Assembly: GCF_003431325.1 (NCBI RefSeq)
Contig: NZ_CP010515.1
Span: forward strand, 1,116,001-1,180,000
Source: Acidilobus sp. 7A
GTDB lineage: Archaea; Thermoproteota; Thermoprotei_A; Sulfolobales; Acidilobaceae
DNA length: 64,000 bases
Direction of reading: 5' to 3'
Shown: positions 1 through 64,000 of the stretch, piece after piece
Numbering within the stretch: position 1 is the stretch's first letter
How the letters are laid out: the number at the start of each line of letters is the position of its first letter
Made by a program: the position numbers and the translations under genes
Notes under the pieces: generated by a model
The model's input: the letters and a program-made list of their open reading frames with translations, nothing else
What the model was told of the DNA's origin: nothing
The model's database searches: none

Positions 1-257
1 TCATAATACTCATAACCCTGCTCCTGCGATTTAAGATAAGCCTCCACGTCTCAACGGCGTCAGCAATAGCGACAGCCCTAACTTACCTCTATGGGGCCAG
101 GCTGGCCGCCTTCTTCTTAATACCGCTTACGCTGAGCTGGGCCAGGCTGGAGCTCAAGGCTCACACCACGGCTCAGGTCTTAGCGGCCTGGGCCTTTGCG
201 CCCATAACCCTGGCACAGCTCCTCCTGTACCACGCAACGCTTGGCCTGAGGCCTTAG
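1..257 (+). CDS. PAP2-like integral membrane protein, C-terminal part
   Basis: The frame is open from the window edge and stops at TAG 255-257, leaving 84 residues; the start lies outside. The visible part is hydrophobic, with two or three membrane segments. It contains KISLH near its start and later WARLELKAHTTAQV followed by another membrane segment. This spacing of a Lys-Ile-Ser-x-His element and a Trp-Ala-Arg...His-Thr element is what I know from the C-terminal half of archaeal membrane proteins of the PAP2 (type 2 phosphatidic acid phosphatase) superfamily, which act on lipid or polyprenyl phosphates. Substrate cannot be told. The family call rests on motif memory. Confidence 0.5.
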   Translation, partial: IILITLLLRFKISLHVSTASAIATALTYLYGARLAAFFLIPLTLSWARLELKAHTTAQVLAAWAFAPITLAQLLLYHATLGLRP

Positions 258-306
258 CCCGCGACTAATTATTGGCTCCAGGCACCAGTACAGCCGGGAG
301 GCGCTG

Positions 307-818
307 GTGGCCAAGCCAATTTACGGCAACGGCTTCTTTCACATAGCCCCAGGCACCATATTCTACACCATAGTTTTCGAGTACACCGATGAGGATGAAG
401 AGTACTACAACATGACCGTCAGGGGCGACATAGAGCGCGAGGAGGATAGGCTTAAGGCCGAGATGCAGAGAATTCTCGACAATGAAAAGGTCGTCATAAA
501 CGGCTCCTACGTTAAGGCCTCAGTAATCTCAGCCAAGGCTGAGGTCAGGGGGCTGAGGAGGCTGTCCTCGGCCGCCTTTTTCATCGAAATGAGGTACAGG
601 CCCATGAGCGGCGTCAACACCTATGAGAACATCTATGAAAGTGAGGTCGCAGAATATGACTACACAGTCTACTGGCTGGCACCTCCGGGGGCAGGATTAA
701 GAGCTACGACATAAGCGGTGACGCGAGCCTCTCAGAGGACGGCAGGCTGCTTACGATCAAGGTGAGGGCTGGGACCAGGGTCAAGGGCTATGAGAGCCTC
801 TCGTTTGAGCTGGGTTAG
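307..818 (+). CDS. Unknown protein, interrupted by a -1 frameshift near 690
   Basis: GTG 307 follows a GGGAGG ribosome site at 296-301. The first frame runs to TAA 712-714 (135 residues) but its last residues after the G5 run at 687-691 look random. The -1 frame entered there continues as RIKSYDISGDASLSEDG and on to TAG 816-818, a well-behaved coding sequence with archaeal codon use. One extra G would give a single protein of about 170 residues, rich in beta-strand-like and charged stretches, without signal peptide or membrane segment. I do not recognise the family. Either a natural or sequencing single-base deletion, or programmed frameshifting, explains it. Confidence 0.55.
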
Positions 819-876
819 GACACGCCTAGCTAAGGGATAAATACCTGGAAAACAGTTGTTTTCAATTGGTGAGAGC

Positions 877-1431
877 TTGAGGCCCGCCCTTATAATTGTT
901 GATATGTTAAACGACTTCATAGACGGCGCGCTCGCCACCCCTGAGGCCAAATCTACAGTGAGCCCCGCCAGGAGGGTCCTCGAGGTCTTCAGGTCGAACG
1001 GGTGGCCAGTGGTATACGTCAACGACGCCCACTACCCGACTGACATAGAGATGCCGCTCTGGGGCCCCCACGCGATGAAGGGCACAAGGGGCGCCGAGGT
1101 CTACAGCGGGCTCGCCCCGAGGCAGGGCGAGTACGTCATAGAGAAGCACACCTACAGCGGCTTCTACGGCACCGCGCTTGACCACGTACTCAGATCCCTC
1201 GGCGTAGACACGGTGGTCCTGGTAGGCCTTGACGCAGACATATGCGTCAGGCACACGGCGGCCGACGCCTTCTTCAGGGGCTACAAGGTTGTAGTAGTCA
1301 GGGACGCCGTTGCCGCAAGGATTGACAAGGACTGGGAGACCTACTATAAGAAGGTGTACGGCGCGGCGGTGCTCGACAGCGATGAAGTAGAAAGCTACCT
1401 CAAGGCTTCTCAGTCGAGCACTGCTAGGTAG
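877..1431 (+). CDS. Isochorismatase-family hydrolase, nicotinamidase-like
   Basis: A cysteine hydrolase of the isochorismatase/nicotinamidase superfamily (184 residues from TTG 877). The triad is visible: Asp in LIIVDMLNDF near the N-terminus, Lys in VIEKHTYSGF, and the nucleophile Cys in GLDADICVRHTAADA. These enzymes hydrolyse nicotinamide or related amides; the exact substrate is open. An upstream in-frame TTG at 856 exists, but GGTGAG at 868-873 sits just before TTG 877, where family proteins normally begin. A TATA-like ATAAATACC lies near 838-846. Its 3' end overlaps the end of the opposing MFS gene by 22 bp. Confidence 0.8.
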   Translation: MRPALIIVDMLNDFIDGALATPEAKSTVSPARRVLEVFRSNGWPVVYVNDAHYPTDIEMPLWGPHAMKGTRGAEVYSGLAPRQGEYVIEKHTYSGFYGTALDHVLRSLGVDTVVLVGLDADICVRHTAADAFFRGYKVVVVRDAVAARIDKDWETYYKKVYGAAVLDSDEVESYLKASQSSTAR

Positions 1432-2528
1432 CCAACAGATGATGCCATAGCTATGGAAGCCATGAGGGCCCACCCATAGGAGATCCCAAGGGAGTAGGCT
1501 GCGGCGGCAAAGAGCGCAGAGGCCAGGTTTCTTCCTACACTGTTAGCTATACCATAAAGGCCCATGTGAGATCCCCTGGATCTGGGGGAGCTGAGCTCGG
1601 CTGCGACGGCCGACGAGACCGGCATCACTATCATTTCGCCTAAGGTAATTAAAGCTATGTCAATCGCAGCAGCCGCGACATCGTTAATCATCGGCATGAG
1701 ACCATAGCCTAGGCCGTAGATGGCCATCCCTACTGCAAGGGATTTAGCTGGACTGTGCGCGCTGACCCGCTTGGCTATTGCATCCTGTAGCAGGACGACC
1801 ATGAGGCCGTTTATAGCAAGCAACGCTCCAGAGTAGCTCGTGCTTATCCTCAGGAACCCCGAGAGGTACTGCACCAGCGGGTAGCCCATGAGGCCTGCTA
1901 TTATAAAGCTCATGAAGGTGAGCGCCAGGAACTTAATCATGACTGCTGTGGGCCTTTCGAAGGCAACTGTGGGCTCGCCTCTCGGCGGCTCCCTGAGGCC
2001 CCAGAGGGCTGCAAGGGAGGTGGCCAGCGCCGCGGACGTTACGGCAAGAAGCCACCTAAAGCCTATGAGCGCGTAGAGCTCCCCGCCTACACCTATACCG
2101 ATGGCCCATCCAAGGTTAGAGCCGACCCTGAACCTCCCGTAGGCCTTCACAAGGCTTGAGTGCTCACTGAAGTAGTCCCCTAGGATTGCCATGCTGGCCA
2201 CTGAGTAGGCGCTAGAGAAGAAGGACTGAGCTAGAAGCAGGGCCTCCACAGCGGCTGCCCTCCATAGGAGGGCCGCCGACGCGAGGCCCAAGGACGCTAG
2301 GAGCCCACTAACAGTCATAGTTCTCAATCTTCCTGCCCTGTCGCTCACGTAGCCGCCAACCACCTGGCCCAGGGCGCTGACGGCTGCAAGCATCGCGTAA
2401 AACTCAGAGACCATGGCCAGGGGCTCCCTGAAGTCAAGGTTAAGGGCCAGCCCGGCGAAGGGCATCGTTATAGAGAAGCCCAGCACCCTTAGGGCGCCTA
2501 TAATAGCCAGCCTGTCCTCAGGCCTCAA
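1410..2528 (-). CDS. MFS transporter, second gene of a tandem pair
   Basis: Polytopic membrane protein of 372 residues with about twelve hydrophobic segments and the major facilitator motif A between helices 2 and 3 (GGYVSDRAGRLRT). Family members are secondary transporters for sugars, drugs or organic acids; no substrate can be read from sequence. It starts with TTG inside the end of the upstream MFS gene (11 bp overlap), so the two are translated as one unit. The two are only distantly alike and could be independent exporters or a functional pair. Confidence 0.8.
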   Translation of the reverse strand: MRPEDRLAIIGALRVLGFSITMPFAGLALNLDFREPLAMVSEFYAMLAAVSALGQVVGGYVSDRAGRLRTMTVSGLLASLGLASAALLWRAAAVEALLLAQSFFSSAYSVASMAILGDYFSEHSSLVKAYGRFRVGSNLGWAIGIGVGGELYALIGFRWLLAVTSAALATSLAALWGLREPPRGEPTVAFERPTAVMIKFLALTFMSFIIAGLMGYPLVQYLSGFLRISTSYSGALLAINGLMVVLLQDAIAKRVSAHSPAKSLAVGMAIYGLGYGLMPMINDVAAAAIDIALITLGEMIVMPVSSAVAAELSSPRSRGSHMGLYGIANSVGRNLASALFAAAAYSLGISYGWALMASIAMASSVGYLAVLD

Positions 2529-3732
2529 CCCCTGCGCTTGACCTCCTCAGTTTAATCTCATCAGCTCCGAAGAACCTCCTGTAAAGGTATATGTTAGTCG
2601 CCATAGTTACGGCGTAGGCCATGAAGGGCACGGCGTAGAGGGGCATGATGCCGAGCAGCGACGCGTCCTGGAGGTAAAAGAATGGGGAACCAATAAAGGT
2701 GCCTATTGATGATAAGAGAAGCCTTGAGCCCTGGTTGTAGCCTGAGACCCTCCCCCTCTCCTCAGGTGGGGTGAGCTCTAGGAGGAAGGACTGCTGCACC
2801 GGTATCGCTATCACCCTCAGCGTAGGGTACGCCAGGTAAAGGCCCACGGCGGCCCAGAAGCTGCCGGCAAAGGGAAACGCAAGCATTAATGGTATGCTGA
2901 GCCCCCTGGTTATGTATATGCTCCTTAGGAAGCCCAGGGTCTTCTCGAGCTTCGGCGCTAATAGCATAGAGAACGTGGCCATCAGTGAGGCCGCAGTGGT
3001 TACCTCGCCGACCAAGTACCTTGGGGCATCATAGACATAGATGAATATGGGCACTATAAACGGCACTGTGAGGCCATTGGTGAGGCCGTTAAGCATCCCG
3101 GTCACTGAAAACTTAAAGGCGTTGACCTTGGACTTCATGCTTAAGCTCCTGGCCCTCACGTCTGGAAGCCTAAGCGGTGATATGAGCAGCATTGAGGCGG
3201 CGCTTATGACTGTGGCCAGGAGGAGCTCCTCCCTATAGTTAAACATGCCGCCGATCAGCGTCCCCGCCGCGGCAGTGATGCTGCCTATAAAGAACAGCAG
3301 TGATATAAACTTTGTTCTATTGTCCCTGTGCGTCAGGTCAGCCATTATGGCGTTCTGAACGGGCCCCACGACCCCTCCAACGCCTCCCGCCCCCATGGAT
3401 CCAGTCGCTGATATGCCTCCAAGTATTGCAGCGGCGAAGGCTGTGGCCAAGTCGAATTTAATAAGCATAACTATGGGGGTTAGCACCAGAAGGGCTGAGG
3501 AGATGTAGAGCGAGGCCTTTCTTCCAAGTATGTCAGCCATGTAGCCGACGACTACTGAGAGCGCCGCAGTTACAAGCCCCGCCACAGCGTACATGATGCC
3601 AAGTTCAAAGAGGCTCCCGTGAAGGAGCTCGCGCACCATATAAGGGAACACTATGAAGAGTATCCCAGCTGCGACGCTCCTCACGGACCTCAGCGCGCTC
3701 AGGTATGTCAGTGACCTGACAGGCTCCCTCAT
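2518..3732 (-). CDS. MFS transporter, first gene of a tandem pair
   Basis: 404-residue major facilitator protein with about twelve membrane helices. Motif A reads GYMADILGRKAS after helix 2. ATG 3730-3732 is preceded on the minus strand by a TATA-like AATATATG about 30 bp upstream, so this gene probably carries the promoter for both transporters. The cytosolic tail is short and basic-polar. It is followed by an overlapping second MFS gene. Substrate unknown. Confidence 0.8.
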   Translation of the reverse strand: MREPVRSLTYLSALRSVRSVAAGILFIVFPYMVRELLHGSLFELGIMYAVAGLVTAALSVVVGYMADILGRKASLYISSALLVLTPIVMLIKFDLATAFAAAILGGISATGSMGAGGVGGVVGPVQNAIMADLTHRDNRTKFISLLFFIGSITAAAGTLIGGMFNYREELLLATVISAASMLLISPLRLPDVRARSLSMKSKVNAFKFSVTGMLNGLTNGLTVPFIVPIFIYVYDAPRYLVGEVTTAASLMATFSMLLAPKLEKTLGFLRSIYITRGLSIPLMLAFPFAGSFWAAVGLYLAYPTLRVIAIPVQQSFLLELTPPEERGRVSGYNQGSRLLLSSIGTFIGSPFFYLQDASLLGIMPLYAVPFMAYAVTMATNIYLYRRFFGADEIKLRRSSAGVEA

Positions 3733-3824
3733 CTGGTAGCCCCCAAGTGTAGCTTTTACATATATTTCCGTTAGAAATGTTCGGCCTTTAAATTTGTTCT
3801 CTGAAAGCGACGTGGGTGAAGTGA

Positions 3825-4406
3825 ATGGACAGGGACCTCAGGAGGCTTGAGGACATAGACGTCTCAAACTATAACGTTAGACGGGAGCAGTACGCAGTTA
3901 TTTTCCCCTTAACAGTGATGCCAAGGGAGTCTGTCTACAGCGTCTACCTGGAGGCCCAGAAGAGGGCCATGCAAGCCGGCATAGCCTTCCTGGGCTGGGT
4001 GCCTACGGGGAAGCTGATCGTCAGGCAGCTGAGGCCGCAGGACCTTGGCCTCCCCGGGCCGGACTGGAGGTTCAAGGTTAGGGCTGGCAGGGTCGAGTTG
4101 CTCAGCTACAGGCTGAGGCGGGATCAGGCCCTAGTTATTTTTGGCTTCTATAACCAGTCCCAGAGCCCAAAGGTGTTTCAGCTTGAGGTCATGAAGGGGG
4201 ACGAGAGGAGGCTCATAGTCGTGTTACAGGATCTATACACCAAGGGCTATGATCCAATAGGCATCCTAGCTGAGTTTGAGGTCTTTAGGCCAGGCGAGGA
4301 GATCAGGGTGGTGGGCCTCTCGCTGGGTGACGGCGATGAGGAGCTCGGCATAATGGGTTATGTAGTTGAGCCCGAGGGCAGGATAAGGAGGACGAACGTT
4401 CCCTAA
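3825..4406 (+). CDS. Conserved archaeal protein of unknown function
   Basis: 193 residues, soluble, no signal peptide or membrane helix. ATG 3825 is preceded by GGGTGA at 3812-3817 and, further up, by a TATA-like TTTAAATTT near 3786. The protein starts with a charged segment (MDRDLRRLEDIDVSNYNVRR), then alternating beta-strand-like and helical stretches; the second half includes FRPGEEIRVVGLSLGDGDEE. I recognise no domain. It is read divergently from the MFS pair and stops 28 bp before the nnr start. Confidence 0.65.
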   Translation: MDRDLRRLEDIDVSNYNVRREQYAVIFPLTVMPRESVYSVYLEAQKRAMQAGIAFLGWVPTGKLIVRQLRPQDLGLPGPDWRFKVRAGRVELLSYRLRRDQALVIFGFYNQSQSPKVFQLEVMKGDERRLIVVLQDLYTKGYDPIGILAEFEVFRPGEEIRVVGLSLGDGDEELGIMGYVVEPEGRIRRTNVP

Positions 4407-4434
4407 GGCGTAAATTTTCCTCAGGTCCCTCCAC

Positions 4435-6009
4435 GTGCGGGCCGCGTTGGAGATGGAGTGTCCAGGCTTCATAAGTCAACCTGAGGTCTGGAGCGTTGAG
4501 GACGTGAGGGCCTATGATATCAACACCGCGTGGCTCGGCCTTCCTCTGCTCCTGCTAATGGAGAACGCGGGCAGGTCTGTGGCAGACGCCGTTGAGTGCG
4601 CACTGGGCGACGTCAGAGGCAAGGAGGTTGTAGTCTACGCTGGCAGAGGAGGGAACGGGGGTGATGCCATAGTTGCCGCCAGGCACCTGGCCCTGAGGGG
4701 GGCTGACGTCACGGTTTACCTGCTCTATGACCCTAAGCTGGTGGAGCACAGGGACGCGCTTCTGAACCTCCAGAACCTGCAGAGGCTCAGGTCAGTGAAG
4801 ATAGTACACCTCGACGACCAAAGGGACTACAGACCACAGGACGTTGATGTCCTGATAGACGGGATACTTGGGGTTGGCGTCAAGGGTAAGCTGAGGGAGC
4901 CCATAGCCAGCGCACTGGCGGCCTTCAACGCCTCAAAGGGTCTCAGGGTCGCAGTTGACATACCCACAGGCCTTGACCCTGATACAGGTAAGGCTGTAGA
5001 GGGAACGGCCAGGGTAGACATAACTGTAACCATGGGTGGCCTTAAGCCTGGGCTACTGGCCGAGGAGGCGAAACCGTATGTCGGGCAGGTGCTTGTGGCT
5101 GACATAGGCACACCCAGGGACGCATACGTCTTCGCAGGGCCTGGCGACGTCGCGGCCAGGGTCCCGAGGAGGCCGAGGGACGCCTACAAAGGGGGCAACG
5201 GCAAGGTGCTCAGCGTGGGCGGCTCCTACCACTACTTCGGGGCCCCCTTCTACATGGCCTCAGCGGCCCTCTACGCCGGGGCGGACCTCTCCTTCCTGGC
5301 GGCCCCGGAGGATGTCGCTAAGTCAGCGGCGTCCTCAAACCCCGGTATAATACCGGTGCCGCTCAAGGGCGAGGTAATAGCGACTGAACACGTCAAGGCG
5401 CTTGTGGAGGAGGCAAAGCACGTGGACGCCGTGGCCATAGGCCCAGGGCTTGGCACGGCAGAGGAGACAAAGGAGGCCGTAGCTCAGCTGCTTGAGGCCC
5501 TGAGGGGCAAGCCTGTAGTTATAGACGCCGATGCCCTGAAGGTTGTTGCAGAGAGGAGGATTAAGCTTTGGCCTGAGGCCGTTCTGACGCCGCACAGGGG
5601 CGAGGCCAAGATGCTGACGGGCCACGACGGCGAGCCGCAGGACCTGGCAACCGAGATAGCCAAGACCTATGGGGCGACAGTGATAGTCAAGGCCCCCAAG
5701 CCCCCTGGCGATGTCATATGCAACCCTGAGGGCAGGTGCAGGTTTAACCTGACCGGCCACCCAGCGATGGCAGTTGGGGGCACGGGCGACGTCCTGACAG
5801 GCATAACTGCCGGCTTCCTGGCCAGGAGGGCGGCCCTCTCCAAGGACCCTGAGCCCATGAACATAGCGGCGGCCGCTGCCTGGACCTCAGGCAGGGCGGG
5901 GGAGATAGCTGTTGAGGAGAAGGGGGACAACATAACGGCCATTGACGTGCTTAACAAGGTCCAGGCCGCCATAAGGGAGGCCTACTCTCTCCTCTCGGGC
6001 GGAGGCTAG
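4435..6009 (+). CDS. nnr: Bifunctional NAD(P)H-hydrate epimerase / ADP-dependent NAD(P)H-hydrate dehydratase
   Basis: Repairs hydrated NADH and NADPH: the N-terminal YjeF_N domain (about residues 15-225) epimerises NAD(P)HX and the C-terminal ribokinase-like domain (about 230-520) dehydrates the S form with ADP. Visible are GRGGNGGDAIVAARHL and VDIPTGLDPDTG in the first domain, and AIGPGLGTAEETKEA, VIDADALKV, LTPHRGEAKML and GGTGDVLTGITAGFLA in the second. Length (524) fits the fused form found in bacteria and archaea. GTG 4435 lies about 24 bp after a TAAATTTT box at 4410-4417, so a leaderless start is plausible; ATG 4453 is the alternative. Confidence 0.93.
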   Translation: MRAALEMECPGFISQPEVWSVEDVRAYDINTAWLGLPLLLLMENAGRSVADAVECALGDVRGKEVVVYAGRGGNGGDAIVAARHLALRGADVTVYLLYDPKLVEHRDALLNLQNLQRLRSVKIVHLDDQRDYRPQDVDVLIDGILGVGVKGKLREPIASALAAFNASKGLRVAVDIPTGLDPDTGKAVEGTARVDITVTMGGLKPGLLAEEAKPYVGQVLVADIGTPRDAYVFAGPGDVAARVPRRPRDAYKGGNGKVLSVGGSYHYFGAPFYMASAALYAGADLSFLAAPEDVAKSAASSNPGIIPVPLKGEVIATEHVKALVEEAKHVDAVAIGPGLGTAEETKEAVAQLLEALRGKPVVIDADALKVVAERRIKLWPEAVLTPHRGEAKMLTGHDGEPQDLATEIAKTYGATVIVKAPKPPGDVICNPEGRCRFNLTGHPAMAVGGTGDVLTGITAGFLARRAALSKDPEPMNIAAAAAWTSGRAGEIAVEEKGDNITAIDVLNKVQAAIREAYSLLSGGG

Positions 6010-6051
6010 CCTTATTTAGGAGCTGTGTGAGAAGCTCATGGGTAAGGCTGC

Positions 6052-6618
6052 TTGCTGATAAAGTGCAGGAACGGCCTCTACGTCAGTATCGGCGCCTGCA
6101 GCGGCGTTAAGGGCGTCAAAGTTGATGCGCACTGCATAGTTTACCTAAGGCCGGCAGAGGGCGGCGTCAAGCCGCTGACCTCAGCCGGCCAGTCCGTTTC
6201 GAGTGTGCAGGGCTCAAGGTCAAGGTGGATATATGCCACGGCAGCAGCTCTCTTGGACGCAGTGTTGGCCTTACTCCTCTTTCAAATTAAGAACTCGGCT
6301 GAGGCGCCATACCTGGCGGCGGCCATAGCGGCTCTGACCGCTGGCCTCGCTATATTCAGGGTCAAGACATCGCCCAGGAGGCGACGCACTACTGCAATGA
6401 CTTCGATCTTTACGAGCAGGGATGAGCTGTGCATGGCTGAGGGTGTCGAGTTCGTAACCATAACGTCGGCCGAGCTCCTCCTCAGCGACTCCACAGGCAA
6501 CGTGAAGCAAGTCAGGGTGTCGCTGGCCAACGGGGTCAGGGCAACCATCTACCTTACTGACAAGGAGCTCGAGGAGCTCAGGTCAGGCAACGTGCTGAGC
6601 CCCACGCCCACCTACTGA
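6052..6618 (+). CDS. Membrane protein of unknown function, two helices
   Basis: 188 residues from TTG 6052. A soluble N-terminal part with three Cys is followed by two membrane segments (about residues 60-78 and 84-101) separated by a short loop, then a basic stretch (RRRR) and a C-terminal soluble domain of about 80 residues. The compact helical hairpin suggests a membrane-anchored protein with both soluble parts on the same side. No family recognised. A TATA-like TTATTTAGG at 6012-6020 may serve it; the start is uncertain because there is no clear ribosome site. Confidence 0.6.
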   Translation: MLIKCRNGLYVSIGACSGVKGVKVDAHCIVYLRPAEGGVKPLTSAGQSVSSVQGSRSRWIYATAAALLDAVLALLLFQIKNSAEAPYLAAAIAALTAGLAIFRVKTSPRRRRTTAMTSIFTSRDELCMAEGVEFVTITSAELLLSDSTGNVKQVRVSLANGVRATIYLTDKELEELRSGNVLSPTPTY

Positions 6619-6670
6619 CCTCAGCCAGGCCAGCCCTTGAATTAAAAAGTTGCTTAAGGCCTCTGCAGCT

Positions 6671-7432
6671 TTAGAAGACCCCGTGCAGGAGGCCGCCGTC
6701 AACTGGCACGGCAGCGCCGTTCACGTAGCTTGCCCTCTCGCTCAGGAGGAACTCGACTACCTCGCCCACCTCCTCCGGCTTGCCTATCCTGCCCAGGGGA
6801 ACGTCAGCCATCTCTATCTTGAGCTCCTCCTCGTAGTTTATGCCCTTTGCCCTGGCCCTGCTCTCTATGACCTGCCTTGACCTGTCGGTCTCTATATTGC
6901 CTGGCAGAACCATGTTGACTCTTATGCCGTACTTGCCGAGCTCCCTGGCCAGGGTCCTGGTGAGGCCTGCCAGGGATATCCTTATCACGTTGCTGAGGGC
7001 CAGCACCTCAACCGGCTCCCTTATGGCAAAGCTAGAGACTATCACTATGCCGCCCCCGCTGGCCTTTAGGTGCGGCAGGGACTCCTGCACAAGCCACACG
7101 GCGCTCAGCAGGAGCTGCCTCACGCCAAGCTCCCAGTCTGCCTGGCTCAGCTCCTCAAACCTGCCAGGCCTGGGCGGAGGCGCTATGAATACCAGGCCGT
7201 CAAGGCCACCCATGGCATTCACGGCCTCTGAGACCAGCCTTGTAACGCCCTCACGGGTCGTTATGTCAGCAGTGACGCCGTGGACTTTCCCCAGCGCTGA
7301 GAGCTGGTCAATGGCCCTCCTCACGTGCTCCTCGCTGCTGCCGTTAATTGTCACCTCGTGCCCCCTGGAGAGCATAACCTTAGCGACGCCGAAGCCTATG
7401 CCCCTGCTCGAGGCAGTTATTAAGGCTCTCAC
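6671..7432 (-). CDS. Short-chain dehydrogenase/reductase with altered active site
   Basis: 253-residue SDR. GTG 7432 is chosen because GGTGGT lies 5 nt upstream and the Rossmann motif (ITASSRGIG, the TGxxxGIG element) begins right after; the open frame continues upstream to 7618 without looking coding. The IVIVSS strand holds the expected active-site Ser. Where SDRs have Tyr-x3-Lys the sequence reads LSNVIR, that is Ser-x3-Arg. The C-terminal VNGAAVPVDGG is typical of FabG-like members. It probably binds NAD(P)(H), but the usual proton-relay Tyr/Lys are missing, so normal reductase chemistry is doubtful. Confidence 0.8.
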   Translation of the reverse strand: MRALITASSRGIGFGVAKVMLSRGHEVTINGSSEEHVRRAIDQLSALGKVHGVTADITTREGVTRLVSEAVNAMGGLDGLVFIAPPPRPGRFEELSQADWELGVRQLLLSAVWLVQESLPHLKASGGGIVIVSSFAIREPVEVLALSNVIRISLAGLTRTLARELGKYGIRVNMVLPGNIETDRSRQVIESRARAKGINYEEELKIEMADVPLGRIGKPEEVGEVVEFLLSERASYVNGAAVPVDGGLLHGVF

Positions 7433-7577
7433 GCCAGACCACCGGCAAGGAGAGGGGTCAGCCAGATAATTAAGCGCAAGGCCCGATGATGTTATTAGGA
7501 CGCCGATAGGTGAGGACCCACTGCAGCACTGAGGGCTCGGCTGGCCTCGCGTTGCCCTTGAGGTATGGCGCTGCCAA

Positions 7578-7859
7578 TTACACATAACCCACCTGCTGAG
7601 GCTGTTGCGCAGGGGCATGCCACCCGACAGCTTCCATGTTGTGGCTCTTGGCGAATCCCAGCAGCTCGTCCAGGTCCTCCATAAGCTGCGACTTGTATGC
7701 GCTCAGCACCAAGTACTCGACCCTGGAGTCCTCATCGTCTTTGCCCCTCAGCTCCTGGAGCCTGGCGTCGACGGTGCCCACCTCGTCCAGTATGTGCGCC
7801 ACCTCGTCCCTGAGGAGCCTCTCCACGTGCGCGTCTATTACCTCCAACACGGACACCAC
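7578..7859 (-). CDS. Small helical protein of unknown function
   Basis: About 93 residues, nearly all predicted helical and charged (VERLLRDEVAHILDEV, RLQELRGKDDEDSR), probably a coiled-coil dimer, ending in a loose Pro/Gln-rich tail. The frame is open up to TTG 7874, but the TATA box GGGTATAAG at about 7880-7888 would start transcription near 7857, so GTG 7859 or 7856 is a leaderless start. No family recognised. It lies between the CDGSH gene and the SDR gene on the same strand. Confidence 0.55.
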   Translation of the reverse strand: MVSVLEVIDAHVERLLRDEVAHILDEVGTVDARLQELRGKDDEDSRVEYLVLSAYKSQLMEDLDELLGFAKSHNMEAVGWHAPAQQPQQVGYV

Positions 7860-7952
7860 AGCAATATCGCTCAAGGAGGCTTATACCCAATTACGGCAAG
7901 TAATACAAAAAACTATCATTTGCGTTCTATCTGAATGTAAAATGTTGTTATT

Positions 7953-8177
7953 TCATTTGCCTGGCTCCTCTGGGTAGTAGCTTATGAGCTCGACTCTTGT
8001 GCCGTCAGGCTTATACACGTATATCTTGCCTGGCTCCTCGTTAAGGGTCAGCTTATGATGGCCGTCACAGTATGGCTTGTTCTGGGAGAGGCCGCAGGCA
8101 CACAAGTGGAGCTCCTTTCCATTATCAAGCTTTACAATGTAGGGGTGATTCCTCTCATGAAGCACTATCCTTGCCAT
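7953..8177 (-). CDS. CDGSH iron-sulfur domain protein
   Basis: 74-residue protein with the CDGSH-type [2Fe-2S] ligand set: Cys-x-Cys-x2-Ser-x3-Pro-x-Cys-Asp-Gly-x-His (CACGLSQNKPYCDGHH). Three Cys and one His hold the cluster in mitoNEET relatives; archaeal single-domain versions are presumed redox or cluster-transfer proteins in the cytosol. No membrane anchor is present. ATG 8177 lies about 28 bp after TTATTAG-type box (8203-8209 read on the minus strand), so the mRNA is probably leaderless. Confidence 0.9.
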   Translation of the reverse strand: MARIVLHERNHPYIVKLDNGKELHLCACGLSQNKPYCDGHHKLTLNEEPGKIYVYKPDGTRVELISYYPEEPGK

Positions 8178-8251
8178 TTTCGCTCACAGCTTGTAGGGAG
8201 GTTTATTAGTTAAAAAGACTTTTTAATATAGAACCCATCTGGGCCCCTTTA

Positions 8252-8998
8252 TCAACTTCCTATCCACTTAAAGCCGTAGGCCTCATAGGCTGCCTTGAGC
8301 TCATCCCCTGAGCTCACGAGGACCCTGTACGCTTCCCTGGCCCCCTCACTGGCACCGGCGAGAAGCGCGAAGGCCAGCCTTCCCCTGAGCTCCGGCTGTG
8401 GCACCACGTAGTTGAAGCCCCAGTACTTGGCCTCGGATATCCACATAACGCCGGCGTCAACAGCGTTGCCGTAAAGCATCGGCGGTATCTCCCTGTGATG
8501 AACCCTTGTTATAAAGGAGCGCGATGCCAAGTATTCGTAAGATCCGCAGGAGCCCTGTATGACGTCCCTGACCTGGGCCCCTATGCCCTCCGTTATGGGG
8601 TTAGGTATGGCAAGCCTTGGAATCTCCTTGATGTCACACCATGAGCTGACGCTTGGCCTAGCTTCCCTGTAGGCCAACACTATAGTGTCCTCAACGTAAT
8701 CGTACCTCTCCTCAACCTGCAGGCCGTCCAGGAGGGCTGGGGGCAACGACACTACCTGAGGCCTGGCAGAGAAGGTAAGCGTCCCCACCCTCAGCGGGGC
8801 TCCGAGCGCCCTCTGCCTCACTATTCCAGGCGGTATCGTCTCTACGTAAGCCCTTATGCCGTTCCTCAGTAGGATGTCAATGATCTTGTTGACTAGGAAC
8901 CACTGGTTGCCAGCGAAAGACATGGAGACGCCGTCAGTATAGCCATGTATGTCGGAGAGAGAGTCATAAGGAGGCAGCGTGAGTTCCACGGCCTCCAT
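8252..8998 (-). CDS. Substrate-binding-protein-like domain without signal peptide (ModA/TupA-like)
   Basis: 248 residues resembling molybdate/tungstate-type periplasmic binding proteins: LAIPNPITEGIGAQVRDVI, YGNAVDAGVMWISEAKYWG and the C-terminal helices (FALLAGASEGAREAY) fit the second lobe of that fold. There is no signal peptide or lipobox: ATG 8998 lies 27 bp after the minus-strand box TTGCTAAAAGG (about 9019-9029), so the mRNA is leaderless and nothing is missing upstream. No permease or ATPase gene is nearby. It may bind an oxyanion or small ligand inside the cell. The ligand is inference. Confidence 0.6.
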   Translation of the reverse strand: MEAVELTLPPYDSLSDIHGYTDGVSMSFAGNQWFLVNKIIDILLRNGIRAYVETIPPGIVRQRALGAPLRVGTLTFSARPQVVSLPPALLDGLQVEERYDYVEDTIVLAYREARPSVSSWCDIKEIPRLAIPNPITEGIGAQVRDVIQGSCGSYEYLASRSFITRVHHREIPPMLYGNAVDAGVMWISEAKYWGFNYVVPQPELRGRLAFALLAGASEGAREAYRVLVSSGDELKAAYEAYGFKWIGS

Positions 8999-9055
8999 GG
9001 TTGGTCATAGGTGTCCTGTGACCTTTTAGCAAAAGAGCTTTCGCTTATACTCTAG

Positions 9056-9445
9056 CTAAACTACTTCAAGCGTCACCTCCTCAGGCAGGCCGCTGGATAA
9101 AACCCATGCCCTTACACTGCTCCTTGAAGCTATTATCCACGGTAGCGGCCATAGTCTCATGCCCTCTAGGTCCATCTGACTCGGCGCCGCGTCCCCGTCT
9201 GGATGAGTGTGGTAAAGTGCTACAACGTCTATGTGAAGGTTCTCGGCGGCTTTGTAGGCCGCCACTATGTCGAGAGGGTTGGCCAGGAACTCAACCGGCG
9301 ACCTGAGCAGGTTCTCAGCAGGCATGAGCGCTATTATCCTGTTGCCGATGCCTAGGCACAGGCCGCTCTCCTCCTGGAGACCCCTAGCTAGCCTTAGTAG
9401 GTGCTCAAGGAGCCCCCTGCCTATTATAAGCTCCTGAGGGCTCAG
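9056..9445 (-). CDS. JAMM/MPN-domain metallohydrolase, apparently with a CTG start
   Basis: 129 residues of JAB1/MPN/Mov34 type. The zinc motif is clear: ALYHTHPDGDAAPSQMD carries His-x-His, the Ser and the Asp, and the upstream Glu is in LQEESGLCLG. Archaeal relatives act as deubiquitinase-like isopeptidases or on small modifiers. The first ATG (9325) would remove the strand with that Glu. Upstream there is no in-frame ATG, GTG or TTG before unrelated sequence, but CTG 9445 lies 6 nt after GGTGAG (9457-9452) and forms a CTGA overlap with the stop of the phosphodiesterase gene, the same 4-nt arrangement used by other pairs here. Confidence 0.75.
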   Translation of the reverse strand: MSPQELIIGRGLLEHLLRLARGLQEESGLCLGIGNRIIALMPAENLLRSPVEFLANPLDIVAAYKAAENLHIDVVALYHTHPDGDAAPSQMDLEGMRLWPLPWIIASRSSVRAWVLSSGLPEEVTLEVV

Positions 9446-9951
9446 CTCAACCTCACCAGCTTGGCAGCCATAGTATCTGTGTCCACGAGGGCCATCGTTG
9501 GGCCGCCCAGGAAGGAAGCCAGCGGGCCCGGGTTTAGGATCAGCACCCCCTTCACGTACGTGAGCTCGGCCTGGTGGGTGTGGCCGTAGAGGACAGCGTC
9601 GTACCTGCCTGACTCGGCGAGAGCATGAGCTATCTCAACGGTCCCCTCAGCCGGCCCGTGGCCGTGCATCAGGAGCAGCCTCCTCCCCCCAGCGCTTATG
9701 ACTCTCGGCCACCTGCCTATGTTACCGTCCATCGACCTGGCCACCTCACCCAGCATCTCGAACTCCCCGTCATTGTTGCCAAAGACGGCCTCAACCCTCG
9801 CGCCGGCCTGGCCAAGCTCCTTAAGGGTGAACGGCGATATTATGTCGCCGAGGTGTATTATCATCTTCACACCAAGGGACTTAGCCCTGAAGGCTGCCAG
9901 CCTGACAGAGTTGACGTCATCGTGTGAGTCACTAACAACGGCGACTAACAA
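9442..9951 (-). CDS. YfcE/MJ0936-type metallophosphoesterase
   Basis: 169-residue calcineurin-like phosphodiesterase with the full motif series: SDSHDD (Asp-x-His), HLGDII (Gly-Asp), FGNNDGE (Gly-Asn-Asn-Asp), MHGHG and YGHTHQAEL. The small YfcE/MJ0936 family hydrolyses phosphodiesters with two metal ions, in vitro often bis-pNPP or cyclic nucleotides; the natural substrate is unknown. Starts at TTG 9951 and overlaps the JAMM gene at its stop codon, so the two are co-translated. Confidence 0.88.
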   Translation of the reverse strand: MLVAVVSDSHDDVNSVRLAAFRAKSLGVKMIIHLGDIISPFTLKELGQAGARVEAVFGNNDGEFEMLGEVARSMDGNIGRWPRVISAGGRRLLLMHGHGPAEGTVEIAHALAESGRYDAVLYGHTHQAELTYVKGVLILNPGPLASFLGGPTMALVDTDTMAAKLVRLS

Positions 9952-9993
9952 GGCGCTGCCCCTACCGGAGGACGCTGCTGGCCCTTATTTCGC

Positions 9994-11127
9994 TCACGGC
10001 AGCCTCACCGGGGCTAACGTTATGAGGCTCAGTATGAGTAGCAGCGTCGCCAGCTCCACGGCCGCTGATGCGTCACGGCCTGCCTTGCCCGCGAGGCCGG
10101 TAAGCGCGTCCCTGAGCATCTGTCCCCCGTCGCTCTCTATGCCAAAGCCTGGCAGCGGGAAGGCGAAGGGGGCGGCGTTTATCAGGGCCAGGCCCATGTT
10201 AACTACGTATAGGGCCGTTGTGAGCTCGACCAGCCACCCCATTTTATAGACAGGCGTCACCTCAATGCCCAGGTGGCTGACGCCAACAGGCTTGAAGACG
10301 GCAATAGACCTCTCGACGCCCCTGTACAGGACCGTTAGCGTCACGTTGACGGCAGTGGCGTTGTTCTCAGCCCCAACGGACTTAAGCACCTGAAGGCCCT
10401 GCGTCAGGGTCCTCACGGGGATTCCGTCTATAGCTGCTATCTTCATGCCAGGGACCAGGCCGGCCGCGTAGGCCGGGCTGTTAGGGCTCACGGACACTAT
10501 GGTCATGCCAGAGGCCAGCAATGGTGTCACTGCTGCAAGCACATAACCGAAGAGGAAGCCAAGAGCCACATTAGATGCTATGCCGGCCGCGTATATCATA
10601 ACCCTTGACCTCAGCGGGGCCGACTTCAGAAGCCCCTCCTCTGGCTCCACGAAGGCCGCTGGCACGAAGGCCATCAACAGGAAGCCTGCGTCCTTGACCG
10701 GGACCCCAAGGGCCCTCGAGACTACAGCGTGAGAGAGCTCGTGAACTACTACCGCGACCCCTATAGCTATGAGTATGAACATGAACTCGCCTAAGCTGAC
10801 GGTGACGCCAGGTATAATTGGGACGAAGCCCTCCTGTGCCGCCTGGCTGGAGCCAACCACGTACCTCTGAAGAAAGAGGGTGCCGCTGACAAAGTAGAAG
10901 TATGCCATTGCGAAGGCCGCTGCCGCCAAAGAGGCGACGCCGTAGACCTTTGCAAGCTTTGCCTTAGCCCCAGGCGGCAGGGGGCCTCTGGCGTAGCCCA
11001 GCCTGTAGATCAGTAGGAACGGGTAGAGCGTCAGCCCCTTGACGCTCCTGCGCCTCAGTAAAATGTAGACGAGAAGCCAAGCAGCTATGAAGGCCGTGGC
11101 TGCAGCCGTGAGGCCTAAGTAGCTCAT
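9994..11127 (-). CDS. Site-2 protease family (M50) intramembrane metalloprotease with PDZ domain
   Basis: 377-residue polytopic protein. The zinc-binding HELSH sits in a membrane helix ([18 protein letters not shown]), the third metal ligand Asp in ESDGGQM near the C-terminus after an [11 protein letters not shown] loop, and a PDZ domain (about residues 205-265, ending before another helix pair) lies between. Such enzymes cut membrane-bound regulators within the bilayer. ATG 11127 overlaps the stop of ahcY by four bases (ATGA), a translational coupling with no obvious biochemical link. Confidence 0.9.
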
Positions 11128-12368
11128 CTCCAGCTCCTCAGGTACTTCACCTGCTCCGGCGTGAGTTCATCTATATTTATGTCCATAGTCCTCAGCTTGA
11201 GCCTGGCGACCTCCTGGTCCTGCTCAAGCGGCACGTCATAGACCTTCGGCTGCAGTCTGCCCCTGTTGTTAACGTGGTAGAGCACCGCCAGCGCCTGGTT
11301 GGCAAAGCTCATATCCATGACCTCGCTCGGGTGACCCTCGGCGGCGACCAGGTTGACAAGGCGGCCCTCCGCAAGCAAATAGACCCTCCTGCCGTTTGTG
11401 AGCGTGTACTCCACCGTGTTGGGCCTTATCTCCCTCTTTGACTTAGCTATGGACTCAAGGTCCTGCACGCTCACCTCGACGTTGAAGTGGCCGGCGTTTG
11501 CAAGAATGGCGCCGTCCTTCATGACAAGTATGTGCTCCCTCCTCACCACGTTTATGTCGCCCGTGGCAGTTATGAATACGTCACCTATGGGCGCGGCCTC
11601 GGCCATACTCATAACGTCGAAGCCGTCCATCAGCGCCTCGAGGGCCCTGATGGGGTCAACCTCAGTGACTATGACCCTGGCTCCCATGCCTCTGGCCCTC
11701 ATTGCTATGCCCCTCCCCACCCAGCCGTAGCCCGCCACCACGACCCTCTTGCCTGCCAGGAGCACGTTGGTGGCCCTCAGTATGCCGTCTATGGTGCTCT
11801 GCCCCGTCCCGTACCTGTTGTCGAAGAGGTACTTGGTGAGGGCGTTGTTGACCGCTACAACAGGGTAGAGGAGCCTGCCGCTGGCCTCAAGGGCCTTCAG
11901 CCTTATGACCCCGGTGGTAGTCTCCTCGTTGCCACCTATCACATTTTTGCCGACGCTCGGCATCTCCTCGTGTATGGTCACGTGCAAGTCAGCCCCGTCG
12001 TCTACCACTATGTCTGGCGAGGCCCTGGCGGCGTCGCGTATTGCGCCAAAGTACTCCTGCTCGTTCATGCCCCTCCAGGCCTTAACCGTTACTCCCCCCT
12101 CTGCAATCGCCGCCGCCACGTCGTCCTGGGTGGACAGGGGGTTGCTCGGGGCAAGGAATATCTCCGCCCCCCATGCCCTTAAGGTCTCTATCAGGACGGC
12201 GGTCTCCTTGGTCACATGAAGCGCCGCGGAGATCCTGTAGCCCTTTAATGGCCTGGAGTCCTGGTACTTCTTCCTCAGCTCCATGAGGACAGGCATGTGG
12301 GCCTCGGCCCACTCTATCTTAAGCCTCCCCTCCTTTGAAAGCGAGAGGTCCTTGACCTTAGCCTCCAC
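11124..12368 (-). CDS. ahcY: S-adenosylhomocysteine hydrolase (adenosylhomocysteinase)
   Basis: Splits S-adenosylhomocysteine into adenosine and homocysteine using bound NAD. 414 residues, the length of archaeal enzymes. Visible: [22 protein letters not shown], the Lys/Asp active-site pair in [15 protein letters not shown], and the Rossmann [19 protein letters not shown]. The C-terminal ends in the usual [12 protein letters not shown]. It stands at the head of a minus-strand unit with the site-2 protease. Confidence 0.95.
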
Positions 12369-12428
12369 TGAGCTTCCCCCGCAGGAAAAGCTGCCTCACG
12401 TTAAAATATGCGCGGGGGCCGCAACCGC

Positions 12429-13730
12429 TCAGCGGGTGAACGGCTCCTTACCAGCGTAGACTGCCAGCGGGCCGAGGGAGTCTTCTATCTCCAGGAGCCT
12501 GTTGTACTTGGCCAGCCTCTCGCTCCTCGCTGGGGCCCCTGTCTTTATGAGTCCCGCCCCGACTGCCACGGCCAGGTCAGCTATGAATGGGTCCTCCGTG
12601 TCGCCGCTCCTGTGGCTTATCACTGGCCTTACGCCGGCGTTCCTGGCCATCCTCACATAGTCCAGGGTCTCGGTCAGCGTGCCCACCTGGTTCACCTTGA
12701 CCAGGGCCCCGTTGGTTGCCTTAGCCTCTATGCCCCTCTTCAGGTACTTGACGTTAGTGGCGTAGAGGTCATCGCCAACTATGAGGACCCTCGAGCCAAG
12801 CTTAGCCGTTATCTCTGTGAAGTGCTGAAGGTCGTCCTCATGGAACGGGTCCTCGAGGTAAGCTATGCTGAACTCGTCAACTAGCTGGGAGTAGAGCTCC
12901 AGCAGCTCCCCGGGCTCGTATAGCTTGCCGTCGACCCTGTAAGCCTTCTTCTCAGGATCGTAGAACTCAGAGGAGGCGGCGTCAAGGCCTAGGAGGAAGT
13001 CAGAGCCCAGCTCGTAGCCGGCTGACTTTATAGCTGCCCTGAGGGCCTCAAGGGCCTCCCTGACCTCCTTCATAGGCGGGGCGTAGCCGCCCTCGTCACC
13101 CACGTTGGTTGAAGTCTTGCCATACTTGTCCGTCAGGTAGGACTTGAGCGACTTGTAGACCTCAACTGCCATCCTCATGGCCTCTGCAAACGAGGCGGCG
13201 CCAGCGGGTATCATTATAAACTCCTGGAACGCCAGGTCATTGCCAGCGTGGACGCCGCCGTTTATCACGTTCATGAGCGGCGTCGGAAGCACCTTGGCCC
13301 CAGGGCCACCCAGGTACTCGTAGAGCTCAACGCCAGAGGAAGCGGCCGCAGCCTTCGCCACTGCTATGCTTGTGGCAGTGGTCACGTTGCCCCCGAGCCT
13401 CGACTTGTTGGGGGTGCCGTCAATCTCTATCATAACGCCGTCTATAAGGGCCTGCCTCCTTGAGTCAAGCCCTATGAGCCTTGGGGAGAGCAGCGTGTTG
13501 ACATTTGAGAGCGCCTGTCCAACCCCCATGCCGCCCCAGCCCCTGCCCCCGTCCCTCTTCTCAATGGCCTCCTTGGTGCTCTTGCTGGCCCCGCTGGGCG
13601 CTATCCCAACCCCGACGCCACCCTTTGTCTTCACTATCACCTTAACAGTTGGGTTGCCCCTGGAGTCAAGCGCCAGGACGCCGTGAACATATGATATTAT
13701 AAAGTCCTCATCCCCTGCCACGCCTCTCAC
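12429..13730 (-). CDS. eno: Enolase
   Basis: Interconverts 2-phosphoglycerate and phosphoenolpyruvate in glycolysis and gluconeogenesis. 433 residues; metal and catalytic elements are in place: VINGGVHAGND, GDEGGYAP, LGLDAASSEF (Asp), YLEDPFHEDD (Glu), VGDDLYATN (Asp), VKVNQVGTLTET (Lys) and the HRSGDTEDPFIADL loop. GTG 13730 is preceded on the minus strand by a TTATTTTTAA box near 13755-13766. A second in-frame GTG lies nine bases downstream. Confidence 0.96.
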   Translation of the reverse strand: MRGVAGDEDFIISYVHGVLALDSRGNPTVKVIVKTKGGVGVGIAPSGASKSTKEAIEKRDGGRGWGGMGVGQALSNVNTLLSPRLIGLDSRRQALIDGVMIEIDGTPNKSRLGGNVTTATSIAVAKAAAASSGVELYEYLGGPGAKVLPTPLMNVINGGVHAGNDLAFQEFIMIPAGAASFAEAMRMAVEVYKSLKSYLTDKYGKTSTNVGDEGGYAPPMKEVREALEALRAAIKSAGYELGSDFLLGLDAASSEFYDPEKKAYRVDGKLYEPGELLELYSQLVDEFSIAYLEDPFHEDDLQHFTEITAKLGSRVLIVGDDLYATNVKYLKRGIEAKATNGALVKVNQVGTLTETLDYVRMARNAGVRPVISHRSGDTEDPFIADLAVAVGAGLIKTGAPARSERLAKYNRLLEIEDSLGPLAVYAGKEPFTR

Positions 13731-13934
13731 CGCAGTAAGGGGAAACCGGTGACATTAAAAATAACGAGGCCTTATACCTAGGCTAAGTTAATGTGACATC
13801 GTAAACGTGAAGACTTTCACAGTTTGGTCTTCCAGGGCGCCAAGGACTATTAATTGGTTGAAGACTTGCAGGGAGGCCTCCCGAGAGCATCAGGTATTTT
13901 AGCATGCTGTCCACAGGAGAGGCTGGGACGAGAC

Positions 13935-14264
13935 TTGCCAAGGAAGTCAAAGGATAAGTCGAACGATCCCTTCACGTGCCCCGTGTGCGGTGTCAGGGTG
14001 TCGGCTCCAGAGAGGACGTGGACCCTGGTCTCCCCGATACCCGATAGGGAGGGAAGAGTAACGATAACTATCATGGGGGCCTTTAGGTGCCCCAACGGTC
14101 ACACCTGGAAGGCTGTCATAAAGAAGTTCAAGAGCGGCGAGGAAGCCCAGGGTGAGGTGGAGCAGCCAGCCGAGAAGGAGGAGGGCGAGGTCATAACACT
14201 TGACATTTCCGACATCCAGAACTTCAACGATGAGGAACCACGCGACGAGGAAGAGGAGGGCTGA
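13935..14264 (+). CDS. Zinc-binding protein with acidic tail, crenarchaeal, function unknown
   Basis: 109 residues from TTG 13935. A short basic start (PRKSKDKS) leads to a compact domain with FTCPVCGVRV and later FRCPNGHTW, which could hold one zinc with three Cys and a His. Between them lies a beta-rich stretch around GRVTITIMGAF. The last 45 residues are strongly acidic (Glu/Asp runs). The layout, small zinc domain plus acidic tail, suggests a nucleic-acid or transcription-associated factor, but I cannot name it. The frame is open from TTG 13854, yet the TATA-like GTATTTTAG (about 13892-13900) points to the later start. Confidence 0.6.
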   Translation: MPRKSKDKSNDPFTCPVCGVRVSAPERTWTLVSPIPDREGRVTITIMGAFRCPNGHTWKAVIKKFKSGEEAQGEVEQPAEKEEGEVITLDISDIQNFNDEEPRDEEEEG

Positions 14265-14428
14265 GCCAGCGGTCTGCTGTCCTTTTCCGACGTTCAAGTA
14301 ACCCTTTCCTTCAAGTCAGGCCCTCGCTGAGCGCCATCAAAACTCTTGCATGTGATTACGTTGAAATTGATCTGTTCGGGTATCAACAACACTTATAACT
14401 TATTAAGGCGAAGGAGGCTGCACTGGCG

Positions 14429-14773
14429 GTGGTCGTACTGGCCACGCTATTAGTCCTGGTGACAGCCCCGAAGGGTGATGGAAATAGGATAGCTTCCGAG
14501 CTGCTAAAGGAGAGGGTCGCAGCCTGCGTTAACGTTGTAAGCGGCGTTCGTAGCTCTTATTGGTGGGAGAACAGGATAGAGGAGGCCGACGAGGACCTGC
14601 TTCTCATAAAGACCGCCGAGGCCGTCTACCCAAGGCTTGAGGAAGTCATAAGAAGGGTGCACCCTTACAAGGTCCCTGAGGTGCTTGCGCTGAGGGTTGA
14701 GAGGGGCCTGGCAGAATACATTTCCTGGGTTGAAGGCTCAGTTTCGCCGAGGTCCCAGGAATCCAAGGCTTGA
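14429..14773 (+). CDS. cutA: CutA1-type divalent-ion tolerance protein
   Basis: 114 residues matching the trimeric CutA1 family: VLVTAPKGDGNRIASELLKERVAACVN at the N-terminus (in two parts: the APKGDG loop and the AACVNVV strand), SSYWWENRIEE, and HPYKVPEVLAL. CutA binds copper and other divalent metals and is unusually heat stable; its cellular role is unclear. GTG 14429 follows the strong box CTTATAAC (14391-14398) by about 33 bp. The C-terminal PRSQESKA extends slightly past the usual end. Confidence 0.9.
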   Translation: MVVLATLLVLVTAPKGDGNRIASELLKERVAACVNVVSGVRSSYWWENRIEEADEDLLLIKTAEAVYPRLEEVIRRVHPYKVPEVLALRVERGLAEYISWVEGSVSPRSQESKA

Positions 14774-14853
14774 GCTAAGTCTCCTGTGACCTTATAGCTA
14801 TCAAAGCGCCAAACCATAAACGACTAGGCCGGCACGGGGGCAACGGTGACCGC

Positions 14854-15180
14854 ATGTCAAGGAGAGGCCTGCAGCTGGTGGAAGCTACAATAGTCGACCA
14901 CGTTGCAAGGATAGCGAGCGGCCTCGAGAGCCCTGACAGCGTTGACCTTAGCATGCTGTCTGGCCACTACACGGAGGCCGTGAGGCTCGTGGGGCTCAGG
15001 CTCAGGAAGGTTAAGGATGGAGTCCTCGTGTGTGCCCTCTGCGACGAGCGCAGGGGCACGTTCACTCCTCGGGGGTATTACTTTCATCTTGTTCGCTCTC
15101 ACTACCCTGAGATTCTTGATCTTGTGAGACGGGAGGCCTCAAGGATAGCAGGAGCCTCGAGAGCCTCGGGCCCCTTATGA
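14854..15180 (+). CDS. Small C2H2-like zinc-finger protein, unknown function
   Basis: 108 residues. A helical N-terminal part is followed by a finger-like motif: VCALCDERRG...YYFHLVRSHYPE, that is Cys-x2-Cys, 16 residues, His-x4-His, like the short C2H2 fingers of archaeal DNA- or RNA-binding proteins. ATG 14854 has an upstream GGGGGCAACGGTGA stretch containing GGTGA. Its last 119 bp overlap the 3' end of the opposing gene, an unusually long tail-to-tail overlap. Confidence 0.65.
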   Translation: MSRRGLQLVEATIVDHVARIASGLESPDSVDLSMLSGHYTEAVRLVGLRLRKVKDGVLVCALCDERRGTFTPRGYYFHLVRSHYPEILDLVRREASRIAGASRASGPL

Positions 15181-15637
15181 CCCTCACGCCGTCCTCCAGC
15201 TGAAGGACCACGTACTCTACGTCATCTTCAGCCTTCAGCGGGCCGTCGAAGACGTACGTGTCTGGGGGCGCGTCGTACCACTCAAGCGAGCTCAGGTTAA
15301 GCCTGGCCATGCCCTCGGACTGAACAGAGGACAGAGTGCCTGTCCTTATGACCGCAAGCCTAAGGAGCTTCTTGGGCGTGTGACTAAGTTGCCTGGTGGC
15401 GGTCCTGTCCCTGACGCCCTCCCCTATTACATACTTGGTCTCAGGCGACTCGCCAGTTATTATGGCGAAGTCCCCCTTCCTCTCCCTCATAAGCCTTTCA
15501 GCCTCGCTGAGCATTGCATCTAGCACGGGCCCCTTGACGTCCATTACATCATCAGCCACTGGATTCATGACCTCAAGCTCTACAGGTCCTATGGTCAGCG
15601 TCCTCCTCTTGAACCACCTCACCTGGAGCTTTGTCAT
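15062..15637 (-). CDS. Conserved protein of unknown function with acidic tail
   Basis: 191 residues from ATG 15637. N-terminal beta-rich part (VRWFKRRTLTIGPVELEV), a central region with SEAERLMRERKGDFAIITG and RQLSHTPKKLLRLAVIR, and a disordered Ser/Gln/Glu-rich tail (about the last 30 residues) that lies antisense to the zinc-finger gene. No domain recognised. A TATA-like ATTAAATAC near 15669 on the minus strand fits an independent promoter. Confidence 0.6.
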   Translation of the reverse strand: MTKLQVRWFKRRTLTIGPVELEVMNPVADDVMDVKGPVLDAMLSEAERLMRERKGDFAIITGESPETKYVIGEGVRDRTATRQLSHTPKKLLRLAVIRTGTLSSVQSEGMARLNLSSLEWYDAPPDTYVFDGPLKAEDDVEYVVLQLEDGVRVIRGPRLSRLLLSLRPPVSQDQESQGSESEQDESNTPEE

Positions 15638-15768
15638 TGGTCTCCCTCGCTAATTAGTGGCTTCAAAGTATTTAATAGGTATCAGCGTGCTTTTACAACT
15701 GTTAAATACATCAGTTATTCCTTTCTGTATCTTCATCCCTTATAATTTCTAACAGTACTAATTTATAA

Positions 15769-17001
15769 ATGGTGTCCAGGGCTATGTCGAACGAGCCCCC
15801 AGCGCTTGGGCTTAAGCAGGAGATGTACATAATAAAGGGCGAGAGCGCCTTCACCTACCTCCCCATAATCAGGGAGCTCGAGACCAGGGGCGTTAAAGTC
15901 ATAAGCTTTGGCATAGGCCAGCCTGACTTTCCAACGCCTGCCCACATAAGGGAGGCCGCCAAGGACGCCCTTGACCAGGGCTTCACCGGCTACACGGAGA
16001 CAGCGGGCATACCTGAGCTCAGGGAGGCCATAGCTGACTACCTGAACAGCAGGTACGGCTCTGACGTCAAGCCTGATGAGATCATAGTGACCACTGGGAC
16101 CAAGACTGCCATATTCATGGCTGGCGCGGCCTACCTGAGGCCAGGCGACGAGGCCATAGTTATAGAGCCGGCCTACTACGCCTACTCCCAGATAACCAAG
16201 TTCTTTGGAGCAAAGCCTAAGGTCGTCACCATGGACTTTGAGCCTGGGAAGGGCTTCAGCCTGGACCTCGGCAAGGTTGAGGACGCCGTAACTGATAGGA
16301 CAAGGCTCCTCTTCCTCAACAACCCTAACAACCCGACAGGCCTTGTCCTGGGTCGTAAGCAGGTCGAGGAGCTGATGGACGTCGCTGCCAGGAAGGGAGT
16401 TGTGGTCGTAGCTGACGAGATTTACGATAACTTCGTATATGATGGTGACTTCGGGAGCACTATAAGTCACGCGGGCTGGAGGGACAACCTGATCTACATA
16501 AATGGCTTCTCCAAGACCTTCTCAATGACCGGCTGGAGGCTTGGCTACATAGTGGCCAGACGTGAGGTCGTCAACAGAATGCTGGACCTCGCCGTGTCAG
16601 TGTACAGCTGCGCCACCAGCATAGCCCAGAAGGCCGGCGTAGCCGCCCTGAGGGGCGACTGGTCGCCCGTGAGGTCAATGATAGACGAGTTTAAGAGGAG
16701 GAGGGATGCAATCTACAGCCTCCTTAAGGACGTCCCCGGCTTCGAGGCCTATAAGCCCCAGGGAGCCTTCTACATGTTCCCCAGGGTCTCAGGCCTTCTC
16801 AAGGCCGCTGGATTTAACACCACAGAGGAGCTCGTCAACAAGCTCCTCTACGAGAAGGGAGTTCTCGTGCTACCTGGAAACACCTTCTCCGAGAGCATGG
16901 GCAGGAACTTCGTTAGATTCAGCTTCGCCACGTCGCTTGATAACATAGTTGAGGGCGTGAAGAGGATAGCGGAGTTTGCAGATAAAGTCATGAGGAGGTA
17001 G
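15769..17001 (+). CDS. Class I/II PLP aminotransferase (aspartate aminotransferase type)
   Basis: 410 residues of the fold-type I aminotransferase family, subgroup I-gamma as in Sulfolobus and Thermus enzymes. Visible: GIGQPDFPTPAHIREAA, FTGYTETAGIPELREA, NNPNNPTG, VVADEIYDNFVYDG (Asp and Tyr that hold PLP), and the Schiff-base Lys in INGFSKTFSMTGWRLGY. Donor is probably aspartate or another acidic or aromatic amino acid. ATG 15769 lies about 25 bp after TTATAATTT (15740-15748), giving a leaderless start; a second box, TTTATAAAT, just before ATG 15769 would instead favour ATG 15784. Confidence 0.9.
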   Translation: MVSRAMSNEPPALGLKQEMYIIKGESAFTYLPIIRELETRGVKVISFGIGQPDFPTPAHIREAAKDALDQGFTGYTETAGIPELREAIADYLNSRYGSDVKPDEIIVTTGTKTAIFMAGAAYLRPGDEAIVIEPAYYAYSQITKFFGAKPKVVTMDFEPGKGFSLDLGKVEDAVTDRTRLLFLNNPNNPTGLVLGRKQVEELMDVAARKGVVVVADEIYDNFVYDGDFGSTISHAGWRDNLIYINGFSKTFSMTGWRLGYIVARREVVNRMLDLAVSVYSCATSIAQKAGVAALRGDWSPVRSMIDEFKRRRDAIYSLLKDVPGFEAYKPQGAFYMFPRVSGLLKAAGFNTTEELVNKLLYEKGVLVLPGNTFSESMGRNFVRFSFATSLDNIVEGVKRIAEFADKVMRR

Positions 17002-17069
17002 GATCACCCCAGCTATATTAAGGGGCTGTTTCTCTATTGACTAAAAGCCAGAAATTCTTATTATTTAGC

Positions 17070-17390
17070 TTTATGGGGGCTAAGGGGGCGAAAGTCCCCT
17101 CCGTGAGGTGGGGGTGGATAGCCCCCATAGAAAAGTTCTTATATCAAAAGAAATAGACATGTGCAGGCCTCTGGCTGTAAGGGCTGAGGCCGCGCCCTCG
17201 GGACTGGGGAACTTACGCCTGCGGAGGGCGGCCCTCCGTAACCCCTCTTCCGCGCGGGCGCCACAGGGCGGCTCCGCCCGATGGAGCCTCCGCTGTGGGT
17301 GAGGGGATCGAGGCCGCCCTGGGAGGCAGGAAGTCATCACCGCGAGGTGGGGGTGCCCCGCCCGTGAGGGCGGGGCAGTTCACCTACAAC
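17070..17390 (+). mobile_element. Relic of IS605-type element: tnpB 3' end with palindromic right-end motifs
   Basis: This fills most of the 17002-17457 gap and holds no intact gene. TATGGGGGCTA at 17071-17081 is repeated inverted at 17119-17129 around an inner GGGGGCGAAAGTCCCC hairpin. The motif CCGYGAGGTGGGGGTG occurs directly at 17101-17116 and 17340-17355; the second is followed by GCCCCGCCCGTGAGGGCGGGGC, the type of hairpin seen at IS200/IS605 right ends. Broken frames in between read AVRAEAAPSGLGN and MEPPLWVRGSRPPWEAG, which resemble C-terminal tails of crenarchaeal TnpB proteins. No transposase domain remains. The resemblance is from memory, not from a search. Confidence 0.45.
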
Positions 17391-17457
17391 GGACCCTCTG
17401 AGGTCTTACAAGTGGCTGTTAAGATCGAAGCCCTTCTTAAGAAACGTTAATAACCCC

Positions 17458-18564
17458 ATGAGGGCCTTAGATCTCATAGGTGCGACGTTGCATAGACGAG
17501 GCAAGGCCGCAGTTATCGGCGGCGGCCTCTCAGGTCTCTGGCTCTCTTATGAGCTCGCCCGAAGGGGCTACAGTGTAACCCTCTACGAAGCTAACTCCAT
17601 AGGCTACGGGGCCTCGTCAAGGGCCGCCGGGATAATCTCGCTGCAGCTACCGGCCTTTCTGCTGAAGTACGCCGCGGACGGCTTCAGGGCCTACCTTGAA
17701 GCCGGCCTGGAGCGAGTGGTGAGGAGCCTCTGGATCCCTAGACAGGACGAGCTGCACTGCATAAAGTGCATCACCTCGTTCCTCAGCTCCGAGGGTATAT
17801 ATGCCGAGCTCATGAAGTTGGAGGAGGTAAGCGAGAAGCTCAGCGGCCTGGCCGGCGATGGTGACGAGCCGGTAGTAATGATGGATCAGGGCATGGCAAG
17901 CCCAGGCGACGCCATAAATTTCCTTATAAGGGCTCTCTCAATGATGGACTTTAGCGTAAAGTATGGCCCTGTCTTGAGGAAGGGCAATAGGCTCCTCCAC
18001 GAGGGCCTCCCGATAGAGGCTGACCTGACGTTCGTGGCCGCCGGCCCCTGGACCCCGCTGCTGGTGAACGTCAATGGCAACCTTAAGATCTACAGGTGCG
18101 CCGCCCACAGCGTGAAGGGGGACGTCCCTGACATCATAGTTGAGGATGACATAAATGGCTTCTACATTGTCCCTGAGTCGAGAGACCAGGCGATAATAGG
18201 GGGGTGGGACTCCGAGCTCACGAGGCCGGAGGACGGCTTTAGGTTGAGCAGCCCCGAGGCCTACGAGGTGTTAGAGCTTGTTGCGACGAGGCTTCCAAGA
18301 GCTGAGAGCTTCTACCCAGTCTCGTCGTGGGCCGCCCCCTGCGTCTCCGGCGCTGACGGGCTGCCAGTAGTTGGCAAGCTTGATGAGGTCTACGTCCTCA
18401 CAGGCCTTAATGGGGCAGGCCTCACACTGTCCCCAGGACTCTCAAGGCTGCTTGTTGACATAGCAGAGGGGATAGCCAAGGAGGACGAGAGGCTGTCGCC
18501 GTCAAGGCTCCTCAAGGGAAGGCTAAGCGGGCCCGAGGAGCCCTTTGACAGGCTGTGCGATTAA
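17458..18564 (+). CDS. FAD-dependent oxidoreductase, DAO family
   Basis: 368 residues of the D-amino-acid oxidase/glycine oxidase superfamily. The FAD-binding beta-alpha-beta motif is AAVIGGGLSGLWLSYELARRG near residue 20, followed by YEANSIGYGASSRAAGII; the second FAD element is VFTGLNGAGLTLSPG-like near the C-terminus (VLTGLNGAGLTLSPG). Members oxidise amino acids, sarcosine or glycerol phosphate. A cluster of His/Cys (LHCIKCITSF) near residue 105 is unusual. ATG 17458 lies close to the relic element upstream. Substrate not determinable. Confidence 0.8.
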   Translation: MRALDLIGATLHRRGKAAVIGGGLSGLWLSYELARRGYSVTLYEANSIGYGASSRAAGIISLQLPAFLLKYAADGFRAYLEAGLERVVRSLWIPRQDELHCIKCITSFLSSEGIYAELMKLEEVSEKLSGLAGDGDEPVVMMDQGMASPGDAINFLIRALSMMDFSVKYGPVLRKGNRLLHEGLPIEADLTFVAAGPWTPLLVNVNGNLKIYRCAAHSVKGDVPDIIVEDDINGFYIVPESRDQAIIGGWDSELTRPEDGFRLSSPEAYEVLELVATRLPRAESFYPVSSWAAPCVSGADGLPVVGKLDEVYVLTGLNGAGLTLSPGLSRLLVDIAEGIAKEDERLSPSRLLKGRLSGPEEPFDRLCD

Positions 18565-18602
18565 CACGGATTAAAAATTCTAATTTATTAATTATAAAGA
18601 GC

Positions 18603-19415
18603 CTACGGCGAGAGCGTCACTTCATCGCCGATGCTGACCTTCAGCTGCTGTGAGGCGTTGCCCTGGTTTATTGCAAGCTCCATAAACCCAAAGCTGTTTA
18701 TGTAGATTACAGCGTCGCCAGGCTTGACGTCGCCAAAGGTCCTTCCAACGTTAAACGCGTACTGGGCCCCCCTGACGGTCACCGTGACCCTGCCCCTCGG
18801 AAGCCTGTAGTCCCTCTGAGTGAGGCCAAGGGCCACGTTGCCGAAGCCGTCTATGTAAACGACCCTAGTGCGCGTGAGGCCGTTCAAGCGAGCGGCATAC
18901 CTGAGCCTAAGCGACGTGAGTGACCTTATGTCAGCAGGGGAGGCAAACTTGACGGGATCAACGCCTTTAGCTATGAGGGCTGCGGCCGGCGCGAAGACGT
19001 CCCTGCCGTGAAACGTGTACGAGAGCGGCGCGTAGGAGAAGGCCCTAATGCCGGCCAGCGAGCGGACCCTGGAGTAGTCTATGGCGTACATTTCCCTTAT
19101 GCCGTCCTCAGCAGCAGCCTCATATATGACGCCGTTGTCAGGGGCTACAAAGTAGTAGTTGTTGGTCCTCACAACGACAGCCCTCCTCCTGGTGCCCACG
19201 CCGGGGTCTACCACTACCATTATGACGGAGCCCTGGGGGAGCCACCTGTAGGAGGAGTATGTTATGTAGCTGCCAGCTAATATTGAGAACTTAGGCACCT
19301 TGTTATCTATCCTCACGACGCTCACGGAGGGGTCTATTGACTTAATGATGGACTCCACAATGCCGTCGTAGACAGAGTCCCCAAAGTCAGTTATGAGACC
19401 AATAAGCCCAGGCAG
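18603..19415 (-). CDS. SAM hydroxide adenosyltransferase (DUF62), apparently with a CTG start
   Basis: 270-residue member of the SAM hydrolase/chlorinase/fluorinase family, converting S-adenosylmethionine and water into adenosine and methionine. Visible: LITDFGDSVYDG at the N-terminus (the conserved Asp), VVDPGVGTRRR, FVAPDNGVI, FHGRDVFAPAAA and the C-terminal barrel with YIDGFGNVALG. GTG 19358 would delete the conserved N-terminal strand. Between the in-frame TGA at 19424-19422 and that strand the only NTG codon is CTG 19415, which lies 6 nt after GGTGA. I therefore place the start there. Confidence 0.85.
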   Translation of the reverse strand: MPGLIGLITDFGDSVYDGIVESIIKSIDPSVSVVRIDNKVPKFSILAGSYITYSSYRWLPQGSVIMVVVDPGVGTRRRAVVVRTNNYYFVAPDNGVIYEAAAEDGIREMYAIDYSRVRSLAGIRAFSYAPLSYTFHGRDVFAPAAALIAKGVDPVKFASPADIRSLTSLRLRYAARLNGLTRTRVVYIDGFGNVALGLTQRDYRLPRGRVTVTVRGAQYAFNVGRTFGDVKPGDAVIYINSFGFMELAINQGNASQQLKVSIGDEVTLSP

Positions 19416-19501
19416 TCCAGGTCACCTGTGTAGCTCACGCGAAGAAGAGCATTAATACTGTCATCTTGTAAAATTTAAAATAAAAACATTAAAACAAATA
19501 A

Positions 19502-22450
19502 TTAGACTCTGAGGTACCCTATGGTAACGGCGATTATAATTGCGACTATCACTAGCGCAACAATAGCCCACACGTAGTAGCTACTGGGGGCGCTATGGCT
19601 GCTTGAGGTGTTCTGGAGTGTGCTCGTTGCGCTGTTAGCAATGTGCACAAGACTTGGGTTGAAGGTCAGCTGGTTTGCCTCAAAGGTCGACGAACCTATC
19701 AGTAGACCATAACTGCTCACAGGCACGACATAGCTGCCCAGCTGCGAGACGTTGAGCGGAGCGTAGAGGTAAACCGTGACCTGTGACCCTGGTTTCACGT
19801 AAATGTCATTCACAACAGCTATGTCAACGCCCGGGCGCAGGGTGACCTCGGCACTAGCGTTGGCTGTGCCATTGTCTACTACCACTATAACGTGAACTGG
19901 CACGCGGAGTGGGAGGCCTAGGCTGTCGTTAATGAAAACAGCCGCAGTGTTGTTACCTGGGTGCGAGACGATGCCGCTTGGAACTATGAGCGACATCTGG
20001 AACCTCACGTAGCCCACTATGGCGCTGTCATAGACTATGGGCTGCGCAGAGAACCACTGCGGCCCGTTGTTGGGCGGCCCCGCCTGCCACGTCCAGTCGC
20101 TGCCCTCGCTGACGTAGAGCCAGTTCCACATGGTGTAGTACATGTAGAGTGGGTTGGCCTCAGGGGCGCCGTTCACAGTAACGTATGCCGGCATACCCGT
20201 CATGGCCTCAAAGGCAGCTACGCTGGCGTTAGGGGCGTGGGCAAAGGAGAGGGGGACTATTGGCGATATAGGCATGCCGAGCAGGTTAGAGAAAGCCACC
20301 AGGTACTCCCTGGCTAGGCTCACGTTGTCCCATATGCGGACCTTCCCCACGTAGCCGTTGTTCCAGTTGTTGAGGTTCGTTGCCCAGCTCTCCTCCGGCA
20401 GGTTTGTGAGCACGGCAGCCACAGGGTGAGTGGCTATGGCCTGGTTCACCGTCTGGGTGACGAGCCAGCCCTCGCCCTCAGCCTCCGAAAGCGCCTGGTA
20501 GATGGCGTAGAGGTCCTCTCCTGAGAGCGGCATCGGGTTGAATATTATCGGATTCTCGCCGTCAAGGGCAATTACAACTACGGCATCTGGGTGCTCAATG
20601 TAAACCTTGGCCAGGTAATCTATGAGCTCCTGCTGTGTCAGTTGAGGTGACTGGCTGAAGAAGAGGAAGCCGAACATGTTAGAGAGGTTAGTGTCCCTGA
20701 ACAGCACGTAGATCCTCTGGCCGATGGAGTTCTGGACAACATAGACGCCGTAGGGCCCGTTGCTAAGGTTACCTGAGACAACGGTGAGTGCAGGGGCCAT
20801 CTGGACGAAGGCCTGGTAGTCAAGGACAGTCTCATTTATGCCCGCGTCAGCGTAGAGCCACAGCAGGCCCATGTTGAAGGCCATCTCTGGGGTCCAGACG
20901 CCGTTGGCGTTGACACCAAACATGTACTTAGTCATGTTCTTGCCCATGAGGAGCTGGGCCAGTAGGTCTGACTGCCAGCCGTTGTCATACTCTATTGCCA
21001 TGAGCGGGTGGTAGAACGGGACAGTGAGGACCTGAAGTCTGCCCTCCTGGACGAGCTTCCTGTAGAGGGCTATGGTCTCCTTAGTGGCGTTTATGTCATG
21101 GGTCACGTTCACGCCTGTCGTTAGGAAGGTCGGGCTGCTCTGGTGCAGGAACGCCTCCCACTGGTACAGGAGAACTGGCGTGAAGTCTATGGTCACGTTC
21201 AGGTTGGGGAATTCGTTAAGGAGCATGGCCTGGAGCTCGTAGGCGCCGACCAGCTGCCCGTTCCACTCCATGTCCTGGCCTGTGTGTATTTGCACCCACG
21301 GCTGGCCCCAGGTTCCGTTTGGCTCGAGGTAGAGGGGCTGGTGCATGTTCCAGACTATGACGACGCTCACGGGCTTCCTGTTTGTTGTATTGAGGATTAT
21401 GAGCTGAGGCAGCGAGGTGTTCTGCCAGAGGCCCGACGCGCCCACGAGGAAGTAAACGTTATAGAACCCCATGGAGAAGTTAGCCGGGAACTCTATCGAT
21501 ATGTTTGAGTAGCCGGAGGGTATTGTCAGCGTTGAGTTATAGACTGTCTTGGTGCCGACCACCAGGGCTACATCATAACTGGCCGAGGACCCCTCGTTCT
21601 GGACAGTCACGTTGACCCCCACTTGCTGGCCTACAAGGTAAACTAGCTGGCTGTAGTGGACTGCGACAACGTGGACAGTTGTGTAGACGTCCTGTATGGC
21701 GAAGTTGGCGCTCGAGCTCACGTTGCTGTTGTGTATCCACCAGCCCGTAGTGTTGTCGTGGTAGACCCACTGCACCCACTGTCCAGGCGTGAAGGGCCCT
21801 ATAATTGCTGTGTAGTTGCCCCAGAGCGGGTTATACTGCATAACGCTGATGTTGTTGCCCGACCCTCCAGCCGTCGTATGCCAGGGCAGGCCGGTCTGGG
21901 GGCCCGTGGTGAGGCCCCACCAGAGCAACATTGTGTCAGGGGGCCTGCCTATTGCTGTTATAACTATTGAGCCGTTGGGAAGCACCCAGGCCTTAGTGTA
22001 GCCTATTACGTTCATGGGAGGGTTGATTATCACGTTCCAGTTCCAGAACGCGTGGTTGTCGTAGTTTATCCACTGGCTCCCGTTGACGTTGAAGACGTAG
22101 GCCACCCAGGTGCCATTCTTGAAGGGCCCTATGGTCGCCTCAAAGGCGCCTGTGGAGCTGCTGTACGTCATAGGCGTCTCCATGTTGCCCGAGGTGCCAT
22201 TTGTCGTGTACCACGGCCCCTGCGGGTAAGGCTCTACGCCCCACCACAGGAGAACCTTTGATGAAGGCGGGACGCCGTAGAGGTAGACCGTTAGGTAGCC
22301 CGTCGACGTAACCGTGAAGTTCGAGTAGACCTCCGGGCTGCCCTGGGCCTTAGCCCTCAGCGGCGCCAAGATGCCTGTCAGGGGCGCAAGGACCGCTATT
22401 AATATTAGAAGCAGCAAAAGAGTCGAGGATGCCCCTTTTGAGATCCTCAC
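19502..22450 (-). CDS. Secreted, membrane-anchored GH57 glycoside hydrolase (amylopullulanase-like)
   Basis: 982 residues. A signal peptide (first about 35 residues) is followed by two tandem modules of about 100 residues sharing LLWWG, PW(Y/H)TT and IGPF...G.WV, probably starch binding, then a beta-rich linker and the GH57 barrel from about residue 362 (VIVWNMHQP). GVWTPEMAF carries the catalytic Glu and ALDGENP the Asp. A final Ser-rich stretch precedes a membrane helix (about 958-978). The enzyme should cut alpha-1,4 and perhaps alpha-1,6 glucans at the cell surface. GTG 22450 follows GAGGTGA; TATATATA lies about 36 bp upstream. Confidence 0.88.
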   Translation of the reverse strand: MRISKGASSTLLLLLILIAVLAPLTGILAPLRAKAQGSPEVYSNFTVTSTGYLTVYLYGVPPSSKVLLWWGVEPYPQGPWYTTNGTSGNMETPMTYSSSTGAFEATIGPFKNGTWVAYVFNVNGSQWINYDNHAFWNWNVIINPPMNVIGYTKAWVLPNGSIVITAIGRPPDTMLLWWGLTTGPQTGLPWHTTAGGSGNNISVMQYNPLWGNYTAIIGPFTPGQWVQWVYHDNTTGWWIHNSNVSSSANFAIQDVYTTVHVVAVHYSQLVYLVGQQVGVNVTVQNEGSSASYDVALVVGTKTVYNSTLTIPSGYSNISIEFPANFSMGFYNVYFLVGASGLWQNTSLPQLIILNTTNRKPVSVVIVWNMHQPLYLEPNGTWGQPWVQIHTGQDMEWNGQLVGAYELQAMLLNEFPNLNVTIDFTPVLLYQWEAFLHQSSPTFLTTGVNVTHDINATKETIALYRKLVQEGRLQVLTVPFYHPLMAIEYDNGWQSDLLAQLLMGKNMTKYMFGVNANGVWTPEMAFNMGLLWLYADAGINETVLDYQAFVQMAPALTVVSGNLSNGPYGVYVVQNSIGQRIYVLFRDTNLSNMFGFLFFSQSPQLTQQELIDYLAKVYIEHPDAVVVIALDGENPIIFNPMPLSGEDLYAIYQALSEAEGEGWLVTQTVNQAIATHPVAAVLTNLPEESWATNLNNWNNGYVGKVRIWDNVSLAREYLVAFSNLLGMPISPIVPLSFAHAPNASVAAFEAMTGMPAYVTVNGAPEANPLYMYYTMWNWLYVSEGSDWTWQAGPPNNGPQWFSAQPIVYDSAIVGYVRFQMSLIVPSGIVSHPGNNTAAVFINDSLGLPLRVPVHVIVVVDNGTANASAEVTLRPGVDIAVVNDIYVKPGSQVTVYLYAPLNVSQLGSYVVPVSSYGLLIGSSTFEANQLTFNPSLVHIANSATSTLQNTSSSHSAPSSYYVWAIVALVIVAIIIAVTIGYLRV

Positions 22451-22481
22451 GCTTTCACCTCGGGTGCAAGGGTTACGTTAG

Positions 22482-22491
22482 CTATATATAA
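22482..22491 (-). promoter_or_regulatory. TATA box of the GH57 gene
   Basis: The plus-strand GCTATATATA reads TATATATAGC on the minus strand. Its centre is about 26 bp before position 22461, leaving a leader of about 11 nt that contains the GAGGTGA ribosome site before GTG 22450. Confidence 0.6.
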
Positions 22492-22611
22492 AGACTATAA
22501 GCAATGCCGCTTCGGGCGCACTACTAAGTCTTTTGTAGGACGATGCCTGGCCTCTGACCTACCTCCCAGCCCGGAAGAGGCAAGAGTTTCCCTTCTAGGG
22601 CAGGTGAAGCC

Positions 22612-23679
22612 CTAAAGGAGCGAGGCCCCCTTGATCCTGGCAGTAAATGGCTTGTTAAGGTCCCCCGAGAGGCTTATTGACGCCTCAGGAAGCACAGTCC
22701 TTAGCACATCAATGACAGTCCTGGCGTGAAGGGTCAGCGAGGCTCCTCCGAGCTCGCTGGTCCCGCCTGCAAGAGCGGCGTAGATTAACAGCATGTCTGA
22801 GGCGTGTCTATCTAGCGCCATGCCTGTTGAGAGGTCCTCCAGCAGCGACCTCGCGGCCTCCCTTCCTACCTCCTCGGCCGGCTTCCCCCTCTCGCCCAGC
22901 GCGTCGCCGCCTAGGACAGAGCTCTCCGTCACGGCCCACACTAGTATGCCGCTCCCAGGCCCCAGGTGGGGGTCTTTAGCGCTCTCGTAACTCTCAGTCA
23001 TTATGTTCACTGGCGACCCCAGCCTTTTCAGGAGCTCAGCTGCGGCCGACGCCTGCCTCTGGGCGACGTGAGCCGGCAGCCTGACGCAGTGACTAAGGCC
23101 CTCCACCCTGATGACCTTCCCAGAACTCACGAGGCTGACGGGCCTCAGGGGGCCCTCCTTCCTAAGCGTGACCACCACCTCACCCCCTCCCCTTGGGTAG
23201 TGCCCCCTCCTCAGCAGCCTGATGTCAAGGCTTATGTTGAACTTGGCCAGGAGCGGCGCCAGGACGAACCTGTAGTAGTCTATGGGCGGGGCCTTAGGCA
23301 CGTCAGTCCCTCCCCTGACCCTAGCTGTGGCCTCGCCGGCCGCAGCCATGACAGGCATTATTGCCTGAAGGAGCAGCGTGACGCTGCCAGCTGTGCCTAT
23401 GTCGAAGAAGTAGCTGCCGCCTGTAGGCCTCCCAGGATAGAACGTGACCTCCGTGGAGCCCAGGCTCAGCCCCTCCACCTTACCCCTTGAGATCTCAGCT
23501 ACGGCCTTGACTGAGGTCATGTGCTGGCGCTGAAGCCCAGGCCTCTGCCTCTTGACCCTTATGTTATAGACCTTCACGGGCCTTTCAAGGACTGCTGCCA
23601 CCGCTAAGGCCGTCCTGAGGACCTGGCCTCCCCCTTCGCCGACGCTCCCGTCGACCTCTATGACGTTCAACTCGCTCAC
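22612..23679 (-). CDS. rtcA: RNA 3'-terminal phosphate cyclase
   Basis: Converts RNA 3'-phosphate to 2',3'-cyclic phosphate with ATP through an enzyme-AMP intermediate on His. 355 residues; visible are VDGSVGEGGGQVLRTALAVA, RPGLQRQHMTSVKA, GGSYFFDIGTAGSVTLLLQ, RGGTDVPKAPPIDYY and the catalytic His in ALDRHASDMLL. Its start is divergent from the P-loop ATPase gene, with 136 bp between. No rtcB neighbour is seen. Confidence 0.94.
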   Translation of the reverse strand: MSELNVIEVDGSVGEGGGQVLRTALAVAAVLERPVKVYNIRVKRQRPGLQRQHMTSVKAVAEISRGKVEGLSLGSTEVTFYPGRPTGGSYFFDIGTAGSVTLLLQAIMPVMAAAGEATARVRGGTDVPKAPPIDYYRFVLAPLLAKFNISLDIRLLRRGHYPRGGGEVVVTLRKEGPLRPVSLVSSGKVIRVEGLSHCVRLPAHVAQRQASAAAELLKRLGSPVNIMTESYESAKDPHLGPGSGILVWAVTESSVLGGDALGERGKPAEEVGREAARSLLEDLSTGMALDRHASDMLLIYAALAGGTSELGGASLTLHARTVIDVLRTVLPEASISLSGDLNKPFTARIKGASLL

Positions 23680-23815
23680 CTAGGGGAAGCCTCTCGGTAA
23701 GCGTAGATAAGGCCCTTAAAGGCTCCTCACCTAAGTTAAAGGTCATAGGGGACCTGCAAACGCGCGCTGACTTAAGCCTATTACGAACCTCAGCCAATAA
23801 GGGCAGGGGACCCCG

Positions 23816-24697
23816 TTGAAGGTGCTAGTAGCTGGCCTGACGCCAAGGGACACAGGTAAGACTACGCTGGCGGCCAGCCTTGTAGCTCAGCTGATAAGGG
23901 AGGGGTTCACGGTGGCGCCCTCAAAGCCCCTCGGCGCAACCGACCTCTGGGGCTCGCCTAGGGCGCTCGCGTACACGCGCAGCCTTCACATACTGGCGAC
24001 TGGGGACGGGTACACGCTCTTCAAGGCAGCTGGGGAGAGGCTGCCCCTTGAGGTCGTGAACCCTGTCGGGGCGCTCCTCGTACCGACGCCGAGGTCCCTG
24101 TACTCGAGCAGGACGGCTTATGAGATGTCGCTGGCCCAGCCCCACGGCAGGGCTGCGCTCATCCGGGTAACCTCATGCGTCAGCAGCAGCGCCAGCGTCC
24201 ACATGGTTAACGTTGACGCGCTCTCAAAGACCTCTAAGCTCGTCGAGAACGAAGTACAGGACATAGTTGCCTACCTCTCCCCTCCGCCCGTGCAGGTGGA
24301 CGAGCGCGTTGCAACGGGCATATTCACGGGCTCGGCCAGCGAGGCGGCTGACAGCTGCATACTCCTCGAGGAGAGGTCAAGCGACGTAGTGGTTATAGAG
24401 TCTAATAGCGACGTGGCCGCGCCCACGCCTGCGTCCGCCGCGCCGGACCTGGTTGTACTGGTGTCGCCCGGGGAGGCCTACATAGTTGACGGCAGGAGGT
24501 ACAGGAACGCCATGGAGGTCCTGATGCTCAGCGGGAAGCCGTGGGTCTCTAAAGCATCGGAGCTCTTCGACCTGACGGGCTCCATGAGCCGGGTGGAGCT
24601 GCCTATACTGGAGGACCCTGAGGAGGGCTATGGGCCTGAGGTAACGGAGCCTATAGTTGACGCGATTAAGAGCAATGCAGCCGCCAAGAGCGCCTGA
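23816..24697 (+). CDS. P-loop ATPase, archaeal COG4028-like
   Basis: 293 residues starting at TTG 23816. The first strand and Walker A read VLVAGLTPRDTGKTTLAASL, a deviant P-loop like those of MinD/dethiobiotin-synthetase-type SIMIBI ATPases. A Walker B-like VVVIESNSD and VVLVSPGEAYIVDG follow. I believe it belongs to the small set of archaeal 'predicted P-loop ATPase/GTPase' proteins without known function. It is divergent from rtcA, and followed by a 217-bp promoter region. Confidence 0.65.
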   Translation: MKVLVAGLTPRDTGKTTLAASLVAQLIREGFTVAPSKPLGATDLWGSPRALAYTRSLHILATGDGYTLFKAAGERLPLEVVNPVGALLVPTPRSLYSSRTAYEMSLAQPHGRAALIRVTSCVSSSASVHMVNVDALSKTSKLVENEVQDIVAYLSPPPVQVDERVATGIFTGSASEAADSCILLEERSSDVVVIESNSDVAAPTPASAAPDLVVLVSPGEAYIVDGRRYRNAMEVLMLSGKPWVSKASELFDLTGSMSRVELPILEDPEEGYGPEVTEPIVDAIKSNAAAKSA

Positions 24698-24819
24698 GCC
24701 GCTTTATGTAAGGGCGCGAGCACTAATAGCCCTCGCAACATATGGAGAAGGGCGCGCTTGTTCGAACTAGCACGGCATCCAATCCTTAGGCTAAACTATG
24801 TAGCGATATACAGCGTATC

Positions 24820-24877
24820 AGCGCGCTTAAAGTTCGTAGCGCGCTTGCCAATTCTCTACAAATAGAAAGTTTAAATA
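24820..24877 (+). promoter_or_regulatory. Promoter with two palindromic sites upstream of the DUF981 gene
   Basis: TTTAAATA (24870-24877) preceded by GAAAG (BRE-like) forms a strong archaeal promoter; transcription would begin near 24900. Upstream, the palindrome AGCGCGCT occurs at 24820-24827 and again at 24838-24845, 18 bp apart, both continuing with T; a related GCGCGCTT is at 24752-24759. The spacing just upstream of the TATA box suggests an operator or activator site. Confidence 0.45.
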
Positions 24878-24914
24878 GTTCTGCTCTCTTATAATAGAAA
24901 AGTGGGAAGGAGCT

Positions 24915-25505
24915 ATGTTGTTCATGGACATACTTGACATACAGCTCCAGGTGCTGGCCTGGGGTCTCCTGGCCGGCGCCGCCTGGGTCCTGCTGAAGTA
25001 TGGGATGCCGAGAGGGGAGACGGAGAAGCTTGACAAGGGCTTCGGCTACGCCTTCTTCACGATAGGCCTCTACGCCTTCGTAACCGGCCTCTGGGCGACC
25101 TTCGTGTGGCCGCTGCCCAGCAGCTACAATATTGTGCTCTCCGACCCCTACGCGCTCTTTGGCATAGCCTACCTGGCCCTCGGCCTCGCCCTGATCTACG
25201 GGGCAGGCCTTGAGGGCATCATGTACATGATAGCATTCCTCTCGCTGTCGGTCTTCATCTACGGCGCTGACATTTATCACTACGGCATGACTAGCGAGCC
25301 CGCCGCAGCGGCAGCAATGTACATAATAATCGCCCTGGCAGCCCTCCTGAGCCCCTTGCTGGCCTACAGGAGGACCTCCAGGTGGTTCGCCTACATTGAG
25401 GTAGTGCTCCTCATACTAGGGGCCCTCCTAGCGGCCTACATTGGGGCCTCGGCAACTTTCGAGCACACTGCTGACTGGATGAAGTGGGTGCCCTTCTACG
25501 GATGA
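24915..25505 (+). CDS. DUF981-family integral membrane protein
   Basis: 196 residues with about six membrane helices. The region GLYAFVTGLWATFVWPLPSS followed by YNIVLSDPYALFG is what I associate with the DUF981 family of archaeal and bacterial membrane proteins of unknown function. GGAAGGAG precedes ATG 24915 directly. It has its own strong promoter and is followed after 66 bp by a thioredoxin-like gene, which suggests a membrane redox link, but that is inference. Confidence 0.75.
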   Translation: MLFMDILDIQLQVLAWGLLAGAAWVLLKYGMPRGETEKLDKGFGYAFFTIGLYAFVTGLWATFVWPLPSSYNIVLSDPYALFGIAYLALGLALIYGAGLEGIMYMIAFLSLSVFIYGADIYHYGMTSEPAAAAAMYIIIALAALLSPLLAYRRTSRWFAYIEVVLLILGALLAAYIGASATFEHTADWMKWVPFYG

Positions 25506-25533
25506 GCGCGTTTGCGCCAAACCTTATCTTAGA

Positions 25534-25544
25534 CTTTTTAAAAC
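25534..25544 (+). promoter_or_regulatory. TATA box of the thioredoxin-like gene
   Basis: CTTTTTAAAAC lies about 30 bp before the GGTGA ribosome site at 25561-25565 and TTG 25572. The T-runs on both sides (25534-25538 and 25547-25553) could also end the DUF981 transcript. Confidence 0.5.
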
Positions 25545-25571
25545 TTCTTTTTTCGTCTAAGGTGATGGGCC

Positions 25572-26021
25572 TTGGGTGAGATTCCCACAGAGGATGGGGT
25601 CTACCTCTTTGAGCCAGGGAGAGGGTGGCTTAAGCTGGCCACTCTCTTAACGCCATCCTCCCTGAAGAATGGAATCAGCATGATATACTTTAAGAACAAC
25701 TGGTGCGTCCCCTGCAGAGTGCTTGACCTGAAGATGCCAGATATCATTAGGATGTACTCGTGCAAGGCGTCACTTTACGTGGTAACCTGCAAGTGGTTCA
25801 CGTCGCTCTGCCTAGACACCGTAGCTAGAAGGGCCTTCCAGGCATTTAAGGTAACAGACTCGCCTACGCTCTGGTGGGCCATTGTTTCCGGGGGCAGAAT
25901 AGTTAAGGAGGTTCGCATAGCCGGCGTGCCCTCGATCGCGGAGCTGAGGAAGTACGTGAGCGACAACCTAGGCATCAGGCCCTGCAGGGCGTCCTCTAGG
26001 TCGCAAGCACGTGAGTCTTAA
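25572..26021 (+). CDS. Thioredoxin-like protein
   Basis: 149 residues. The active site is NNWCVPCRVLDLKMP near residue 45, a Trp-Cys-x2-Cys thioredoxin motif; cis-Pro is in VTDSPTLWW. Three further Cys lie in YSCKASLYVVTCKWFTSLC between them, and another near the end, unusual for a plain thioredoxin and possibly a second disulfide or metal site. No signal peptide, so cytosolic. GGTGA precedes TTG 25572. It may act with the DUF981 membrane protein upstream. Confidence 0.75.
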   Translation: MGEIPTEDGVYLFEPGRGWLKLATLLTPSSLKNGISMIYFKNNWCVPCRVLDLKMPDIIRMYSCKASLYVVTCKWFTSLCLDTVARRAFQAFKVTDSPTLWWAIVSGGRIVKEVRIAGVPSIAELRKYVSDNLGIRPCRASSRSQARES

Positions 26022-26110
26022 AGCCCGACAACTCATTATAATTAAAGCGCATGAACGTTCACAATAAAAGCCTGCCCGCCTAGCTCCGACAGGGCGGCGG
26101 GTGAAGTTAG

Positions 26111-26638
26111 TTGTGCCCGGAGGAAGCCCCACGGGGCGATGACGCTCTCCGGGGTATCAGACGCCGCCTCGATGAGGTCATAAAGGCCCTGCCCCAGGAG
26201 AGGGGCGTCTACGCTCTCTGCTTCAGGCTTGATAGGGAAGTTAACATTACTAACAGGAGTGGCAAGGTAATAGCCTCGGTTGGCCCGGGCCTAGTACTTT
26301 ACGTGGGGAGCGCAGGCGGCCCTGGGGGGCTGAGGGCCAGGCTCTCAAGGCATTTGATGGGCGCCTCAAGGTGCTGGTGGCACGTGGACTGCGTTTCGGG
26401 CGCCGCCAGTTCCGTTAAGTTTGTGTTTTACGTCACCGGCAGCTCTGGGGTCGAGAGTGAGGACTCGCTGGCGAGGAGGCTGGCAGGCCTGAGCTCCCTT
26501 AGGCCCATAGGCCGCGTCGGGGCCACGGACGCCAGCGAACCCCACATGTTCATATGTCATGACGAGGATTCAGTTATCGCAGCCCTGATGCCCTTGGGCA
26601 AGCTCATAAGACTACGGGGGCGCAGTGCCGAAGCATGA
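26111..26638 (+). CDS. GIY-YIG domain protein, DUF123 type
   Basis: 175 residues. The GIY-YIG core appears as RGVYALCFRL and LVLYVGSAGG, followed by LRARLSRHL; the DUF123 subgroup features WWHVDCV and a final PHMFIC are present. In other archaea this domain occurs alone or fused to endonuclease III and is presumed to cut DNA in repair. GGGTGA at 26098-26103 precedes TTG 26111 by 7 nt; a GC-rich hairpin (CCCGCC/GGCGGG) lies just upstream and overlaps that ribosome site. Confidence 0.75.
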   Translation: MCPEEAPRGDDALRGIRRRLDEVIKALPQERGVYALCFRLDREVNITNRSGKVIASVGPGLVLYVGSAGGPGGLRARLSRHLMGASRCWWHVDCVSGAASSVKFVFYVTGSSGVESEDSLARRLAGLSSLRPIGRVGATDASEPHMFICHDEDSVIAALMPLGKLIRLRGRSAEA

Positions 26639-26664
26639 TGAGGCCCGGCGCCTAGTCATGCCTC

Positions 26665-26718
26665 GCCCTGCGGCCTGCTTTTTACTTTCCCCTGCCCTGA
26701 GGCGCAGGGCCGCAGGGC
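26665..26718. repeat. Inverted repeat directly upstream of the HAD phosphatase start
   Basis: GCCCTGCGGCC (26665-26675) is inverted perfectly at 26708-26718, ending immediately before TTG 26719. The loop contains CTTTTTACTT, a TATA-like stretch. It could be a terminator-like structure for the upstream gene or, if transcribed, mask the start codon. Confidence 0.5.
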
Positions 26719-27378
26719 TTGAAGGTTAAGGCTGTAATCTTTGACGTTGACGGCGTCCTCACGGAGGTGAAGAGCAGCTGGGGGTTCGTCCACGAGGCCC
26801 TCGGCGTCGCTGATAAGGCTAAGAAATACGCCGAGATGTTCAAGAAAGGTGAGATAAGCTACCAGGACTGGCTTAGGCTTGACACGGGTCTCTGGGTAGA
26901 GGCTACCAACGGACAGATAACGAGGTGGGACCTTGAGAGAGTGCTCTCAAGGATTCCCCTGAGGTCCTGCATTAAGGACGTCTCAGTTTGCATTCATAGG
27001 ATGGGCAAGAGGATAGCACTGCTGAGCGGCGGCATAGACCTCCTCGTAGCCAGGGTCGCCGACGCAATAGGAGCTGACCTCTGGACGGCCAACATGTTGA
27101 GCTTCGACTCAAGGTGGAGGCTTGTACCTGGAGGAGTGGCTGCTGTGGGCGTTAACAAGGGCAGGGCGATAAAGCTTCTCGCCGGCGAGCTCGGCGTCAG
27201 GCTTGAGGAGGTCCTCTACGTGGGCGACTCCGAGTGGGACTCCGAGGCCATGAAGCTCGTGGGCTTCCCGGTGGCCTTAGGCGACGACGAGTCCCTGAGC
27301 GGGGTGGCCAAGTATAGGATAAAGAGGCTCTCAGAGGTCTGCGACCTGCTGAGAAAAATAGAGATAGGGGAAGCCTAG
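26719..27378 (+). CDS. HAD-superfamily phosphatase, phosphoserine-phosphatase-like
   Basis: 219 residues. HAD motif I is VIFDVDGVLT, motif II ALLSGGIDLL, motif III Lys in VNKGRAIKLL, and motif IV YVGDSEWDSEAM. The helical cap with WGFVHEALG...GEISYQDWLRLD resembles the SerB-like subgroup that includes phosphoserine phosphatase. The presence of an O-phosphoserine-type cysteine synthase elsewhere in the window makes a role in phosphoserine metabolism conceivable but not shown. The TTG start abuts an inverted repeat. Confidence 0.75.
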   Translation: MKVKAVIFDVDGVLTEVKSSWGFVHEALGVADKAKKYAEMFKKGEISYQDWLRLDTGLWVEATNGQITRWDLERVLSRIPLRSCIKDVSVCIHRMGKRIALLSGGIDLLVARVADAIGADLWTANMLSFDSRWRLVPGGVAAVGVNKGRAIKLLAGELGVRLEEVLYVGDSEWDSEAMKLVGFPVALGDDESLSGVAKYRIKRLSEVCDLLRKIEIGEA

Positions 27379-27381
27379 CTG

Positions 27382-27412
27382 ACCTCCTCCCCGCCCTGAG
27401 GGGCGAGGCTTG
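27382..27412. repeat. GC-rich hairpin between convergent genes, motif shared with 60502-60533
   Basis: CCGCCCTGAGGGGCGAGGCTT sits between the stops of the HAD gene and icd. Nearly the same motif, CCGCCCTGGAGGGCGAGGCTT, occurs near 60511. Such CGCCCT..AGGGCGAGG hairpins resemble right-end palindromes of archaeal IS200/IS605 elements; here it may simply serve as a two-way terminator. Confidence 0.35.
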
Positions 27413-27424
27413 CCGTTCACTTTG

Positions 27425-28714
27425 TCACTGGCCCTTGAGGGCCTTAAGGTCGGCGTGCCTTATGTAGCCAACAAGCACGTCCGTGTACTCGGTAGTTGAT
27501 ATTGGCGTTATGCCCCCCATCTCCCTTGCCAGGTCGTAGGTCACCTGCTTGTGGGCTATCGCCTGCCTGACGGCGTACTCCACGAGCAGCCTCACCTCAG
27601 ACCATCCGACAAAGTCGCTGAGCAGGTACATGCCGCTCAGTATCTCAGCCGTTGGGTTTATCACGTTCTTGCCGGCGTACTTGGGGGCGCTGCCGTGGAC
27701 GGGCTCAGCCACGGCGACGCCGTCGCCCATATCAAGGCCTGCAGCCATGCCTATGCCGCCCACTAAGGCGTTGGCCTCGTCGCTTATGTAGTCGCCGTTC
27801 AGGTTAGGTGTCACTATAACGTTGTAGTCGCCTGGCCTAGTTATTATCTGCTGCATCATGTTGTCGGCTATCCTGTCGTTCACTATTATCTTGCCCTCAG
27901 GGGTCTTGCCGCCGTACTTTGTGTTAACCTCGTCCTCGGTAACAACGTAGTCCCTGAACTCCGAAAGTATGAGGTCATAGGCCCACTGCCTGAAGGCGCC
28001 CTCCGTGTACTTCATTATGTTGCCCTTGTGCATTATTGTGACGTGCTTGTAGCCGTTCCTTATGGCCCACTCCATGGCTCTCCTGACGTGCCTCTGCGTC
28101 CTCCACTTTGATATGGGCTTTATGCCTATGCCCGTGTCGGGGGTCAGCTCGATGCCAAGCTCCTTCTTGAGGAAGTCCCTGAGCTTCTGGGCCTCAGCAC
28201 TGTCGAACTGCCACTCTATGCCGGCGTAGACGTCCTCCGTGTTCTCCCTGAATATCACCCAGTCTATCTTCTCTGGGTGGCAGTGGGGAGTTGGCTGGCC
28301 GTACCACTTCACGGGCCTCACGTTAGAGTAGAGGTCAAGCACCATCCTCAGCGTCACGTTAAGGCTCCTGAAGCCGCCGCCCACGGGGGTGGTCAGGGGT
28401 CCCTTCAGGTTGACGCGGGCCATCTTAAACGCCTGAAGAGTGCCATCGGGCAAGAGGGAGTTGCACTCCTTCTGCGCCTCCTCGCCGGCCGTGACCTCCC
28501 ACCAGACTATCCTCCTTGAGCCGCCGTAGGCCTTATCAACCGCAGCGTCGAGAACCCTCTTGGCGCTCTCTACGATCTCAGGCCCTATGCCATCGCCCTT
28601 GAAGTAGGCCACTATCAGGTTGTCAGGCACTATCAGCTTCCCGTTCTCAAACTTGGCCAGCCGCCCCTCTGAAGGAGGCTTAACCTCGTCGGCCGTACAT
28701 GGGTGAGACACCAT
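27425..28714 (-). CDS. icd: Isocitrate dehydrogenase (NADP type)
   Basis: Oxidative decarboxylation of isocitrate to 2-oxoglutarate in the citric acid cycle. 429 residues, close to the crenarchaeal enzymes. Visible: YFKGDGIGPEIV, the substrate loop GGGFRSLNVTLRMVLDLYSN, the Arg/Tyr/Lys residues around IFRENTEDVYAGIEW and MHKGNIMKYTEG, and NLNGDYISDEANALVGGIG for metal. The C-terminal region HGSAPKYAGKNVINPTAEIL binds the cofactor. ATG 28714 follows a minus-strand TTTAAAAAC stretch near 28748. Confidence 0.95.
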   Translation of the reverse strand: MVSHPCTADEVKPPSEGRLAKFENGKLIVPDNLIVAYFKGDGIGPEIVESAKRVLDAAVDKAYGGSRRIVWWEVTAGEEAQKECNSLLPDGTLQAFKMARVNLKGPLTTPVGGGFRSLNVTLRMVLDLYSNVRPVKWYGQPTPHCHPEKIDWVIFRENTEDVYAGIEWQFDSAEAQKLRDFLKKELGIELTPDTGIGIKPISKWRTQRHVRRAMEWAIRNGYKHVTIMHKGNIMKYTEGAFRQWAYDLILSEFRDYVVTEDEVNTKYGGKTPEGKIIVNDRIADNMMQQIITRPGDYNVIVTPNLNGDYISDEANALVGGIGMAAGLDMGDGVAVAEPVHGSAPKYAGKNVINPTAEILSGMYLLSDFVGWSEVRLLVEYAVRQAIAHKQVTYDLAREMGGITPISTTEYTDVLVGYIRHADLKALKGQ

Positions 28715-28770
28715 GAATGGTCCCAGTGAGGAGTATGTATGGGTCTTTAAAAACGTTCAATGACAGCCTA

Positions 28771-29871
28771 TTACGTCAAGCCTAAGATTTCCCTTAGTGT
28801 CTTGTCGTAGGGTTTTCTGGCGACGCCCTTCTCTGTTATAATGCCGCTCACGAGCTCCGGTGGCGTCACGTCGAAAGCCGGGTTCCAGGCCTCCACGTCC
28901 TCAACCGTTATGGCAAGACGCCCCAGGACGGTCTTGACCTCGTCAGGGGACCTCTCCTCTATTGTTATTGACTCCTCCCCCATGACGGGCTGTATAGTGC
29001 TTGTGGGCGCGGCGACGTAGAACTCCTTCCCGTTAGCGTTAGCCGCAAGGGCTAGGTTGTAGGTTCCTATCTTGTTAGCCACGTGGCCGGTTAGCGTTAT
29101 CCGGTCTGCCCCAACTATGGCGAGGTCCGCCATCCTCCTCCTGAACAGGAGGCCTGAGGCGCCGTCAACTATGAGTGTTACAGGTATGCCGTCCTTCTTA
29201 AGCTCCCATATCGTAAGCCTAGCTCCCTGGAGCAGGGGCCTCGTCTCATCGGCGTAGACCTTAATGCTCTTGCCCTCGTGCCAGGCGTACCTTATCACGC
29301 CGAGTGCCGTGCCGAAGCCGGCGGTGGCAAGGGAGCCCGTGTTACAGTGCGTCACTATCCTATCCCCGTTATCTATTAGCTTGGCCCCGTTTCTGCCCAT
29401 GCTCACGTTGTTTTCTATGTCCTCCACATAGATCGTGAAGGCCTCCCTTGTAGCGGCCTCTCTTATAGCGTCGACTTCATTCTCCGCCTCAAAGGCCCTC
29501 TGGGCCGCTCCCCAGACCCTGTCAAGGGCCCAGAAGAGGTTGTAGGCCGTGGGCCTTGTGGTTGCCAGGACGCCGTAGGCCTCCTTGAGCTCGTTCATAA
29601 GGTCCTCGGCCCTCTTTGCCTTGGAGTGCACAGCCGCTAAAGTCATGCCGAAGGCCGCCGTGACCCCTATCGCTGGGGCGCCCCTGATCTCCATGTCCTT
29701 TATTGCCTGAGCCACCCTCCTATAGTCCTTGGTCCTCACATAGACCTCGTTCCAGGGTAGCTGCCTCGTGTCTATCCACACGAACTCATTTGAGCTGAGG
29801 TCATAGTATAGAGGCTTAATTGTAAGGAACTCCTTGAGCTTGTCCAGTCTTGAGAGTAGGTCCTCTAGCAA
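28771..29871 (-). CDS. mtnA: Methylthioribose-1-phosphate isomerase family protein
   Basis: 366 residues, the full length of MtnA (shorter ribose-1,5-bisphosphate isomerases lack the N-terminal part). Visible: MEIRGAPAIGVTAAFG, RPTAYNLFWALDR, the catalytic Cys in VTHCNTGSLATAG, YADETRPLLQGARLT, and the catalytic Asp in VGADRITLTGHVANKIGTY. It isomerises 5-methylthioribose-1-phosphate in methionine salvage; the SAH hydrolase and SAM hydrolase genes elsewhere in the window fit the same metabolic area. TTG 29871 follows a GGCGAG motif. Confidence 0.88.
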   Translation of the reverse strand: MLEDLLSRLDKLKEFLTIKPLYYDLSSNEFVWIDTRQLPWNEVYVRTKDYRRVAQAIKDMEIRGAPAIGVTAAFGMTLAAVHSKAKRAEDLMNELKEAYGVLATTRPTAYNLFWALDRVWGAAQRAFEAENEVDAIREAATREAFTIYVEDIENNVSMGRNGAKLIDNGDRIVTHCNTGSLATAGFGTALGVIRYAWHEGKSIKVYADETRPLLQGARLTIWELKKDGIPVTLIVDGASGLLFRRRMADLAIVGADRITLTGHVANKIGTYNLALAANANGKEFYVAAPTSTIQPVMGEESITIEERSPDEVKTVLGRLAITVEDVEAWNPAFDVTPPELVSGIITEKGVARKPYDKTLREILGLT

Positions 29872-29945
29872 GTTCTCGCCCAGTGACTCCGGATTTATTA
29901 GAAAGTTAATAACTGTGACAAGTTAGAATTGATCAGGCGTGAGCC

Positions 29946-30440
29946 TTGGGACTAAAGGATGACGTCATAAGGTGGCTGAAGGAGGAGGAGATAGACTCAG
30001 AGGAGGTGCCCGTGCCCCCTGGCGCGCCAGTTGAGTGGGCCCTTAACGCCACCGTGAAGGCGCCCCTCAAGGTTATGATAGGCGTGCAGAAGCCAAAGAC
30101 TAAGGTTGACAGGCTTGTACTAAGCATGATAGTAAAGGTGGCAGAGCAGCACAGGTCAGCCCTCATGTCGATGAGTGAGAAGGAGAGGGCTAAACTCATG
30201 AACAGGCTGCTGTCAAACGTAACGTCCCTCTGTCCCTCCTGCATAATAGTGTTTCAGCCCCAGCTCGACATACCCGACACCATAGTTGTCAGCAAAGTGA
30301 TATATGATGACGACATAGGACCCATGAGCTTAGGTGAGAGCGTCAGGACGCTCGTAAACGAGTACGCAATAATAGTCAGCTTCTTCAACTCTGAGGTAGC
30401 CAAGGCGGACCAGGGCCCCAGCACGGTTATGCACATGTGA
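29946..30440 (+). CDS. DUF2299-like archaeal protein
   Basis: 164 residues from TTG 29946. Begins KDDVIRWLKEEEIDSEEVP, contains KVMIGVQKPKTKVDRLVLS and a central CPSC (LCPSCIIVF). I associate this with the archaeal DUF2299 family, small proteins of unknown role with a chaperone-like alpha/beta fold. It is divergent from mtnA and directly followed, with one base between, by an unknown gene, so the two form an operon. Confidence 0.6.
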   Translation: MGLKDDVIRWLKEEEIDSEEVPVPPGAPVEWALNATVKAPLKVMIGVQKPKTKVDRLVLSMIVKVAEQHRSALMSMSEKERAKLMNRLLSNVTSLCPSCIIVFQPQLDIPDTIVVSKVIYDDDIGPMSLGESVRTLVNEYAIIVSFFNSEVAKADQGPSTVMHM

Positions 30441-30441
30441 G

Positions 30442-30909
30442 GTGCTGGACTTGGTCAGGCTTAGGCCTCTGGCCGTGCTGGCATCCTCGAGGTGCCTGAG
30501 CGCCGCGGCGTCCCTGGAGAGCGCGCCCTTTGAGGCCGACCCAGAGGTAGCCAGGGCTGTTGAGGAGGCCTACAAGTCACTTAAGTCCTGGGCCCCCCCA
30601 GCAGGCTGGGACGCCACTAGGCTGTCCCTCTGGTATGCGGCCGTCTACGGGGGGCTTGTCCTAGTCTACACCTGCGGTCCTGTGACCCCAATATCTAGGG
30701 TTACGGTGGCCACGGGCATTAGTATCATGCCGAGCGACGCCCCCAGGAGACTCGAGGACATGCAGCTGCTATCGGCCTGGGCCAAGCTGTGGGCTGGCGA
30801 CGAGCTTGGCGGCCTGAGGGAGCTTGAGGGGGGCCTTAGCTACCCTGCTGGGTTCAGGTGGAAGGTTGGCGGTGACATCAAGGTATCAGTTAGAGGCATA
30901 ATATACTAA
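30442..30909 (+). CDS. Unknown protein coupled to the DUF2299-like gene
   Basis: 155 residues from GTG 30442, one base after the stop of the preceding gene, so translation is likely coupled. Ala/Leu-rich helices dominate the first half (VARAVEEAYKSLKSWAPP, LSLWYAAVYGGLVLVY), the second half is acidic-helical then ends in a beta hairpin. No signal peptide; one moderately hydrophobic segment near residue 68-80 is too weak for a sure membrane call. Family not recognised. Confidence 0.5.
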   Translation: MLDLVRLRPLAVLASSRCLSAAASLESAPFEADPEVARAVEEAYKSLKSWAPPAGWDATRLSLWYAAVYGGLVLVYTCGPVTPISRVTVATGISIMPSDAPRRLEDMQLLSAWAKLWAGDELGGLRELEGGLSYPAGFRWKVGGDIKVSVRGIIY

Positions 30910-30928
30910 TACTAATAGCGTGTACGCG

Positions 30929-31669
30929 TCACTTGGCCACCGCGCTCTCAGGCAGGTCGCTTAGGACCTTAACGTATGCCCTGCCCCTGTTGCTCCTTAT
31001 CCAGTCGAGGGACCTCGTGGCCAGCTCTGCGGCCTTCCTTGGCGTCCTTGATACGCCGACGCCGACCTTTACCCTGTCAACCTTTGAAAGCCTCGTGGCC
31101 AGCTCCTCGTAATTTGCGACAGGCATCACGACAAGTATGTTGTCACCGCCGAGGTACTGCGCTATGCCGCCGTAGGGCTTGGCCTCCCTTGACACCTCAC
31201 CCAGGAGCTCCTGAACCCTGTGGAACGCCTCAAGGGGGTCAGTCCTCTCCGTTAGCCCAGTGACGTCATCAAGGTCCACGTGGCCGAGCACCGAGAGCTC
31301 TTCGTCACACTCAGGCTCGTTTACAGCGCTGCCTCTGAGGGACGCGAACGCAGCTGAGACAGCTGCAGCGGGACTTTCAGCCGCCGCAGTTGAGCCCCTC
31401 ACCTCAACAGGGGAGACGGCCCTCACGGAGTCGACTATATAATCTATGTCACCGTTAGAGAGGCCGCTGCTCAGCACCAGGAGGAAGTCGTACCTCAGGG
31501 GTATTGCAAGGCCCCCCCTTGACGCTGCTACCTCCTGGGCCCTCCTGTAGAGCTCGGACTGCCCCTCCTGTATCCTCCACTCTCTGTCGCTCCCGAGCAG
31601 CTCCGTCCACCGCCTGTAGTTAGCGAGCTCCAAGAGCGTGACCTTCACGCAGGCCCTGCTCAAAGTCAC
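30929..31669 (-). CDS. GTP cyclohydrolase III
   Basis: 246 residues matching archaeal GCH III (MJ0145 type), which turns GTP into 2-amino-5-formylamino-6-ribosylamino-4(3H)-pyrimidinone phosphate, the first step toward riboflavin and F420. The two tandem cyclase-like halves show LANYRRWTELLG and LAIPLRYDFLLVL, then HVDLDDVTGLTERTDPLEAF and YLGGDNILVVMP. GTG 31669 overlaps the ribH stop in a GTGA, so the two flavin genes are translated together. Confidence 0.88.
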   Translation of the reverse strand: MTLSRACVKVTLLELANYRRWTELLGSDREWRIQEGQSELYRRAQEVAASRGGLAIPLRYDFLLVLSSGLSNGDIDYIVDSVRAVSPVEVRGSTAAAESPAAAVSAAFASLRGSAVNEPECDEELSVLGHVDLDDVTGLTERTDPLEAFHRVQELLGEVSREAKPYGGIAQYLGGDNILVVMPVANYEELATRLSKVDRVKVGVGVSRTPRKAAELATRSLDWIRSNRGRAYVKVLSDLPESAVAK

Positions 31670-32133
31670 TCCACCACTATCGTCTGGCCTGCTGCGTACT
31701 TGAGGCCAGGTATTTGTCTCTGCCTCCTTACGAGCTTCACGGCCGCCTCAACGGCCCTCCTGGAGTACTCCTCTATCCTCTCCGCCGCCTGGGCCCTCGA
31801 TGCGCCGGGCCCTATGATGCCCAGCGTGACGGGCTTGCCGTACTGGAGCGAAAGGTCGACCAGGGCCCTAGCCGCCTGGTTAGCTATTAGCTCGTCATGC
31901 TTTGTCTGCCCCTGTATGACAGCGCCTATGACAGCTACGGCATCTATAAAGTCGAGCCTTATCACCTGGGCCACGCCAAAGGGAGCGTCATAAAAGCCTG
32001 GCACGTGAAAGACCACTGGGACCTCCACGTCCAGGAACTTTGCGTGACTCAGCGCCTTCTCCTCCATCAGCCTAGTTATGTCATAGTTAAACTCCGCGAC
32101 CACGAGCGCCAACCTGACCGGCTGCTCAGGCAC
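31666..32133 (-). CDS. ribH: 6,7-dimethyl-8-ribityllumazine synthase
   Basis: Joins 5-amino-6-ribitylaminouracil and dihydroxybutanone phosphate to the lumazine precursor of riboflavin. 155 residues. Visible: VVAEFNYDITRLM, the substrate loop HVPGFYDAPFGVAQV, GAVIQGQTKHDELIANQAAR with the catalytic His, and the GIIGPGASRAQAAER region. It is the first gene of a two-gene riboflavin/deazaflavin unit with GTP cyclohydrolase III. Confidence 0.93.
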   Translation of the reverse strand: MPEQPVRLALVVAEFNYDITRLMEEKALSHAKFLDVEVPVVFHVPGFYDAPFGVAQVIRLDFIDAVAVIGAVIQGQTKHDELIANQAARALVDLSLQYGKPVTLGIIGPGASRAQAAERIEEYSRRAVEAAVKLVRRQRQIPGLKYAAGQTIVVE

Positions 32134-32212
32134 CCTTGACCCCCTGGCTCCTCGGCGCGACCAAATAAAAAGGCTAAGACCTTCACTGGGCGGGGCCTGC
32201 CTCTGGGCCAGC

Positions 32213-32914
32213 TCAGAGGCCCACGGCCCTCCTGAAGAACTCGTTGGCCCTCGCCAGTCTGTCGATGGCCTCCTCCAGCGGCTCGTCAGGGGGCACCTCG
32301 ACCTTAATGAACGTGCCAGTCCTTCCTACCTCCCTCCTCCTGCCGAGAACCCTCAGCCTCTCGCTGACAGTGCCGAGGTCGACCCCAAGGAGCCTCGCGA
32401 CCTCAGCCTCGTGTCCGCTGACCGGGTACTCGACATGGCCGTCACCTGTCGGCACTATAAGCTTCAGCTCCTTGTTGACCCCTGGCACCCTGGCGCCCCT
32501 CTCAAGGCCTGCCATGTCAAGCTTGCCTCCCCACGTGTAGAAGTCGGCCTCCCTGGGCCTCAGCCTGCCGAGGGGGAAGCTGACGGTGACCTCAAGATCT
32601 GGGTCGAGGTAAATGTAGGCCTTGGGCACGTAGCTTGGAGTGGCCTGAACTATCTCCTTAGCGTAAGCCCTGAGGCCAGCCATGTTGAGTCTCATCTCAG
32701 CCAGGTAAGGGGGGACCTGGTCAAGCACTATGACATCAACGTCGCTCTCCCTCCTGACGTCCCCCCTCGCCACGCTGCCGTAGACGTAAGCGTTAAGGCC
32801 CGTTAGGGCCCTGAGGACTCTCCTAGCCTTCTGCCTCTTCTCATCAAGAATTCTCCACCTGGTCTCGTCGTAGATTACCCTGAAGCCCTGGGGCAGGCGC
32901 GCGCCCTCAGCCAT
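32213..32914 (-). CDS. Predicted nucleotidyltransferase, archaeal (COG1665-like)
   Basis: 233 residues. The polymerase-beta-type nucleotidyltransferase core is YVYGSVARGDVRRESDVDVIVL (Gly-Ser then Asp-x-Asp), and a later EVTVSFPLGRLRPREADF may supply the third carboxylate. The C-terminal third (SGHEAEVARLLGVDLGTVSERLRVL) looks like a helix-turn-helix, so the enzyme may bind nucleic acid. Substrate unknown. Confidence 0.75.
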   Translation of the reverse strand: MAEGARLPQGFRVIYDETRWRILDEKRQKARRVLRALTGLNAYVYGSVARGDVRRESDVDVIVLDQVPPYLAEMRLNMAGLRAYAKEIVQATPSYVPKAYIYLDPDLEVTVSFPLGRLRPREADFYTWGGKLDMAGLERGARVPGVNKELKLIVPTGDGHVEYPVSGHEAEVARLLGVDLGTVSERLRVLGRRREVGRTGTFIKVEVPPDEPLEEAIDRLARANEFFRRAVGL

Positions 32915-33007
32915 AGCGTAGTCGTGCCAGCTTTAGGCCCTGCTGGCCACTGGGCACTCGCTATGAGGCTAGTTTAAAAAGCGCCCTCGGCCCCGGCGCT
33001 GCGATAT

Positions 33008-34738
33008 CTAGGAGTAAACTATCCAGTACTCCTGGTCGTCGCATACAAGGAGGTAGAGGCCGGGGCCCTGGAGGCCCTGCAGGGGGCCGCTGACGGCAGT
33101 CGGCCTGCCGAGCGTGAGCTGGCCGTAACTTATGTTGACCTGGTAGAGCACGCCGGGGCAGGGCAGGCTCACGATGGCCCCGGGTATCACGGCGACCACG
33201 GGCCCCTCCTGCGGCTCGCCATTAACGTAGATCAGCCCGTCGTGGAGAGGCGGCGAGACCATGATTACTGAGTAGCCGCTCCCGTTGACCTCCAGGGCAT
33301 AGGCGAGCGGCTGAGGCGTCACGTTGGTTGCAGCCCACGCGGCGCCCTCGTAGCCGTTCCCCTGGTCCTTGAAGGAGTACCTAAGGTAGGAGGTGACAGG
33401 CATTAGGGGCACGGGCGGCGATGAGACCTCCACGCGGCTCGCCTGAAGCAGGAAGGCCCCGCTGCCGGCCCCCTCCGTTGAGACGCCGAGGCTTGTGTAG
33501 AAGGTCAGCGTGAACGGCTGCTCATAAGCGACGACGGCGTTTGCTGCAGCTGCCCTAGTGGTCATCTGCTGGCCCGCCAGGCTGACCACGCGGAAGGAGA
33601 GGGGCGCCGGGACCGTTACGTTGACGCTCGCGGGCCCCCGCACAGCGCAGAAGGTCAGGTTGAGCTCCCCCACCAACCTTAGGTACGCCTGTGTCGGCGC
33701 CCCCCATGCCACGAGGGGCAGGCGGTACGCGAGGACAACAGGCCCCGGGGTGACGCCGCGGCCTGTGGTCGACGAGCTAAAGTTGTAGTAATAGTAGAGG
33801 TTGTAGTTTTTCCATGCCGCGCCAGTTGGGCTCACTGACCATGATGACGTGAAGTTCCCCTGGTAGCCCAGGGCGGCTGCCGCGAAGGCCTCTGATGGCC
33901 CAGTCGCCCCCAGGGCCTCGTAGCCGCTGAGGCTCACGGAGCCGCTGTAGTTAACTATAAGGCCTGGCCCGCTGAAGACCACGCCTATAGACCCTCCTCC
34001 TGGGCCCTCGTAGGCTGCCACCTCGACCCTGTGGCCCGACAGCTCTATGTAGCCAAGAGGGGTCAAGGTGAACTGGCTGCCCCCTGCCAGGGTTCCGCTC
34101 ATCATATAGCCGTCTACCCACACTGACGCGCTGAGCGTGCCGCCCGGCGTCCCATTTATAAGTACCTTCGCCTCCGCCGATCCTAAGCACGACGTCTCGT
34201 TGCCGCCACCAACGAGCCCGGAGATGTATATAGCGTCGAGGCTCGCTGGGTAGGAGTCCGGGCCAAAGTTGAACTGAGTCCCCGTCCCTGAGGCAACAGA
34301 TACCTGGCCCCCCTCGCTGGCCTGCGGCTGGGCGCAGGTGGGGTCCGTGTACTTGAACATGGCCCCGCTTGACGTCACTACATAGATGGTCGCGTTGCCG
34401 CAGGCGTAGTTGCCCGGCAGGGGTATTAGCGTTGGCGAGGACGCCACAGCGCCGACCTTCTCGATTATAGCGTCACCGTTAACCTCAATGACGGCATATG
34501 AAATGTTTATTGGGGTCGTCGGCAGGACCTCCATGTAGAGCCTCGAGCCGTTCAGGACCAGGTTCACCTTGGGCGGCGAGGCCTCCTGCGCGGCCCTCTC
34601 GAAGAGCTGCGCTGAGGCCTTCTCCGAGTAGCTTATGACCTCGGAGCCCATCCTGACAAGGGATATGGCCGCCAGAAGGACAACCATGAGCACTATGAAC
34701 GCGCCTATGACCTCGCTCAGCGACCTCCTAGGCTTCAC
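33008..34738 (-). CDS. Large surface protein with archaeal type IV pilin signal
   Basis: 576 residues. The N-terminus, KPRRSLSEVIGAFIVLMVVL, is a class III (prepilin-peptidase) signal: basic residues, then Ser-Leu-Ser-Glu before a hydrophobic helix. Archaeal pilins and adhesins with this signal are cut and assembled on a pilus platform. The rest is beta-rich, Gly/Ser/Pro-rich and carries many Asn-x-Ser/Thr sites. It is several times longer than a usual pilin, which suggests an adhesin or tip protein. GTG 34738 has GGTGG five bases upstream and removes three odd residues compared with GTG 34747. No pilus ATPase or peptidase gene is nearby. Confidence 0.75.
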   Translation of the reverse strand: MKPRRSLSEVIGAFIVLMVVLLAAISLVRMGSEVISYSEKASAQLFERAAQEASPPKVNLVLNGSRLYMEVLPTTPINISYAVIEVNGDAIIEKVGAVASSPTLIPLPGNYACGNATIYVVTSSGAMFKYTDPTCAQPQASEGGQVSVASGTGTQFNFGPDSYPASLDAIYISGLVGGGNETSCLGSAEAKVLINGTPGGTLSASVWVDGYMMSGTLAGGSQFTLTPLGYIELSGHRVEVAAYEGPGGGSIGVVFSGPGLIVNYSGSVSLSGYEALGATGPSEAFAAAALGYQGNFTSSWSVSPTGAAWKNYNLYYYYNFSSSTTGRGVTPGPVVLAYRLPLVAWGAPTQAYLRLVGELNLTFCAVRGPASVNVTVPAPLSFRVVSLAGQQMTTRAAAANAVVAYEQPFTLTFYTSLGVSTEGAGSGAFLLQASRVEVSSPPVPLMPVTSYLRYSFKDQGNGYEGAAWAATNVTPQPLAYALEVNGSGYSVIMVSPPLHDGLIYVNGEPQEGPVVAVIPGAIVSLPCPGVLYQVNISYGQLTLGRPTAVSGPLQGLQGPGLYLLVCDDQEYWIVYS

Positions 34739-34802
34739 GCATGCCACCAGCAGTTAAGCAAGTTAAGAAGGCGGCCCTCCCCCTGGCGAAAGTGAAGGTA
34801 GG

Positions 34803-35897
34803 ATGAGAGGAAAGGTTGGGCTCATTGTAAACCCCATAGCAGGCATGGGGGGAAGGGCTGGACTGAAGGGGACAGACGGCGAAGCGTATGAGAAGGCCAT
34901 AGCCCTTGGGGCTAAGCCTGTGTCCCCGCTAAGGGCTAGGGAGTTCATCAGGTCGCTGCGCTCCCGCATAAGCCTGGTGACGCCTGAGGGCATAATGGGG
35001 GAGGACGAGGCACTAGCAGAGGGACTAAGGCCTGAAGTAATAAAGTGCGTTAATAACAGTACCAGGACGACGGCCGAGGACACTGTAAGGTGCGCAGAAC
35101 TCATCTCTAGAGATGTTGACATCATTGTGTTTGTCGGGGGTGACGGCACGGCCAGGGACGTTGCGAGCTCTGTCGACCTTAGCCTGCCGATCCTCGGCGT
35201 TCCCTCCGGCGTTAAGATGTACAGCGGCGTCTTTGCTGAGACCCCCTCGGCTGCGGCTGCTGCCCTCCTCAGGTTCATTAACGGCGAGGCCCAGCTAGTT
35301 AAGGCCGAAGTCCTTGACATTGACGAGGAGGCCTTTAGGAGGGGCGAGCTCAGGGTGAGGCTCTACGGCTACGCCCTCGTGCCAGGGGCGCCGGAGGTTG
35401 TGACCAGCGGCAAGGAAGCTGGCGCCCACGACGAGGAGGAGCTGAAGTCTATAGCCAAGTACGTGAGGGAGAACATGGAGCCTGACACACTTTACCTTCT
35501 CGGCCCTGGGACTTCTGTCGCGGCAGTGGCCGAGGAGCTTGGCGTCCAGAAGACCATCCTTGGGGTGGACGCCGTGTATAACGGTAAGCTTATAGGCTCT
35601 GACCTTAATGAGCGGCAGATCCTTGAGCTACTTAGGGTTTACAGAAGAGCCAAAATAATAGTGTCCCCCCTTGGCGGCCAGGGCTTTCTATTTGGGAGGG
35701 GCAACCAGCAGCTGAGCCCTGACGTGCTAAGGGCTGTTGGACACAATAATGTTATCATAATCTCGACTAAGGACAAGCTCGTGAGGCTAAGGACGCTCAG
35801 GGTGGACACCGGAGACGAGGAGCTGAACTCCATGTTTAGGGGCTACAGAAGAGTGATAGTGGGCTATGGTGAGGAGGCAGTGGTCCTAGTGTCGTAA
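34803..35897 (+). CDS. NAD-kinase-like protein, archaeal COG3199 type
   Basis: 364 residues of the ATP-NAD kinase/diacylglycerol kinase superfamily. VGLIVNPIAGMGGRAGLKG at the N-terminus and IIVFVGGDGTARDVASS (the GGDG motif) mark the nucleotide-binding domain; GVPSGVKMYSGVFAETP follows. A C-terminal section has SPLGGQGFLFGRGNQQLSP. Archaeal COG3199 members are annotated as ATP-NAD kinases but their substrate has not, to my knowledge, been generally proven. Read divergently from the pilin-like gene. Confidence 0.8.
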   Translation: MRGKVGLIVNPIAGMGGRAGLKGTDGEAYEKAIALGAKPVSPLRAREFIRSLRSRISLVTPEGIMGEDEALAEGLRPEVIKCVNNSTRTTAEDTVRCAELISRDVDIIVFVGGDGTARDVASSVDLSLPILGVPSGVKMYSGVFAETPSAAAAALLRFINGEAQLVKAEVLDIDEEAFRRGELRVRLYGYALVPGAPEVVTSGKEAGAHDEEELKSIAKYVRENMEPDTLYLLGPGTSVAAVAEELGVQKTILGVDAVYNGKLIGSDLNERQILELLRVYRRAKIIVSPLGGQGFLFGRGNQQLSPDVLRAVGHNNVIIISTKDKLVRLRTLRVDTGDEELNSMFRGYRRVIVGYGEEAVVLVS

Positions 35898-35902
35898 GCC
35901 AT

Positions 35903-36046
35903 AGGAGGTGGCGAAGGGGGAGGGCCATCGAAGGCCCTGCGGCGCGTGCCGCGGGGTCTCCAGAGGGTCACGTCTGAGGTCCTGGGGGCTTGGGGCCCTC
36001 AGAGCCTTTTGCGTGACCCTTTAGTGGCCCTCTCCTTCGCCACCGG
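35903..36046 (-). ncRNA. Candidate structured noncoding RNA with a three-way junction
   Basis: On the minus strand GGTGGCGAAGGAGAGGGCCA near 36043 pairs with an almost fully complementary segment ending near 35905, giving a closing stem of about 20 bp. Inside are a stem built from GGGTCACG and CGTGACCC with an apical CTGAGG/CCTCAG helix, and a GC hairpin around CCGCGGC...GCCGCAGG. The minus-strand box CCTTATATATCC (36063-36078) is about 25 bp upstream of the first stem, the right distance for a transcription start at 36046. No protein frame fits. It lacks the consensus bits I would need for RNase P or SRP RNA, so the class is unknown. Confidence 0.45.
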
Positions 36047-36062
36047 TTTGCCTACTACTGTC

Positions 36063-36078
36063 CCAAGGATATATAAGG
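36063..36078 (-). promoter_or_regulatory. TATA-box region for the candidate RNA
   Basis: GGATATATAAGG on the plus strand reads CCTTATATATCC on the minus strand. It lies about 25 bp before the first paired base of the hairpin RNA and far from any coding start, so it most simply serves that RNA. Confidence 0.4.
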
Positions 36079-36177
36079 GGTTAAGCTAGTTACACAAACT
36101 TACCCATGCTTTAAAACGCCCTACGTAGCTGTTTCAGCTTTCATGTAGGTTTATAAGTTGTCACCACAATCAGCATA

Positions 36178-36370
36178 TACAGGAGGTACGTGTCTGCGCA
36201 CTCAAGATGTGGGGCCCCTGGGGTGGCCCTGAACGCCCCCAAGCCCGATGAAACCCCGAGCGGGGTGCGGGGGAACAGGGATGAGGCGGTGACCGTAAGG
36301 CAACACGAACCTATATGAGAGTTGAACCCCTCCCGCTGCTGAGGGCTTTAGTCCGCGCCGCACACTCAAT
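36178..36370 (+). mobile_element. Relic of tnpB 3' end with right-end palindrome (IS605/IS1341 type)
   Basis: A start-less open frame from 36181 to TGA 36316-36318 encodes ALNAPKPDETPSGVRGNRDE and RQHEPI, which I recognise as the style of the unconserved C-terminal tail of crenarchaeal TnpB proteins. The same DNA folds strongly (ACCCCGAGCGGGGT), and GAGAGTTGAACCCCTCCCGC followed by TGAGGG (36316-36346) resembles the terminal hairpin of such elements, where omega-RNA is encoded. The catalytic domains are absent. TTTATAAG at 36151-36158 would start transcription near 36180. The remaining 36371-36470 shows nothing coding. Confidence 0.5.
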
Positions 36371-36470
36371 TTAAAACTATGCCTAGCGTCAAGTTTAGCC
36401 TAAAAGCATCATCCCTGCTTTCCAGCTGTTCAGATAGCGCAGCTTAAAAGAAAGAGGCCTATCACGACAG

Positions 36471-37733
36471 TTACGTCTTAGGGTTAATCAGGAGGCAGGA
36501 GGCGTAGTGACCCTCAGAGACCCTCCTCATGGGCGGCTCCATGTAGTTTGCTAGCTTAACTAAGACGCCGCCGCCCTCCTCCTTCAGAGAATCTATTGAC
36601 TTCAGGGCCCTTGCGGTGTCAGACTCGGCGTCCACCATTGACTTTAGCTCTGAGGAGGTCACGCCTGTAACCACGAGCGTCGCCTCGTCAAGGACCTTGA
36701 TTGATAGCCTGTCGCTCAGCTCAACATACCTAGCCTCAGCCAGCCTGCGAAGGGCCTCGGCAACCTCGTCGGCCGTCCAGCCGCACTGGGCCACCGACAC
36801 GGGGCACCTAGGGTGGAACCTGCAGCCCCTGGGCGGGTTCACAAGGCTAGGGACGTCACCCTTGAGCACGACCCTCCTCATCAGCTTGCCTACCTGCGGC
36901 ACAGACGATATGAGGGCCTGGGTGTATGGGTGCGCTGGAGACCTTATCACAGCGGCCTTGGGCCCCCTCTCCATCAGCTTCCCTGCGTACATAACGTATA
37001 TCCTGTCAGCCATGTATGAGACCACAGATATGTTGTGAGTTATGAGGAGCATAGCCATATTATACTTCTCCCTGAGCCCCTTCAGAAGCTCGAGTATCTC
37101 AGCCTGCACCGACACGTCAAGTGCGCTTGTGGGCTCGTCGAGGACTACGAACCTGGGGTTTGTGGCTATGCCCCTGGCTATGGCTACCCTCTGCCTCTGG
37201 CCGCCGCTGAGCTCGTGCGGGTACCTCTCAGCAAACTCCCTTGGCAGCTGGACCTCCTCTAGCAGGTCGTAGACCCTTGAGAGCGCCTTATCCTTGTCAG
37301 CAAAGCCCGTCTCTATCATGGGCTCTGCTATTATGTCGGCTATCGTAAGCCTGGGGTCGAGCGAGGAGTAGGGGTCCTGGAAGACTATGCCTACCTCTCT
37401 CCTGAACCCCTTAAGCGCTCTGCCCTTCAGCTTTAGGACCGAGTACTTGGAGGCTATCTTACTGGCCGCCTCTGGGTCGTTCCTTTCAAGCGCCGCGTCG
37501 TAGTTCTCAAGCTCCCCGTCAGGTATTTTGAAGAGCACCTCCCCAGCCGTCGGCTCGAGCAGCCTTATGAGCATCCTCCCCAGCGTCGTCTTGCCACTGC
37601 CGCTCTCACCAACAAGGCCTACTATCTCGCCCTCGGCGACCTCTATGTTAACGTCGTCCACAGCCCTTACATATGCCCTCCTGACCCCTTTGACCGGGAA
37701 GTACATCTTAAGGTGTCTGCCGGCGATTATCAT
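36471..37733 (-). CDS. Opp/Dpp ABC transporter ATP-binding protein (second ATPase, OppF-like)
   Basis: 420-residue ATPase energising oligopeptide- or oligosaccharide-type import. Walker A GESGSGKTTLGR, Q-loop FQDPYSSLDP, signature LSGGQRQRVAIARG, Walker B FVVLDEPTSALD. After it comes the Opp C-terminal domain with CRFHPRCPVSVAQC, whose Cys can hold an Fe-S cluster in relatives. An insertion of about 45 residues (around GELENYDAALERNDPEAAS) separates Walker A and the Q-loop. ATG 37733 is chosen because GAGGTGA lies five bases upstream; the frame is open to 37769. Last gene of the five-gene operon. Confidence 0.9.
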   Translation of the reverse strand: MIIAGRHLKMYFPVKGVRRAYVRAVDDVNIEVAEGEIVGLVGESGSGKTTLGRMLIRLLEPTAGEVLFKIPDGELENYDAALERNDPEAASKIASKYSVLKLKGRALKGFRREVGIVFQDPYSSLDPRLTIADIIAEPMIETGFADKDKALSRVYDLLEEVQLPREFAERYPHELSGGQRQRVAIARGIATNPRFVVLDEPTSALDVSVQAEILELLKGLREKYNMAMLLITHNISVVSYMADRIYVMYAGKLMERGPKAAVIRSPAHPYTQALISSVPQVGKLMRRVVLKGDVPSLVNPPRGCRFHPRCPVSVAQCGWTADEVAEALRRLAEARYVELSDRLSIKVLDEATLVVTGVTSSELKSMVDAESDTARALKSIDSLKEEGGGVLVKLANYMEPPMRRVSEGHYASCLLINPKT

Positions 37734-37738
37734 TGTCT

Positions 37739-39097
37739 TCACCTCGCCCCCTCTGCGTAGAGCCAACATGCTACCTTGTGGCCGCCCCCTAGGTCAACCG
37801 TGGGCGGCTCCTTGGTCCTACATACAGGCATGGCGAATGGGCACCTGGGGTGAAACATGCAGCCGCTCGGCGGGTTCCTTAGGTCTGGCACCTCGCCCTT
37901 TATGCCCTTGAGTTCGTGGGGCTCTATCGTAGGCACTGCCTCCAGCAGCATCTGGGTGTAGGGGTGCTTTGGCTCCTTGAAGACGGCATCCTTTGGCCCC
38001 ACCTCAACTACCTTCCCAGCGTACATTATCGCTACCCTGTCTGAGACCTGGTAGAGGATGCTCAGGTCGTGGGAGATGAACATGTACGCCGCCCCTATGT
38101 CCTCCTTCAGCTCATTCAGGAGCTCAAGTATCTGGGCCTGCACCGTCACATCAAGTGCGCTTGTGGGCTCGTCGAGAATCACGAGCTCAGGGTTGTTTAC
38201 CATTGCGGCAGCTATTGCAACCCTTTGCCTCATGCCGCCGCTGAGCTCATGCGGGTACATTCTGACCACTTTCTCGGGCTCGGGCATGCCGAGGAGGCCG
38301 AGGAACTCCGCTGCCTTGACGTAGCCCTCCTTAAGCAGCTCCCTCCTTACCAGGCGCGACGCCAGCGGGTTCCTTGGAACTCTGTTAGCTTTAGCTACGG
38401 ACTCCAGCGGCCCCTTCACGAGCGGGTTAAGCTTCTCGCAACAGAGGCTTAGTACCCTGAGCTCTTTTACAGCATCATGGACGTCCCTCCTCCTCCAAAT
38501 CGATATTGCCTGGTCGTCAAGGCCTTCAAGCCCCTTGGCCTTCGCGTACTCCCTGAGGCCGCTATAGTCATTAGACTTCAAGTAGCCCAAGACGCTCTTT
38601 ACGTCATCCTTGGTAGCCTTGGCTCTTGCGAGCCTGCGCTTGGCCAACAGGGCTGGGTTGTGCTGAAGCAGAACCTCCGCTATCTGGAAGCCCACGGGCA
38701 GGACTGGGTTCAAGGAAGTCATGGGCTCCTGGAACACCATGGACATTTTGACGCCCCTTACGTTCATCATCTTCTTGTGAAGCTTCTTCAATACGTCCTC
38801 GTTCTTGTCAGGCCTGAACTTCTTAGCCCTCTTGAAGTAGTTCCTGAGCGGCTCTACCACGTCAAAGCTGTCGACCAGCACCTGGCCATCAGTGACGGCG
38901 GCGTTCCTAGGTATGAGGCCCATTATGGTGAGCCCCAGCGTGCTCTTGCCGCAGCCGCTCTCGCCGGCAACCCCCAGGACCTCGCCCCTGTATATCTCTA
39001 GGTCAACGCCGTTAAGCGCCCTATAGACGCCCCTCCTCGTGTAGTAGGCGAGCCTGAGGCCCTTTACAACAACTATGGGTTCCTTGCCCTGGCTCAT
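37739..39097 (-). CDS. Opp/Dpp ABC transporter ATP-binding protein (first ATPase, OppD-like)
   Basis: 452 residues. Walker A GESGCGKSTLGLT, Q-loop VFQEPMTSLNP, signature LSGGMRQRVAIAAA, Walker B LVILDEPTSALD, and the C-terminal CMFHPRCPFAMPVC cluster motif. Between Q-loop and signature lies an extra stretch of roughly 110 residues, charged and helical, making the protein longer than standard OppD. ATG 39097 overlaps the stop of the permease gene by four bases (ATGA). It pairs with the OppF-like protein as a heterodimer. Confidence 0.9.
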   Translation of the reverse strand: MSQGKEPIVVVKGLRLAYYTRRGVYRALNGVDLEIYRGEVLGVAGESGCGKSTLGLTIMGLIPRNAAVTDGQVLVDSFDVVEPLRNYFKRAKKFRPDKNEDVLKKLHKKMMNVRGVKMSMVFQEPMTSLNPVLPVGFQIAEVLLQHNPALLAKRRLARAKATKDDVKSVLGYLKSNDYSGLREYAKAKGLEGLDDQAISIWRRRDVHDAVKELRVLSLCCEKLNPLVKGPLESVAKANRVPRNPLASRLVRRELLKEGYVKAAEFLGLLGMPEPEKVVRMYPHELSGGMRQRVAIAAAMVNNPELVILDEPTSALDVTVQAQILELLNELKEDIGAAYMFISHDLSILYQVSDRVAIMYAGKVVEVGPKDAVFKEPKHPYTQMLLEAVPTIEPHELKGIKGEVPDLRNPPSGCMFHPRCPFAMPVCRTKEPPTVDLGGGHKVACWLYAEGAR

Positions 39098-40053
39098 AGC
39101 GAGCTCCTCCTCCTCGGGTTAATCACGTCCATGAGGCCCATTCCCAACAGGTATACGCCGACCGCAAATATCACTATAAAGGAGCCGGGGATTATCACAG
39201 TCCATGGCGCTGTAGTCAGGTACTGGAGCCCGAGCGTCGTGAGGTAGCCCAGCTCTGGGAAGTTGGCGACCGGCAGGAAGCCTATAAAGGCCAACGTTGC
39301 AATCGCTAGCATTATTGTGCCCAGGTCCATCGACATCTGCACTAGCACGGGCGGGAGCGCGTTGGGCAGTATATGCCTGAACATTATCTTTGCGTTGCCC
39401 GCGCCAGCTGCCCTTGCAGCCTCTATGAAGGTCATCTCCTTCACCTGGAGCGTGACGCTCCTCGTGTACCTGGCGTAGAGAGGCCACCAGACCACTATGA
39501 GCGCTATGATGAGGCTTGTCAAGTCCCTGCCAAGAACGTAGCCCACGGCTATGGCAAGGACCAGGTACGGGACGCTGAAGAATATGTCAGTTATCCTCAT
39601 GAGCACGTCATCAACCCACCCGCCAAGGTAAGTGGCTATGATACCTATTACAATGCCTATGCCAGCGCCAGGTAGCACTACTGCCACTGAGAGACCAAGG
39701 TCAACGCGTATGGCCTTTATTATGGCATTCAGTAGGTCTATGCCTGGGTATGTCGTGCCCAGTGGGTGCTCCCTTGAGGGCGGCAGGGGGATGGGGTTCG
39801 CGTAGTTGGGCACAAGAACGTACGGATGCCTCAGGCCTATCAGCCACGGCGCGAACTGGACTATGAGCGCGTCAGCGGCGTAAAGCAGCACTATTATTAG
39901 GCCCGCGACCGCAGGCTTATTGGACATGAACACGCTCAGCGAAAGCTTTCTCTCGGGCGTCAGAAGCTTGAGGGACCTCCTGCCCCTAAGTCCTGAAACC
40001 AGTATAGCGGGCACCGCTATTATTATGGCGGCGGCTACCGCCTCCTTTATCAT
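39094..40053 (-). CDS. Opp/Dpp ABC transporter permease (DppC-like)
   Basis: 319 residues with an N-terminal cytosolic/membrane segment typical of DppC, NPIPLPPSREHPLGTTYPG before the core, and five or six helices. The EAA loop for ATPase docking is FIEAARAAGAGNAKIMFRHI. It partners the DppB-like permease whose stop it overlaps by four bases. The rest of the operon supplies two ATPases and the binding protein. Confidence 0.92.
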   Translation of the reverse strand: MIKEAVAAAIIIAVPAILVSGLRGRRSLKLLTPERKLSLSVFMSNKPAVAGLIIVLLYAADALIVQFAPWLIGLRHPYVLVPNYANPIPLPPSREHPLGTTYPGIDLLNAIIKAIRVDLGLSVAVVLPGAGIGIVIGIIATYLGGWVDDVLMRITDIFFSVPYLVLAIAVGYVLGRDLTSLIIALIVVWWPLYARYTRSVTLQVKEMTFIEAARAAGAGNAKIMFRHILPNALPPVLVQMSMDLGTIMLAIATLAFIGFLPVANFPELGYLTTLGLQYLTTAPWTVIIPGSFIVIFAVGVYLLGMGLMDVINPRRRSSL

Positions 40054-41087
40054 CCCAGCCTCACCCTGGGGTCCTTAAGGGCAAAGACTATGTCAAGGAC
40101 AAGGCTAACAGTTATGAAGATAAGCCCGAAGAGCAGCGTCCCCGCCATTATGCCGCCCATGTCGTTATCTATCATTGCCTGAGTCAGCCAGTACCCTATG
40201 CCTGGGTAGTTGAATATGTACTCTATAACTACGACTCCGCTCAGCATGCCGGCCACTGTATATGCAAAGTTGGTGTAAACTGGGAACATGGCCGTTGGCC
40301 TGGCGTGCCTCCTTATTACGATGCCCTCCGGGAGGCCCTTGGACCTGGCGAACCTAACGTAGTCCTGGTCCAGGACCTCAAGCATGGAGGCCCTCAATAT
40401 GTTTATGACGCCGGCCATAACCCCAAGCGCCAGGGTGAACGAGGGAAGCAGTAGGTGTAGGAATGCGCTCAGGGCCACGCTCCAGTCCCCATGTATAAGC
40501 GCGTCTATGAGGAGCACGTGCGTTGGATACGTTATGCCGTTCCTGTACCAACTGAGACCAGCCAGAATGGTTGAGCTGACAGTACCTGATATGGGTAGCA
40601 CTTTAAGGTAGACGGCGAATATTAGTATCAGCGCAAGTGCTAAGAGGTAGGGGGGCATTCCGTAGAGACCATATGATATAACCCTTATTGCCACGTCGTC
40701 AGGCTTGTCCCTCCTCACAGCTGACCACGTGCCCAACGGTATGCCAATTATCCACGTCAGTATGCCGGCGAAGACTGCCAGAAGTGCCGTGTTCGGGAAG
40801 AATATCTCTATGGCCTCTGTCACTGTGCCGCTGAACGCCGAGGTCGTGGTGTAGCCCAAGTTGCCCCTTAACACTGCCGCGAGCCAGTAGAAGTACTGAA
40901 CATAAATGGGCTGGTTCAGGTGGAACTCCTCCTCAAGCTCCTTTATCTGCTGCAACTTCGCTGGGCCTGTTAGCCTGGGATTTATATACATTGCGAGAAG
41001 CTTCGTGGGTCCACCTACGTGGATAAGTGCAAACACCATGACCGTGAGCCCTATAAGTGTAGGTATATAGTAAATTAACCTCTTCAC
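40050..41087 (-). CDS. Opp/Dpp ABC transporter permease (DppB-like)
   Basis: 345 residues starting MKRLIYYIPTLIGLTVMVFA, a DppB-type N-terminal helix, followed by a large outer loop and five further helices. The ATPase docking loop is VRFARSKGLPEGIVIRRHAR. It lies 139 bp downstream of the binding-protein gene; the gap contains an A/T-rich stretch where a partial terminator would let the binding protein be made in excess. Confidence 0.92.
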   Translation of the reverse strand: MKRLIYYIPTLIGLTVMVFALIHVGGPTKLLAMYINPRLTGPAKLQQIKELEEEFHLNQPIYVQYFYWLAAVLRGNLGYTTTSAFSGTVTEAIEIFFPNTALLAVFAGILTWIIGIPLGTWSAVRRDKPDDVAIRVISYGLYGMPPYLLALALILIFAVYLKVLPISGTVSSTILAGLSWYRNGITYPTHVLLIDALIHGDWSVALSAFLHLLLPSFTLALGVMAGVINILRASMLEVLDQDYVRFARSKGLPEGIVIRRHARPTAMFPVYTNFAYTVAGMLSGVVVIEYIFNYPGIGYWLTQAMIDNDMGGIMAGTLLFGLIFITVSLVLDIVFALKDPRVRLG

Positions 41088-41226
41088 AATATACTGCCAA
41101 AGGTTTATCTTAGCTCCCCCCGGACGCTTAGGGACTCAGAATGGGGCCTTAAAAGTTTGACCCCACGAACTATTACGGAAAATATAAAAAACTTAACATC
41201 AGCTTTTATTTAATTGCTGCGTAAGG

Positions 41227-44115
41227 TTAACCTTTGACCCACCAGAAGTACCAGCTGTCGCCAGCACCGCCAACCATCGGGTTCTCCTCCCACGATATCA
41301 TGCCCATGTAGCCGTGCATGTAGGGCTTGACGACCCAGTAGTAGTTCTGCTGTATCGTGTAGACGTACATGTACAGGTTGATCGCCGTGTCCTCTGCCTC
41401 CTTGTAGTAGGTAGTCGCTGCCGTCACGTTGTTGGCGAGCTCTGCGGCGTCGGCCTGTGCTATCATGTTGTTGAGCTGCTGGTACTCCATGGCCTCCTGC
41501 CACAGCCACTTGCCTATCTCGGGCTCCATGCTTGTGTTGAGCCCTGGCCAGCTCACCTTTGACGCGTTGAAGTAGGAGCTGAGGTCCTCGAGGTAGGTCA
41601 CGTTCCAGCCGTCAGGTGCTGGGTAGGTGCCTCCCTGCTCATACATAGCGTTTATGAAGTCTGAGGCCAGCGGGTAGTCGGCTATCCAGCCCAAGTAGTA
41701 TATGGCCATTGGGTTCTGACCTGGAAGCTCGTCGGATATTATTGTTGAGAACGGCAGGTATATCGGCACGGCAACTATGTTGGGGTCTATGTTATGCAGT
41801 GCGGAGGCCCACATCTCTGCTGCAGTGTAGTCGGTGGTGTCGCCGCTTGAGACTACTATTGGGAAGTACACCTTTATGTTGTAGAAGCCGCTCTCCTCGA
41901 GCAGCTGCTTTGCGTAGGTGAGGTTGAACGTCGGGCAGCCGGTGAGCTCAGACGGCGGGAAGTAGTAGTTAAGCCCTGGTATCAGGACGCCGCAGTACGG
42001 GCTGCCGAAGTTGAAGTGGTACTTTACGTTGCCAACTATGTCGTTTATGTACTCGGTGTAGTTGAAGGCGTAGGCGAACGCCTCCCTCACGAGCGGGTTG
42101 GCGAAGTACCAGCTGGGTATCGTGTACGACGGATTCATTGAGTGCAGGGCGCTCTGGCTGACGTTAATAGTGAATACAAAGAAGAACTCGCTCAGCGTTG
42201 GGAACTCGTAGAGGTTCGCCTGGCCCTGTGACTCGAGGCTCTCGAGGCTCGGTATGAAGCTGCTGGGCAGGCCCGTGACTATGTCAGCCTGGCCTGAGGC
42301 GAATATCTCGTAGGCCGTCGTCGGGTCCTTGACCCACTCTATTTCAACTGTGGTGTTCGGCCTCGGGAAGTACGTTATGTTGTTTGGCCAGTAGGGGTTG
42401 GGCTTGAGGACCACGCTCTGGCCAGGCGTGTAGACGGCCACATAGTAGGGACCGGTGAAGCCAGCTGACTGACCAGAGGGCCACTGGACCTGGGTGTTAT
42501 AGTTGCCCTCGTTGCACGTCTGCTCGTAGCTGTAGAAGGCCTCGGCCAGCTGGGTCATGTTGTGGTCATACAGTCCGGTGAAGTTTATGCCGTCGCCAAC
42601 CTGCTCAAGCCACTTGGCGTCAAGCACGCCGCCGCCCAGCGGGTCAGCTACTGCTGTGAAGAACGCCTCTGGCGACGTTGGTGCCGCCAGGTGGAACGTG
42701 ACTGTGTTAGTGGCGTTGTTGTAGCTTACTGCGTTGATTATCTCCTCCGCGCCCTGGGTGTCGTTAGGGGCAGTGACAACGAAGGTGAAGGGCACGTAGT
42801 TGGGTATCAGGTACTGTGTCAGTATCCACCCTGGGGTGCCTGGCGTGCCTCCTGCGCACAGTATGTCCCTTATGACGCTGTACCAGACGTCATAAGCTGT
42901 TATCGGGTCGCCGTTTGACGCCCTGAGACCAGGCCTCAGCTGGAACGTGTACTCAGTGTAGTTGGAGTTTATGCCATGGCCTACGGTTGGTACGTACTCA
43001 GCCAGCTCCGGTATGAACTTGGTGGTGTTGGCGCCGTAGTACTGTATGAGAGTGCCGTAAATGTTAGATATGACCTCAAAGCCCACGCTCTCATAGTCTA
43101 TGTCAGGGTCGAAGCTATATGGACCTCCTGGCACGTTCTCGGCCACCACTATCGTGCCTGGGTTAGGCACTGAGATGAGGGGCCTGAAGAGCGAGAAGGG
43201 CATCGTTGGCGAGCTGACGGCTATTGTGTAATATGCTGTGTAGCTGTACGTTGCCCCCGTTGTTATGTTCTCTGTCACTACAGTCAGCGACACGGCGTAT
43301 AGCCCTGGGGAGCTGTATGAAACGCTCACGAACCTCTCCTTCGGCTCCAGGTAGGTCGTGTTGCCAGAGCCCGTGAGCCAGACCTGGACAGCGTAGCCCG
43401 TGCCATTGACAGACGGTATTGTCAGTGTAGTGCCGTTGCCGAAGTCCCAGACGTACTCCTCAATTGTCATGTTGACCCCAGAGGGGGGCTGCAGGAAGCC
43501 AGCGCTGAGGTTTATGGCCTGGCCCACGGACACCACGGGCGTCGTAGGGCTCACCAGGGTTATCACTGGAACTGTCACCAGCTGGGCGTAGCTCTCGTTG
43601 AACTGCGGAGGCGTCACGAGCACCTCAATCAGGTTGCCCTGCGAGCTGCCGACGAGCTGGCCGTTGCTGTAGACCGCATAGTACACCAGGTAGTGGCCAG
43701 GGTACTTATAGTAGAGGTTTGCATAGCCTTGGGTGGTGTTAATTATTGACCCGTTGCCTGTGTAGATTAACAGGTAGCTGCCTGGGGATGGCTTAAAAGC
43801 TGACACTGTCAGTGATATAGGTGCCCCTGCCGTCGTCGTGTAAGAGCTCACGGCCGCGGGCGACATGCTTGGCGTAGAAGTTGTGGTCGTTGTGGTTGTA
43901 GTGGTTGTCGTGGTTGTAGTTGGAGTGATTGTTGGTGTAGAAGTTGTGGTCGTTGTGGTTGTAGTGGTTGTCGTCACGACGTGGTGCCTGCTGCTCACGT
44001 ATGCGAGGTAGCCCCCTACCGCCGCCACGACAACTATCACGACGATTATTGCCGCGAGGGCCGTCGTTGAGATAGAACTCCTGGAGCTTGTACCCCTTAT
44101 ATGCCTACCGCTCAT
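41227..44115 (-). CDS. Opp/Dpp-type extracellular substrate-binding protein, membrane-anchored
   Basis: 962 residues. A basic start and one N-terminal helix (about residues 17-42) anchor it, then a Thr-rich linker (about 50-83) that is probably O-glycosylated, PKD-like beta domains (about 95-305, with EYVWDFGNGTTL), and the SBP_bac_5 domain from about 320 (VVAENVPGGPYSFDPDIDYES). Many Asn-x-Ser/Thr sites fit a glycosylated pseudoperiplasmic protein. In crenarchaea such Dpp/Opp-like systems take up peptides or alpha- and beta-linked oligosaccharides; with a GH57 enzyme in the same window sugar import is possible. First gene of the operon. Confidence 0.9.
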   Translation of the reverse strand: MSGRHIRGTSSRSSISTTALAAIIVVIVVVAAVGGYLAYVSSRHHVVTTTTTTTTTTTSTPTITPTTTTTTTTTTTTTTSTPSMSPAAVSSYTTTAGAPISLTVSAFKPSPGSYLLIYTGNGSIINTTQGYANLYYKYPGHYLVYYAVYSNGQLVGSSQGNLIEVLVTPPQFNESYAQLVTVPVITLVSPTTPVVSVGQAINLSAGFLQPPSGVNMTIEEYVWDFGNGTTLTIPSVNGTGYAVQVWLTGSGNTTYLEPKERFVSVSYSSPGLYAVSLTVVTENITTGATYSYTAYYTIAVSSPTMPFSLFRPLISVPNPGTIVVAENVPGGPYSFDPDIDYESVGFEVISNIYGTLIQYYGANTTKFIPELAEYVPTVGHGINSNYTEYTFQLRPGLRASNGDPITAYDVWYSVIRDILCAGGTPGTPGWILTQYLIPNYVPFTFVVTAPNDTQGAEEIINAVSYNNATNTVTFHLAAPTSPEAFFTAVADPLGGGVLDAKWLEQVGDGINFTGLYDHNMTQLAEAFYSYEQTCNEGNYNTQVQWPSGQSAGFTGPYYVAVYTPGQSVVLKPNPYWPNNITYFPRPNTTVEIEWVKDPTTAYEIFASGQADIVTGLPSSFIPSLESLESQGQANLYEFPTLSEFFFVFTINVSQSALHSMNPSYTIPSWYFANPLVREAFAYAFNYTEYINDIVGNVKYHFNFGSPYCGVLIPGLNYYFPPSELTGCPTFNLTYAKQLLEESGFYNIKVYFPIVVSSGDTTDYTAAEMWASALHNIDPNIVAVPIYLPFSTIISDELPGQNPMAIYYLGWIADYPLASDFINAMYEQGGTYPAPDGWNVTYLEDLSSYFNASKVSWPGLNTSMEPEIGKWLWQEAMEYQQLNNMIAQADAAELANNVTAATTYYKEAEDTAINLYMYVYTIQQNYYWVVKPYMHGYMGMISWEENPMVGGAGDSWYFWWVKG
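43874..43974 (-). repeat. Direct repeat encoding the Thr linker of the binding protein
   Basis: A 38-bp sequence at 43874-43911 recurs unchanged at 43937-43974, offset 63 bp or 21 codons. The period keeps the frame, so the Thr linker grew by duplication and can vary in length between strains without breaking the gene. Confidence 0.8.
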
Positions 44116-44249
44116 AAAACCACCCGCGAAGCTCAGGGCTACCCTTTTATTCGAGAGTATTTAAAGTTTAACCGCATAAAAAGGCTCCCACTTACAGTAC
44201 TCCAGCCTTCAGCAAAGTAAACTGAAAAACTTTTCGATAAGCTGTGCGA

Positions 44250-45179
44250 TCAAGGCATGCCAAGCACCAGCGACCTGCCCCTGTCAGCCACGCCCCATGG
44301 CATTGCGTTTGTATTGGCGCTCCCCCACGCGTTTCCCTGGTAGTCAATGCCTATGAGGCCGGCCGTCCCAGCGCCAAACGCCTCTGTGATAAGTCTTACC
44401 TGGGACTCCACAGCGCTCACTATGTCCCTCGTCATCGAGTAAACTATGGAGGCCCTGAGGCTTAGGCCAAGGGAGATTATGTACTCCCCGACGCCCGTGG
44501 CCACGAAGGCTGAGAGCTTGTCAGCGTAGAGGCCGGCCCCGACTACCGGCGAGTCCCCCACTCTGCCCGGGAACTTCATTATGACGCCGCCAGTGCTGAC
44601 GGCGGCCGCCAGCGTGCCCTGCGAGTCAAGGGCCGCGGCGCCCACCGTGTCAAGGCCCAGCTGCCTCGCGAGCTCGATCCACCTCTTAGCTAACTCGTCG
44701 CCATCGCCTCCGCTCTCCTTGAGCTGCCTCCACCTCTCGACCGACCTGCTGCTTGGGCCTGGGAAAGGCTCAAGCCCGACCTTCCTGGCAAGCTCGTCAG
44801 CCCAGCCCCCAACTATCATGACGTGAGGAGTCCTCTCAAGCACGACCTTTGCAAGCCTGACGGGGTTCTTAGCGTAGGTCACTGCTGCCACCGCTCCAGC
44901 CCTCAGGTCGCTGCCCCTCATGACAGCTGCGTCCATGGTGACGCGGCCGCTGAGGTCAAGCACGGAGCCCACTCCCGCGTCGAAGACTCCTGAGTCCTCC
45001 ATTGACGCGACGGCCTCGACAACCATCTCAACGCTGCTGCCCGTCCTGGAGGCCTCAAGGCCCCTGCTGAGGGCCTCCTCTATAGCCCTCTTCACGGCAT
45101 TTACGTCGGCGTTCCTCCAGGCGCCAGCGCCCCCGTGAATTATTATGGCAGGGCTTGTCAGCCTTACTGGCATCTCCAT
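44250..45179 (-). CDS. Isoaspartyl peptidase / L-asparaginase (Ntn hydrolase)
   Basis: 309 residues. IIIHGGAGAW at the N-terminus and the autocleavage site with the nucleophilic Thr in LGLDTVGAAALDSQG, followed by STGGVIMKFPGRVGDSPVVGAGLYAD, are characteristic of type 2 (plant-type) asparaginases. The proenzyme cuts itself before the Thr and removes isoaspartyl residues from damaged proteins or hydrolyses asparagine. ATG 45179 has GGTGA five bases upstream (the GTG at 45188 overlaps that motif). A minus-strand ACTTAAAAG box is near 45219-45227. Confidence 0.92.
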   Translation of the reverse strand: MEMPVRLTSPAIIIHGGAGAWRNADVNAVKRAIEEALSRGLEASRTGSSVEMVVEAVASMEDSGVFDAGVGSVLDLSGRVTMDAAVMRGSDLRAGAVAAVTYAKNPVRLAKVVLERTPHVMIVGGWADELARKVGLEPFPGPSSRSVERWRQLKESGGDGDELAKRWIELARQLGLDTVGAAALDSQGTLAAAVSTGGVIMKFPGRVGDSPVVGAGLYADKLSAFVATGVGEYIISLGLSLRASIVYSMTRDIVSAVESQVRLITEAFGAGTAGLIGIDYQGNAWGSANTNAMPWGVADRGRSLVLGMP

Positions 45180-45562
45180 TGAATTCACCTACGTTGTCGT
45201 TGATAGCTTACACGAAGCCGCTTTTAAGTTTTGGCGGACGGTGGATACAGAAGGTCCTTCATTAACAATTTAAGGTTGCCCAGGCACTCCCTTGAGCATA
45301 AAAGCGGACGCTGTACATTGATTATCAAAAAAGTTTATGGCTACTCCTTCCTCTGAAGCAGTTCCCACCTAAGCGATAAGATAACGACTACAAAAGGCGC
45401 ATTAGATGCAACGTCCAACGATGTGCGGGTTGGCGAGAACCCAATACAAGCGCAGGTCTTCGTTGGCCAGTAGCGTCGTTACTGTTAGCCTGCTTTACTT
45501 GCCCACTTATGCTGACCCTACGGCTGCGTCCTATACTATCTTTTTCCTTATTATATTTATTT
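45180..45562. other. Gene-poor AT-richer intergenic region
   Basis: The right part is visibly richer in A/T than the surroundings. It holds the promoter of the isoaspartyl peptidase (near 45223), a possible plus-strand TATA (AGTTTATGG near 45333) and a T-rich tract at 45536-45566. A plus-strand frame 45406-45576 would give 56 residues ending in a hydrophobic segment, with no ribosome site and overlap of the amidase end; I do not count it as a gene. No repeat or RNA structure stands out. Confidence 0.5.
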
Positions 45563-46762
45563 TTATACAGCGTTAAGTAGTGCCCTGGCCACGTCGATTA
45601 GCTCCAAGTCCTGCCCAGGCTTCCCAATAACCTGTAGACCGACGGGCAGGCCGCCGACTCTCATAAGTGGCAGCGAGATCGCTGGCGCCCCCACCAGTGG
45701 GGCAAGCCACGAGTTGCCTGTGAGCAGGTCCCTTATAGGCCCATCCTCACGCCCAAGCACCTCGTCTATGCGCGGCGCCGGCACCGCAGTTGACGGCAGC
45801 AGGAGGGCTTCCAGGTCCCTCATCACCTTCATGAACTCCTCCCTGGCCCTCCTCATAACCTCTAGGGCGCCCACGTAGTCAACAGCTCTATAGGTTAGCC
45901 CCCTCTCAATGAGCCTCCTGACGTCAGGGAAGTACTCCCCCCACACGTCCTTAAATGGTAGGTGCACCGCCGAGGCCTCAGACAGCCTTATCACGGTGAA
46001 GGCCTCCCTTCCCCTGCCCTCTGTGAGGGGCATCTTAACAGAGCTCGCGTTAAGCCTTGTGACTATATCATAAAAGGCCCTCTCAACGTCCCTCTCAGCC
46101 ATTATGAGCCCTTCAGGGACCCCCAGCCTCAGCTGGCGGCGCGCCTCAGCCCTCCTCCCCTTCCTGCCAGCTATCACTTTGAAAACCTCCTCGACGGCAT
46201 CAATGCTCGACGCAAGTATGCCAACCTCGTCGAAGGTGGGCGAGAGCGGGAACACGCCCCTCTTCGGCGTTGAGCCGCTGGACGGCCTGAATCCGATGAC
46301 CCCGCAGAGGGACGCGGGTATCCTTACAGAGCCGGCGGTGTCGGTGCCTATGGCCACGTCAACTATGCCGGCAGCCACAGCCGCCGCGCTTCCCCCGCTG
46401 CTGCCGCCTGCTATCCTTTCTTTGTCAAGTGGGTTCCTAGTGGGTCCAAAGACAGAAGAAGTCGTAGTCGCACCTGAGGCGAACTCATGCGTATTGGTCT
46501 TGCCTATTATAATGAGGCCTGCCCTCTTCAGCCTAGCTACCACGCTGGCGTCGTAGGTCGGCACGTAGTCCTTGAAGAGCCTGGAGCCCATGGTGGTCCT
46601 GAGGCCCTTGGTGTATATGATGTCCTTCACGGCTATGGGGACAGGCCTTAGCCCCCTCCTCTCGGCGGCCCTAGCCTCGACCTCCGCCTTGTCGTTTAGC
46701 GTCACGACAGCGTTCAGGTCGGCAAGCCTCCTCGCCCTTTCTAAGGCGTCCCCTACCTCCAA
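45563..46762 (-). CDS. Amidase signature family hydrolase
   Basis: 399 residues. The Ser-cisSer-Lys triad is visible: Lys in VPIAVKDIIYT, cis-Ser in ERIAGGSSGGSAAAVAAG, nucleophile Ser in GTDTAGSVRIPASLCG. It resembles GatA and stand-alone amidases; no gatB or gatC is nearby, so a separate amide hydrolase is the safer reading. TTG 46762 is chosen because GGTG lies five bases upstream and the minus-strand GGGATAAATGC box (46794-46804) fixes transcription near 46773; the frame stays open to 46870 over the divergent trehalose gene. Confidence 0.88.
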   Translation of the reverse strand: MEVGDALERARRLADLNAVVTLNDKAEVEARAAERRGLRPVPIAVKDIIYTKGLRTTMGSRLFKDYVPTYDASVVARLKRAGLIIIGKTNTHEFASGATTTSSVFGPTRNPLDKERIAGGSSGGSAAAVAAGIVDVAIGTDTAGSVRIPASLCGVIGFRPSSGSTPKRGVFPLSPTFDEVGILASSIDAVEEVFKVIAGRKGRRAEARRQLRLGVPEGLIMAERDVERAFYDIVTRLNASSVKMPLTEGRGREAFTVIRLSEASAVHLPFKDVWGEYFPDVRRLIERGLTYRAVDYVGALEVMRRAREEFMKVMRDLEALLLPSTAVPAPRIDEVLGREDGPIRDLLTGNSWLAPLVGAPAISLPLMRVGGLPVGLQVIGKPGQDLELIDVARALLNAV

Positions 46763-46830
46763 GCTCGCACCGGGCGCCTCGTTGCAAGCATAGCATTTAT
46801 CCCTCCAAGCGGCCGCTAATTCAAGGGGAC

Positions 46831-49068
46831 ATGATGGCCTCAGACATACGCTACCTGCTGGGCACGTCAAGGCTGTTGCTAGTCTCCAATAGGCTGCCCT
46901 TCACTGTCAGGGTGGACTCCAAGGGGCAGGTAGCCCTAAGCCCCAGCACCGGCGGCCTGGCCACTGGGATGAGGTCGCTCCTGGAGGAGGGGGTAGCTAC
47001 ATGGGCCGGGTGGCCAGGCCTTAGCGAGGAGGCCGCGGGCGATCTGAAGGGCTCAATAACCAAGGCGCTACAGCAAAGAAACGTAATACCCGTGTGGCTG
47101 ACATCTAAAGAGATCGAGGGCTACTATGAGGGCTTCTGCAACAGCACCATATGGCCACTCTTTCATTACTTCATAGAAAGGGCCTCATTTGACAAGGATT
47201 ACTGGACCTGGTACAGGGAGGTCAATGAGAAGTTCGCAGACGTGGTGGCCCGCTCCTACAGGAGAGGCGACATAGTATGGGTGCACGACTACCACCTCAT
47301 GCTGCTCCCCTCAATGCTGAGGGAGAGACTCGGGGACGACGTTCCTATGGGCTTCTTCCTTCACATACCCTTCCCCTCATTCGAGGTCTTCCGTCAGCTG
47401 CCGTGGAGGGAGGAAGTGCTGCGGGGCCTCCTGGGCGCTGACCTGATAGGGTTCCACACCTACGACTACATGAACTACTTCCTCGAAAGCGTCAGGAGGA
47501 TACTTGGGATTGAGCACTACCTGGGTGAGCTAAAGTACGGCGAGAGGAGCATCAAGGTGGACGTCTTTCCAATGGGGGTTGACTTCAACAGGCTCAGGGC
47601 GGCCTCCATGAGCGAGGCCGTGACGAAGAAGTTCAACGAGCTGACGCAGAGGCTCGGAAGCGTCAAGGTGATATTCTCCATAGATAGACTTGACTACACC
47701 AAGGGCCTGCCGGAGAGGCTGAGGGCCTTCAAGAGGTTCCTCGAGAAGTACCCAGAGTACAGGGGCAAGGTTTCCTACATCTTCGTCGTCTCACCGTCTC
47801 GCGAGCGCGTCGAGGAGTACGCCAGGCTCAAGAGGGAGATAAACGAGCTCGTCAGTGAAATAAACGGGCAGTTCTCGACGCTCGAGTGGACTCCAGTAAT
47901 ATATATGCGCAGGTTCGTCCCCGACGACGAGCTGTTGGCCCTCTACAGGCTGGCCGACGTGGCCCTGATAACGCCCCTCAGGGACGGCATGAATCTGGTC
48001 GCAAAGGAGTACGTGGCTGCTAACGTGAACCGCAACGGAGTTCTAATAGTAAGCGAGGGGGCCGGCGCCGCAAGCGAGCTCGTGGAGGCTATAGTTGTCA
48101 ACCCCAACGACTATGAAGGTGTTGCAGATGCCATAAAGAGGGCCCTTGAGATGAGCGACTACGAGCGCACCAACAGGATGGCGTCGCTCGAGGGCAGGGT
48201 CTCGAGCTATGACGTTAGCGCGTGGTCCTACGACTTCCTCGCGTCACTGCTTAACTTCAAGAAGGTCCAGGCCGCTGAGATGGAGGAGGCCATCACAAGG
48301 AGGCTCACGGGGGTCCAGCTCTCCATGGTCATAAGCTCCTTCATCGCGTCAAGGGGCAGGATACTGTTCCTAGACTATGACGGTACCCTTGTGCCGATGG
48401 CACCTTTCTTCTGGATGGCGAGGCCTGACGACGAGCTGCTCTCACTGCTCTCGGCGCTTGCGAGCAAGCCCAACACTAAGGTGGTGGTTGTAACCAGCAG
48501 GTCAAGGACCTCCATAGAGTCCATGCTTGGGGGCGTTAAAAACATTGACATGGCGGCAGAGAACGGCGGCTGGATCTACATGGACGGCAGGTGGGTTCAG
48601 GGCGTCTCAAACGTCGACACGAGCTGGAAGCAGGAGGTCATTAAGGTGCTGACGGCGTTTACCAAGAGGACGCCGGGCTCCTATGTTGAGGAGAAGGACT
48701 TCTCGGTGACGTGGCACTACCGCAACGTGCCTGGGGAGCTTGGAAGCGCGAGGGCCAACGAGCTGATGGACCTCCTGTCTAGGTTTATAGCGGTGCACCC
48801 TAACCTGGCCGTCGTGAAGGCGCCTATGGCAATAGAGGTGAGGCTCGCCGGCCTCTCCAAGTCAAGGGCCGCCATGAACTGGCTGTCGCGCGGCAACTAT
48901 GACTTCATATTTGCCGCTGGCGACTCAGGCGACGACGAGGACCTCTTTGCCTCGCTGCCCCAGGGCTCTGTTACAGTCAAGGTTGGCTATGGCCCGAGCA
49001 AGGCCAAGTACTACGTGCCCAGCCCTAACGAGCTCAGGCAGGTCCTGGAGAAGCTGGCTGAGGCCTGA
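46831..49068 (+). CDS. Fused trehalose-6-phosphate synthase/phosphatase
   Basis: 745 residues: a GT20 OtsA domain (about 1-470) making trehalose-6-phosphate from UDP- or ADP-glucose and glucose-6-phosphate, and a HAD-type OtsB domain (about 490-745) removing the phosphate. Visible: LLLVSNRLPFTV, WVHDYHLMLLPSMLR, HIPFPSFEVFRQLP, SIDRLDYTKGLPERL, TPLRDGMNLVAKEY, then FLDYDGTLVPM, VVVTSRSR, and AAGDSGDDEDLF. Trehalose is a stress protectant in thermoacidophiles. ATG 46831 is immediately followed by a second ATG; AAGGGGAC upstream is a weak ribosome site. Confidence 0.94.
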   Translation: MMASDIRYLLGTSRLLLVSNRLPFTVRVDSKGQVALSPSTGGLATGMRSLLEEGVATWAGWPGLSEEAAGDLKGSITKALQQRNVIPVWLTSKEIEGYYEGFCNSTIWPLFHYFIERASFDKDYWTWYREVNEKFADVVARSYRRGDIVWVHDYHLMLLPSMLRERLGDDVPMGFFLHIPFPSFEVFRQLPWREEVLRGLLGADLIGFHTYDYMNYFLESVRRILGIEHYLGELKYGERSIKVDVFPMGVDFNRLRAASMSEAVTKKFNELTQRLGSVKVIFSIDRLDYTKGLPERLRAFKRFLEKYPEYRGKVSYIFVVSPSRERVEEYARLKREINELVSEINGQFSTLEWTPVIYMRRFVPDDELLALYRLADVALITPLRDGMNLVAKEYVAANVNRNGVLIVSEGAGAASELVEAIVVNPNDYEGVADAIKRALEMSDYERTNRMASLEGRVSSYDVSAWSYDFLASLLNFKKVQAAEMEEAITRRLTGVQLSMVISSFIASRGRILFLDYDGTLVPMAPFFWMARPDDELLSLLSALASKPNTKVVVVTSRSRTSIESMLGGVKNIDMAAENGGWIYMDGRWVQGVSNVDTSWKQEVIKVLTAFTKRTPGSYVEEKDFSVTWHYRNVPGELGSARANELMDLLSRFIAVHPNLAVVKAPMAIEVRLAGLSKSRAAMNWLSRGNYDFIFAAGDSGDDEDLFASLPQGSVTVKVGYGPSKAKYYVPSPNELRQVLEKLAEA

Positions 49069-50237
49069 TGTCGCCCAGGTTAGCGGCTCTGGCGCTTGAT
49101 TGGCTTATATCGCTCGCTGCCATCGCAATCTACGTCTATGGCACAATTAAGGCGAGGAAGAGCGTCAGAGCTCTCAGACCCCTTGATAAGCTCGAGCTCC
49201 AAAGGCCTGTCACCGTCATAGTGCCCGCCAGGAACGAGGAGAGCAGGATCAGGTGGCTCGCGGAGTCGCTCTCAAGGGTTCCTGTCAGTGATGTCATATT
49301 AGTTGACGATCAGAGCAACGACAGGACAGTTGAAGTCGCCATGAGCTACCTCAGGGGCACGCGCCTAAGGGTGATAAGGGTTGATGGGACTCCTTGGGGA
49401 TGGCTGCCGAAGCCCTACGCCGTGGAGCTGGGCGCCAGCAGGGCGGGCATCAGCTCATCCCTGCTGTTCCTTGACGCCGACGTGAGCGGTGACCTGGGCC
49501 CCGTGCTTGCGGCTGCCTCCTCTGTGCGCCCTGGGGAGCTGGTGGCCTTTGAGCCGAGGTTTACCTGCACTTCCGGCCTCTGCAGGCTGACGCAGCCGTT
49601 CCTCACCTCAATAGTTCACGGCTTCTTTGGCTTCGACAGGGCGCTCAACCCAAGGGACAGGCACTCAATGATGTTCGGCTGCTGCTGGTCCATAGACCCC
49701 TACTCGTTCTGGGAGTCAGGCGGCATGGCGCAGGTCAGGCAGTCCGTCGTTGAGGACAGGACCCTTGCGGTTAAGCTGAAGGAGAGGGGCTTCAGGCTCA
49801 CGGCCTACGATGCCAGGGAGCACCTCAGAGTTATGTCATGGGATGACGCGGGCCAGTTCGTGAACCTCGTGAGGAGGGTCTCGTACTCAGCCGCGGCAGG
49901 CATGAGCATGCCATCATACCTGGCCTTCTCAGCGGGGGTCGCCCTTCTAATGTTATGGCCCTTCGCCGCCATTCCCATGGCACTCCTAGGCCCCTTTGCA
50001 GCGCTGGGACCCCTCTTAACCTACGCCGCCCAGGCGGCCTTTGCAGCCGTGGGGCAGAGGGTGGAAGGCATAAGCGGGGCCTGGTTCCTGGCCTCCCCGC
50101 TGGCTGGCGCACTCGTGACGTGGGGCTTCATAAGTTCAAGGCTGAGGCCTATATCATGGAAGGGGAGGCTGCTAGGTCAAGTGCAGGGAAACTCACAGGC
50201 ACTTGAACGTAACCCCGTCACTGTCAATCAGTATTGA
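49068..50237 (+). CDS. Membrane-bound family 2 glycosyltransferase
   Basis: 389 residues: an N-terminal helix (about 8-26), a GT-A catalytic domain with VTVIVPARNEES, VILVDDQSNDRT, SLLFLDADVSG (Asp-x-Asp) and the acceptor motif VEDRTLAVKLKERG, and three C-terminal helices. The layout is that of carotenoid/lipid-type transferases such as CrtQ. Its ATG overlaps the trehalose gene stop (ATGTC after TGA, one base shared), so it is in the same operon. The last 45 bp overlap the opposing phosphatase gene. Confidence 0.85.
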   Translation: MSPRLAALALDWLISLAAIAIYVYGTIKARKSVRALRPLDKLELQRPVTVIVPARNEESRIRWLAESLSRVPVSDVILVDDQSNDRTVEVAMSYLRGTRLRVIRVDGTPWGWLPKPYAVELGASRAGISSSLLFLDADVSGDLGPVLAAASSVRPGELVAFEPRFTCTSGLCRLTQPFLTSIVHGFFGFDRALNPRDRHSMMFGCCWSIDPYSFWESGGMAQVRQSVVEDRTLAVKLKERGFRLTAYDAREHLRVMSWDDAGQFVNLVRRVSYSAAAGMSMPSYLAFSAGVALLMLWPFAAIPMALLGPFAALGPLLTYAAQAAFAAVGQRVEGISGAWFLASPLAGALVTWGFISSRLRPISWKGRLLGQVQGNSQALERNPVTVNQY

Positions 50238-51080
50238 GCCGGCCCTGCCGCCGTGGTACCTACTTGAGAACACAGTTATGACGCTCCCCTCAACCTCGCG
50301 GAGGCTTGTCCAGGAGTCGCACTTGATGCCCTCTACCAGCCTTCCATCGCCCTTTGATATTCTAAGCCCATCGACGACCTCGTGACCTCTCACTATTAGG
50401 TTGAGACCGTTGGCCCTAAGGAAGGAGCTCCACGCAGGCCTTCCATAATAGTATATCCCAGGCCCCCTGATGTTAGGCTCAAAGTGGTATGGCTCCAAGC
50501 TCGGGTCATTCCAAACCATCTGGAATATTATGCCGTCCGAGAGCTCCAGGTAGCGCCTAGTGCCCTTCACCTGGGCGTAGTAGCGCTCTATGTCACTGAG
50601 AAGGGCCGGCCTGTCAGGCCTCTCACAGCTGACACATGGGATGCCTCCGTGAACCATGAGGGACCCCAGGCCCACCGCCGCTAACGGCATGTTCATATAG
50701 GCTTCGACTACATGGGAGTAGAGGTCCGTTGCGCCCGCGTAGAGCACCTCCTCATAGAAGCCGTAGCCCTCGTTCATCCTTGGGTCCTCGTGGTCGCCTC
50801 TCAGCGGTATGAACTTCCTCGGCTCCGCTGAGACCAGCTCTAGCACCTTTAAAATTGTTTGAATGCTGTTGGGGCCCCTGTCAACATAGTCCCCAAGCAT
50901 TATGGCCTTGTCTGCCGAGAACTCATCAACAAGCTGTTCAAACCTGTCCACCACGTCGGCATAGCCATGTACGTCCCCTAGGACTGCTATTCTGCCGACG
51001 TTATCTACTCTGACTATAAGGGGGAGCTGTCTAAGCGCATTAACGGCGCTATCTATGGCCTCTATCTCCCTCTCCCACAA
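50193..51080 (-). CDS. PPP-family metallophosphatase (PP1/PP2A-like), altered GNHE motif
   Basis: 295 residues. Motifs in order: LGDVHGYAD (GDxHG), MLGDYVDRGPNS (GDxVDRG), then LRGDHEDPR where Ser/Thr phosphatases have Gly-Asn-His-Glu, MVHGGIP and VRGHEV for later His ligands. Crenarchaea have PP1-like protein phosphatases of this size. The Asn to Asp change at a metal ligand may alter metal preference. TTG 51080 has no strong ribosome site. Confidence 0.85.
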   Translation of the reverse strand: MWEREIEAIDSAVNALRQLPLIVRVDNVGRIAVLGDVHGYADVVDRFEQLVDEFSADKAIMLGDYVDRGPNSIQTILKVLELVSAEPRKFIPLRGDHEDPRMNEGYGFYEEVLYAGATDLYSHVVEAYMNMPLAAVGLGSLMVHGGIPCVSCERPDRPALLSDIERYYAQVKGTRRYLELSDGIIFQMVWNDPSLEPYHFEPNIRGPGIYYYGRPAWSSFLRANGLNLIVRGHEVVDGLRISKGDGRLVEGIKCDSWTSLREVEGSVITVFSSRYHGGRAGSILIDSDGVTFKCL

Positions 51081-51118
51081 AAGTCTGCACTCCCTTATGC
51101 TCGCTGTTTCCAGTCGCT

Positions 51119-52294
51119 TTAAGGCGATGAGACGCTTCGCTCTAGCTCAGCCAAGTAGCGCTCCAGGTACTTAATGCCGTGGTCTGGCACTACCACTATG
51201 TAATCCCCCTCTTCGACGCCACTAATCTTAAGGAGGCCGGCCAGCGCCGCCCCTCCGCTCACGCCGAAGAGCAGCCCGTTGGACCTGGCGACGCTTATAG
51301 CGGTCTCCATGGCCTCCTCCTCGGTGACATCAACTATGACGTCAGGCCTCTCCGGGAACGGCCACCACTTTGAAATGTCCTGCCTCCTTATGCCCGGTAT
51401 ATGACTCCCCTCGGCCGGCTGTACCCCAATTACCCTGACATCAGGCCTCCTGTTCTTGAAGTAGAACGATATGCCGGCTGCGTGCCCCCCTGTGCCCATT
51501 GAGGCCGCTACCCCTCTCAGCTTGAGCCCAAGGAAGTTGGCCTGCGCCTCTATCTCCTTAGCAGTCGCGGCCACGTGCACCAGCGGGTTAGCGATGTTGG
51601 TGAACTGGTTGGGCATTATTGCGCCATCCACCTCAGCCTCCTTCATAGCCGACGGGAGGGCCTCGACGGTCGAGGAGCCCCTCGTTACCACTTCGGCGCC
51701 GAGAATTTTCAGCATGGCCGGCCCAAAGCCCTCGGCTGTGGTCGGCACGTAAATCCTGGCCCTCAGCCCCATGGCTGCTGACAGCGCCGCCAGGGCCACG
51801 CCCGTGTTGGAGGAGGAGACCTCATAGACAGCCTTGGCCCCCTGGCCCCCGGCAAGGGCCTCGCTCAGTATGCTGAAGGCTGTCCTGTCCTTTATGCTCA
51901 GGCTGAGGGGGTTGTACCACTCGAGCTTCGCCCAGACCCTCACGCCCTTGCCCCAGTCCCCCTTGATCATGACTAGGGGCGTCGGCCTGTCAGCAGTGAG
52001 CAGCTCAACTACGTCCCTGTAGACCCTGAGCTCCGGCGCCTTCACGTTGTCATAGAAGCCCAGCGCATCAAGGGGCACAGGCCCTTCCTCCCTAGCGCCC
52101 TCGCTCACTGGCGCCAGGCTGCAGCCGAGCCTCCTGAGGGCCCAGTAGTCATCATGGCCTTCAACAACCCTGGACCCGGCCACGGCTATTGACTTCTCCA
52201 TTGAGCCCTGTCTAAGCAGCCTCCTCATGGAGTTCAGCAGAGCCTCCAAGCTTACGCCTTCAGCTGACAGCTCCGTGATCCGCCTGAGCCTCAC
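51119..52294 (-). CDS. O-phosphoserine sulfhydrylase-type cysteine synthase
   Basis: 391 residues of PLP fold-type II. The Schiff-base Lys is in LSIKDRTAFS, the substrate loop is VSSSNTGVALA, and the PLP phosphate-binding glycines lie in ASMGTGGHAAG. An N-terminal extension of about 90 residues before the catalytic part matches the Aeropyrum pernix enzyme that makes cysteine from O-phosphoserine and sulfide. GTG 52294 follows GGGGAGG by six bases. Read divergently from the SelD-like gene across a short region with palindromic sites. Confidence 0.85.
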   Translation of the reverse strand: MRLRRITELSAEGVSLEALLNSMRRLLRQGSMEKSIAVAGSRVVEGHDDYWALRRLGCSLAPVSEGAREEGPVPLDALGFYDNVKAPELRVYRDVVELLTADRPTPLVMIKGDWGKGVRVWAKLEWYNPLSLSIKDRTAFSILSEALAGGQGAKAVYEVSSSNTGVALAALSAAMGLRARIYVPTTAEGFGPAMLKILGAEVVTRGSSTVEALPSAMKEAEVDGAIMPNQFTNIANPLVHVAATAKEIEAQANFLGLKLRGVAASMGTGGHAAGISFYFKNRRPDVRVIGVQPAEGSHIPGIRRQDISKWWPFPERPDVIVDVTEEEAMETAISVARSNGLLFGVSGGAALAGLLKISGVEEGDYIVVVPDHGIKYLERYLAELERSVSSP

Positions 52295-52345
52295 CCGAAG
52301 CCTCCCCTAGGGCAGGCACAGGCCCCCGCCTTTAATGGCGTTTCC

Positions 52346-52386
52346 ATTCTCTTAATAGACAAACGCTTATATTCTCTATTAGAGAA
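52346..52386. promoter_or_regulatory. Divergent promoter with palindrome between OPSS and SelD-like genes
   Basis: TTCTCTATTAGAGAA (52372-52386) is a perfect 7-1-7 palindrome just downstream of the box CTTATATT (52367-52374) of the SelD-like gene. A related sequence, ATTCTCTTAATAGAC, begins 25 bp earlier at 52346 and covers the probable minus-strand TATA (CTATTAAG) of the cysteine synthase. Two related sites at two facing promoters suggest one regulator for both units. Confidence 0.5.
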
Positions 52387-52403
52387 AGTTAACGCGAAGA
52401 GCC

Positions 52404-53837
52404 ATGGTAAGGGACGACGTTAGGGAGAAGCTACGCATGGTCAAACGGATGGCCGCGTACTACAGGTCCCTTGGGGCAGACCCTATGTCGCTCGCTGCTG
52501 GCTGCTCGGTCAAGGTAGATCTCATCAGGGTCGTCTACCCAGCCATGAAGGCCCTCAGGCCAAGGCTAGGCTCGTCGCTTGAAATAGCTGAGAGGGAGGA
52601 CTCTGACGTGTTCATGGGTGATCACAGGGACGTCGAAGTCGAAAGGCTTGTGATGCCGCTCGGCGTCGAGGCTGAGCACAACTTAAAGCTCTCGCGCGAG
52701 GCCAGAGCAGCTGTGCTCATACAGGTCTACCAGCTTGACGCCGAGGACCCGGAGAAGTTCGCCTTGAAAGTTGAGCCTGCGTACAGGTCGCTTTCACGGT
52801 GCGCCCCTCGCATAAGGATTGGCAAGGGCCACTCCATAGTGACCCCGTTCAAGGAGGACGAGTTCATGCTGGCAGACCTGGTGACCTCGACCGGAGGCGA
52901 TGATGCGATAGCTATTAATAATGACACTATGCACATAATAGATCCAACGCTTGACCCCCTTGACCTGAGGCAGGTCTCGGGAGCCCTGTCAAACGCCCTT
53001 AACGACCTCTTCGTGCTAGGAATTCGCAGGGGCCTCAAGATAGCCCCTGTCCTGAACGCGCCTACCGAGGAGCTGAGGGAGAGGCTGGCAAAGAACGCCG
53101 AGGCCTTCGCGAGGTCCATTAACGCTGAGCTCGTGAACGTGCCGGGGCCCGGCAGGGGAAGGCTCCTGATGGGGGCTACCGTGATAGGCTACAGCGACAG
53201 ACAGCCGCCCCAGTTCCACCACATGGTGAGGCCTGGCATGAAAGTCATAGCCACTAGGTCCTTCGGCGAACTAGCCCCGATAACCACTTACCTGACAGCT
53301 GCCATAGATGAGAGCGTAGTTGATGAACTTGAGAGCGAGGGCATAAGCTTTGAGGAGCTGGAGAGGCTGAAGGAGCAGGCCGTCAACATAATATCAACGC
53401 CTAACGCAGGGGCCGCTGAGGTTATAGAGAAGTACCTGCCCCGCATTGGCGAGAGCTATGACCCTGACGAGCATATAGCCGCGACCACAGACGTGACGGG
53501 ACCCGGCATCTACGTCATAAAGGAGCTGGCGCAGCTCTCAGGTGTAACTATAAAGGTAGACAGCGTCCCCCTGCTGTTCCCGCAAGTCTCAAAGTTCGCG
53601 ACAGAGCACTTCATAATGCCCAACGCCACGGCGGGCACCAACGGCGGCTTCATAATAATAGCGCCTGAGCAGGTCGCAGACGACATAGTGAGGGACCTGA
53701 GCTCAAGGGGGTACTCGCCCTCAATAATAGGCGAAGTCGTCAGTAAAGGCTCGCCAGCCGTGATCGCGCCGAAGAGCGTGTCCAACTATATATACGATGA
53801 GGCCGTCCTCGCTGAGCTGGGGGTGCAGGGTGCCTGA
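52404..53837 (+). CDS. SelD-like (selenophosphate-synthetase-related) PurM-fold protein
   Basis: 477 residues. AAGCSVKVDLIRVVYPA aligns with the SelD active site: Cys and Lys of GCxCK are kept (Cys34, Lys37), the second Cys is Val. The ATP-binding PurM core follows: GGDDAIAINNDTMHIIDPT with Asp-Asp for metal, LSNALNDLFVLG, and later domains with GATVIGYSD and GPGIYVIKELAQ. It has about 110 extra residues between the Cys loop and the Asp-Asp motif compared with E. coli SelD. No selenocysteine gene is visible; a role in sulfur or selenium activation is inferred from the TusA-like gene in the same unit. ATG 52404 is about 33 bp after its TATA. Confidence 0.8.
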   Translation: MVRDDVREKLRMVKRMAAYYRSLGADPMSLAAGCSVKVDLIRVVYPAMKALRPRLGSSLEIAEREDSDVFMGDHRDVEVERLVMPLGVEAEHNLKLSREARAAVLIQVYQLDAEDPEKFALKVEPAYRSLSRCAPRIRIGKGHSIVTPFKEDEFMLADLVTSTGGDDAIAINNDTMHIIDPTLDPLDLRQVSGALSNALNDLFVLGIRRGLKIAPVLNAPTEELRERLAKNAEAFARSINAELVNVPGPGRGRLLMGATVIGYSDRQPPQFHHMVRPGMKVIATRSFGELAPITTYLTAAIDESVVDELESEGISFEELERLKEQAVNIISTPNAGAAEVIEKYLPRIGESYDPDEHIAATTDVTGPGIYVIKELAQLSGVTIKVDSVPLLFPQVSKFATEHFIMPNATAGTNGGFIIIAPEQVADDIVRDLSSRGYSPSIIGEVVSKGSPAVIAPKSVSNYIYDEAVLAELGVQGA

Positions 53838-54096
53838 GGTCTGCAAGAGGATAAGGGTGACCGGCATCGTGCAGGGCGTTGGCTTCAGGGCCTACGTGAG
53901 GAGGCACGCGCTCATGCTGGGTCTCAGGGGCTACGCCAAGAATATGCCTGACGGGAGCGTCGAGGTGGTCGCCCAGGGCCAGGAGAGGTCCATCGAGGAG
54001 CTGATAAGGCAGCTGAGGGAGAGCCACTTTGATATAGATAACATAGAGGTCGAGGATCTGACGGGCTGCAACTACGCGCACTTCACAATTATTTGA
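53830..54096 (+). CDS. acyP: Acylphosphatase
   Basis: 88 residues. VTGIVQGVGFRAYVRRHALM with the phosphate-binding loop and catalytic Arg, and YAKNMPDGSVEVVAQG with the catalytic Asn, are diagnostic. Acylphosphatases hydrolyse carboxyl phosphates. GTG 53830 overlaps the SelD-like stop by eight bases; the longer frame to 53797 lies inside that gene. An acylphosphatase between a SelD-like and a TusA-like gene is unusual. Confidence 0.92.
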   Translation: MPEVCKRIRVTGIVQGVGFRAYVRRHALMLGLRGYAKNMPDGSVEVVAQGQERSIEELIRQLRESHFDIDNIEVEDLTGCNYAHFTII

Positions 54097-54347
54097 GGTG
54101 GTATGCTATAAAGGACAAGGCGTCCAAAATTCTTGACCTCAGGGGGTTGGACTGCCCTGAGCCCGCCATACTCCTCTACAGGGAGTTCGGCAAGCTGAGC
54201 GCCGGGGAGTGGGTTGAGGCTGAGATGGACATAAAGGAGTGCGCTATGACAGCGGCGGAGCTCATTAACAGAAGCGGCTTCGGCGTTGCGACGCTTGAGG
54301 AGGTCGGGGACAGGAAGTATATAGTGAGGGCCCTGAGGCTCAGGTGA
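54093..54347 (+). CDS. TusA/SirA-family sulfur carrier
   Basis: 84 residues with the family motif ILDLRGLDCPEPAILLY, whose Cys carries persulfide sulfur (or selenium in YedF relatives). TTG 54093 overlaps the acylphosphatase stop by four bases (TTGA), so all three genes are translated as a chain. TusA proteins pass sulfur for tRNA thiolation, molybdenum cofactor or dissimilatory sulfur paths. In bacteria, related YedF often neighbours SelD, which supports a joint chalcogen role. Confidence 0.88.
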   Translation: MRWYAIKDKASKILDLRGLDCPEPAILLYREFGKLSAGEWVEAEMDIKECAMTAAELINRSGFGVATLEEVGDRKYIVRALRLR

Positions 54348-54404
54348 CCGTCCAGCTCGCCAGACGTAAATTTTGGCCTGAAAACCCACTCTCAGGGGAC
54401 CGCC

Positions 54405-55394
54405 TTGAGGGAGCTCAGGTACAACCCGCTCACGGGCCAATGGATAATGGTCTCAAGTGTCAGGGCCCAGAGGAGGTGGAGGCCGCAGGGCTACTGCCCC
54501 TTCTGCCCCGGAGCCGAGGAGACAGGCTACGGGTGGGACGTCCTGGTTCTCCCTAACAGGTACGCCGTCCTCTCCAAGGACTCCGAGAATGTCATGGGAG
54601 GGGAGCCCCCGCTGAGGAGAGCCCAGGCGTATGGAGAATGCGGGGTTATCATAGAGACCCCTGAACACAACATAAAGGACCTTGATGAGCTCAGCACAGA
54701 GCAGGTCTCCAACGTAATCAGGCTCTGGAGGGATGTAACGGAGAGGGAGATGGCCGACAGGAGGATAATCTACATTATGATCTTCAGGAACAAGGGCGAG
54801 GAGATGGGCGTCTCGCTCACTCACCCCCACGGCCAGTACTATGCTATGCCCTTCCTCCCGCTGAGGCCAAGGCTCATAGCTGATAACGCCAGGAAGTACT
54901 ACAGGAGGTTTAATAGGTGCGTCTTCTGCGACATATTAGAGGACGAACTTAAAATCAAGGAGAGGGTGGTCTACTCAAACAGGGGATTCGTGGCCTTCCT
55001 GCCATACTACGCCTCCTGGCCCTTCGAGCTGCACATCTACCCCAGAAGGCATGTCCAGTACATAACGGAGCTTAACGATGATGAGATTGTGCTCTTCGCT
55101 GATGCGGTTAGGGCCTCGACGGGCTCCCTTAACGCCCTCTTCTCAAGGCAGATGCCCTACACGTTCAACCTGTTCCAGGCGCCCCTGAGGGGCTCGTGGC
55201 CGTTCCTTCACATGCACCTGGAGATCTACCCCATACTGAGGGACAGGGACAAGCTGAAGTACGCGGCAGGCATAGAGATGTCGACGTGGGACTTCACCTA
55301 CGACAGCGTGCCGGAGGAAAACGCCTCCCTCCTGCGTGAGGCGTGTAATAAGGTGGCCTCGAAGCTGGGCCTGGCCGGGACCTGCGGGCCGTAG
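54405..55394 (+). CDS. galT: Galactose-1-phosphate uridylyltransferase
   Basis: 329 residues. The active-site His-Pro-His is in LTHPHGQYYAMPF, zinc ligands in GYCPFCPGAEE, and the second HIT-like half has RCVFCDILEDE and FLHMHLEIYPI. It moves UMP between UDP-glucose and galactose-1-phosphate in the Leloir pathway. TTG 54405 is used; galK follows after 44 bp. Upstream is the TusA-like gene, 57 bp away with a TAAATTTT box at 54367-54374 that can give galTK its own promoter. Confidence 0.94.
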   Translation: MRELRYNPLTGQWIMVSSVRAQRRWRPQGYCPFCPGAEETGYGWDVLVLPNRYAVLSKDSENVMGGEPPLRRAQAYGECGVIIETPEHNIKDLDELSTEQVSNVIRLWRDVTEREMADRRIIYIMIFRNKGEEMGVSLTHPHGQYYAMPFLPLRPRLIADNARKYYRRFNRCVFCDILEDELKIKERVVYSNRGFVAFLPYYASWPFELHIYPRRHVQYITELNDDEIVLFADAVRASTGSLNALFSRQMPYTFNLFQAPLRGSWPFLHMHLEIYPILRDRDKLKYAAGIEMSTWDFTYDSVPEENASLLREACNKVASKLGLAGTCGP

Positions 55395-55438
55395 CAGATT
55401 AAGGCGGTCCGGCCCAGTTAGGGCCTGGCTGCAGGGTT

Positions 55439-56509
55439 ATGATAACCGTCAGGTCGCCTGGGAGGGTTAATGTAATAGGGGAGCACACGGACTACGCGCT
55501 CGGCTACGTGATGCCAATAGCCATACAGCTTGGTACTACGTTTACAGCGGAGCCCTCGCTTGATGGAAAGACCTGCATATTCTCTGAGGTCATGAACGAG
55601 GAGCTGTGCTTTGGAGACGAGCTAGTGAAGGAAGGGAAGTGGATTGACTACGTCAAGGGCGTCTACCGCGCAATCAGGCTGAGGGGGCTCAGGTACATAC
55701 ACCTTACGGGCAGGCTCAGCGGTGACCTACCGATAAACTCAGGCCTCAGCTCCTCAGCCAGCCTCGAGATGGCCATAGCTGTGGCTCAGAACGAGGTCGC
55801 TAGGCTCGGCCTTGACAGGCTGGGGATGGCCAAGCTTGGCATGGATGCCGAGAACAACTTCCTAGGCATCCCCAGCGGCATACTGGACCAGTTTGCGATA
55901 GTTATGGGGAGGGAGGGCAAGGCGGTATTCACGGACACGGAAACCCTCAGCTATGAGTACGTCCCAGTCCCTGGTGACGTTGAGTTCTTAGTTTTTCACA
56001 CTGGCATCAGGAGAGCCGTGGCCGGCACAGAGTACTCAGAGAGGGTAAGCGTGGTCAGGTCAGCCCTTAAGGCGCTGGGGATCAGCTCCTCAAAGTACGC
56101 CCGCGAGGACCAGCTGTCTAAGCTGACTGAGCTCCAGAGGAAGAGGCTCGGCTACGTCATAAGGGAGAACTCAAGGGTGGTAGCCGTCAGGGACGCGCTC
56201 AAGGCCGGTGAGGTGAGCGCCGCGGGAAGGCTGCTGACGGAGGCCCATTGGGACCTAGCTAAAAACTACGAGGTCAGCGTACCTGAGCTTGACTTCTTCG
56301 TGGAGTTTGCCACCTCACATGGGGCCTACGGCGCGAGGCTCACGGGAGCGGGCTTTGGAGGGGCCGCCATAGCCCTAGTTGACAAGGGCAAGGGGGAGCA
56401 GCTAGGCAGGGCCGCTGAGCAGGAGTACGTTAAGAGGTTCCCCCACAGACCTCAGCACTGGGTCGTGGTGCCGTCAGAGGGGGCAAGGGTTGTCAGCGTT
56501 CAACATTAA
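55439..56509 (+). CDS. galK: Galactokinase
   Basis: 356-residue GHMP kinase making galactose-1-phosphate. Motif 1 SPGRVNVIGEHTDYALG, motif 2 LPINSGLSSSASLEMA (ATP loop), motif 3 LTGAGFGGAAIALV. It forms the Leloir pair with galT directly upstream. A galE-like epimerase is not in the window. Confidence 0.95.
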   Translation: MITVRSPGRVNVIGEHTDYALGYVMPIAIQLGTTFTAEPSLDGKTCIFSEVMNEELCFGDELVKEGKWIDYVKGVYRAIRLRGLRYIHLTGRLSGDLPINSGLSSSASLEMAIAVAQNEVARLGLDRLGMAKLGMDAENNFLGIPSGILDQFAIVMGREGKAVFTDTETLSYEYVPVPGDVEFLVFHTGIRRAVAGTEYSERVSVVRSALKALGISSSKYAREDQLSKLTELQRKRLGYVIRENSRVVAVRDALKAGEVSAAGRLLTEAHWDLAKNYEVSVPELDFFVEFATSHGAYGARLTGAGFGGAAIALVDKGKGEQLGRAAEQEYVKRFPHRPQHWVVVPSEGARVVSVQH

Positions 56510-56569
56510 TTTAAACTATTGAAGTCCCCTTAAAATCTACCCTGGCAGCACTGGCCTGGGTGCTCGCGC

Positions 56570-57316
56570 TTGGACAGGGCCGCCGTTGTGGAGGGCGTGG
56601 CCCTTGTAGTTGTAGGCGTTATAGCGTTGGGCCTCTACCTTGGGCTCGCCCTGACCCAGCTGACCATCTACTACCCCCTCCCTGGGTCCTTCCTTGAGGA
56701 GAACCCGACCTACGAGGCCCTCTTTTATAATGTGACCTCGCACCTCTACCAGAGCAACTCATCGGGCTGGGCTCTCATAATGGTCAGGTTCAACGAGACC
56801 TCCCCTCCACTGATTGTCATGGGTGTATTCGTCCTACGCACGGGCGGGTCCCCTGACGTGGCTTCAATCCTTCAGGGCCTCTCAGTGTCACCAGCGCCGT
56901 TTGAGGAGTCGTCCCAGCCGTTCGTGGTTAACAGCACAGACCTCTGGCAGCTGCCCCACAAGGTCATTTACCTTAACGGGAAGCTGTACGCGGCTGCGGT
57001 GCTCAACATAACCAACATAACAGCCTGCCCCTCGCCCGGTGTTGCCTGTCTTACGCCTCTCAGGGGCTCCCTGACGTCCTACTATGACCTGAGCAGCGGC
57101 AACCTCCTCCTCGCTAACCTGAGCTTCAGTTATGTCAACGGGACCCCCTACTCAGTGACCGTCTATAAGCTTTACAACGTCACTGTGCTGTATTACCACA
57201 GGGAGGCGCTCTCAATAGAGAGCCTGCCACTCCTCTACTTCAGCTACGGCGTCCTTGCCGTTGTCGCTGGCATAGGCATAGCCGTGGGCGCCGCCAGGAT
57301 TATGAGCGCTGTTTAA
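56570..57316 (+). CDS. Membrane protein of unknown function, two helices with outer domain
   Basis: 248 residues from TTG 56570: an N-terminal helix (about 8-30), an outside domain of about 180 residues with many Asn-x-Ser/Thr sites, three Cys including ITACPSPGVACLTP (likely a disulfide), and a C-terminal helix (about 222-243). This two-helix anchored architecture is common in crenarchaeal surface proteins. Family not recognised. Its end overlaps the opposing aldolase gene by 17 bp. Confidence 0.6.
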   Translation: MDRAAVVEGVALVVVGVIALGLYLGLALTQLTIYYPLPGSFLEENPTYEALFYNVTSHLYQSNSSGWALIMVRFNETSPPLIVMGVFVLRTGGSPDVASILQGLSVSPAPFEESSQPFVVNSTDLWQLPHKVIYLNGKLYAAAVLNITNITACPSPGVACLTPLRGSLTSYYDLSSGNLLLANLSFSYVNGTPYSVTVYKLYNVTVLYYHREALSIESLPLLYFSYGVLAVVAGIGIAVGAARIMSAV

Positions 57317-58229
57317 TTGCGGCCTCCGACTTCGCCTCGTTGAATATCTCCAGGGCTTTCTTAACCTCCTCATCGTTTAGAGGCCTGAGGGGCTCCCTCA
57401 CGTACCTCTTCACTGGAGCTCCTATGGCCTCGAGCACAGCCTTAATTGTGGCAGGCGACTCGACGCCCTGGCCAGTCAGCCAGTAGAGCCTGCTGAGCTG
57501 GAGGACGGCTCTGTTCAGTCTGACGACGCCGTCCCAGTCCCTCGAGTTAAAAGCCCTGTAGAGGCCCACGTAGAGCTCCGGCGCTATGTTGCCAAGGCCT
57601 GGCACAACGCCGTCCCCGCCCACAAGGAGGGTTGGGAGGAACATGTAGTCAAGCCCTGTGAGTACTGTGAAGTCCTTCCTCACGGCCTTCACATCCCTTA
57701 TGAGCTCCACTAAGTAGGAGAAGTCTGCATATGTGACCTTTGCAGCCATGACGTTGCTGAACTCCGAGGCAAGTCTAACGTAGGTGCTGACGGGCACCAC
57801 TACGCCCGTGTTCAACGGGTTGTTATAAATTATCACTGGGACGTCAACGCTCTTAGCTACAGCTGAGAAGTGCCTGTAGGCTATCTCCTCAGAGGACCTG
57901 AAGAAGAACGGGGGCAACACCACAACCCCGTCAGCTCCGACGTTCACGAACTCCCTTGCCATCCTGACGGAGTCCTCAGTCCTAAGGGAGCTGACGCCCG
58001 GGAGGACCATAATGCTCGACGGCGTCGCGGCCACAGCGGCCTTCACTAGCCTAAGGGCCTCGTCGAACGTCACGTGCACGAACTCCCCTGTTGTCGAGTT
58101 CGGGAAGAGGCCGCTGACACCACCATCAACGAGCCTCTTCACGTGCCACTCAAACGCGTCATAGTCCACCTTTCCATCTGACGTGAATGGAGTTATCAGC
58201 GGTACTACGACGCCCTCAACCCTAGGCAA
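57300..58229 (-). CDS. DapA/KDG-aldolase family lyase
   Basis: 309-residue (beta/alpha)8 Schiff-base lyase. Visible: VPLITPFTSDGKVD, NSTTGEFVHVT, IIYNNPLNTG with the catalytic Tyr, and AAKVTYADFSYL with the Schiff-base Lys. In crenarchaea this family contains both 4-hydroxytetrahydrodipicolinate synthase and 2-keto-3-deoxygluconate aldolase; no lysine or Entner-Doudoroff gene is adjacent, so the substrate stays open. TTG 58229 is chosen: a CTTAAAATG box near 58257-58265 and GGTG shortly upstream of the codon fit it, while the frame is open to 58283. Confidence 0.82.
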   Translation of the reverse strand: MPRVEGVVVPLITPFTSDGKVDYDAFEWHVKRLVDGGVSGLFPNSTTGEFVHVTFDEALRLVKAAVAATPSSIMVLPGVSSLRTEDSVRMAREFVNVGADGVVVLPPFFFRSSEEIAYRHFSAVAKSVDVPVIIYNNPLNTGVVVPVSTYVRLASEFSNVMAAKVTYADFSYLVELIRDVKAVRKDFTVLTGLDYMFLPTLLVGGDGVVPGLGNIAPELYVGLYRAFNSRDWDGVVRLNRAVLQLSRLYWLTGQGVESPATIKAVLEAIGAPVKRYVREPLRPLNDEEVKKALEIFNEAKSEAAIKQRS

Positions 58230-58532
58230 GCTCGCACCACATGCATAGACGTAGCCTGTCATTTTAAGGCTAAATAGGCACACGAGAGCTCAAGAACGCG
58301 CTTCTCAGGTGCCCAGGACGTAGCTCCTGTGGGGAGCGGCACGAGTGATCCATGTAACAAGAAAAGGCTCCTCAACCACCCAGGACCTTTCGTTCATCAG
58401 ATGGCAGCATTTAAAACATAGCGGTTACACGAAGCGCGAAATGGCGCCTCCATGTTACCATGTCAGCTCTAAGGACCGCCTTAAAGGTCTTAAAGCTTCT
58501 AACCTCTTTTAACTGAGCACCGGTCAAGGCTC

Positions 58533-59693
58533 ATGCAGCGAAGTGACTTGAAAGCACAATCCAATAACGACTTCAAGAGCCGCGGAGTGAGAAGGATATC
58601 GCTATACAACTTGATAAATGGAATGGCAAGCAGCGCCTACTCGCCTTATATATCGTTCATAGGGGCCCTGCTGGGACTTTCAGGTTACACGCTTGGCATA
58701 GTCTCAACCGCGGGCACCTTCTTTACAAACATGGCGCAGTACTTCTCGTCAGCCACTAAGAGCGACGCCAGGCGCCTCGTGCTTGAGGGCAACATCATTA
58801 AGGGCCTCGGCCTGGTGCTCATGGCCTTCTTCATGAACTACCACCTGTTATACACGGCACTCGTTGCCACGGTGATGGCAGGCTCAGGCATAAGCTCCAT
58901 GGGGCTCTCGCTCCTCAGCGAGTACTACAGCAGGGGAAGCAGGAGCTTCCTGCTCTCACGCATGGCCTTCTACTCGTCCCTGGGGTCCCTCCCAGTTATA
59001 GTGGCCGGCGGGCTCTACATGGCAACTAACGTGGAGCTGGCCAAGTACATCTTTGTGGTGTCCGCCGTGGCCTCAACGCTCTCCACAGCCATAGTCTTTG
59101 ACCTTCCCTATGATGAGCGGCCCAGGGAGAGGTCCCTTAGGCTCTCGGTCAAGGGCCTTGAGAAGTTCCTGGCGTTCAACTTCATTTATATGATAGCGTG
59201 GTCTTTCGCCTGGCCGCTGTTTCCCCTCGCGCAGGTGCACGTGTTCGGCATGACAACGGAGCAGGTGGCCATAATAAACGTCATAGCCACGACGTCAACG
59301 GTAGTGGTGCAGCGATTCATAGGGGGATTCATAGCGAGAAGGATGAAGACTTCCATGTTCATAGGGAGGCTCACTAACACCTTCTTTGCCCTGGCGTACG
59401 CCATCTCCCCCAACGTCTACGGCATCTACGCCTCCCAGCTTCTGGCGGGCCTCGCCAACTCAATAAATAACGTGGCCTACTTCTCCTACCTCGTTGACAA
59501 GGCTGAGGACAAGAGGGCGGCTATAGGGACCTACAGCGTTGTCATGGGCCTAGGGGCCATAATCGGAGGGGAGCTTGGCGGGTGGACTTTTGAGGCCCTC
59601 TACGCTAGTGATGGCTACAGCTGCCTGAGGAGCCTGATGCTCTACGTTGCCATTGCAAGAGCCGCTGCGGCCTCGCTCTTCCTGCTCCTCTAA
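58533..59693 (+). CDS. MFS transporter
   Basis: 386 residues with about twelve hydrophobic helices in the 6+6 major-facilitator layout; motif A is weak (SSATKSDARRLVLEGN after helix 2), the second half has IGGFIARRMKTSMFIG in the matching loop. A polar N-terminal stretch of about 25 residues precedes helix 1. Substrate unknown. ATG 58533; its stop overlaps the opposing MetF-like gene by four bases. Confidence 0.78.
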   Translation: MQRSDLKAQSNNDFKSRGVRRISLYNLINGMASSAYSPYISFIGALLGLSGYTLGIVSTAGTFFTNMAQYFSSATKSDARRLVLEGNIIKGLGLVLMAFFMNYHLLYTALVATVMAGSGISSMGLSLLSEYYSRGSRSFLLSRMAFYSSLGSLPVIVAGGLYMATNVELAKYIFVVSAVASTLSTAIVFDLPYDERPRERSLRLSVKGLEKFLAFNFIYMIAWSFAWPLFPLAQVHVFGMTTEQVAIINVIATTSTVVVQRFIGGFIARRMKTSMFIGRLTNTFFALAYAISPNVYGIYASQLLAGLANSINNVAYFSYLVDKAEDKRAAIGTYSVVMGLGAIIGGELGGWTFEALYASDGYSCLRSLMLYVAIARAAAASLFLLL

Positions 59694-60463
59694 AGGGCCG
59701 ACCTGGCTTCCCTCAGGGCCCTGAGCTGCGACTCAAGGTCCCTCGGCGACGATATGATTACGCCGTCCACGCGCTCCCTCAGTGCAGAGACCGCCTCCTT
59801 CACCTCGTCAGGCATCACCAGCTCCTCCCTTGGAATAGAGCTCAGCAGCTCCGCGTTTGCCTTACTAAGCACCACCAGGTAGACGTACACTTTAGCGTTC
59901 CGCTGGTGCGCGGCCCTGGAGACGTCGCCAATTAGGGGGGAACGCCACGGCCTTGTCACAACATAGAAGTCCGCCCCCGAGGAGACCCTCTGGAGGACCT
60001 GCTGAACGGGCTTCGCGAGGCTGAGCAGGTGTCCAACCTTCACCTTCAACCCAAGGCCCCTTATAGTGGCTGCCACATCCTCCGGCGTCGCGGAGCATGG
60101 TGAACCTATCGAAGGCCTGTCGCCCCTGAGGAGAAGGAGCCTTGAGATGCCCAGGGACTCCATAGCCATGGCGACGTTCACGGCACCTAGGTGGGCCGTG
60201 TCAAGCAGCCTAAGGTGCGCAATTATATCAACATCATTCCTCATACTTGCCTTAAGCGCAGCCGAGACTACTGGCGATGAGGGCGACGGATACCCAAGCG
60301 GGGCATCTGGCACGTCAAGCGAGTCAGCCAGCTCAATGAGCCTTGAGGCTATTGATACGATCTTGTTAAATGACCTCTTCGGCGGCAGCTCTGCTATTAA
60401 CTCGAAGTAGCCCAAAGCACCCTGCCTTGAACTAGCTTTCGCCAAGTGCTTTAAAGCCACCAT
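59690..60463 (-). CDS. MetF-like (methylenetetrahydrofolate reductase family) protein
   Basis: 257 residues. FELIAELPPKRSFNKIV near the N-terminus matches the start of MTHFR-type TIM barrels, and SRLLLLRGDRP corresponds to the strand with the folate-contacting Asp region. The protein is shorter and more divergent than bacterial MetF. It may reduce a C1 pterin carrier in methionine synthesis, but FAD binding cannot be confirmed from motifs alone. Confidence 0.65.
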   Translation of the reverse strand: MVALKHLAKASSRQGALGYFELIAELPPKRSFNKIVSIASRLIELADSLDVPDAPLGYPSPSSPVVSAALKASMRNDVDIIAHLRLLDTAHLGAVNVAMAMESLGISRLLLLRGDRPSIGSPCSATPEDVAATIRGLGLKVKVGHLLSLAKPVQQVLQRVSSGADFYVVTRPWRSPLIGDVSRAAHQRNAKVYVYLVVLSKANAELLSSIPREELVMPDEVKEAVSALRERVDGVIISSPRDLESQLRALREARSAL

Positions 60464-60501
60464 AATTCAGCGTGTGAAGAGCCTGATGTTGCCGCTAAAT
60501 G

Positions 60502-60533
60502 ACCCTCTCACCGCCCTGGAGGGCGAGGCTTTC
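60502..60533. repeat. GC-rich hairpin between the MetF-like and DGGGP synthase genes
   Basis: CCGCCCTGGAGGGCGAGGCTT shares all but one or two bases with the hairpin at 27382-27412. Both lie between genes. They look like copies of one palindrome family, possibly right ends of IS200/IS605-type elements or reused terminators. Confidence 0.35.
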
Positions 60534-60595
60534 AGCTGTAAAAGGTCTAGCTTTAATGTCGTGTGATGCTACCGCAATACAATCACCTAGCAGCG

Positions 60596-61441
60596 CTAAA
60601 GGGCGCCTAGGGCAAAGCCTAGCAGCGCCAGCGGCACGGCATAAAGTATAGCGTCCTTGACTCCTAGGGCTATCTTCTTGCTGGGTGACGCGACGAGCCT
60701 TAGGGACTCATACATGAATATGAGGTCCACGAGAGCTATTGGGACGCTGTAGTAAAGCCTGTTAGCTATGCCTATAAGCGGTGGAACGAAGCTTACAGCT
60801 ATAGCGGCTAAGATAAAGGCCACAGAGGCGAACGAAGCCCTCCTAACTCCCCAGCTCACCGCGAGGGTGCGCACGCCATGAAGCCTGTCGCCCTCAACGT
60901 CGGCCACGCCCTTCGCTATTTCCCTCCCTACCATGAAGAGGAATATCATGAGCGACTCCAGGGCCACCGCAGAGTTTATGCCGTCACTCATAACGGCCCC
61001 GTAAAGCATGGGGGACACGCCGGTAAACGCTACCATGGCGTTCCCGAGAAGGCCTAACTTTTTAGTGACAGTGTCGTATAAAACAGCGTCCACATACGAT
61101 ATAGCCGCCACTGCCAGCTCGGGTAGCCCCATGACAGCGGAGATCGCTAGGCCCAGGGCCGATATAATGGCGAACAAGGCCTTAGCCTCCCCAACGGTTA
61201 CTCTGCCTGACGGTATGGGCCTCTGCGGCGCGTTCACCGCATCTATTCCTAAGTCCACTATGTCATTAAGCACCATCGCTGATGACGTGAGAAGGAACGC
61301 CACCAGGACCCCTCCAACTAAGTCGAGGGCTGGCGGCAGCCAGCCCCTTCCAGCAACGATGGCTCCGACTATCACTATAAGTCCCATCATGAGCCCGTTC
61401 AGAGGTCTCATCAGCTCTACTGCAGCTGTTATCTTAGCCAA
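60596..61441 (-). CDS. UbiA-type prenyltransferase, digeranylgeranylglyceryl phosphate synthase
   Basis: 281 residues with about eight membrane helices. The two Asp-rich motifs are VLNDIVDLGIDAVNAPQRPIP (first) and GREIAKGVADVEGD (second), the pattern of archaeal DGGGP synthase, which adds the second geranylgeranyl ether chain to glycerol-1-phosphate in membrane lipid synthesis. TTG 61441 is divergent from PCNA and seems to share one TTATAA box with it. Confidence 0.9.
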   Translation of the reverse strand: MAKITAAVELMRPLNGLMMGLIVIVGAIVAGRGWLPPALDLVGGVLVAFLLTSSAMVLNDIVDLGIDAVNAPQRPIPSGRVTVGEAKALFAIISALGLAISAVMGLPELAVAAISYVDAVLYDTVTKKLGLLGNAMVAFTGVSPMLYGAVMSDGINSAVALESLMIFLFMVGREIAKGVADVEGDRLHGVRTLAVSWGVRRASFASVAFILAAIAVSFVPPLIGIANRLYYSVPIALVDLIFMYESLRLVASPSKKIALGVKDAILYAVPLALLGFALGAL

Positions 61442-61472
61442 CAGGGGCCCTAGCTTGCATGGGACTCTCTGC

Positions 61473-61478
61473 TTATAA
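61473..61478. promoter_or_regulatory. Palindromic TATA box shared by DGGGP synthase and PCNA genes
   Basis: TTATAA is the only clear TATA element in the 69 bp between TTG 61441 (minus) and TTG 61511 (plus). Both starts are at compatible distance, about 34-35 bp from its centre, so it may drive transcription both ways. Confidence 0.45.
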
Positions 61479-61510
61479 ACTGTGAAGTGCTCATATCCTT
61501 AGGGGCAGCG

Positions 61511-62407
61511 TTGAGCGAGCTTGAATCCCAGATTGGCAGCCCTGCTGCAAGGATAAGGTACCCTGACGCCAAGCTCTTCAAGTCGATAGTTGACTCGCTT
61601 GCCGAGATAGTTGAGGAGGCCTCATTCACAATAACCAAGGACGGAGTCAAGGTAGTAGGCCTTGACCCTGCTAAGGTGGCTTATATAGAGGCCACGATAC
61701 CTTATTCAAGCTTTCTCGAGTATGAATTATCCCAGGACTCTGTTGTCATGGGGGCTAACCTCTCACTGCTCTCAAGGGCCCTGGTAGAGACTAAGAAGGG
61801 CAACAGCGTTGAGTTCAGGGTGACACAGTCCCAAGTGCTCATAAAGGTCGAAGGCCAGGCCAAGAGGACCTACTTGTTACCTAACATAGAGGTCTCCCTT
61901 GAGATGCCCGAGATGAAGCTTGACCATGATGTAGACGTGAGAATAATGGCCGACCCGTTCAGGAGGGCTATTGAGGACGCCGGCGAGTTCAGCAACACTG
62001 TTGAGTTCGAGGCCACCGATACGTACTTTGCGGTCAGGGCTAGCGGGGGCAGGAGGGCTGAAGCCAAGTTCCTGAGCGGCTCCGGCTCGCTCATATCGCT
62101 GGAGGTCAAGAGCCCAGCGAGGGCGACCTACGACTACAGCTACCTTGACAAGGTACTCTCCCTGGCCAAGGTGGCCGAGCAGGTGGAGGTCATGTTTAAG
62201 ACTGACAGCCCCGTGGAGCTGAGGTTCGACTCGGCGACCTTCTCGGTAAGGTACATATTGGCGCCATATGCTGCTGGCGCCGAGACTCCTGGGGAGGGCG
62301 GCGGGGGAAGGAGAGGGAGGGCGACGAGGAGAAAGGAGGCAGAGGAAAGCGAAGGGACAGAGTCTGAGGAGGGCGACGAGGAATCTGAGGAGTCGCCAGA
62401 GGGCTGA
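61511..62407 (+). CDS. pcn: PCNA sliding clamp with C-terminal charged tail
   Basis: 298 residues. RIRYPDAKLFKSIVDSLAEIVEEASF opens the first clamp domain (shown here as the family start), GLDPAKVAYIEATIPYSSF and the C-terminal FSVRYILAPYA close the second. It rings DNA as trimer for polymerase, ligase and Fen1. The first about 12 residues before the family start are extra, and about 45 residues follow the usual end: a Gly/Arg-rich then Glu-rich tail, unusual for PCNA. TTG 61511 fits the TATA at 61473; the frame is open to 61487. Confidence 0.93.
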   Translation: MSELESQIGSPAARIRYPDAKLFKSIVDSLAEIVEEASFTITKDGVKVVGLDPAKVAYIEATIPYSSFLEYELSQDSVVMGANLSLLSRALVETKKGNSVEFRVTQSQVLIKVEGQAKRTYLLPNIEVSLEMPEMKLDHDVDVRIMADPFRRAIEDAGEFSNTVEFEATDTYFAVRASGGRRAEAKFLSGSGSLISLEVKSPARATYDYSYLDKVLSLAKVAEQVEVMFKTDSPVELRFDSATFSVRYILAPYAAGAETPGEGGGGRRGRATRRKEAEESEGTESEEGDEESEESPEG

Positions 62408-62416
62408 GCTTTTTTA
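62408..62416 (+). terminator. T-rich tract after the PCNA gene
   Basis: GCTTTTTTAC directly follows the PCNA stop. A run of six T fits archaeal intrinsic termination, which needs only U-rich RNA. Confidence 0.4.
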
Positions 62417-62449
62417 CATCAATAGAGATCCTTTACAGTATTATGCCCG

Positions 62450-62625
62450 CAACATGCTGGGTGGATAACCCTCGCCTGATGGGGCAATGCCCCCAAGGGC
62501 TAGGGGGATGGGGAGCCGTAGATGGAAGCCCAGCGGCGCGGGGCTTGACAGCCGCCCATGAGCCTACGCTGATCGCCTATGAGGCGCGGGCGAGGTGGGG
62601 TCCCTACGCCCGATCATGAATAAGC
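62450..62625 (+). mobile_element. Structured noncoding segment, possible third tnpB-end relic
   Basis: GC-rich segment with GGGGCAATGCCCC and AAGCCC/GGGCTT hairpins, CGCCTATGAGGCG, and long-range CCTCGCC/GGCGAGG pairing (about 62470 with 62590). A short frame from 62469 to TGA 62559-62561 reads NPSPDGAMPPRARGMGSRRW in context, loosely like the TnpB-type tail at 36 kb. It could equally be an independent structured RNA; a TATA-like TTTACAGTATTA is near 62432. No intact gene lies between PCNA and the aldehyde-dehydrogenase-like gene. Confidence 0.3.
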
Positions 62626-62660
62626 TTAAGATGGTTGAGGTGAGGGCGTGGGGCAAATGG

Positions 62661-63992
62661 TCAGAAGACGAGTAGGGCCCTCCTTGAGGCAGGCAGCTCA
62701 GGGCCCTCGCTGAAGTACCTCGCAGGGTCGCCCACAACGTGACACATTGCCTTAAGCAGCTCAAATGAGTCGTCCCTCCCCCATACCACGGCTCCAGTCC
62801 TTGACTTTGCCACAGAGTATGCCGTGCTGAGGCCGCCGTATACTATTACTGAGGTCGCGCTGTTCAGCATTGACACTGTCTGCACGACCTCGGAGCAGTC
62901 GTCGTACAGCGACACAGAGATTATAGGTGCCTCCACGTCGCCCCAGAGGATCTCAGCGCCCCGCGGCACTTCGCTCAGCACCACGGGGGACATGTAATTG
63001 CCCTCAGCTCTGGCCTCGCCCAGCGCCCTCGCACCCCTTGACGTTGCATCGCTCACAAGCTTAGCCGCCCTGTCCACAAGCCCCCTCGTCCTAAGGGGTC
63101 CAACGTCCTTACCCTCAAGAGGGTCACCCACGCTGAGCTGGGAGATGTAGTCCTGCATGGAGTCCACCAGGTCCTCCCCAAGGCCCCTTAGGGCCAGGAC
63201 CCACCTGACCGACCCACAGGCCTGACCAGCGTTAGAGACCGCCGACTCTACTACCTTCTTTGCAAGGCCTTCCACGTCCTTAGGCTCAGCGCAGAGAAGC
63301 AGCGCCGCCCTGCCGGAGCAGTTAGCTATAACGTTGCTGAAGCTCCTCCTGAGGGACCTGTACGTGAACTCCCTGCCGAAGAGCACCACCGAGGCCACCT
63401 CCTCAGCCGGCAGGGTCCCATAGGAGCTCGTGTTTATCATTGAGAGGAAGTCGCCGAGGTCCGTCTCCCTCAGCGCCGAGAGGGCGGCTGCCACTGAGGC
63501 TGAGGCCTGCCACGGGGGTTTGACCACGGCCGGCATGCCGTTGGCCAGGAGCGTCGAGGCCCCAGCTATTGAGCCAAAGAAGGGGGATGTGAAGGGGGGC
63601 AGGACGAGCCCTACGCCCTCCCTGACTATAACTTGAGCTGAGGTCCACTCGCCACTTAGATCAAAGTGAGGCCTGCCAGTGGTAGTGGTGCCCCTGGAGC
63701 TCAGGAGCTCCTGCGCCTGAGAGATAAACGACTGAGAGGCCTCCACCTCCTCCCTGGCGTCTGGCAGCCTCTTCCCAGTCTCGGCCGATATTATCTTAGC
63801 TATGACGTCCTTGTAATCATCTATAGTGTCTGAAGCCTCGGCCAGCACCTCAAGCCTGTCAGAGGGCGACATCAGGGAGAGGGCGTCGTACCTTAGGTCA
63901 AAGGCCGCCTCAAGGTCCTGCGTAATTACAACGTAGTACCTGTGGCCCAGCGGCGTCTCAACCCAGACCTTCCTGCCCTGGTCCCTTGACAT
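62661..63992 (-). CDS. Aldehyde-dehydrogenase-superfamily protein with atypical active site
   Basis: 443 residues, ATG 63992, start eight bases inside the window. The Cys nucleophile is in SNAGQACGSVRWVLAL. The strand that normally reads LELGGK, holding the general-base Glu, is IANCSGRA here, so Glu seems replaced by Asn. Other elements are shortened: VVKPPWQASASV corresponds to the NAD-binding loop and the protein is about 40-50 residues shorter than classical members. It may be an acyl-enzyme-type or non-oxidative relative. Substrate unknown. Confidence 0.75.
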   Translation of the reverse strand: MSRDQGRKVWVETPLGHRYYVVITQDLEAAFDLRYDALSLMSPSDRLEVLAEASDTIDDYKDVIAKIISAETGKRLPDAREEVEASQSFISQAQELLSSRGTTTTGRPHFDLSGEWTSAQVIVREGVGLVLPPFTSPFFGSIAGASTLLANGMPAVVKPPWQASASVAAALSALRETDLGDFLSMINTSSYGTLPAEEVASVVLFGREFTYRSLRRSFSNVIANCSGRAALLLCAEPKDVEGLAKKVVESAVSNAGQACGSVRWVLALRGLGEDLVDSMQDYISQLSVGDPLEGKDVGPLRTRGLVDRAAKLVSDATSRGARALGEARAEGNYMSPVVLSEVPRGAEILWGDVEAPIISVSLYDDCSEVVQTVSMLNSATSVIVYGGLSTAYSVAKSRTGAVVWGRDDSFELLKAMCHVVGDPARYFSEGPELPASRRALLVF

Positions 63993-64000
63993 GCCAGCTA

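Follow-up and report, generated by a model that had tools for sequence, protein, structure and literature searches.

A structured element between two convergent genes

The window analysed here, a stretch of 64,000 nucleotides, spans C1:1116001-1180000 of a single-contig archaeal genome of 1,539,049 bases (G000), and all positions given without a contig name refer to it. It contains a gene for NAD kinase on the plus strand and, facing it, a gene for an oligopeptide ABC-transporter ATPase on the minus strand, which corresponds to the convergent arrangement described in the initial annotation. Between the two genes lies a structured element (Table 1), whose stem base follows the NAD kinase stop codon by 9 nt and which is separated from the end of the ABC gene by 426 nt in this species.

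Table 1. Features of the element, its predicted promoter region and the flanking genes (positions in the window).
Feature	Position	Strand	Evidence
Structured RNA element, 138 nt, three-way junction	35907..36044	- (predicted)	Fold z between -7.3 and -8.7; kept in 4 species, pairs changing in compensation
Closing stem P1a, 5' strand, 11 bp with 35907-35917	36034..36044	-	4/11 pairs change on both sides, G000 vs G003
Closing stem P1a, 3' strand	35907..35917	-	4/11 pairs change on both sides, G000 vs G003
Stem P1b, 5' strand, 8 bp with 35920-35927	36025..36032	-	Fold; mostly invariant
Stem P1b, 3' strand	35920..35927	-	Fold; mostly invariant
Hairpin P2 with internal loops (alignment helices 2 and 3)	35964..36020	-	8/20 pairs change on both sides, 3 species
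Hairpin P3 (alignment helix 4)	35929..35962	-	Double-sided changes in 4/13 pairs; all cells (100%) paired
Promoter-like box ACCCCTTATATA (putative BRE side and TATA)	36070..36081	-	Kept in 4 species; also ahead of protein genes (L006, L131)
Predicted transcription start zone	about 36045-36053	-	Box offset in L006; TATA-to-TSS distance in T. kodakarensis
NAD kinase gene, convergent on element	34803..35897	+	Pfam PF01513, PF20143
Oligopeptide ABC-transporter ATPase gene, convergent on element	36471..37769	-	Pfam PF00005, PF08352

When refolded as minus-strand RNA (36044-35907), the element forms a closing helix of 19 bp (11 + 8, with a 1x2 loop between the two parts) that surrounds a small junction with two hairpins, in good agreement with the helix of about 20 bp enclosing two further helices that had been proposed previously. 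A minus-strand segment of 201 nt reaches a minimum free energy (MFE) of -101.9 kcal/mol (z -7.3), a value that none of 200 shuffles equalled, and the bare 138 nt have an MFE of -89.4 (z -8.7). No other fold in the 64-kb window is as strong: when 3650 tiles of 140 nt, covering both strands, were scanned and fold energy was regressed on G+C content, the tile at 35911-36050 was the extreme outlier, with a residual of -6.7 SD on the plus strand and -3.4 on the minus strand, the next unrelated tile lying at -3.5. As expected from its suggested lack of coding potential, no ATG-initiated frame of at least 20 codons was found inside the element in four species, except in the scaffold-gapped copy of G001, where such a frame runs through the stretch of N.

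The structure is conserved in one genus and supported by covariation

All four species of the genus that were examined (G000, G001, G002 and G003) carry the element, invariably between NAD kinase and the convergent peptide-ABC-transporter gene. The copy of G003 (74% identity) was retrieved by DNA search at the same place and next to the same two flanking genes, whereas the equivalents in G001 and G002 were found by inspecting the region downstream of NAD kinase; that of G001 measures 136 nt, of which 20 are N of a scaffold gap, and that of G002 172 nt, both lying between NAD kinase and the ABC gene. In G001, the run of 20 N (L017:1410-1429) interrupts the hairpin region and is probably an assembly gap caused by the structure itself. 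Two genomes of another genus (G007 and G019) contain the same two genes side by side, about 20-30 bp apart and without the element.

Among 48 genomes of the family, a covariance model built from the window copy alone recovered the copies of G003 (70 bits) and G002 (29 bits), with no hit outside the genus, and a model based on three species returned the same three genomes only, out of 214 in the order, with the G001 copy, broken by N, falling below the threshold. Among these 214 genomes, the element is found only in one genus, with strict filters in both searches, under which diverged relatives could have escaped detection. Short DNA matches in G001:C9, G016, G031 and G041 are not homologous elements; the match in G001:C9 is a 20-base identity inside other sequence, the true G001 copy being located at the syntenic place. 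A NAD kinase search of genome contigs returned no member of the genus.

Between G000 and G003, seven base pairs change on both sides, including four in the 11-bp helix P1a, whose strands read GGTGGCGAAGG/CCTTCGCCACC in G000 and GGTGACAGGGG/CCCCTGTCACC in G003; P1b of G003 contains one C.A on the minus strand, which equals a G.U on the plus strand. In a structural alignment of three species (G000, G003 and G002), 17 of 52 pairs change on both sides. This alignment was fitted to the model and thus leans towards it, while the changes in P1a are readable directly from the sequences. Not one of 500 shuffles attained this level of double-sided change, and sliding the structure by 1-3 columns left 0-3 such pairs. 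Given these compensatory changes, which neither shuffling nor a slide of register reproduces, a chance fold can be set aside, and the comparison of the sequences establishes the element as an RNA structure under selection. The changes that the initial annotation, working from the sequence alone, had named beforehand as a check are thus present in the relatives, and the opposite case, a fold without covariation, is excluded.

The element does not belong to a catalogued RNA family

At the Rfam gathering threshold, no model matches at the element, and a scan at E values up to 10 returned chance microRNA and snoRNA models only, with 5S rRNA absent. The element therefore fits no catalogued family and is absent from Rfam 15. 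These results, together with the location of the RNase P and SRP RNAs at other places in the genome, uphold the previous view that it does not match tRNA, 5S rRNA, SRP RNA or RNase P RNA. ARAGORN and Rfam detected no tRNA or tmRNA in the window. The element resembles RNase P and SRP RNA in being a G+C-rich structured RNA of the same genome, but their genes are situated at other loci: neither the RNase P model (RF00373) nor the archaeal SRP model (RF01857) matches at the element, the true RNase P RNA gene lying at C1:564640-564955 (149 bits) and the best SRP RNA candidate (L011) at C1:887209-887518 (90.2 bits). This candidate scores just below the Rfam cut-off of 96.5 and may therefore be missed by automatic annotation. 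With 5S rRNA, the element shares a three-way junction closed by a terminal stem and a similar length; however, it lacks a match to the 5S model at E values up to 10, and its sequence is far more variable between species.

We also considered guide RNAs. A box C/D RNA, which is defined by box C (RUGAUGA) and box D (CUGA), was rejected because RUGAUGA occurs on neither strand in any of the four species. H/ACA RNAs are defined by an ACA box 3' of a stem-loop-stem hairpin (PMC4652768), and those of Crenarchaea are similar to the element in their size range and in having hairpins with internal loops (PMC4652768). By contrast, a closing stem of the element encloses a three-way junction where an H/ACA RNA would have a stem-loop-stem unit followed by ACA, and no ACA is kept: the motif is missing from both strands of the G000 and G002 elements and merely scattered in those of G003 and G001. 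Inspection by eye revealed no K-turn or K-loop (L7Ae site) that is kept between species.

A promoter-like box precedes the stem at a fixed distance

On the minus strand, the closing stem is preceded by a TATA box, ACCCCTTWTATA, that is kept in all four species, with G001 and G002 reading ACCCCTTTTATA. The stem had been placed about 25 bp after this box, and in our analysis the longer sequence CCTTATATATCC at 36068-36079 is indeed located about 24 nt before it. The distance from CCCC to the stem amounts to 34, 35, 35 and 36 nt in the four species, despite the divergence of the leader in G001 and G002, and the similarity between G000 and G003 starts just upstream of ACCCCTTWTATA. In a genome of another genus, the box recurs in this orientation (L006:1509, minus), 28 nt ahead of the ATG of a 307-aa frame whose product presumably resembles transcription factor B; in G000 it lies, likewise oriented, upstream of a 411-aa frame (L131:1500), which we take to resemble threonine dehydratase. 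Its position in L006 suggests that the mRNA has little or no leader and that the BRE side is C-rich in this archaeal family. As for ACCCCTTNTATA, which has only three occurrences in the genome, one of them precedes a protein gene; it is therefore no mark of RNA genes, and the idea of a promoter motif special to such genes was rejected.

In Thermococcus kodakarensis, the median TATA-to-TSS distance is 23 bp (PMC4247193); a similar spacing here would place the transcription start at about 36047-36053, immediately ahead of the stem. The same organism produces small antisense or convergent RNAs at gene 3' ends, which have a BRE/TATA promoter of their own, comparable to the promoter-like box seen here, and run convergent to the 3' end of a gene (PMC4247193). 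The element differs from them in that it is highly structured, need not overlap the gene, given the gap of 9 nt, and is predicted rather than observed to be transcribed.

Evidence on the functional strand

The initial annotation regarded the element as an independent RNA on the minus strand. While the conservation of the promoter-like box and its spacing in four species is in line with this view, the plus strand is indicated by stability and by the asymmetry of G-U pairs. Its fold is the more stable one in each of the four species, with MFE values and base-pair numbers of -108.9/60 (plus) vs -89.4/52 (minus) in G000, a difference absent from the initial annotation, and -102.8/56 vs -93.2/54, -133.1/72 vs -119.3/64 and -72.0/40 vs -66.2/38 in the other copies; in three of the four, the strands differ little in z-score. 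A strand-neutral fold contains 29 G-U pairs on the plus strand vs 11 on the minus strand (p 0.006, for four sequences that are related rather than independent a signal to which base skew also belongs). For the pairs that the aligned sequences have in common, in a structure derived from the minus strand, the wobble balance is 9 (minus) to 6 (plus). The wobble pairs thus give conflicting evidence, with the fold counts arguing for the plus strand and the balance in the alignment deciding for neither. A keto skew makes G-U pairs likelier on the plus strand and the minus-strand loops A-rich; at nearby fourfold sites the skew is small (0.05), compared to 0.03-0.16 in the element. In favour of the minus strand, its unpaired bases are A-rich and A outnumbers U, as is the case in RNase P RNA. 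Against it, there is no T-run terminator beyond the stem, and a transcript of this strand would enter NAD kinase in antisense orientation 9 nt past the stem.

If the plus strand were functional, the element would be the 3' UTR of the mRNA for NAD kinase, where a stable structure shields the end of the transcript, prevents read-through or is excised as an RNA, and the TATA-like box would belong to another transcript or be incidental. Such a role accords with the higher stability and base-pair number of the plus strand in all four species, its excess of G-U pairs (29 to 11) and the proximity of the stem base to the stop codon (9 nt), but it leaves the constant TATA-to-stem distance behind a diverging leader unexplained; in addition, the z-scores hardly separate the strands in three of the four species, and G007 and G019 have the same two genes without the element. 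We consider it a possible but rather unlikely alternative. Still less probable, in our view, is a barrier that works in both directions, with the hairpin forming in both convergent transcripts, ending or stabilising both and preventing them from running into each other. As an almost symmetrical inverted repeat, the element folds well as either strand, and it lies between convergent genes in four species, as such a barrier would; however, a plain inverted repeat would suffice for this purpose, whereas the three-way junction and the stretches CCACUAAAGGG and CCAAGCCC kept between G000 and G003 suggest more, and the end of the ABC gene is 426 nt away in G000.

An independent minus-strand RNA of about 145 nt is favoured because the TATA box is kept at a fixed distance from the stem and also occurs, in that orientation, ahead of protein genes. 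From these sequence features, the functional strand is probably the minus strand.

Two of the four species contain CACCTCCT at the closing stem and in the positions immediately following it (window 35903-35911, minus; L012:2700-2708), as presumably found at the 3' end of 16S rRNA. These positions read CACCGCCT and CACCGCTCCT in the other two, and the anti-Shine-Dalgarno-like tail CACCUCCU after the stem, being limited to two of four species, was set aside.

A candidate stand-alone archaeal RNA

The explanation that we prefer, and hold to be moderately probable, is a genus-specific gene for a structured non-coding RNA on the minus strand. Its TATA box at 36070-36076 would recruit RNA polymerase, such that transcription starts near 36050. 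The resulting transcript of about 145 nt is predicted to fold into a Y, in which a long, G+C-rich closing stem joins the ends and two hairpins branch off a small junction. It may then act in trans as a stable stand-alone RNA, most likely as a scaffold for a bound protein, with the closing stem protecting the RNA ends at high temperature. Whereas the structure, its maintenance by compensatory change, its constant position and the conserved promoter-like box at fixed spacing are observed, transcription, strand, exact ends and the scaffold role are inferred. A 5' end beside a long, G+C-rich closing stem, the stretches kept between G000 and G003 (CCACUAAAGGG, CCAAGCCC and CUGGA) and a promoter of its own would fit a stable, trans-acting RNA with a bound protein.

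To our knowledge, few crenarchaea-specific structured RNAs have been described beyond housekeeping and guide RNAs. It is tempting to speculate, albeit tentatively, that the element represents a new family of stand-alone structured archaeal RNAs that is found in one genus of hot-spring crenarchaea, has its own promoter and serves in trans as the core of an undescribed ribonucleoprotein. The combination of covariation, synteny and a promoter-like box across species of the genus, in a single-copy element absent from Rfam 15, makes it worthy of attention. Similar to the candidate structured RNAs obtained by comparative genomics (Weinberg et al., 2010; PMC2864571), it is lineage-restricted, intergenic, supported by covariation and devoid of an assigned function; unlike them, it is not among the Rfam 15 families and is confined to one archaeal genus. 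The main text of that study does not mention crenarchaea (Weinberg et al., 2010; PMC2864571).

A dispersed repeat adjoins the element

On the far side of the promoter, positions 36117-36331 are occupied by a dispersed repeat, matched 26 times in the genome and 10 times in G001. Its final ~130 nt, starting at about 36200, are shared with G008, G039 and G042, which belong to other genera. The repeat has no match in G003, where only about 80 nt separate the element from the matched end of the ABC gene. With such a multicopy neighbour and inverted repeats of its own, the element might be taken for a decayed mobile element or an inverted-repeat (MITE-like) insertion. However, it is single-copy in the genome, occupies the same place in four species and shows compensatory pair changes, and the adjoining repeat ends before it and has no match in G003, which nevertheless has the element. 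Copy number, synteny and covariation thus refute a mobile origin, which we regard as extremely improbable, and the transposon inverted-repeat family that the initial annotation had named as a refuting case is excluded by the finding of one copy. The repeat itself looks like a small non-autonomous mobile element; our guess would be a non-autonomous IS200/IS605-type element with a conserved RNA end.
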